Source: a virus. Taken from it: a DNA stretch of 27,467 nucleotides. Location of the stretch: the IMG/VR virus record IMGVR_UViG_3300021961_000495, positions 1 to 27,467 of that record, one strand, 5' to 3'. A model generated the notes under the pieces. It saw nothing but the letters and a program-made list of their open reading frames with translations. It made no database searches and had not been told where the DNA came from. This document shows positions 1 to 27,467 of the stretch, piece after piece; the stretch's first letter is position 1, and each line of letters opens with the position of its first letter. The position numbers and the translations under genes are program-made.

Positions 1-134
1 TCAGCAGCAGGAGCAGTAATCAAATAATGCTCTTCAGGGATAAAGTCATCAATAACAGTAGAACCAAACCCACTACCATATGTGGGAGTGTAGGTAGCAT
101 CAAACTTGAATTGAACAGTTGCTTCGTAAGTCAT
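1..134 (-). CDS. Partial hypothetical protein (N-terminus only)
   Basis: An ATG at 134 opens a minus-strand frame that stays open for 44 codons to the window edge, so only the N-terminus is visible. It begins MTYEATVQFKFDATY and continues with a Gly/Ser/Thr-rich stretch and an acidic segment (IDDFIPEEHYL). I do not recognise it. It lies just downstream of a terminator (about 165-194) and of a sequence resembling a T4-type late promoter, so it probably starts its own transcription unit. The start is the first ATG after the terminator; no strong Shine-Dalgarno sequence is visible. Confidence 0.6.
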   Translation of the reverse strand, partial: MTYEATVQFKFDATYTPTYGSGFGSTVIDDFIPEEHYLITAPAA

Positions 135-145
135 TGATCTGTACT

Positions 146-153
146 TATTCATA
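146..153 (-). promoter_or_regulatory. Possible late promoter (TATGAATA)
   Basis: On the minus strand TATGAATA differs by one base from the T4 late consensus TATAAATA. It lies 12 bases upstream of the ATG at 134 and downstream of the terminator. The position is sensible but the motif is imperfect and short. Confidence 0.3.
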
Positions 154-160
154 TGCGGCT

Positions 161-194
161 AATATAAAACCCCCGACAACGAAAGTCAAGGGGT
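161..194 (-). terminator. Rho-independent terminator after the small-gene operon
   Basis: Read on the minus strand, ACCCC-TT-GAC, a TTTCGTT loop and GTC-G-GGGGT form an interrupted stem, followed directly by TTTTATATT. It lies just after the stop of the 117-aa gene at 208, so it closes the minus-strand operon that begins at 1567. Confidence 0.7.
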
Positions 195-207
195 GGTGGA
201 CAATTTA

Positions 208-561
208 TCAAGTGTCCTCGTCAGGCAACTCTTCATCCGACCATTCTCTCAGTCTGTCTCTCAGTCTGTCCATTACCTCATCCATAGGATAGACCTTTTC
301 TTCTCCACGATCAATTCTGTCACACATTTCCATCAGGTATTCTAGAAACTCTTTAGGATAGGTCTCATCAAGGTTGATAGAAGTCCAGAACCATTGATAA
401 CATTCTTGATATGGATCATCCTCTGGAAGTAGAGCATAGTTCTCATAGTTTCCACTGAGAAGATCTCTCCACATTTTGAAGTTGTTCCAGATTTCTCTCC
501 AGCCAGTCTGGAAACAGTGTCCGAAGTAATACTCAACCCAAGTCAGTTTCGTTTTCGTCAT
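208..561 (-). CDS. Hypothetical acidic protein, 117 aa
   Basis: This is a 117-aa protein of unknown function. The N-terminal half is rich in aromatic residues (WVEYYFGHCFQTGW, then IWNNFKMWRDLL). The C-terminus is strongly charged and acidic, ending EELPDEDT. There is no signal peptide or membrane segment. The ATG at 561 overlaps the end of the upstream gene by 29 bases, which suggests translational coupling. It is the last gene of the operon and a terminator follows at once. The frame is intact, and the tight packing and overlap with its neighbour support a real gene. Confidence 0.7.
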   Translation of the reverse strand: MTKTKLTWVEYYFGHCFQTGWREIWNNFKMWRDLLSGNYENYALLPEDDPYQECYQWFWTSINLDETYPKEFLEYLMEMCDRIDRGEEKVYPMDEVMDRLRDRLREWSDEELPDEDT

Positions 562-811
562 AAGTGTTTTGCAATAATGTCTCCCATCTCCAAGTTCTGG
601 ATAAAATATCTATATCCATACCAAACTTAAACACCCAGAATAGAATACTCAACATTCCGTTGGATCCGAATGAAAGTTGACCATAAGGCCACGATGGAAA
701 ATCATTCCAACTTACGGATACTTGTAACAATGACCAATGTTTGATGGTTAGAATTTGAACATACCAATCATGTCCAAAGTCGTAACGATACTTAAATCTA
801 ATTAGATCCAC
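533..811 (-). CDS. Hypothetical protein, about 92 aa, likely GTG start
   Basis: I place the start at the GTG at 811, giving an N-terminus reading (M/V)DLIRFKYRYDFG. It is preceded by GAGG with about six bases of spacing. A longer frame from a GTG at 826 adds five residues but has no comparable Shine-Dalgarno sequence. The protein is aromatic-rich (SVSWNDFPSWPYGQLSFG) with a short hydrophobic stretch (MLSILFWVFKFGMDIDIL). I recall similar small proteins in marine T4-like phages but cannot assign a function. It overlaps both its upstream and downstream neighbours. Confidence 0.7.
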   Translation of the reverse strand: MDLIRFKYRYDFGHDWYVQILTIKHWSLLQVSVSWNDFPSWPYGQLSFGSNGMLSILFWVFKFGMDIDILSRTWRWETLLQNTYDENETDLG

Positions 812-1031
812 GTTTAACCTCAACACAGTGCATGACTCCTTTATAGAAGTCGGGTTTACATATCATCTCCATTCTACTATCAACGAGCCCATCGGCAAGT
901 CTAAGTAAAGCAACCGTAACAATTATAGATTGTGATAGGACAACGTAGAGAACGATTTTATCTTTATGTTTCATGAATGGTGCATTGATCTTATCTGACC
1001 AAGCCCAATATTTTTTCCAGAAATTTTTCAT
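798..1031 (-). CDS. Small membrane protein, 77 aa
   Basis: The N-terminus is rich in aromatic and basic residues (MKNFWKKYWAW), followed near residues 26-43 by one hydrophobic segment (IVLYVVLSQSIIVTVALL) flanked by Lys residues, then a soluble C-terminus with two Cys. This fits a single-pass inner-membrane protein. The function is unknown. The ATG at 1031 follows the stop of the upstream Cys-rich gene after a single base, so the two are very likely translationally coupled. Confidence 0.7.
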   Translation of the reverse strand: MKNFWKKYWAWSDKINAPFMKHKDKIVLYVVLSQSIIVTVALLRLADGLVDSRMEMICKPDFYKGVMHCVEVKRGSN

Positions 1032-1032
1032 T

Positions 1033-1311
1033 TTACCATTTATCCATAGGACATTTTGCTGCGGTAAATTTTATTTTATGTTCCATAAAACAACCACATT
1101 TATAACATCTTTTCTGTTCTTTATTAAATTCCGAACATTGTGTGCAAGTTATCATTCTGTGATTGACTTCTTCAGAAGTTACAAAAATTGGATGTCTTTC
1201 TACAGCCTTTTGACCAACATCTTTGGTAAACTTTTTAAAACTTTCTATTTGTTCCCAAAAATTTGGATATTGATTTTCATCTATTAAATCTGGGTTTGGT
1301 CTATTTTCCAT
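1033..1311 (-). CDS. Cys-rich zinc-ribbon-like protein, copy 2 (92 aa)
   Basis: This small protein has a C-terminal Cys-rich module: Cys at 56, 59, 69, 72, 74 and 87, arranged CxxC, CxxCxC and a final Cys in KCPMDKW. The pattern looks like a metal-binding zinc ribbon. An N-terminal segment PNFWEQI with helices precedes it. It is a paralogue of the protein encoded immediately upstream: all six Cys have the same spacing, and both share PNF near the start, a central IFV, KRC..CGCF and the KW ending. The ATG at 1311 follows the upstream stop by one base. A regulatory or protein-binding role is possible, but nothing in the sequence proves it. Confidence 0.8.
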   Translation of the reverse strand: MENRPNPDLIDENQYPNFWEQIESFKKFTKDVGQKAVERHPIFVTSEEVNHRMITCTQCSEFNKEQKRCYKCGCFMEHKIKFTAAKCPMDKW

Positions 1312-1312
1312 T

Positions 1313-1567
1313 TTACCATTTCATGATAGGACAAGTTGCAGATTTGACAGAAGTTTTATAATCTAAAAAACAACCACAAGCACGACATCTTTTAGATTCT
1401 TTCTCATAATGTGAACACGAATAACATTCTTCCAACCTACTTTGTTTAATTTCTTCTGACACAAATATTTCTTGTCCAGTCACAACATCTTTTACAACTT
1501 CTCCAGATAGTTGAGACAGATTTTTTACTTGCTGAAAGAAGTTTGGAAACTCTTTTTTGTTGGCCAT
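1313..1567 (-). CDS. Cys-rich zinc-ribbon-like protein, copy 1 (84 aa)
   Basis: This is the first gene of a minus-strand operon and a paralogue of the next gene. Cys at 48, 51, 61, 64, 66 and 79 have exactly the same spacing as in the neighbour and end in CPIMKW, so a shared metal-binding fold is likely. The N-terminus (PNFFQQVKNLSQL) is amphipathic. The ATG at 1567 is only 27 bases from the divergent start at 1595, so the two promoters must overlap each other or the starts. Similar small Cys-rich proteins occur in cyanophages; the function is unknown. Confidence 0.8.
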   Translation of the reverse strand: MANKKEFPNFFQQVKNLSQLSGEVVKDVVTGQEIFVSEEIKQSRLEECYSCSHYEKESKRCRACGCFLDYKTSVKSATCPIMKW

Positions 1568-1572
1568 AAATA
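1565..1572 (+). promoter_or_regulatory. T4-type late promoter (CATAAATA) for the plus-strand genes
   Basis: CATAAATA matches the NATAAATA late consensus of T4-like cyanophages and ends 22 bases before the ATG at 1595. It overlaps the start codon of the divergent Cys-rich gene, an arrangement repeated at 26885. Confidence 0.55.
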
Positions 1573-1594
1573 ATAGAAATATGATTTAAAGTTC

Positions 1595-2314
1595 ATGAAT
1601 TATAATGTAATTGACACGAGTGAAATTAGAGTCAATAATCAATTAGATGTAGAAACAATAACTTTAGGTGATGATACCAAACATACTATTTTAGTTATTG
1701 ATAACTTCTTAGAAAATCCAGAAGACTTATTATCTATAATAGAACAACATCCCCTAGAAATGGAATGGGGAAAATGGGGACATCCAATTAACTTAAAACT
1801 CCCACAAATCAAAGTAGCGTTTAACTATTTTGCAATCAACTATTTTGGTATGCCTTCGGATGCAGTAAAAGATCCAAAAGAGATTCAATTGCAATTAAAC
1901 ATTGTGAATGGTGGAATGCCTTGCAATTATACAACTATTATACCACACATTGATCCAGCAATGTTAGCGTTTTCCTTGTATCTCAACAAAGATAAAGATT
2001 GTCAAGGTGGCACGGCGTTCTTTCAACACGGACCATCACAAATTGATTATCAAATTGGTTATTTTGACGAACAATTTAAAAAAACAGAAAAATATTGGCA
2101 AATACACGAAACATATAGAAAAGCTCATAAACATGATTATGAGTTGGAAATGGATACCAGAGAATTAAATGACGATTGGGGAATAGAACATATTGTTGAA
2201 ATGAAGTTCAACCGATTTGTAGTGCATCCAAGTTATATCTTCCACACAGCATATATTGAAAAAGAGTGGTTCCAAGAAGAAAAAAGAGTTAGTTTAGCGG
2301 GGTTCATCCTATGA
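1595..2314 (+). CDS. 2OG-Fe(II) oxygenase-like protein (resembles DUF6445)
   Basis: The 239-aa protein has the features of a 2-oxoglutarate/Fe(II) dioxygenase fold. These are an opening VIDNFLENPEDLL segment like those that start many phage prolyl-hydroxylase-like proteins, an HxD motif in IPHIDP (H118, D120), a distal His in SYIFHTAY (H217) and an Arg in EEKRVSL (R231) placed to bind 2-oxoglutarate. GGTAFFQHG between them fits the usual jelly-roll turn. It resembles the DUF6445 group. The substrate is unknown. It is the first of three plus-strand genes, and its stop overlaps the next start (ATGA at 2311). The AT-rich leader carries a late promoter at 1565. Confidence 0.75.
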   Translation: MNYNVIDTSEIRVNNQLDVETITLGDDTKHTILVIDNFLENPEDLLSIIEQHPLEMEWGKWGHPINLKLPQIKVAFNYFAINYFGMPSDAVKDPKEIQLQLNIVNGGMPCNYTTIIPHIDPAMLAFSLYLNKDKDCQGGTAFFQHGPSQIDYQIGYFDEQFKKTEKYWQIHETYRKAHKHDYELEMDTRELNDDWGIEHIVEMKFNRFVVHPSYIFHTAYIEKEWFQEEKRVSLAGFIL

Positions 2315-2883
2315 ATCTAGAAGACTTTATTCTTACAATAGATGATGTTCTTCCAGCAGATGAATATTATGAATTACTGGATTACTGTGAATCCACAAAT
2401 GACTTTGAAAGAAGAGTAAAGGATACTCCAGAAGAATTAGTTGATACTTTTCATCAACGCGGACAAAGATACGATATGCAGCTAGAGTCCGGAAGAATAC
2501 ATGAACTGATTCGCAAAGCGTTTCTCTGTGGACTTAGTGGTGCATATAATTACTATGATTATATGTTACCAAATATCTACAGAAAAGTCAGTGGATATTG
2601 GTTACTCAAATATGAAGAGGGGGATTTTTTGACCTGTCATTCCGACTTTCAAGCAGAGGCGGGATCACTTACAATGAGTTATCTTGTGAATGATGACTAT
2701 GAAGGTGGTGATATAGTTTTCTGGAAAGGATATAAAATGGAAAACAAAAAGAATTCTTTACATATATTTCCATCCTCGTTCATTTTTCCTCATGAGGTTA
2801 CACCAGTTACTAAAGGTACACGTTACTCCGCTATAACTTGGTTTGGTCATGAGTTTGTACACCGACCAGGCATAGATATATAA
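2311..2883 (+). CDS. 2OG-Fe(II) oxygenase, prolyl-4-hydroxylase-like
   Basis: This 190-aa protein has a clear dioxygenase triad: H110 and D112 in CHSDF, H161 in FPHEV, and R171 in KGTRYSAITWF for 2-oxoglutarate. GGDIVFW between the metal ligands is typical of the PKHD/P4H family. Enzymes of this family hydroxylate prolyl residues or other substrates using Fe(II), O2 and 2-oxoglutarate. T4-like cyanophages often carry several of them, with roles largely unknown. The start overlaps the preceding oxygenase gene by four bases, so the two are coupled. The length and motif order look complete. Confidence 0.85.
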   Translation: MNLEDFILTIDDVLPADEYYELLDYCESTNDFERRVKDTPEELVDTFHQRGQRYDMQLESGRIHELIRKAFLCGLSGAYNYYDYMLPNIYRKVSGYWLLKYEEGDFLTCHSDFQAEAGSLTMSYLVNDDYEGGDIVFWKGYKMENKKNSLHIFPSSFIFPHEVTPVTKGTRYSAITWFGHEFVHRPGIDI

Positions 2884-2905
2884 TAGACGGCAGTAGTTTA
2901 ATTAA

Positions 2906-3874
2906 ATGATAAACCAACTAAGAGAACTTGTAGATAAACAGTGGTTTACTCATCTTATCACAGAACAAGATGCAGAAGCTTCAGAGACTCTAAGTGAGTA
3001 TGTGCAATTTTCTGAAAACTTTATGATCAAACATAATTTAATTACTGATGAGAAGGAGTATATCTGTTCTTTTAGAGGAGGCCCAACATTCCAAAACTCT
3101 TTGGAACATGTTGATAAAAAGTTCTTTGATAGAATACAAACGTATTTGGCAGTATTTAAGTCAGATAACTTTGAAGAACCAGATTCGGAATTGTTGTTCT
3201 TTGATTCCACGGTTCTAGAAAATAGTTATGATGAAACTCAATTTGTGAGAGAATGTACAAAAAATATTTTTAAAAATTATTATTCTCACAACGAAACATT
3301 CATGAATAAGTGTTTGAATGTTTTTGATGGAGCAAGTCTTAACTTTATAGATGGAATAAGAATTTATAGAAACAAACCATTTAATTCTGTTTTGTGTTAT
3401 GAAGTTGGTGATGCTGAACTGGAAAGAGATTATGCGAGAAATTTATATACTTTTACAGAAGTCTGTAAGTTATATGGATTCACTCAAACAGAAATTGATA
3501 AAGCAATGTTAACCGTTGGTCCAATTGCAGCAGACTTTAATACTAGATTTTGTTTTGAACTTCCACAATCTTCGGAATCAACAATATCCAAAGAGCTGCA
3601 GCTTTTCTTATTGCCTTTTGATAAGACTGTTTATATGGAATCCCTCCAGAGTACTTCCCAACAGTTAATTTCGCAAAGACTAATTACGGAAGAAAGAAGA
3701 AGAGATCTTATGGATTGGACTAATTGGGAAGATAGATATCTAAGTCACTATTCACTCAGTATAACAGCATCTAAAGGAAAAGTCAATGTAGAACCAATTG
3801 CATTCTATGGAATTGAACTCAGAGAAAGAGTTAATCCACCATACAGATGTGATGTAACTCTGTTTGAATCTTAA
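2906..3874 (+). CDS. Unrecognised 322-aa protein
   Basis: A long intact frame follows the oxygenase gene after 22 bases. The protein is soluble, with no signal peptide or membrane segment. Visible landmarks are FRGGPTFQNSLEHVDKKFFD near residue 60, a central SLNFIDGIRIYRNKPFNS, then VGPIAADFNTRFCFELP and an Arg-rich helix (RRRDLMDW). I could not place it in a family. Its stop codon overlaps the stop of the convergent adhesin gene through a shared TTAA. Its company with two oxygenases suggests a shared pathway, but that is inference only. Confidence 0.75.
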   Translation: MINQLRELVDKQWFTHLITEQDAEASETLSEYVQFSENFMIKHNLITDEKEYICSFRGGPTFQNSLEHVDKKFFDRIQTYLAVFKSDNFEEPDSELLFFDSTVLENSYDETQFVRECTKNIFKNYYSHNETFMNKCLNVFDGASLNFIDGIRIYRNKPFNSVLCYEVGDAELERDYARNLYTFTEVCKLYGFTQTEIDKAMLTVGPIAADFNTRFCFELPQSSESTISKELQLFLLPFDKTVYMESLQSTSQQLISQRLITEERRRDLMDWTNWEDRYLSHYSLSITASKGKVNVEPIAFYGIELRERVNPPYRCDVTLFES

Positions 3875-4908
3875 GAGTTTGCTGAACGACCACTTGTAGT
3901 GACATTGGTTGTTGAAATGTATTGATTTCCAACTACCCAATGTCCGCTGCCTCCACCAGAACCACCTCCTTGACCACCCTGGCCTCCGCCACCACCCTGA
4001 CAGTTACCTCCAGGGCCGGGGGATCCGGGTCCTCCACCTTGACCATTACTTCCGTTTGATCCTAAACCACCACCAGGACCGCCAGAACCTCCGCCTCCGC
4101 CTCCATTTCCAGGGTTCTGACCACCTTGACCACCTTGAGCGCCTGTTGTGTACCAAGCACCTCTACCACCTTGGCCACCGGATCCACCTCCGTCATTTCC
4201 TCCTCCTACACCTCTATCACAAGAACTGCATTGTGGGCAGAACCAACCACAACAATAGTTTCTATTATTTCTTCCGTCATTTCCTTCTTGTCCTCCACGG
4301 CCTCCTCCTCCTCCGCCACCGCCTCCACCAACAATAGATCCACCACCACCATTTATAGCCAAGTTACTCTGTGTGTAAATGGCAGTGTATCCCTGGCCAC
4401 CTTGACCAGCATTAGATCCGCCAGGATTTCCGCCATATCCGTATATGCTACTACCATTCATATTAAGTACCACTTGAGACCCAGCTCCTGTGGGCACTCT
4501 AAAGGCCTCGGTGGTATTATTACTATAAACGTTGGCATTCAGTTGAACGGTTTTATCTGTTGACCTACCCCATTCATTAAAAGGACCGGTTACCCAAGAA
4601 CTGCCATTCCAAACTTCGTTACTATGAGAATATACGCCAGAAAGATCTATTCGGTTTTGAGCAGAAGTCACTGTACATATGACTCTTCTACAAGCACCTC
4701 TTAACCTACTTACAGGAAGAACATTTCCACTAGTAGGAACATATTGATTATTTCCATCTCCTTTAACATACGAACCGTTTCTATAGTAATCACCCAATTT
4801 AATATTAGTGGCAGGAGCCCCCATCGCAGAAGCAATTTGGCTGAATGAAACCGTAGGATTCGCAGATCCTCCTGGTACTATTCCACTTGCTTGCGTAGTG
4901 TATGCCAT
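3871..4908 (-). CDS. Glycine-rich tail-fibre adhesin, gp38-like
   Basis: This 345-aa protein has two parts. The N-terminus (about 1-75: PTVSFSQIASAMG, KLGDYYRNGSYV, VLPVSRLRGA) is the docking motif seen at the start of many phage receptor-binding proteins. A middle beta region follows. From about 153 to 322 the chain is extremely Gly-rich, with runs such as GGGGGGGGGG, which recalls the polyglycine-II sandwich of T-even gp38-type adhesins. An unusual Cys cluster (C219, C220, C224, C227, C230) interrupts the glycines. It follows the giant fibre gene, a terminator and its own late promoter at 4930. It is probably the tip that recognises the host surface. Confidence 0.8.
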   Translation of the reverse strand: MAYTTQASGIVPGGSANPTVSFSQIASAMGAPATNIKLGDYYRNGSYVKGDGNNQYVPTSGNVLPVSRLRGACRRVICTVTSAQNRIDLSGVYSHSNEVWNGSSWVTGPFNEWGRSTDKTVQLNANVYSNNTTEAFRVPTGAGSQVVLNMNGSSIYGYGGNPGGSNAGQGGQGYTAIYTQSNLAINGGGGSIVGGGGGGGGGGRGGQEGNDGRNNRNYCCGWFCPQCSSCDRGVGGGNDGGGSGGQGGRGAWYTTGAQGGQGGQNPGNGGGGGGSGGPGGGLGSNGSNGQGGGPGSPGPGGNCQGGGGGQGGQGGGSGGGSGHWVVGNQYISTTNVTTSGRSANS

Positions 4909-4929
4909 TATTGATAGTTACTTTTCTTT

Positions 4930-4936
4930 TATTTAG
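4930..4936 (-). promoter_or_regulatory. Late promoter (CTAAATA) for the adhesin gene
   Basis: CTAAATA on the minus strand lies 22 bases upstream of the adhesin ATG at 4908 and directly after a terminator hairpin. The same heptamer precedes the starts at 5168, 12053 and 25918. Confidence 0.65.
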
Positions 4937-4969
4937 AAGAAAACCTCCATCAAAACTTGACAGAGGCTT
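4937..4969 (-). terminator. Rho-independent terminator between coiled-coil and adhesin genes
   Basis: On the minus strand a stem of about 12 pairs (AGCCTCTGTCAA with TTGATGGAGGTT, including a few G-T pairs) closes a three-base GTT loop and runs into TTTTCTTCT. It lies about 30 bases after the stop of the 55-aa gene. Confidence 0.75.
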
Positions 4970-5000
4970 TAATTTATTTGTATAATTACTCTGTGGAGTT

Positions 5001-5168
5001 TCAAGAATTGCCTTTAGCCATTTGTTGAATAGCTTCTAAAGCTCCTTGAATTTTTAAGAACTCTTCTTTTTTTACATTAAATTGTCTTTCAAGTTCCATT
5101 AGTTCTTCTCTAATGGCTTCAGATCTTGCAGTCAATTCAGTAGCATATTCTGTTATCGTTTCATTCAT
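5001..5168 (-). CDS. Small coiled-coil protein, 55 aa
   Basis: The frame runs from ATG at 5168 to TGA at 5001 and encodes 55 residues. It is almost wholly helical, with heptad spacing and alternating acidic and hydrophobic residues (for example SEAIREELMELERQFNVKKE and IQGALEAIQQMA), so a coiled coil is likely. It sits between the giant fibre and the adhesin, each under its own late promoter. A CTAAATA promoter overlaps the end of the fibre gene 32 bases upstream. It may be a fibre-assembly chaperone or a small structural linker; that is inferred from position only. Confidence 0.75.
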   Translation of the reverse strand: MNETITEYATELTARSEAIREELMELERQFNVKKEEFLKIQGALEAIQQMAKGNS

Positions 5169-5198
5169 AAGTTTCAACGTTGTTTAACTCTTACAAAT

Positions 5199-8100
5199 TT
5201 ATTTAGTACCCTTTAATTCATTCAATTCTGCACGAAGTTCGGTAACTTCGCCTCTGAGTTCCTTGATTGCTTCAATGAGAAGTGGAACTAGTTTTTCATA
5301 CTTAACTGTTAGGTGATCTTCACTTGCTGGGGCTGGACATACAGCCTCAGGAAGAACTTTTTGGACCTCTTGAGCAGAAACACCAGAATGTCTCGTTTCT
5401 GTATTAAATCCATACTTAGAAGCTTCTTCATTAAATGAATATGTAAATCCACTAAGTTGAGATACTTTATCTAATGCATTTTGGATTGGTTCAATATCTT
5501 TCTTAAGACGAATATCCGAAGCAAAAGCGGTGATATCACCACTTACGAATAAATTATTTCCAGATGGGTTATAATAAATTCCAGCATCTGTATAAAGATT
5601 TTCATATGCTGCAGTTCCGTTATTTGAATTAACAAAGGTCAGATAATGATTTGCATTTGTTGCAATAGATGTAGTTCTAATCGTATTTGCATTACTAACC
5701 GCTCCATTGAATGTACCATAGAAATTATCTGCGGTAATATGTCTAGCAGTGAAATCACCGTTTGAGTTAGCCTGAACAACATAACTTACGTTCGTCTTTA
5801 CATTACTACTTGACTGAATATCAATAGTTCTTGCAGCAGAGTTGTTGAAACTGGAACCAGAAGTAAAGTAAAGTGGAGATGCAACTGATAGTCCATACTG
5901 TAGATTTCCATTGAATTGTCCAGAAGCAGTAATAACATTACCACTGAAGCTACCACCACTTCTTGTAACAACACTTGCACCCGTTGTATCAGTTGATGAA
6001 GTGTTAAGACCGTCAAGTAAATCTGCGTTTAGATTTGTGACCTTGGTAGTTGAAGTTACTGTTAAAGGTGCAGTTCCTGTTGCAACTGTAGAAACATATC
6101 TTTGTGCAGTAGAAACACCAGATAGATTTTGTTGTGTACCATTAACATGGGTAACAAAACCAATGTTTGCATATAGTCCATTGTTTGCAACAAGAGAAGT
6201 ATTAGCTCTTAGATGAGTAAATGTTCCAGCAACACCAGTGATACAAGTAACGACACCGACATTAATAAATGCAGTGAGAGGATCTGCAGCAGAAGTTCCA
6301 CGAATTGTTCTTGCAGTTATGTTTGTAATAATACCAGTGTTTACATAAGCAGTTGGAGATCCAACCCAGTCAGTTATTCTTGCATTTGTTGTTGTACTAA
6401 TAGTACCTGTTAGATAGGTAATTCCTCCTCGGGTACTTGTAAAGTCAGTGATAACACCAGTATTAATGTGAGCAAGTGGAGTTGCAAACTTAGAAGTTGC
6501 TCTAATACCTTGGCTGAAGGTATCTGTAGCATTTACCGTTGTGTAAGTCAGATCTTCTCCAGAAATATTGGTTACAATTCCAATAGGAGAATATAGGGAT
6601 GCAATGGTTCCAATTCCAGTTACATCTAGGTAGGTCATGATACCTGCCTGAATGTAAGCAACATTGGCAATACTAATAGTTCCTACACCAATTGTATCTC
6701 CTTTAAATTCAGTTGCTGTTACAACACCAGTGGATGAAATGAAGTTACCAACCTTGAGGGTTCCGTCAAATGTACTAATTCCTGGATGTACGGAGTGGAG
6801 AGCACCGCCCAGTTTCAGAGTGGTGTTTGAACTCATTGTAACTGCAGCACCAGTTACCTCCATATTTGCAAATTGAGCTAAAGAATCTGCAAGTGGATGT
6901 TTAATGGTATAGTGTGAAGGTCCGATAGATTCTGGGGGAACAGATGCACCACCATTACCAACCATGTATAGTTGGTTATTAATAACAATGTTTTCGTATG
7001 TAACACCAGAGAATACCTGGTTAGAAGCAAATGTGACGGCACCACCAACATATAGATTCTTAACCTTTACAGTTCCATTAACTTCAAGAGCATCTGTCCA
7101 GTTGTAGATAGATGTGTTTGGACCGACAGCAATTTGATCCAAAGTTACGGACATTCTATTTTTATCTCTGGAGATGATTCCAAATCTTCTCCAATCACCA
7201 TCACTATAAACGTGTCCTAGGTGTCCTCCTGGGATACTAACACCACCATCAATAGAGTAACCTGGATCTGGGTTTGCGAGGAATGTTACATCTCCAGACT
7301 TCTTAGGCTCTGGTGGGAATGACGAAATACCAACTGTTAATAGTTTTGGCTGGGATGCAAGACCTTTGATGTATAGGTCTCTCGTTTCTAATCCATTCTC
7401 AGAGGTGTTTGTAACCTTCTCAGAGAAGTTTACAGGACCATAGAACTGTGAAGTCTGGTTATTGTTTTCACCACCTTCAACGGTGATTCTTTCCTTAACA
7501 ACCAAGTCATCAAAAGTTCCACTATTTTTAGCAGCAGCCTCTGTTTGTGCATCATCACCGAAATAAGTAACAATAGGAGCTTCAATTACCTCTTCTTCAC
7601 CAGTTGCACCTTTAATCTTAGTTGCACCAGAGAAGAATTCTCCTCTGTCGTTCATACCAGTATAAACAACAGTACCACCATCCTGTTCTCTAGCTTGAGA
7701 TACAAGAATTTCATCATCACTTAGAACTCTATCTTGTTTTAGTGGTAAACCTGTTGAGTAGTTACCAGGACCGAAACCAAGATACTCAAACGTGTGACCA
7801 GATGCACGAAGAATTGAGTGTCTGCGAATTTCCATTGGCAGAACACGGATTTTCTTGATGGAAGTTCCTGATTCTGCATCAACTTTTGGTGTAGAGAATT
7901 GTCCTCTACTTACTGTAATGTTTGATCCCACTGGAGTCGCGGATACTCTTACAATCTCTGTTGAAAGGAGTAAGTAATCTCCCTTAGAAATTCCATTGGT
8001 ACTTGTTAGAGTAATTGACGTATCTGCCTTTGTTGCTGGCGCAGCAGTTGTTGTAGTTACACCTGCCCAAATGTATTGACCTCTTCCGCCAAGATTTTCC

Positions 8101-11100
8101 TCACCAAAACCTAATGCTCTACCATTTGCAGAATAACCAAATTTGTGGAGTGTAATTCCAGAAGCATTAAATGTTTGTGTTTCGGTACTTACTCCAGCAG
8201 AGAATACAAAAGTAGAGACACCGACTACTTCACTTACGAAGAATTTCTGACTGAAATAGGTGTTTCCAGTTCCTACTAATTGGAAACTATTTCCAGGAAC
8301 AAGACCATGAGATCCATTTACAACTACGGTTGAAATTCCTGAAGGATTGTCATATGTTACGCTTGTAACTCCTACTCCTTTTGAAGCTAAGAAAGCGATT
8401 GGGAATCTTTCATCATTTCTCGTTAAGTAAGTTGCACCAATACCAAGAGTGTTTAGAATGGAAATACTCTTTGAAGATGGAACTGCAACAACTTTGAAAA
8501 TTCCATTATACTTAGGATCTGCAAATCCAGAAAGTTCTAAAGTATCACCTACGTTATTGGATGTTGCGGTTACTGTTACAACAGCGAAATCACTTGGAGT
8601 TGAAGCGTTACCAGCAGAAATTTGCATGGTATTTCCAATTCCATAGGCACAACCACCATCAACAATTTCAACAGATGTAATAGTATTAGATGTTCCTACG
8701 ACTGCCTTGACAGTCGCTAGTCTTCCTGTAATAGATGCATTAAGTAACTCGGTGGAGTACATCGTACTTACGATGCCTGCAGAGTTGTTATAATCAGCAC
8801 CAGGATTGGTTATTGTTAACCCCGTAATGCGGTTTAGGTTGTGTTCTACATTGGTGTAGAGAGTTATCGTTGTATTTCCTGTACCAGTAATAATGGCACC
8901 AGTAATAGCATAACCAATTCTATTGTTATTTGCAAAAATGTTAAAAGCTTCTCTTGTGATAGAGTTTCTCTTGTCATTAGTATTGACAGATCCTAAAGGA
9001 GATAGTTTAGCGTGAGTAATTGAAGGATTAGGATCGGAATTATAGTTATCTCTATCTTGTTGTGGATAAAGGTTTCTAATATCCTGATTAAATTTCTTAT
9101 AACTTAGACCATATCCAACATTAGAATTTGGAGTAATACTTCCAGATAGTACAGTTAATAGATAGATACCATCTTGTCCATCAGCACCAGGAATGTGCTC
9201 TTTGATGGTGGTATTTCTATAGATGAATAATGTATCTTTATACTTTTCTCTCTGTAAGGTTGGTAAAGATTCAATTTGTAACTGTGTTGATCTCTGGTTT
9301 GTCTGACTTAAGAAAGTCCCTGGATCCGAAGATAATCCAACATAAGTAAATTCTTTTGAATTATTTACGGATGCAACTTCAAAAAGACCATTATATGGGA
9401 TATCACTATTTGCAGTTAGATTGTTTGAACTTATTATATTAGTAATTCTTACTAAATCACCAGTAATTAGATTATGTGGTAGTTCTGTTTTAATTGTAGC
9501 AGTTCCAGACAAATAAGAAGCACCGACGATTACTCTTGGGTTTCTTAATTGCGTTGGATCTTCAACAGAAGCACTAATAAACGAAGCAGATCCGACACCA
9601 ACATTTTTGGATTCTTGTAGAATAAATCCATCCGAAGGTGGTCTTGCATTTGTAAATTCTTTAGGAACTACATAACGAACTTTATAAATCCTATCTTCAA
9701 GACCCCTATTATCAAGTTGTCTCTGTAAGAAAGTTGCACCAGTAGACTCTCCTAGGATTGATGTTCCAATTCCTACAATACCATCGTAAATTGTGTTGTA
9801 GAATGTTGCTTGAGAACCCAATACATACCACTGTCTCTCAGTAGTATCATATTGAATTGGGTGTCCTGGATCGCCGGGAACTTTATCTGCAACTGTACTT
9901 AGAACTTGTAAGATTCCACCATTGTTTGAAATTCCAGTTACGTTGTTTCCAGCGTTTGCATCATTTAGTGTTGCAGATAATTTGATTTGGTTTGGATTTA
10001 ATCCCGTTGTGAGTGCATAGTATACCTTATTGTTCTCAATGTTTGATGGCATTTCGCCATTATCAGTATAAAGACGAATTTTTTCACCATTGAAGAGTTG
10101 GTGATTTTCGGTTAGTGTAATAATATCACTTGAAACACTGTTAATACCAGCCTGTCTTCCTGCATAATATGTTTTCTTAGCAGATGTTCCAATTCCACTA
10201 GGAACTTGCATCAAGATTGGAGATCTGAATGTACTTTGTTGATTTCCCAGAATAACGGTTAAGTATAGTTCTTCACCTTCTTTTGCACCAACTCTGTAGG
10301 AATCAATTTGAGATGGTGGTGCAATATCAATACTGTTATATCCAGACAACCATAATTTAGATGTTTGAGCCGCAGATACAATCTTTGTGGCATCTAAAGG
10401 CAACCAACTGACAGCAGAGGTTCTTGCGTTTGGTTCTCTTGGTGGAATAATGTGTGTAATATATCCTACATCGTCTCTATCAAATGATGTTGATCTAAAT
10501 CCACTTGCCTCAAGTGCGATTGCACCAAAGTTAGAGTTGGAGTTCGTAATTGACTGGTCTCCACCAGATTCACAAACAAAGTGTTTCGCATATCCAATAG
10601 CAAAGATAGAAACGCACTGAATAATGGAGTCATTACTTGCCTTCATGTGTACGTTTTCATATCCAGGCTTGTAAATTGCCCTGGAATTTGTGTGAAGGGG
10701 TTGTTGATCTTGAGATACTGTTAGATTGTCATTGTAAATTCCAGTTTCTTCGTCATAAATGATAAATGCATTATCATCTTTTTGTAGAGAAATACCAGTA
10801 AACTGAGCAGTCAACATGGATTTAAATCCAGTTGCCTTACTTCCATCAGCATGTAATCCATTTAATCCATAAACGGATCTCAATGTACAAGAGAATACGT
10901 ATGGTGATGCTGAAGATACTGAGTCCGATTCTACAAGAACATTTGAGTTTACAAAGTCTGCGAATCCTGGCAGAGGATCTGTTGGTACTTCTGGAGCAGT
11001 AAAGGTGAAGTTGGTTTCATCAATAACATCTGTAACCAGGAAGGATCCATTATATGAAGTTATATTTGTAGTAATACCACTAATTAATACCGGAGTGTCT

Positions 11101-12053
11101 TTGAATAACCCGTGAGTCGCTTCGGTGGTTACTGTAATTGTTTGAGTTGGAATTACTCCATCTCCAGACTTGATAGAGCTAATACCAATGGTATCAGCAC
11201 GAAGATCACCAACAATTCTGTATTCATCAATACTTGGCTCAAAGTCTGTACCTGATGCTGCTGGGTAGTTTGCCAAACCTCTACCAGAAGTATCACCATA
11301 AGCATGAGTAATCTTATAGTAATACATTTCAAGATCTGTTAGATCTGTGATATCAGATCCCAATTCTACCAAGTTTACACCATCGGCATACTCAAAACAT
11401 GTTAGTTTGTGGTGAGAGAAGTTAGGAGCTACTTTTGCACCACTTTGGTCTTTATATGCAGCTCTCTGGGGATCAGCGTCAAAGAATGAGAACGCAGTAA
11501 AGTAACAAGTACCCGTTACACGGAAGATTGCTGAGTTTGGTATTGAAGTATTGTTTGGATCTGGAACATATAGTGGACGAATCTTAGTTTTTCTAAGATC
11601 TAAACCAACAATAGAAGTACCTCTAGGTAGAATTACACCACCGTTGATGGAGTTAAATTTTACTAAATCATTATCTTCGTCAAAAATGTCAAAGTTGGAA
11701 AATTCACTAAACTCAGTAACAGTTGCCCCAGAAGTTGTCCAACCACCATTTACAAGTCTCTTGAATACGGAAGCTCCAGAAATATTTTGAATAGAAAATC
11801 CGGGTCTATTATCAATATAGTGTGTACCAGGATATACAAGAATTGTTGTTCTATCAATCTTATCGTTGTTCTTACCTACCTGATAGGAAAACCTTGCCGA
11901 CTCAAGGAGGGCTCTTTGAATGGTTCTAAAAGGTCTTGTTAGGGAATTACCTCTATTTTCAAAACTATCAGTTGCGTCAAAATCTGATGGGTTGACATAA
12001 AGGATATTACCTTCTGCATTCTTTAGGAAATTCTCTAATCTACTTAGGGGCAT
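5199..12053 (-). CDS. Giant tail-fibre protein with C-terminal S74 self-cleaving chaperone
   Basis: This is a 2284-aa structural protein. The N-terminus (GNILYVNPSDFDATD, PFRTIQRALLESARF, ILVYPGTHY) resembles the first turns of a parallel beta-helix of the pectate-lyase/DUF1565 type. The middle is Ser/Thr/Gly/Asn-rich beta repeats. Around residues 1770-1970 a motif like A-x-I/V-N-T-G-I/V-I-T recurs, and NADLLDG then GGSFSGNVIT follow, as in other phage fibre shafts. The C-terminus has the Peptidase_S74 intramolecular chaperone: SDIRLKKDI with S2179-D2180 as the expected cleavage site and K2184 as the dyad partner, then GVSAQEVQKVLPEAV and a terminal coiled coil (ELRGEVTELRAELNEL). Chaperone release would remove about 105 residues after trimerisation. 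Confidence 0.9.
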   Translation of the reverse strand: MPLSRLENFLKNAEGNILYVNPSDFDATDSFENRGNSLTRPFRTIQRALLESARFSYQVGKNNDKIDRTTILVYPGTHYIDNRPGFSIQNISGASVFKRLVNGGWTTSGATVTEFSEFSNFDIFDEDNDLVKFNSINGGVILPRGTSIVGLDLRKTKIRPLYVPDPNNTSIPNSAIFRVTGTCYFTAFSFFDADPQRAAYKDQSGAKVAPNFSHHKLTCFEYADGVNLVELGSDITDLTDLEMYYYKITHAYGDTSGRGLANYPAASGTDFEPSIDEYRIVGDLRADTIGISSIKSGDGVIPTQTITVTTEATHGLFKDTPVLISGITTNITSYNGSFLVTDVIDETNFTFTAPEVPTDPLPGFADFVNSNVLVESDSVSSASPYVFSCTLRSVYGLNGLHADGSKATGFKSMLTAQFTGISLQKDDNAFIIYDEETGIYNDNLTVSQDQQPLHTNSRAIYKPGYENVHMKASNDSIIQCVSIFAIGYAKHFVCESGGDQSITNSNSNFGAIALEASGFRSTSFDRDDVGYITHIIPPREPNARTSAVSWLPLDATKIVSAAQTSKLWLSGYNSIDIAPPSQIDSYRVGAKEGEELYLTVILGNQQSTFRSPILMQVPSGIGTSAKKTYYAGRQAGINSVSSDIITLTENHQLFNGEKIRLYTDNGEMPSNIENNKVYYALTTGLNPNQIKLSATLNDANAGNNVTGISNNGGILQVLSTVADKVPGDPGHPIQYDTTERQWYVLGSQATFYNTIYDGIVGIGTSILGESTGATFLQRQLDNRGLEDRIYKVRYVVPKEFTNARPPSDGFILQESKNVGVGSASFISASVEDPTQLRNPRVIVGASYLSGTATIKTELPHNLITGDLVRITNIISSNNLTANSDIPYNGLFEVASVNNSKEFTYVGLSSDPGTFLSQTNQRSTQLQIESLPTLQREKYKDTLFIYRNTTIKEHIPGADGQDGIYLLTVLSGSITPNSNVGYGLSYKKFNQDIRNLYPQQDRDNYNSDPNPSITHAKLSPLGSVNTNDKRNSITREAFNIFANNNRIGYAITGAIITGTGNTTITLYTNVEHNLNRITGLTITNPGADYNNSAGIVSTMYSTELLNASITGRLATVKAVVGTSNTITSVEIVDGGCAYGIGNTMQISAGNASTPSDFAVVTVTATSNNVGDTLELSGFADPKYNGIFKVVAVPSSKSISILNTLGIGATYLTRNDERFPIAFLASKGVGVTSVTYDNPSGISTVVVNGSHGLVPGNSFQLVGTGNTYFSQKFFVSEVVGVSTFVFSAGVSTETQTFNASGITLHKFGYSANGRALGFGEENLGGRGQYIWAGVTTTTAAPATKADTSITLTSTNGISKGDYLLLSTEIVRVSATPVGSNITVSRGQFSTPKVDAESGTSIKKIRVLPMEIRRHSILRASGHTFEYLGFGPGNYSTGLPLKQDRVLSDDEILVSQAREQDGGTVVYTGMNDRGEFFSGATKIKGATGEEEVIEAPIVTYFGDDAQTEAAAKNSGTFDDLVVKERITVEGGENNNQTSQFYGPVNFSEKVTNTSENGLETRDLYIKGLASQPKLLTVGISSFPPEPKKSGDVTFLANPDPGYSIDGGVSIPGGHLGHVYSDGDWRRFGIISRDKNRMSVTLDQIAVGPNTSIYNWTDALEVNGTVKVKNLYVGGAVTFASNQVFSGVTYENIVINNQLYMVGNGGASVPPESIGPSHYTIKHPLADSLAQFANMEVTGAAVTMSSNTTLKLGGALHSVHPGISTFDGTLKVGNFISSTGVVTATEFKGDTIGVGTISIANVAYIQAGIMTYLDVTGIGTIASLYSPIGIVTNISGEDLTYTTVNATDTFSQGIRATSKFATPLAHINTGVITDFTSTRGGITYLTGTISTTTNARITDWVGSPTAYVNTGIITNITARTIRGTSAADPLTAFINVGVVTCITGVAGTFTHLRANTSLVANNGLYANIGFVTHVNGTQQNLSGVSTAQRYVSTVATGTAPLTVTSTTKVTNLNADLLDGLNTSSTDTTGASVVTRSGGSFSGNVITASGQFNGNLQYGLSVASPLYFTSGSSFNNSAARTIDIQSSSNVKTNVSYVVQANSNGDFTARHITADNFYGTFNGAVSNANTIRTTSIATNANHYLTFVNSNNGTAAYENLYTDAGIYYNPSGNNLFVSGDITAFASDIRLKKDIEPIQNALDKVSQLSGFTYSFNEEASKYGFNTETRHSGVSAQEVQKVLPEAVCPAPASEDHLTVKYEKLVPLLIEAIKELRGEVTELRAELNELKGTK
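5200..5206 (-). promoter_or_regulatory. Late promoter (CTAAATA) overlapping the fibre stop codon
   Basis: CTAAATA on the minus strand contains the TAA that ends the 2284-aa fibre gene (reading ACT AAA TAA) and lies 32 bases upstream of the small coiled-coil gene. Confidence 0.6.
6140..6740 (-). repeat. Degenerate repeats in the fibre shaft
   Basis: About seven imperfect copies encode the motif aa-x-N-x-G-(I/V)-(V/I)-T, for example AYIQAGIMTYL, AHINTGVITDF, AYVNTGIITNI, AFINVGVVTCI and YANIGFVTHV. On the plus strand they show as recurring ACACCAGTRTT-like segments near 6148, 6246, 6327, 6447, 6570, 6634 and 6717. Spacing is irregular (64-123 bases), so these are fibrous beta repeats and not exact tandem DNA repeats. 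Confidence 0.65.
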
Positions 12054-12088
12054 TTTGTTTTCCTACAGTGACAAATCTATTCTTTTTA

Positions 12089-12095
12089 TATTTAG
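12089..12095 (-). promoter_or_regulatory. Late promoter (CTAAATA) for the giant fibre gene
   Basis: CTAAATA on the minus strand lies 36 bases upstream of the ATG at 12053, directly after a strong terminator. An AGGAAAAC ribosome binding site follows, so a fresh late transcript starts here. Confidence 0.7.
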
Positions 12096-12101
12096 ACACT
12101 G

Positions 12102-12128
12102 AAAAACCTCCCCATCAAGGGAGGTTTT
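12102..12128 (-). terminator. Strong rho-independent terminator closing the accessory cassette
   Basis: A perfect 10-bp stem (AAAACCTCCC with GGGAGGTTTT) closes a six-base loop and is followed on the minus strand by a T-run. It is close to symmetric and could also work on the plus strand. It separates the Mom-like gene from the fibre gene. Confidence 0.85.
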
Positions 12129-12183
12129 AAAGTTCACACGGAAGGGATTTGTCGCTGGTGTATTAGTATCACCAGTTATTATA

Positions 12184-12795
12184 TTACCACTTTACTTCTT
12201 TCCAGGCAAGTCTTTCCTTTAATTCCTTTTGAAAAACCATAAGATAACGATGTTTACGAGAGCGATCCCTCCACTCACCGTCAATGCCGCTAACACTACC
12301 TCTAGAATGTTTGGTTCCATCTGCGTAATAGAAATCTTTTTTAGGGTCAGTTAACCCATAGTACTTGAAATTACAAGCTCTGTATATAGTTCCAGTGTGG
12401 TGACTAGCGTCAGCATAACTAAGAATAGCACGAACTGGGGCATCTTTTCTAAACCTCTTAATACATTTACTAACAAACCACGAGGTAATATTGTATTCTT
12501 CTTTCTGAACTTCTGGATCCACGCATAGACGAGAGAGTTCAAATAAACCCTCTTGTTCATCTCTTTGTAGACCAAATGCACCTACGGCTATTTCTGGGAC
12601 TGGGAGACCAGTAAAAACGCAAGCAGCAAGGCACTTGCCAATTCTAAGAGGACATTCCCACTCAGTACGCTTAAAAAGTCCATAATTATGCCCAGATTTA
12701 AAATCTTTGGACTCATCTTTTAGATAGTGATGAGTATAAAGAAGATCTTTGATTTCTTCCTTACTAACTCTATCTATGTAAAAATCACTCTTCAC
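12184..12795 (-). CDS. Mom-like GNAT-fold DNA-modification protein
   Basis: The 203-aa protein resembles phage Mu Mom and its relatives. It has an N-terminal HHYLKDESKDFKSGHNYGLF region, a LAACVFTGLPVPE strand, ELSRLCVDP (86-94), and the signature SYADASHHTGTIYRACNFKY (126-145) followed by YYADG and a basic RDRSRKHRYLMVF tail. Mu Mom converts adenine in phage DNA to N6-methylcarbamoyl-adenine and so blocks many restriction enzymes. A related role here is inferred from similarity. The start is a GTG at 12795, directly after an in-frame TAA. It is the last gene of the cassette and a strong terminator follows. Confidence 0.75.
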   Translation of the reverse strand: MKSDFYIDRVSKEEIKDLLYTHHYLKDESKDFKSGHNYGLFKRTEWECPLRIGKCLAACVFTGLPVPEIAVGAFGLQRDEQEGLFELSRLCVDPEVQKEEYNITSWFVSKCIKRFRKDAPVRAILSYADASHHTGTIYRACNFKYYGLTDPKKDFYYADGTKHSRGSVSGIDGEWRDRSRKHRYLMVFQKELKERLAWKEVKW

Positions 12796-12805
12796 TTAGG
12801 TATAA

Positions 12806-12973
12806 TTACTTACTTTGTTTGTGTTTCACGACATATTCTACTGTATTTGCTACGTCATTCATAGCAGTTCTTAGATCACTCTGTCCACCTGCATGTTGAT
12901 CCATCGTTGAGGGATCTGTGAGAGTCCATCTCCACTGATTCATATCTTTGTTGTGCCAGAGATTAATGATCAT
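12806..12973 (-). CDS. Hypothetical protein, 55 aa
   Basis: The frame runs from ATG at 12973 to TAA at 12806. It encodes a small soluble protein beginning MIINLWHNKDMNQWRWTLTD, with a His/Gly/Gln-rich turn and a C-terminal helix (LRTAMNDVANTVEYVVKHK). Trp- and Asn-rich openings of this sort occur in small cyanophage proteins. No function can be assigned. It sits between tRNA-Thr and the Mom-like gene in the same direction, with 10 bases to the next start. Confidence 0.65.
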   Translation of the reverse strand: MIINLWHNKDMNQWRWTLTDPSTMDQHAGGQSDLRTAMNDVANTVEYVVKHKQSK

Positions 12974-12992
12974 TTTAGACCCCTAAATCTGA

Positions 12993-13066
12993 AGCCCACG
13001 GTCGGACTTGAACCGACGACCTACGGTTTACAAAACCGTTGCTCTATCCAGCTGAGCTACGGAGGC
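12993..13066 (-). tRNA. tRNA-Thr (UGU anticodon)
   Basis: The minus strand folds as a cloverleaf. The anticodon arm is ACGGT-TTTGTAA-ACCGT, giving anticodon TGT (codon ACA). The T-arm is GTCGG-TTCAAGT-CCGAC, and the D-arm is GCTC-AGCTGGATA-GAGC. The acceptor GCCTCCG pairs with CGTGGGC with one C-U mismatch and one G-U pair. No 3' CCA is encoded. ACA is an A-ending codon suited to an AT-rich phage. Confidence 0.93.
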
Positions 13067-13071
13067 ATTTA

Positions 13072-13090
13072 TTGTATACTATGTATACAA
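13072..13090. repeat. Perfect 8-bp inverted repeat between the two tRNAs
   Basis: TTGTATAC-TAT-GTATACAA forms an inverted repeat that fills most of the 25-base spacer between tRNA-Leu and tRNA-Thr. It could be a processing hairpin in the tRNA precursor or a protein site. Confidence 0.6.
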
Positions 13091-13091
13091 G

Positions 13092-13175
13092 TAGGACGAG
13101 GGGGACTTGAACCCCCACGGGATTGCTCCCAACAGATTTTAAGTCTGGTGTGTCTACCACTTCCACCACCGTCCC
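13092..13175 (-). tRNA. tRNA-Leu (UAA anticodon)
   Basis: This class II tRNA has a long variable arm (TTGGGAGCAATCCC). The anticodon arm is CCAGA-CTTAAAA-TCTGT, giving anticodon TAA (codon UUA). The T-arm is GTGGGGG-TTCAAGT-CCCCC. The acceptor GGGACGG pairs with TCGTCCT, with terminal G-U pairs, and no CCA is encoded. UUA is an AT-rich codon, so the gene probably supplements the host tRNA pool. Confidence 0.93.
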
Positions 13176-13183
13176 ATAAAGAA

Positions 13184-13393
13184 TTACTCGGTGAAGTAAG
13201 TTCTAGGATTATACTTCAAATATTCCCAAAATGTCAACTTCATTTCTTTGTGTGACATTCCACAATGTTTTGCAGCAGCAGGAAGGGTCATTTTACAATT
13301 AAATAAAGCTTCATTTGCTTCTTTAACATTTTCTGGAGTGGTTTTAACAGGAACTTCTTTGAGATTTTTCAAGTTGATTTTATATGGATTCAT
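13184..13393 (-). CDS. Small HTH-like protein, 69 aa
   Basis: The C-terminal two-thirds (CKMTLPAAAKHCGMSHKEMK then LTFWEYLKYNPRTY) reads like a helix-turn-helix: a helix, AAAKHCGMS as the turn, and a second helix. It could bind DNA, but it lacks an obvious dimerisation part. I recall similar short proteins in T4-like cyanophages. The ATG at 13393 overlaps the end of the oxygenase gene by 14 bases, so the two are coupled. The stop is eight bases from tRNA-Leu. Confidence 0.7.
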   Translation of the reverse strand: MNPYKINLKNLKEVPVKTTPENVKEANEALFNCKMTLPAAAKHCGMSHKEMKLTFWEYLKYNPRTYFTE

Positions 13394-13928
13394 AATCTTC
13401 GTATGGAACGTAGTTGAGGTTAATTACTAATCTTCTTTTTTGATCGGTACAGGTTGTTCCTGTATGCATCATATGAGATGGAAAACTTATAAATCTGTTT
13501 GAAATACTTTTAACTTCTGAACCATCTTCAAAAATTGTTTTACCGTTATTACTATTTAAGTAGTAAATTGATGTCCTACTATTTTTTAGTTTATTGCCAG
13601 TATGCGGGTTGTTTACATCTACATGATAGTTAAAAACTTCAATCTTTTTTGTTGCAACTAGAAGATTGGCCTTTATCCTCAAAAAGGATAGTGGACTTAT
13701 TTTATTAATCAATGGAGATATGAATTCCATTCCACTTTGATACTGTCCCCATCTATCATAGAAGAGATAGACAAGTTGATATGCATTTGGATTGGATTCG
13801 TTTTCTGTTGGATCAGAAACACCTTCAGAAAATCTCCAAGGCCATGTAGGACTACTGATGTTTGTTAAAATACTATTGAAATCTTCTTCTGGTAGGAAGT
13901 TATCTATGATTTCAATATTTTTGTCCAT
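13380..13928 (-). CDS. 2OG-Fe(II) oxygenase, 182 aa
   Basis: This is the third 2OG-Fe(II) dioxygenase-like protein of the window. It begins with IEIIDNFLPEEDFNSIL, a common opening of phage oxygenases. The metal ligands are H102 and D104 in NYHVDVNNPHTGN and H155 in SHMMHTG, with R166 in KRRLVINLNY for 2-oxoglutarate. NGKTIFEDG between them fits the fold. The substrate is unknown. It is the third gene of the promoter-driven accessory cassette, with the stop of the 49-aa gene one base upstream, and shares its operon with the Mom-like protein and two tRNAs. Confidence 0.82.
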   Translation of the reverse strand: MDKNIEIIDNFLPEEDFNSILTNISSPTWPWRFSEGVSDPTENESNPNAYQLVYLFYDRWGQYQSGMEFISPLINKISPLSFLRIKANLLVATKKIEVFNYHVDVNNPHTGNKLKNSRTSIYYLNSNNGKTIFEDGSEVKSISNRFISFPSHMMHTGTTCTDQKRRLVINLNYVPYEDYESI

Positions 13929-13929
13929 T

Positions 13930-14079
13930 TTAAACGATTACGATTTGTAATTCTTGTGCGTTTAGTTCGTATTTAACGTAGGATTCCCACCTCATCGCAT
14001 CTTCTATATTGTAGAAGACTGCTTCGTGTTTGGCAAGACCCTTTTTCTTGGGTTTGAAGTATTGAACCTTATACTTCAT
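13930..14079 (-). CDS. Hypothetical protein, 49 aa
   Basis: The frame runs from ATG at 14079 to TAA at 13930. It encodes a basic N-terminus (MKYKVQYFKPKKKGLAKHEA) followed by VFYNIEDAMRWESYVKYELN and a hydrophobic end. The layout, beta strand then helix then strand (VQYF, IEDAMRWESYV, LQIVIV), looks like a small compact alpha-beta domain. The function is unknown. The start overlaps the stop of the 58-aa gene by 11 bases, and the stop is two bases from the oxygenase start. Confidence 0.75.
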   Translation of the reverse strand: MKYKVQYFKPKKKGLAKHEAVFYNIEDAMRWESYVKYELNAQELQIVIV

Positions 14080-14245
14080 CTGCGACTACCTCACCACGCA
14101 GTTCTGCAAGTTTTGCAGTTGCAAGAGACTCAACACAAGTCCAGTAGAGTTCACCACTCATGGGGAAGTTTTCACGACAGAAATATTCTGCGGTATCTTC
14201 TTGCAGACCCTGAAGAGACCTCAGAGTATCACGATCAATTTGCAT
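14069..14245 (-). CDS. Hypothetical protein, 58 aa, first gene of the cassette
   Basis: The frame runs from ATG at 14245 to TAA at 14069. It begins MQIDRDTLRSLQGLQEDTAE and is acidic and largely helical (LYWTCVESLATAKLAELRGE). AAGGA lies about nine bases upstream of the ATG, and a host-type promoter ends 24 bases upstream of it. No family was recognised. Its codons use CTG, CGT and GGT more than the surrounding structural genes, which fits an early gene of different origin. Confidence 0.78.
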   Translation of the reverse strand: MQIDRDTLRSLQGLQEDTAEYFCRENFPMSGELYWTCVESLATAKLAELRGEVVADEV

Positions 14246-14268
14246 GGGGTGTCCTTGATTACATGGCT

Positions 14269-14297
14269 ATAATACCAAGACCCACTGGACTCGTCAA
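14269..14297 (-). promoter_or_regulatory. Sigma70-type early promoter (TTGACG-17-TATTAT)
   Basis: On the minus strand TTGACG (14292-14297) and TATTAT (14269-14274) are separated by exactly 17 bases, matching a host sigma70 promoter with a one-base deviation in each box. A start site near 14262 would give a leader of about 17 bases containing AAGGA before the ATG at 14245. It is the clearest non-late promoter in the window. Confidence 0.75.
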
Positions 14298-14315
14298 TGG
14301 ATCTGTGACACTTCT

Positions 14316-15968
14316 TTAACTGGTCGCAACTCCTGTAGTGTTAGATGAGAATTTGTTGTTCTTATTTGGTTTTTCTGGTTCGTATGAAGTGAAATCCGTA
14401 TTATTTAAAGTAGTTATATCCGATTCTAGCGTAGATTTTTCAACTTCTGCATAAACTCTACCTTGCAACATAGAGAATGCCTCTGTTTCAAGTTTATTTC
14501 TCAACCTTCTCAAAACTTTTGCTTTGTTAAGGGTATCATTTACAATAGTAGTATTTGTTGAAATAATTGAATCTCTACTAGACTCTGCGGAAGTGATTGC
14601 TGTATCTAAACCACCACAACCTGTTAATGATGGATTTGTTGGACTGGTTGTGGCATATCCTATAGAATATTTTGCAGGTGTACTTGTACCTGTCGTTCCC
14701 ACTCCAACAGATGAAGTTATTGTTAGTGATTGTCCTTCAGTTGCATATGAAAATGTACTTGCAATTGCAACACCAGAAGTATTAAAAGTATATGTATAGT
14801 ATCCAGGCCATGAAGTAGTTCCACTGTAATAAGTTACATATCCATTACCGCAAGATGGTTCTGGATCTTCAATAACTTCTCTCCACTGGAAAGGTCCAGA
14901 AGAACTTCCATTATTAACCAATACGGCTGTGTGACCCAATCCAATCTTTCCGGTATCCATTATACCTACGGTGACTGGATCTACTGGATTATTGCTGTAA
15001 TCAAAAACATCTATGTTTGATTGTGTTGTTCTAATTACTGTAAAAAATGCATCTACGGCTGTTGCATTTATAGATTGATCTAAGAGTAACGATGGGTATT
15101 CGGATTTTATTCCGACTGTAAAATTGGTAGTTGCAGAACCAATAGCAGCAGAACTTACAATTAATGCTGGTCCACTTGTACTAGATGATATGAAAGTTCC
15201 TGTACCATAATCCCAAACTTCAATACTGTAACTTCCGGTAGTAAATCCAACTACTGTTGTTCCTGGGTTTAAGACTCCTGCCTTTTCTATAGAATCTCCT
15301 GTGTTGATTCCAACGGTAGATCCGATTCCAGTGTGAACAATGATTGTGGATCCAAAAGAGACAGTTCCCCCAAACTCAACAGAGTTTATGGTCAAAGTAC
15401 TTACACCAAATCCAATAACATCAGGCAGGTTTGCTGAACTGTAAAGAGAAGGATTGTCAATACTATCGGTGATAGTATCTCCTATTTGGATGCTGTTTGT
15501 AGCTCCTACGCTAGTTACTGCTAAGTTTGTTGCGCCATAACTGGCACTTCCAGTAAACTCTATAACAATATTGGAACCATAATCTTGGTTTTGTGGTCTT
15601 CTGTAATACTTTACGCCATATTTGTTATAATTTATCTGTACTGCAGAATTCTTTTGTGCTGTATAAGTTACACTTGTATATACACTACCTACACCAACAG
15701 TCCAAGTATTGGAAGCAGTTTGTACCCAAATCAGATCACTTTTACAGCCTGCAGAAATTCTATTATCATATGCAGTTTTTACCGAACTTATAGCAACATT
15801 AATCTCATCTACCAGAGGTAGAATTGACTTGTCCATATTTTCAACTATTGAATCGTATTGATCTATACGGACATCATAAAGTTTGAGTTGATCTTTGATC
15901 ATCTCAACTTCTGCTTTTTTCTGTTCCAGTTGCGTCTTTAAGTCGGCAACAAAATTAGTTGATATCAT
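14316..15968 (-). CDS. Tail/baseplate structural protein, 550 aa
   Basis: The first 75 residues form a coiled coil (DLKTQLEQKKAEVEMIKDQL, VRIDQYDSIVENMDKSILPL). The middle is Thr/Ser/Gly-rich beta sequence with repeated segments such as IQIGDTITDS, VGINTGDSIEKAG and GFGVSTLTINS. A helical C-terminal part follows (DTAITSAESSRDSIIST, LNKAKVLRRLRNKLETEAF). It ends the late tail operon, and its ATG overlaps the stop of the previous gene by 14 bases. I recall proteins of this make-up in cyanophage tail operons but cannot assign a T4 counterpart; a fibre or baseplate-attached role is likely. Confidence 0.7.
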   Translation of the reverse strand: MISTNFVADLKTQLEQKKAEVEMIKDQLKLYDVRIDQYDSIVENMDKSILPLVDEINVAISSVKTAYDNRISAGCKSDLIWVQTASNTWTVGVGSVYTSVTYTAQKNSAVQINYNKYGVKYYRRPQNQDYGSNIVIEFTGSASYGATNLAVTSVGATNSIQIGDTITDSIDNPSLYSSANLPDVIGFGVSTLTINSVEFGGTVSFGSTIIVHTGIGSTVGINTGDSIEKAGVLNPGTTVVGFTTGSYSIEVWDYGTGTFISSSTSGPALIVSSAAIGSATTNFTVGIKSEYPSLLLDQSINATAVDAFFTVIRTTQSNIDVFDYSNNPVDPVTVGIMDTGKIGLGHTAVLVNNGSSSGPFQWREVIEDPEPSCGNGYVTYYSGTTSWPGYYTYTFNTSGVAIASTFSYATEGQSLTITSSVGVGTTGTSTPAKYSIGYATTSPTNPSLTGCGGLDTAITSAESSRDSIISTNTTIVNDTLNKAKVLRRLRNKLETEAFSMLQGRVYAEVEKSTLESDITTLNNTDFTSYEPEKPNKNNKFSSNTTGVATS

Positions 15969-16779
15969 CTTGTTCTATTTGTAATTTCTCAACGTCAATT
16001 CTTTCTGCATATACAACATAACTGCAATTGATTGGGCCCCCTGCATTATTTACCACAGTTATTTTTCTCCCCCATTCTATATTTTTTACGAACAATTCTT
16101 GATAAAATTCGTGGGGAGTTAAATGTACTGTGATTGTTTCTGGATCTATCAAATTTACCCAATAGTCTGGAAGTTCTATGATATTGGATCCGTTCAATTT
16201 TCCTCTATAATATACACCTATTTCTGGTCCTTCTAAACAAGAGTGAACAAGTCTTTTTCCAGATTTGTTTGGGTGCGGAATATCAAATTGTTTAAATGGC
16301 GCAGCAACTGATGCAAAAGAACCATTTGAGGCAGTAATACTAGTACAAATAATCTTTTCTGCTTTTAATAGGGGGACAGTGGCCACAGATTGGCACACTT
16401 TTGCACCCGCAGTTTGTTGTACCCCAGCTTTTACACTTAGTCCAGTTGAAGTTGCCAACGCATTTTTAATACTAATGCCGGTTTTAGTGGTTGCTCCAGA
16501 AACATTTGTTACTGCAATTCTATTAACAACTCCAGTTAAATTAATGTTTCCGATAAAGTTGGCAATACCAGTTACTTCTAGTGATGCGGGAATTCCCAAT
16601 CCTATTGGTGGTCCTATCATACATCCAGCGGTTGCGATAGGTGCTGCAACTAGTCCAACGTATACTGGACCATTTAGAACCGCAGTACCAGGCAGAAGTC
16701 TTGATGTGGCACTAATAAAGGAAACATCAAGAGCCCCTACTACTAGTTTATCACCTACGTGACCAATAGAAAATGTCAT
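15955..16779 (-). CDS. Tail-associated structural protein, 274 aa (VrlC-like)
   Basis: The N-terminal half is a repetitive Ala/Thr/Val/Gly-rich beta region (for example LEVTGIANFIGNINLTGVVN). The C-terminal half has a module common to phage structural proteins: FDIPHPNKSGKRLVHSCLEG, PEIGVYYRGKL, IELPDYWVNL, ITVHLTPHEF. Proteins of this kind in cyanophages have been labelled VrlC; I recall that name but cannot confirm it here. It lies between the spike-like gene and the 550-aa gene with a three-base gap upstream. It probably decorates the baseplate or spike. Confidence 0.65.
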   Translation of the reverse strand: MTFSIGHVGDKLVVGALDVSFISATSRLLPGTAVLNGPVYVGLVAAPIATAGCMIGPPIGLGIPASLEVTGIANFIGNINLTGVVNRIAVTNVSGATTKTGISIKNALATSTGLSVKAGVQQTAGAKVCQSVATVPLLKAEKIICTSITASNGSFASVAAPFKQFDIPHPNKSGKRLVHSCLEGPEIGVYYRGKLNGSNIIELPDYWVNLIDPETITVHLTPHEFYQELFVKNIEWGRKITVVNNAGGPINCSYVVYAERIDVEKLQIEQDDIN

Positions 16780-16782
16780 TAA

Positions 16783-17346
16783 TCAACCTCCACATTCCAG
16801 CCACTTTTTGAACTTCTGAAGAACTTTTATGAGGCCACCAAGAAATGTTCCTTGTGTTACATCTGTAAGAGTTCCTGAAGTATTTTGAATTCCACCAGCG
16901 GTATCTACAGCATTTGCAGCAATAGATGTGCTGTTGGTCATCAGTGAATTTGAAACGGTTCCTTTTTGATTTACGATTGGAGCTTGTGTGTGGACCTGAC
17001 TGTTGGCAACTAAAGTAATTTCGCCAGATCCATCACGGGCTTTAAGTCGTATATTGTTTCCAATAAGAACAATATCTCCACCCATCGCTTCAATCACGAT
17101 GTTACCATTAATTGCTCTAATTACTTTTCCGGGTTGACCATCTTTCTGTAAATTTTCACCACAGACTTCATAACTTGTTCCAAAACAAGCGTCAAATTTG
17201 TTCCCGTTTCCAGTGTATTGAAATCCTTGAGAACTATCAGTTGTTATAGCATATTCAATTGTATTTCCTGTAAAGTCTTTTGAACCAGAAATTTCTTCAA
17301 AAACCCCATCGGTTTCCTTTCTTATGTGAGAATCTTTATCTGCCAT
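16783..17346 (-). CDS. Spike-like beta-helix protein (gp5 C-terminal-like)
   Basis: The 187-aa protein has a central strand-rich block with alternating residues (KVIRAINGNIVIEAMGGDIV then LIGNNIRLKARDGSGEITLV) that looks like the beta-prism or beta-helix of a T4 gp5 needle. A Ser/Thr/Asn-rich segment and a C-terminal helix (GGLIKVLQKFKKWLECGG) follow. In T4 the needle is part of gp5; here it would be a separate gene directly after the gp5-like gene, with a three-base gap. The assignment is by position and strand pattern only. Confidence 0.6.
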   Translation of the reverse strand: MADKDSHIRKETDGVFEEISGSKDFTGNTIEYAITTDSSQGFQYTGNGNKFDACFGTSYEVCGENLQKDGQPGKVIRAINGNIVIEAMGGDIVLIGNNIRLKARDGSGEITLVANSQVHTQAPIVNQKGTVSNSLMTNSTSIAANAVDTAGGIQNTSGTLTDVTQGTFLGGLIKVLQKFKKWLECGG

Positions 17347-17349
17347 GGG

Positions 17350-19674
17350 TTACACACATTGTACAACGTTTACAATTCTATCGGTTCCAATTCCAGGAGT
17401 ACCAGGATCAACAACGTATTGTGGTACGTATTGTAACACTGGATATAGTAAAGCTCCTTGACCTGTATTTGTATTTATTGTGATTGATGGAGACGATGTA
17501 AATTGAGAATTGCAGGAACTAAATCCTGAAGAAACTCCAATGATTGATCCGTTGGGAGTAATTACTATTTTAAAGATACATCCTCCAGCTGTGATAGAAT
17601 CTCCAGAGGTATAACCGTATCCTGGTTTTTCTACTACAAAATTCGTTATGATTCCAACTGGATTTGTTGAAATTCCTATGGAGGTACTTCCAATTCCAGT
17701 AATAGTGGTTGTTCCATCTCCTGTACCGGAAGTTGTCCCAATTCCAATCGTGGTTAAATTCGTTTGACAATAACCAGAACCAGCACTAGTAATATAAATT
17801 GATTCTATCTCACCCTTATCATTAATTTTAGATTTAGCTAAAGCTCCAGATCCATAATTACTATTGTCTTTGATTTCTACTGTAGGATTCTTAGTATAAT
17901 TTGCACCAGGATTCGTAACGGAAATAGTTAATATTGAACCATCCGTAGGGGAAACAACTGCTGTTCCTGAGGCCCCATATCCATCCCCATAAATTATGAC
18001 TTCTGGTGGAATACAATAATACCATTGGGATCCGATAGGCGTACTTGATACCCCATCTTGATCCGTTGGGTTTAGTGCCTCTTCTCTACAATCAGCAAAT
18101 AGGGTCTCTTGTCCACCATACATTGACAGTAAAGATGCCCATTCATCAACCTCGGCCCCAGCACCACCAAGTAAATCAAAGTTATTCAAAGTCTTTGCCC
18201 AATCATCAGAACTTGGGAATTTAACTCCCTCAAATGGATCCCAAAAACTCTTTGGTTCGCACTTTAGATTATCGCAAGATAAAAATCCAAGTAGTTGATT
18301 GAGCATATCAAATGCACCAGTAATATAATCTGCAATTTGACCAATACCTCCAGTTAACCAATCAATTCCAGATAAAACAGAATCCAATGCATCTGTTAGT
18401 AGATCTGATGCCTTACCTATTATAGATGCGATCGTTTCTTCTACAGCACAAACGGGAATATTTGGAGATTTGCCGATCAAAGCATCAAGTAATCCAATAA
18501 TGAAATCTAATAAAGGACCAAATAACTTTTCAAAGATACAAAAAATGATATTGAGAATATTTTTTGCAGCTTCAGACAGTTGTAACCACTGTGGAAGAGG
18601 AGTTGTTACAGCAAATGCTCTGAATAAACAACCTATCAGTTTAGTAATGTTATCTCTAACTCCGTTCAATATAAACTTGAATATTGAAGTTAATAATCTT
18701 GCAACTCTTCTTATATTATCCTTTACATTTACTACAACATTTCTGATAGGATCTATAAATCCATAGATTGTTGATTCTAGACCATTTATAAATTTGACAA
18801 AGCTCTGTAAAGTAGCTTGCATTTCTGCAATAAAGTTATTCTCGCACCCATTTTCCGATTGTACTGGACCTACAGCTTCCGAACTAAACTGTTTTAAAAA
18901 TCCTGCATTTGCAAGACTTCCCGAGAATAATTTGTCGTATGAGATGTCGGGGTTATTGAATATGGATCCAGCAGCAGAATTGGTATCTGAAAAAATAGAT
19001 GAATAATTTGGAGAATTTATATCTGCACCAATTCCTAGATTTAAATCGGTATTAAACGTATAAGGAGATGCAAAATCTTTATTTGCATCATATGCACCCG
19101 AGAAATCTATTTGATTATTCTGGGTGAATGAAACGGCTGCTTGATCCGAACCAGCATTTGTTACGGTTGGCGGTTTTTGTACAGTACCTTTATCTGGCGG
19201 CTTCATTCTAGTTGAAGTCGCAGAAAGATTTCCCTGCATCCCAGTAAAAGGTTTAAACTGAGAACTCTTTTCTTTTTCTAAAAGTTCTGGAGTAATTAAA
19301 TTTTGTACAGAATCATTTCTATAGAAACAAGAAACGACTACTGGTTGTTGTGCTTCTTCTCCATCCAAAAAGAATCCTAATACAGACTCTCCTCCCATAA
19401 GATTTGGAGTTTTTCCAAATCCACCTTGACCAGGAGATCCTTCTGCACCAGAGGTTAAAATATGTGCCCAAGGAAGATCATCATCGGGCAACACATTTCC
19501 ATCAAAAGTATGATATCCGATAATCCTTACTTTACATCTAAATGCCCAACTACCTTCTGTGTCAACTCTTGCCTTTTCATTTTTCCAAGACTCTGGGCTA
19601 GCTACCTGGCCAACCCACCAGATAAAGCCGTCTTTTCCCGCATAATTAGATTTTAATAAGGATTCTTCTATCAT
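17350..19674 (-). CDS. Baseplate hub protein, gp5-like, no visible lysozyme domain
   Basis: The 774-aa protein starts with an OB-fold region like T4 gp5 (about 1-130: GFIWWVGQVASPE, CKVRIIGYHTFDGNVLPDDD, GESVLGFFLDGEEAQQPVVV). Residues about 280-470 are hydrophobic and amphipathic helices. Residues about 560-750 carry strand repeats of the type NPGANYTKNPTVEI and SAGSGYC. T4 gp5 is about 575 aa with an internal lysozyme; no T4-lysozyme-type catalytic block is visible here. The ATG at 19674 lies six bases after the cp12 stop. It should form the hub with gp27, and the following 187-aa gene may supply the needle. Confidence 0.78.
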   Translation of the reverse strand: MIEESLLKSNYAGKDGFIWWVGQVASPESWKNEKARVDTEGSWAFRCKVRIIGYHTFDGNVLPDDDLPWAHILTSGAEGSPGQGGFGKTPNLMGGESVLGFFLDGEEAQQPVVVSCFYRNDSVQNLITPELLEKEKSSQFKPFTGMQGNLSATSTRMKPPDKGTVQKPPTVTNAGSDQAAVSFTQNNQIDFSGAYDANKDFASPYTFNTDLNLGIGADINSPNYSSIFSDTNSAAGSIFNNPDISYDKLFSGSLANAGFLKQFSSEAVGPVQSENGCENNFIAEMQATLQSFVKFINGLESTIYGFIDPIRNVVVNVKDNIRRVARLLTSIFKFILNGVRDNITKLIGCLFRAFAVTTPLPQWLQLSEAAKNILNIIFCIFEKLFGPLLDFIIGLLDALIGKSPNIPVCAVEETIASIIGKASDLLTDALDSVLSGIDWLTGGIGQIADYITGAFDMLNQLLGFLSCDNLKCEPKSFWDPFEGVKFPSSDDWAKTLNNFDLLGGAGAEVDEWASLLSMYGGQETLFADCREEALNPTDQDGVSSTPIGSQWYYCIPPEVIIYGDGYGASGTAVVSPTDGSILTISVTNPGANYTKNPTVEIKDNSNYGSGALAKSKINDKGEIESIYITSAGSGYCQTNLTTIGIGTTSGTGDGTTTITGIGSTSIGISTNPVGIITNFVVEKPGYGYTSGDSITAGGCIFKIVITPNGSIIGVSSGFSSCNSQFTSSPSITINTNTGQGALLYPVLQYVPQYVVDPGTPGIGTDRIVNVVQCV

Positions 19675-19679
19675 TTATC

Positions 19680-19892
19680 TCAGTCGTCGTATACTCTACA
19701 CTCTAGTGCATCTGGGTGGGTGTCACAATACAACTCAAGTGGAGTTGGATCATGTTCATCTTCTGGATGATGTTCGTGATAAGATTCTAACGCAGCAAGT
19801 TCTTCTTCTGTGTGTCTGCGTGCTTGTGGTGAAATTGTTGGATCGTCAAGAATTTCTTTATCTTTGGCGATATGTGCGTTTATGTTTTCCAT
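19680..19892 (-). CDS. cp12: CP12-like Calvin-cycle inhibitor
   Basis: The 70-aa protein ends with the CP12 signature: LELYC (C56), DTHPDALEC (C65), RVYDD at the C-terminus. In cyanobacterial CP12 this end reads YC-8 residues-C-R-x-YDD, and its disulfide helps bind GAPDH and block the Calvin cycle with PRK. Here the eight-residue spacing between the Cys is the same. The upstream part has only a loose match (EEELAALESYHEH), and the N-terminal Cys pair of some full-length CP12 is absent. Cyanophages are known to carry CP12, thought to divert carbon toward the pentose phosphate pathway for nucleotide synthesis. It lies between gp27 and gp5 with short gaps. Confidence 0.85.
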   Translation of the reverse strand: MENINAHIAKDKEILDDPTISPQARRHTEEELAALESYHEHHPEDEHDPTPLELYCDTHPDALECRVYDD

Positions 19893-19901
19893 GGTAATAA
19901 A

Positions 19902-21176
19902 TTAGTAAAGTCCGTAAGAGTCTCTAACGAGTTTCAATGATGTTACCATCTCATTTGCTGCAAAGTGGTGACGCAATTCTTTAATTAAATAGTTTCCACT
20001 TTGAGGGGCATCTAAAGAATCGGCAGGTAAATCTGAATTATCTACAGCTGGAAACTGAGCTTCAATTATTTCTCCCGCTCGTAAAACAACATTGCATGGT
20101 ACTATCATATTTAGTGACTGGGTGAACAGCAAATTATATCTTGAAAAAGATTTTGCCATATCAACATTATCTCTACCAGAATCTCCACTAATTTCATTTG
20201 GGTCTAAAGTTCCTCTATCAGACATTCTAAACAGAATCCTTGATGGAGAACTTTCAAATCCGGGTGGAACTGAGATGGAATCTTCTTTTCCGAGTTTATT
20301 GCTCACTTCATCTTTTAGATAATAACCATAAACATCTAGAGTATTAGTATATAAATCGTAGAAATATGTTTTGTTGGCATACATACCAACTCGTAGTGCC
20401 TTCATTAGATCTATATTCTTCTCTACATTATAGTTCAAAATTGTGAAATTGGACTCTAATGTATTTTCTTGTGGTGCAGAGTTATATGTATATACGGTTG
20501 AAGACTTACTTGTGTTTGCGTTTGAAACTAGTTTTTCAACACTTTTAAAATTAAATCCATCTTTTGTTTCATAGAATAAGAATCCCGCAACTCCTTTACC
20601 TTGTTGGCCACTTGTTCCGGATCCCCCACTAACGGGAATCCCCTTTGGGCCCAACCAAGTTAAGATATGGAATGGTTTCTTCTGATTTCCAATAAAACTG
20701 TAACTATTTGAGGTCTTTTCTATATTAGATGATTCATATTTATCAGTAGCCAAAACATCATCTAGTATTGATTTTACATGTTCATCTATAGTTTTCTTCT
20801 GATATTTCTTTTGCACTCTTGCTGTTTCATTAGTCAATCCTTCTCTTGAAACAAGATGTAACATAAAACGTTCTTGAGATCCATTTGAAACATAACCACT
20901 TACTTTATAAACATACATTCCATAATCACCATCAAGTATAAAATCTCCAGTGGGCGTTGTTATATCCAATACGACTTTCTCTCCTCCACGTATGGGCAAT
21001 TCACTATAAAGACTACTAGTTCCCGAGTAAGCTATTGTCATAGTTACACATGGAGATAAAATATCCTCATAGTAATCTACGGAGTGAATATTATTTGAAA
21101 TATCTACCTTAGTACCTTTGTCTAAAGAGAATATTTCAAGAGCATTAAATTTTAAACCCTGTACGGCTACTGACAT
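19902..21176 (-). CDS. Baseplate hub protein, gp27-like
   Basis: The 424-aa protein occupies the expected place upstream of gp5 and is close to T4 gp27 in size (391 aa). The N-terminus (VDISNNIHSVDYYEDILSPC then VTMTIAYSGT) and the GGEKVVLDITTPTGDFILDG strand pattern are typical of hub proteins that form a gp27-like ring. The later part includes SREGLTNETARVQKKYQKKT, KPFHILTWLG and a C-terminal GNYLIKELRHHFAANEMVTS. It probably trimerises and bridges the tail tube to the gp5 spike. The ATG lies three bases after the previous stop. Confidence 0.85.
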   Translation of the reverse strand: MSVAVQGLKFNALEIFSLDKGTKVDISNNIHSVDYYEDILSPCVTMTIAYSGTSSLYSELPIRGGEKVVLDITTPTGDFILDGDYGMYVYKVSGYVSNGSQERFMLHLVSREGLTNETARVQKKYQKKTIDEHVKSILDDVLATDKYESSNIEKTSNSYSFIGNQKKPFHILTWLGPKGIPVSGGSGTSGQQGKGVAGFLFYETKDGFNFKSVEKLVSNANTSKSSTVYTYNSAPQENTLESNFTILNYNVEKNIDLMKALRVGMYANKTYFYDLYTNTLDVYGYYLKDEVSNKLGKEDSISVPPGFESSPSRILFRMSDRGTLDPNEISGDSGRDNVDMAKSFSRYNLLFTQSLNMIVPCNVVLRAGEIIEAQFPAVDNSDLPADSLDAPQSGNYLIKELRHHFAANEMVTSLKLVRDSYGLY

Positions 21177-21179
21177 ATA

Positions 21180-23246
21180 TTACGTTGATGATAAGTTTGT
21201 GAGAAGCATTGTCTTGAATAAACTATTTAATACTTGAGCCTCGGACGGTCCAGGCATAACAACTACTGGATCACCTCCCCCAGAACCACCAGGAGAAATT
21301 ACCATCGGAGATTTTGAGGAACTGGAAGATATAGGAATAATAGTTGTCGTCTCTCTTTGCGTATTGTATGTTGGATACTGTTGCAGTTGTTGCATCTGTT
21401 GTGGTGCAACAACTTGTTGTTGGGATGGAGATACTTGGGAAGCCTGGGATTGAGAAGGTTTAGCCTTTACTAAAGAAATTGCATATTGGAGGATATCACT
21501 TCCATGAGCACCCTGAACTCTTTTGCCAGCAACATTTTGCATTGATCCACCGGCAATTCTCACTGCATTACTATCTCCAATGACTTCTGCTCCAGAATAT
21601 TTTTGTCGTAATGCATTTGCACTGTCCATGGTTAAGTGAAGTGGATCAGATGAACTGTAAGCTCCCTTTTCAACTGAAACTCCCATTGCTGATGCTGCTC
21701 TAACTGAAGCTTCATGTGCTGCTGAACTTAATCCCTTATTCGGTGGAACCAAGATTGGAGTATATCCTTTATTTCTCAGTTCTTGTAAGATCTTTTTGGT
21801 ATCTATTTCAACCTTTGCGGGATCTTGATAATCATTAGTACCTGTTGCAACTAATACTGGTTGTCCTTGTCCTTGAGTAGTGGATCTTAATGTTTGTGCG
21901 TCTGGAGTCTTTTTAGAACCTTTCATTCCATGACCAACAAAAGCGTTAGTGCCTTGAATTCTAGCAGCATATCCATATCCATGTTTGGACCAAGTAACAT
22001 CTCCAACAGGAACTGGTAATCTCAATCCAGCTTCTCCAGCTATATCCAAACCACCCCAAGAACCACCACCACTGCGATTTGCATGAGCATTTTGTTCCCT
22101 TAAGATATAATCTCTCAAAGTTTTATCATCAGGAGCTTTACCTGGCATAACGTCAATTCCTGCATTAGTAAATCTAAAATATTTTTTCCTTGCAATAAAT
22201 CCTTTTGCAATCTTGAATGCCGCTTCTCTTGCAGCTACCTTTCCTTGTTCTGTTTTTTTGTTTACCCACACATCTCCTACTGGGTCATATAGTTCTGTTG
22301 GTCCTATATGGAAATGTGGTCCAGTTGATTTTCCTGTTGATCCTTGAATAAAAGTTCCTTCACCATCCAAAGTAACATCTTCAGATCCCGGTCCAGTTGG
22401 AGCATTAGGATCACTTCCTGGACCGTAATTTTCTCCTTCAGATGTTCCTGGACCACTACTAGTTATAGTTCCAGAACCAAAGGATGCTCGTTCAAATTTT
22501 GTTACGACAGATTCAAATTGATCCAGTACATCCGAGAATCCCATTTGAGGACTTACTTGAGCTGCTTTTATTTTTTGTCTCTGTTGTTGTTCTCGCAATT
22601 GTTCACTACCACTTATCGCAGAAACAACTTTTTCTCCACCCTCATATGCACGATCACCCAACCAACCACCAGCCATGCCTCCAAGGGCACTACCTACCAT
22701 AAAACCTACCCCAGGAATAGGAATCAATGATTGTCCAATAACCCCACCAAGTAAACTTCCCGCCAGGGCCCCACCAGCACCCGCAGCAGCTTTACCTACA
22801 GACTCTCCTTCTGCAAGACCAGTTGCAAAATCCAGTCCAGCGAATGCCGCGTTTGCAATTCCTAGTGCTCTAACTCCTCCAAATCTTATCTTTGGTCCTT
22901 GGGGAATTGGTCTTCCTGCAGGAGCTTTTGGTCCTACTTTTCTATTTCTACCAAAGAAGTCGCCAACAAAGGATGCAGCATCAAGTGCTCCACTAGCTAA
23001 TGAACTGAGTAAGTTTCCAGGTCTTCCAAAATTACTAGCAACGTTGATACCTTGAAGTTTTTTAAGTTTCTTCTTACTGAATTGAATAGATTTTAGTCTT
23101 TGTGTTTCTATTCCAATAAATTGAACTAAATCTTGGTACGATTTCTGGGTTGATCCCATACTCGCAGAAGATCTATTTCTAATGCCAGCAATTTTAGTAG
23201 CTGCTCTTACTAGTGGGAATACTGAGTCCGATGCTGTTATTGCCAT
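21180..23246 (-). CDS. Tail/hub protein with M23-like and SGNH-like motifs in rotated order
   Basis: The 688-aa protein has a Gly/Ala-rich hydrophobic region (about 125-200, GGALAGSLLGGVIGQSLIPI) like a tape or membrane-active segment. Then come GSTGKSTGPHFHIG (H311, H313), the end motif of M23 peptidases, followed by GGLDIAG (D401) and GYGYAARI..FVGHG (H439), the front part of M23. Next are GTND (469-472), DPLHLT (D534, H537) and GDSNAVRI (S559) with GAHG (579-582), which are SGNH hydrolase blocks in the order III, V, I, II. Both domains therefore appear circularly permuted. The usual first zinc His of M23 is Trp397 here. A Gln/Ser/Pro-rich tail follows. Likely roles are peptidoglycan cleavage and carbohydrate-ester hydrolysis during entry. 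Confidence 0.7.
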   Translation of the reverse strand: MAITASDSVFPLVRAATKIAGIRNRSSASMGSTQKSYQDLVQFIGIETQRLKSIQFSKKKLKKLQGINVASNFGRPGNLLSSLASGALDAASFVGDFFGRNRKVGPKAPAGRPIPQGPKIRFGGVRALGIANAAFAGLDFATGLAEGESVGKAAAGAGGALAGSLLGGVIGQSLIPIPGVGFMVGSALGGMAGGWLGDRAYEGGEKVVSAISGSEQLREQQQRQKIKAAQVSPQMGFSDVLDQFESVVTKFERASFGSGTITSSGPGTSEGENYGPGSDPNAPTGPGSEDVTLDGEGTFIQGSTGKSTGPHFHIGPTELYDPVGDVWVNKKTEQGKVAAREAAFKIAKGFIARKKYFRFTNAGIDVMPGKAPDDKTLRDYILREQNAHANRSGGGSWGGLDIAGEAGLRLPVPVGDVTWSKHGYGYAARIQGTNAFVGHGMKGSKKTPDAQTLRSTTQGQGQPVLVATGTNDYQDPAKVEIDTKKILQELRNKGYTPILVPPNKGLSSAAHEASVRAASAMGVSVEKGAYSSSDPLHLTMDSANALRQKYSGAEVIGDSNAVRIAGGSMQNVAGKRVQGAHGSDILQYAISLVKAKPSQSQASQVSPSQQQVVAPQQMQQLQQYPTYNTQRETTTIIPISSSSSKSPMVISPGGSGGGDPVVVMPGPSEAQVLNSLFKTMLLTNLSST

Positions 23247-25012
23247 TATCCGTCAACTATATTATAGACCATTTTTGAATATAATGTAAGGAAGTTGTCT
23301 TCATTCGTTGATGGAATGAAGGGAACCGTGCTGGTCGGACTGGGAGAACCACCACCAACAGACTGAGTTCCTTTTTCTCGTTTTGGTCCAGCACCACTCA
23401 TTGGCACAATATTCACCTCTGAAGTTGAAATAGTTGCTGGAGGTTGTGCAACTTGTTTTGCTGTTTCCTGTTGCGTTTTGGCTGCAGAAGGAGCAGGTGA
23501 TACTTGAGCTTGTGGGGTAACTGCCGCAACTTGAGTGGTTGTTGATGGTTGAGAAGGAGCTCTTGTTCCCTGAGCGGTTAATCTTTGACCGTAAACTTTT
23601 TTAAGACCCTCATATTTTTTAACTGGTTGTCCATAAAAACTTCCACCTGATGCGGTTGGAAACGATGCCCATTCTGGGGAAAGAGCCGAAGTTATTCTTG
23701 GACTCAATCCTTCTTTCTGCAATAATATTTCCAGTTCATTCTCATTTCTTACAGTTATGCCAGCCTGATTGAGTCTCTTAATAATAAGTCTAACTGCACC
23801 TGCATCTTGTCTATCTGGAGTCATTGCTCCACCACCAACACTAGCCCATGTGCCTGGCATGAATTGATAACGACCAAAAGCAGCACTAGCATATCCACCA
23901 CTTCTTATGACCTTATCTGGGTGTTTGCTTAAGTCGTTAGTTTGACTTCCCCCAAAATGAGTATTATATCCTTGATTTTGATATTTTGAAGTTCCTTCAG
24001 CATACGCAATTGTATCCAAAAGAGATCTAGTTGAAGCACCAGCCGGACCTTGTGCTCCCGCACCCATTTCTGTTCCAGCAGTTCCTGGTTGTTGTTGATT
24101 CGTAGATTCTGGTGTTGGTGGTGGTGCTGTGTCTGTGGATGAAGGTTGAACTTGTGGTCTCTGCTCTTGACCCCTTCTTGACATGGAATCTATTGCTGCA
24201 GAAAATCTGGAAAGAATATAACTAAATCTATTCATTAGATCTCCAGATAGTCCCATTCCGGTATCCATAGATCCCTCATCCGCTCTTGCAGCACCAGAAA
24301 GAGCACTCACCCCTGCAGCAACACCTGCTCCAGCAAGAGCGGATGTTGCGAGGGCCATCCCTGGGCGTCTTCTCATCATCCTTGTTAGACCTCTAGGCGC
24401 AGTCTTTTTCAGAGGGCCACCGGGAACTTTGAGATCCAAACTTAATCCTGGACCCCCACTAGCAGATGCTGAAGGTAAAGATGCAAGTTGATTTATAATT
24501 CTTACAATTTGTTGTCTTATTATAGTTGCAACTTTGAACGTTTCGTCAAATACTCCTCTTAATGCCTCTAGGTTTGCACCCAGTTGTTTAATATTTGCTG
24601 GATTTCCCAAAAACTGGATATATCCAAGTGCTTTATCATATAAACCTAAGAAAGAATTTAGGAGTTTATTTGGAGTAGCAGTATCTAATTTTTGAGTTTT
24701 TTGGGCATATCTTTCTTGTATTGCCTTTACTCTTTCCCCAACAATTTGATTAACAGTTTGATTTATTGATTGTACTCTATTTTCAACATTATTTAAAATG
24801 TTTGTTGATAATGTTTGGATGATTGATCCAAGGTCGGGTGGTCTTGGAGCTACAGCAGGTCCAGCTGCCAATCCCGATACACTACTGGCGGCTGAATTGA
24901 AAACAGAAGATCCCAATGGAGATCCACCAGAAATAAAATTCTGCGTTTTTTCTGGTGTAGTCGTCCTCTCCGGAGATATAACTCCTGGATTAAGTGGGGA
25001 ACTAATAGCCAC
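23246..25012 (-). CDS. Hub/tape-like protein with GH104 muramidase-like domain
   Basis: In this 588-aa protein, residues about 60-180 are helical with long polar heptads (INQTVNQIVGERVKAIQERY), and a hydrophobic Ala/Gly segment lies near 220-241. Residues about 328-480 match the lambda R (GH104) transglycosylase fold: LLDTIAYAEGTS (E339 as catalytic acid), NQGYNTHFGG, GRYQFMPGTW (370-379), RQDAGAVRLI, then WASFPTASGGSFYG (448-461) as in the lambda ending. These enzymes cut the glycan strand. A Gln/Pro/Ala-rich linker leads to the C-terminus. GTG start at 25012, overlapping the gp51-like gene by 11 bases. It probably cuts peptidoglycan at injection. Confidence 0.8.
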   Translation of the reverse strand: MAISSPLNPGVISPERTTTPEKTQNFISGGSPLGSSVFNSAASSVSGLAAGPAVAPRPPDLGSIIQTLSTNILNNVENRVQSINQTVNQIVGERVKAIQERYAQKTQKLDTATPNKLLNSFLGLYDKALGYIQFLGNPANIKQLGANLEALRGVFDETFKVATIIRQQIVRIINQLASLPSASASGGPGLSLDLKVPGGPLKKTAPRGLTRMMRRRPGMALATSALAGAGVAAGVSALSGAARADEGSMDTGMGLSGDLMNRFSYILSRFSAAIDSMSRRGQEQRPQVQPSSTDTAPPPTPESTNQQQPGTAGTEMGAGAQGPAGASTRSLLDTIAYAEGTSKYQNQGYNTHFGGSQTNDLSKHPDKVIRSGGYASAAFGRYQFMPGTWASVGGGAMTPDRQDAGAVRLIIKRLNQAGITVRNENELEILLQKEGLSPRITSALSPEWASFPTASGGSFYGQPVKKYEGLKKVYGQRLTAQGTRAPSQPSTTTQVAAVTPQAQVSPAPSAAKTQQETAKQVAQPPATISTSEVNIVPMSGAGPKREKGTQSVGGGSPSPTSTVPFIPSTNEDNFLTLYSKMVYNIVDG

Positions 25013-25187
25013 GATTTTCTGCCTGTTTTGCCTTTAGATTTTCTTCTTCAATATGTTGTCTCAAAAGGGCAAGATAGATATCTCTTTCCCAAGGCATCAA
25101 ATTCTCAATCTCAGTCAATGAGTATTTATGGAACTGCATGAGAGCAAAGTTTATTCTATAATATGACTCAAGTTCAATATGAGCCAT
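25002..25187 (-). CDS. gp51-like baseplate hub assembly protein (-1 frame partner of gp26)
   Basis: The 61-aa protein reads YYRINFALMQFHKYSLTEIE, NLMPWERDIYLALLRQHIEE, ENLKAKQAEN. This looks like cyanophage proteins labelled gp51 and like the downstream half of tail-assembly chaperones (MP-W-E, then a helical EEEN end). The ATG at 25187 follows the gp26 stop by two bases in the -1 frame and has no good Shine-Dalgarno sequence, so coupling or frameshifting is likely. It overlaps the next gene by 11 bases. Its role is probably assembly of the hub or tape components. Confidence 0.75.
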   Translation of the reverse strand: MAHIELESYYRINFALMQFHKYSLTEIENLMPWERDIYLALLRQHIEEENLKAKQAENRGY

Positions 25188-25189
25188 AC

Positions 25190-25918
25190 TTAGCCGAAAA
25201 AACTTGTAAGACCCTCCAACGTTACCGTGTTTTCTACTTTTGTTTTGGGATTAACTACTTTTAAAGTGTGGGAAAGTTTTGGCATTGTAGCAAAAAATTC
25301 CTCAATTTTCTTGAACTGAGAAGAATTCATACTTTCAATAAATTCTACCAAGTCTTTTTTGGTACAATCTGATGCAGCCCAAGACTCTTCAGCAGTAAAG
25401 ATTGCCTCAATACACGAAGTAATAACATCAAAGGATTTTTCAATAGTAGATACTGATTCCTGAGTTGTAAAATCAAAGTTGTTTTTAATGAATTGTTCCA
25501 GGGATGGATACTTCATTTTGATAACAATTTTATCATCTACCTGAATTTCAGTTGTATGTTCTGGATCTTTTTGAACCTGTACTTCATCAACATATACCTT
25601 CACCGGAACTTCGGTTTGGCCATCATCAGAACAGGTGATAATTAGATCAATAGCTTCCCCTACAGATTTTCCACGAACATTTAGAAACAAATATTCAATA
25701 TCAAATGATGGAAGATCTTCAACTTTAATTCCCTTTGTAATAATACAATCCTTTAGTACAGACTTAATTGCAAGAGTAATTTCTTTTACATCTTGGCTTT
25801 CTAGTGCAAGGATAAGAATTTTTTCTTCTTTGACTAAAAATGGTCGGTATTTGATTGATTTTCCAGTTGAAGGCAACTCAAGTTCATAAGTTGGCGTAGC
25901 AATCTTTGGTAATGGCAT
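25190..25918 (-). CDS. Baseplate hub/assembly protein, gp26-like
   Basis: The 242-aa protein begins with TPTYELELPSTGKSIKYRPF and LVKEEKILILALES, the hallmark of the T4 gp26 family (T4 baseplate protein, 208 aa in T4). The middle holds FDIEYLFLNVRGKSVGEAID, and the C-terminal part holds VNPKTKVENTVTLEGLTSFF. A CTAAATA late promoter at 25942 lies 24 bases upstream and overlaps the stop of the preceding gene. It ends just after a T TTT TTC run, followed by the gp51-like gene in the -1 frame. It is expected to act in baseplate hub assembly. Confidence 0.85.
   Translation of the reverse strand: MPLPKIATPTYELELPSTGKSIKYRPFLVKEEKILILALESQDVKEITLAIKSVLKDCIITKGIKVEDLPSFDIEYLFLNVRGKSVGEAIDLIITCSDDGQTEVPVKVYVDEVQVQKDPEHTTEIQVDDKIVIKMKYPSLEQFIKNNFDFTTQESVSTIEKSFDVITSCIEAIFTAEESWAASDCTKKDLVEFIESMNSSQFKKIEEFFATMPKLSHTLKVVNPKTKVENTVTLEGLTSFFG
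25196..25202 (-). other. Candidate -1 ribosomal frameshift site (T TTT TTC)
   Basis: In the gp26 frame the mRNA reads AGT TTT TTC GGC TAA, so the slip heptamer T TTT TTC sits two codons before the stop. A -1 slip continues CGG CTA AGT ATG into the gp51-like frame with no stop, joining 241 residues of gp26 to the 61-residue frame through RLS (305 aa). Confidence 0.5.
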
Positions 25919-25941
25919 AAGATTATAAAGTCAGATAAAAT

Positions 25942-25948
25942 TATTTAG
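25942..25948 (-). promoter_or_regulatory. Late promoter (CTAAATA) upstream of gp26
   Basis: CTAAATA on the minus strand contains the TAA stop of the upstream tube-initiator gene (ATC TAA ATA) and lies 24 bases before the gp26 ATG. The stop-overlapping layout is the same as at 5200. Confidence 0.65.
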
Positions 25949-26883
25949 ATAGGCTCTGAAGCAGCTCCTAAAGAGTTGAGTCCTGTGGAAGCCGAAAGAT
26001 TTGCAATAACATCTCCAACAGAAAACTGGGGACTTGCGTATAAAATATTATCTCCAGATTGAGTTAAAGCTTGATCATAATATGGGGATCCAGTTCCGTT
26101 ATGTTTCAATACAACATATCTATCATATCCAAATTCAACAGAAGTTTTTGTAACTGTAGTATTTTCATATGATAAATTCATCGCTGTAAGATTTTTTGGA
26201 TATGCATTTAAAAACTTGTAGGTCAACATAGGTGGAGTTTCTAAGACATTACCTTGACTATCAACTCTGGTATTTCGTTCAAATTTTGTTACAGCGATAG
26301 TTCTCTTATAAGAATATGGATACTTTAATTTAAATATTGCATCTCTTTCAAAACTACTCTCATCACTTTGACTTCCTCTTGAACTGGCTTCCCTATATCC
26401 TCCAGAAGTGTACAGTGGATTTATAAAATTAATCCATTCTTCAAATAAACGAATAATGCCATAATCGGCATCAACGAAGAATTCTAATGAAAAATCGGAA
26501 AATGATCTCATATATGGGAAAGTCTCTCGCATTCCTTGACGACTTCCAATTTCATCGTATGTTGAGAAATTGTTTCCAGGCAAAGTTGTGGAATAACACA
26601 TGAAGTCATATTTAAGTGCGGTTAAATCGCCAACATTACCAAGAACTCCACAATCTATCAACCACTCATTTAAATCTTCATCAGCATTTGCACCCGTGCT
26701 GACATCTCCTAAGAATAAAGTAGCCTTAAATTGACTTGTTAGTGAAAGACTTCCGAATAATTCTTGTACACCAGGAAGAGATCCCCTATTATCATTAGTA
26801 TTTCTAGGAGTCGTCATCCTCATGTAAATGGGATCAACTCTATATGGATTGTTGGGATAATCCTCTCTGAATGGCTCAGCCAT
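25945..26883 (-). CDS. Baseplate tail-tube initiator, gp54/gp48-like
   Basis: The 312-aa protein heads the tail operon. Recognisable pieces are SQFKATLFLGD, YDFMCYSTTLPGNNFST and SDFSLEFFVDADYG early on, then RLFEEWINFINPLY and YPYSYKRTIAVTKFERN with YKFLNAYPKNLTAMNLSYEN. The pattern is like the tail-tube fold shared by T4 gp19, gp48 and gp54, and the length is close to T4 gp54 (320 aa). It probably starts tube polymerisation on the hub. I favour gp54 over gp48 by length and position, not by a search. It is divergent from the gp4-like gene, with only 27 bases between starts. Confidence 0.7.
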   Translation of the reverse strand: MAEPFREDYPNNPYRVDPIYMRMTTPRNTNDNRGSLPGVQELFGSLSLTSQFKATLFLGDVSTGANADEDLNEWLIDCGVLGNVGDLTALKYDFMCYSTTLPGNNFSTYDEIGSRQGMRETFPYMRSFSDFSLEFFVDADYGIIRLFEEWINFINPLYTSGGYREASSRGSQSDESSFERDAIFKLKYPYSYKRTIAVTKFERNTRVDSQGNVLETPPMLTYKFLNAYPKNLTAMNLSYENTTVTKTSVEFGYDRYVVLKHNGTGSPYYDQALTQSGDNILYASPQFSVGDVIANLSASTGLNSLGAASEPI

Positions 26884-26884
26884 C

Positions 26885-26892
26885 TATAAATA
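26885..26892 (+). promoter_or_regulatory. T4 late promoter (TATAAATA) for gp4
   Basis: TATAAATA, an exact match to the T4 late consensus, ends 18 bases before the ATG at 26911 and is followed by TTAAGG as ribosome binding site. It starts two bases from the ATG of the divergent tail gene. Confidence 0.7.
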
Positions 26893-26910
26893 TTTCTTAA
26901 GGTCTATAGT

Positions 26911-27354
26911 ATGTATATGAGTTACAAGGGAAAATACAGTCCAACAAACCCGAAAAAATATAAAGGTGATCCCACAAATATCGTCTATCGTTCTTTGTGG
27001 GAGAGAAAATTTATGAGATATTGTGATTTAAATGAGAATGTAAATCAATGGCAGTCTGAAGAATTTTGGATACCTTATCGTTCACCCCTTGATGGTAAAG
27101 TTCACAGATACTTTCCCGATTTCTTTGTAAGGTATAAAGATAAAAATGGGAATACACGAACAGTTGTCATAGAAATCAAACCCAAAAAAGAAGTAGAAAT
27201 GCCTGAACAAAATCCTAAAAGAAGAACAAAGGCCTGGGCATATAAAGTTCAAATGTGGGTGAAGAATCAGGCAAAATGGGAAGCAGCAAGAGAGTATTGT
27301 CTAGATCGTAATTATGAATTCCGAATCATGACTGAGGAGGATCTGGGGATATGA
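26911..27354 (+). CDS. Head-completion nuclease, gp4-like
   Basis: The 147-aa protein is close to T4 gp4 in length (about 150 aa) and carries a PD-(D/E)xK nuclease pattern: E31 in LWERKFMRYCDL, PD at 69-70 in RYFPDFFV, and EIK at 88-90 in VVIEIKPKKE. This is the TnsA-like fold known for T4-type gp4, which acts in head completion. A second Met two codons in (at 26917) gives the start MSYKGKYS; the TTAAGG site upstream fits the ATG at 26911 better. The stop overlaps the next start (ATGA at 27351). Confidence 0.88.
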   Translation: MYMSYKGKYSPTNPKKYKGDPTNIVYRSLWERKFMRYCDLNENVNQWQSEEFWIPYRSPLDGKVHRYFPDFFVRYKDKNGNTRTVVIEIKPKKEVEMPEQNPKRRTKAWAYKVQMWVKNQAKWEAAREYCLDRNYEFRIMTEEDLGI

Positions 27355-27467
27355 GTTTTGATGGAATATTCCAACCAGGAAAGGGATTTGGTTACGATCT
27401 GATAAAAAAATATCAAGGAAAAAATGTAAAGAGTGACACATATACTGGAGAGTTGCGTCAATATCTT
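27351..27467 (+). CDS. Partial gene downstream of gp4, unrecognised
   Basis: The ATG at 27351 overlaps the gp4 stop by four bases and is preceded by GAGGAGG. The frame stays open for 39 codons to the window edge: MSFDGIFQPGKGFGYDLIKK, then YQGKNVKSDTYTGELRQYL. The start is well supported, but I do not recognise the product. In T4, gene 53 follows gene 4, yet this N-terminus does not look like gp53. Confidence 0.7.
   Translation, partial: MSFDGIFQPGKGFGYDLIKKYQGKNVKSDTYTGELRQYL

Follow-up and report, generated by a model that had tools for sequence, protein, structure and literature searches.

Two adjacent circularly permuted hydrolase domains, of the M23 and SGNH types, predicted in a virion protein of a T4-like cyanophage

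Introduction

The M23 peptidases (PF01551) include LytM, lysostaphin, ShyA and the M23 enzymes of phage tails, and a review of these peptidases mentions no permutation (PMC9662197). For the SGNH proteins, permuted members are known, namely AlgX/AlgJ (AlgX family) and PatB1 (DHHW family), in which the catalytic residues follow the order H-S-G-N, corresponding to blocks V-I-II-III (PMC9487903). The catalytic domain of OatA, a peptidoglycan O-acetyltransferase, has a true SGNH fold (PMC5697884).

In this study we analysed a viral DNA stretch of 27,467 nucleotides (IMG/VR record IMGVR_UViG_3300021961_000495, positions 1 to 27,467; hereafter the window), which encodes a 688-aa protein on the minus strand (21180..23246). 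The initial annotation, made from the sequence without database searches, proposed that M23 and SGNH domains lie side by side in this protein and that both look circularly permuted. After comparison of sequence profiles, structure models and relatives, we consider it probable that this is a virion protein associated with the tape measure or hub of a T4-like cyanophage, with two circularly permuted cell-envelope hydrolases.

Results

Source virus and organization of the 688-aa protein

Judging from gene content, the window virus is a T4-like cyanophage, because its homologue of T4 gp26 (PF12322; 25190-25918) is 74% identical to gp26 of Synechococcus phage S-SCSM2R, and because two photosystem reaction-centre genes are present in the sister genome L002 (171 kb). 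The 688-aa ORF sits between gp26 and a gene for the gp5-type hub/lysozyme (phrog_1922; 17350-19674), a position equivalent to that occupied in cultured cyanophages by two genes for varied wall enzymes. The gene just upstream (23246..25012, minus strand) is predicted to be the second wall-hydrolase carrier of the tail cluster, with matches to the phrog_90 endolysin (3e-21) and to lysozyme-type PHROGs. This neighbour also exchanges enzyme cassettes: it carries a SleB-type Hydrolase_2 domain in L001 (1073-2980) versus Phage_lysozyme2 in L002 (1145-2980), the remainder being closely similar.

The N-terminal region (residues 1-285; 22392..23246, minus strand) and the C-terminal tail (residues 601-688; 21180..21446, minus strand) are common to the sister proteins, with 49-66% identity overall; by blastp this range holds for the N-terminal region in L001, L012, L028 and L030, and the tail shows 49-60%. 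The N-terminal part weakly matches the tape measure phrog_794 (1e-5). Between these ends lie the predicted M23 domain (residues 295-442; 21921..22364, minus strand) and, back to back with it, the predicted SGNH domain (residues 464-600; 21447..21857, minus strand). All motifs listed in the initial annotation, H311, H313, W397, D401, H439, G469-T-N471-D, D534-P-L-H537-L-T, G557-D-S559-N and G579, were confirmed at the residues given. In the native order, no Pfam, NCBIfam or PHROG model recognizes either domain as a wall enzyme at a useful score. Profile searches with the swapped halves recovered M23 for one domain and SGNH for the other, whereas the native order recovered neither as a whole domain, which shows, at the level of profiles and together with the conservation described below, that both putative hydrolase domains are circularly permuted. 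The window protein was the only one found to combine both rotated types.

The permuted M23 domain

The rotated domain shares with the M23 peptidases the strand set and the motifs GxD, YxH(L/G) and G(I/x)xG...STGPHxH, and the site residues appear to agree by position in the fold; it differs in that the HxH half comes first and that a helical insertion is found at the joint. The half placed first (22299..22352, minus strand) consists of the strand FIQG and the motif GPHFHI, with H311 as the predicted catalytic residue and H313 as the predicted zinc ligand. It is followed by a helix-hairpin-helix insertion (residues 317-384; 22095..22298, minus strand), as seen in the secondary structure of the model, which links the HxH strand to the front half, running from GGLDIAG (D401) to FVGHG (H439) (21927..22055, minus strand) and assigned from alignment, model and conservation. 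Relative to ordinary M23s, the cut would thus fall after the 'AHL' strand (H439) and before the next 'GxxIG' strand.

The native protein gave no match to PF01551, against 79.9 bits for the sister protein L030 with a normal M23. A profile of 16 sequences of the rotated family (A9) was then compared, in both orders, with 177,635 PDB sequences. After un-rotation the top three were all M23 peptidases (E 0.13-0.5, each individually weak), each aligned from the Asp of GxD to HxH; in native order no M23 was found. By hhalign against normal M23s, the same profile aligned over 69 columns un-rotated versus 15 columns native. In native order, the M23 region matches phrog_11440 ('unknown function'), which contains gp009 of S-CAM3 (YP_009321272.1), and its HxH end gives a weak partial match (E 0.11) to a metallo-endopeptidase PHROG. 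The S-CAM3 protein carries the same rotated M23 and the same invariant histidines, but is longer than the window protein and has no SGNH after the rotated M23.

A more distant group of rotated M23s (profile A13) was identified in internal proteins of the cyanobacterial podoviruses S-CBP1, DSL-LC07 and P60 and in the contig L026 (the set includes L038:3001-3372, L095:301-681 and L096:259-672). When un-rotated, this profile performed better than A9: its nine best PDB matches were all M23 (best E 0.0014), and by hhalign it aligned with normal M23s at E 6e-10 over 84 columns. The native A13 matched a sole M23, and this in two separate pieces, as is typical of a permutation; A13 and A9 match one another (94.6%). 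Of the four podovirus-type sequences, only the rotated M23 of L026 retains both HxxxD and HxH; in the other three, HxD stands in place of HxH, and HxxxD gives way to a His placed nine residues ahead of the Asp. In S-CBP1, DSL-LC07 and P60 the domain lies at the C-terminal end of internal virion or tape measure proteins. The un-rotated region of L026 weakly resembles Pfam Ntox37 (E 0.011), a possible hint that Ntox37 is M23-related. Scans of the genome contigs yielded no relatives.

Conservation was counted over 39 distinct rotated M23 domains from viral contigs of many samples and from the cultured phage S-CAM3. H311, H313, Q385, H388, D401 and H439 are invariant (39/39), and the HxH motif is preceded by STG. 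The HxxxD zinc motif is absent: D401 is always present, but the slot of its His, position 397, is taken by Q (19 domains), F (8), W (5), A (3) or P (2). Since W397 of the window is not conserved, the invariant H388 (22083..22085, minus strand), a residue missing from the initial annotation, is the likely replacement for the HxxxD histidine as the predicted zinc ligand. In the predicted model it lies in the last helix of the insertion, its distance to D401 varies from 10 residues in S-CAM3 to 13 in the window (ordinary M23s have the histidine of HxxxD), and a similarly placed His is found in the podovirus rotated M23s. The suggestion that the zinc site may be altered or completed elsewhere is thereby answered in part, with H388 available as the ligand.

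The two domains were modelled separately, and the alignment for a joint model was discarded, its SGNH rows having been misplaced by MAFFT. The AF2 model of the M23 region (20 sequences) reached pLDDT 90.6 and pTM 0.88, with the strands FIQ and HFHI, the helix-hairpin-helix insertion, and then GLDIA, VTW, YAARIQ and AFVGHG, an order that on our reading of the model would be the M23 strand set begun at its fifth strand. Foldseek and VIA-align returned no M23 for this confident model; as both programs compare chains in sequence order, and re-alignment was confined to the candidates that Foldseek itself had listed, this outcome counts neither for nor against an M23 fold. The initial annotation had also considered VGDVTW (414-419) as a degenerate SGNH block I within the M23-like part. 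This candidate was rejected, because by alignment it sits in the M23 strand after GxD and because relatives devoid of any SGNH have VGPV, VEDV or TEGM there.

The permuted SGNH domain

All the SGNH catalytic blocks, I (GDS), II (G), III (GxN) and V (DxxH), are present in the second domain, in the order III-V-I-II instead of I-II-III-V: block III is VATGTND (N471; 21831..21854), block V DPLHLT (D534, H537; 21630..21647), block I GDSNAV (S559; 21561..21578) and block II GAHG (G579; 21501..21512), all on the minus strand. The same order was found in four further contigs, L027-L030, at 60-62% identity. DPLHLT is identical in these, and S559, N471, D534 and H537 are conserved between the window and all four; the glycine of block II is kept as the G of GSQT in L028/L030. 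Together with the 39/39 conservation of H311, H313, D401 and H439 among distinct M23 relatives and with the shuffling test below, this sets the motifs apart from chance.

An un-rotated profile built from three sequences matched the SpOatA catalytic domain in PDB (5UG1, E 5e-5; 5UFY, 1e-4) over 118 positions, spanning blocks I to III and beyond, whereas the native order matched only half (E 0.002-0.008 over 66 positions). In the alignment, 'IGDSVALR' of OatA stands under 'IGDSNAVR' and 'IATGVNN' under 'VATGTND'. Pfam Lipase_GDSL_2 became visible only after un-rotation, at 15.1 bits (E 0.034), under the curated cut-off. OatA is the closest solved relative by sequence after un-rotation, sharing G(T/V)N and IGDSxAxR with the window domain; it differs in its normal order, its attachment to a membrane acyltransferase and a block II without Gly. 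The cut would separate the helix that follows block II from the strand of block III. Designed PPR proteins matched by the SGNH profile in PDB, as well as a capsid fiber matched by L001, were set aside as repeat or chance matches.

It might be argued that this domain is some other Rossmann-like domain, in which GTND, DPLHLT and GDSN occur by coincidence. The model (three sequences) is indeed weak, with pLDDT 64 and its weakness exactly in the moved I-II half. E. coli TesA was listed over blocks III-V, the better part of this weak model (VIA-align, Z 6.2, 91-93 aligned, rmsd 4.4-5.4), tied in Z with unrelated Rossmann-like chains, the best structural matches being a mixture of Rossmann-like proteins, none with Z above 7; degenerate relatives without the motifs also exist. 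A coincidence is nevertheless quite improbable, given that only 4 of 200,000 shuffles of the domain held all three patterns, that the un-rotated profile matches OatA across blocks I to III and further at the E value above, and that L001/L002 have normal-order SGNH motifs in the same slot. We thus retain the SGNH assignment.

In the known permuted proteins AlgX/AlgJ and PatB1 the SGNH core likewise has a permuted block order, but this order is H-S-G-N with altered motifs; the window domain, with N-H-S-G (III-V-I-II) and the standard GDS, GTN and DxxH, does not show the order V-I-II-III of the AlgX and DHHW families, and its predicted cut differs from theirs.

The rotated SGNH of L030 has matches in 52 phage records, nearly all of cyanophages; with the un-rotated SGNH of the window as query, tblastn found no match among phage records. 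A distant rotated SGNH without Ser, Asn and DxxH (GDK/GDQ and GTDQ/GSKD instead) was detected in S-SSM4 (L035:3001-3351) and ACG-2014d (L036:5001-5306), where it adjoins lytic enzymes.

Exchange of permuted and normal domains among sister proteins

The proteins of L027-L030 have the same N and C ends as the window protein, with a normal M23 followed by the rotated SGNH; in L028/L030 an ordinary M23 (PF01551) fills the slot of the rotated one. In L001/L002 the rotated M23 (76% in L001) precedes normal-order SGNH motifs, GDSIAKG, GAS, SGLANN and DNVH; here hhalign with the rotated SGNH covered blocks I-II only, at low probability, so the normal order is taken from the motifs. In L012 the rotated M23 stands without an SGNH. 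As each rotated domain stands in sister proteins beside the normal version of the other, comparison of these sequences indicates that the two rotations are independent and that the domains are exchangeable cassettes.

The window comes from a contig collection and is possibly a fragment, for which reason the swapped order could be thought to stem from misassembly or a gene-fusion artefact in this contig alone. This is hardly credible and is refuted by the independent occurrences: the rotated M23 is found in the 39 distinct domains of many samples, the cultured S-CAM3 included, and the rotated SGNH in four further contigs and, in degenerate form, in cultured phages.

Discussion

The most likely role of the 688-aa protein is to open the host wall locally during infection through putative peptide cleavage and ester removal. 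A virion protein of the tape-measure/hub region would deliver both domains to the wall. In the M23 part, with the HxH end first and joined through the helical insertion to the HxxxD front, H388, D401 and H313 may be the zinc ligands and H311 and H439 the candidate catalytic residues, and the enzyme would cut peptidoglycan cross-links (wall peptides). In the SGNH part, S559-H537-D534 may form the triad, and N471 and G579 may belong to the oxyanion hole; this part would remove ester groups, such as O-acetyl on glycan or surface polysaccharide, that would otherwise block digestion of the wall or polysaccharide. Both domains are presumed active, and the two activities together might help the tail to pass the wall.

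An alternative is that both domains are permuted folds that have lost catalysis and play a binding or structural role, as do non-catalytic LytM factors. The lack of the canonical HxxxD histidine, the HxD of the podovirus relatives and the SGNH relative of S-SSM4/ACG-2014d devoid of its catalytic residues agree with such a loss. We regard it as unlikely, since the four His and one Asp invariant in 39/39 domains are the make-up of an intact M23 site, the SGNH residues S, N, D and H are kept from the window to L027-L030, and intact normal M23s occupy the same slot in sister proteins. For active domains, as we prefer, the SGNH part could be an acetyltransferase, or have polysaccharide or lipid of the host surface as its substrate, instead of being a peptidoglycan esterase, given that the peptidoglycan O-acetyltransferase OatA (PMC5697884) was the one SGNH relative that reached significance among the PDB matches. 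This is rather doubtful, because no membrane acyltransferase that could be the donor-side partner is among the matches listed for the window, it is not obvious where an enzyme in the virion would find an acetyl donor, and the SGNH fold includes esterases too. An esterase thus remains our preferred assignment.

As to novelty, a permuted M23 was not found in the full-text literature searched, with most subscription journals lying outside its coverage. Within that literature the M23 rotation is unreported; for SGNH, rotation as such is known, though with a different cut. On balance we favour the view that the rotated M23s may constitute an undescribed class of permuted active enzymes, with the third zinc ligand moved to the insertion helix (H388), that the N-H-S-G order may be a second type of SGNH permutation, and that a single cyanophage tail-protein slot accommodates the permuted and the normal versions as interchangeable cassettes. 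Natural permutants of a wall peptidase fold that is very common would then be invisible to Pfam and NCBIfam and stand as 'unknown function' in PHROGs, implying that entire groups of phage wall enzymes escape annotation by profiles. The shift of the zinc ligand, and the pairing of permuted with normal forms at the same slot, offer natural material on permutation in relation to activity, folding and packing in the tail.

Three other genes of the window, all on the minus strand, may be mentioned. A 550-aa protein encoded between the fibre and baseplate genes (14316-15968) has no significant Pfam or PHROG match. The product of 12184-12795, within the tail gene cluster, resembles Mom-like DNA modification proteins (phrog_1384, 3e-29). 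The 2284-aa protein of 5199-12053, whose C-terminal domain is a self-cleaving chaperone of the S74 type (PF13884), is probably a large tail fibre.
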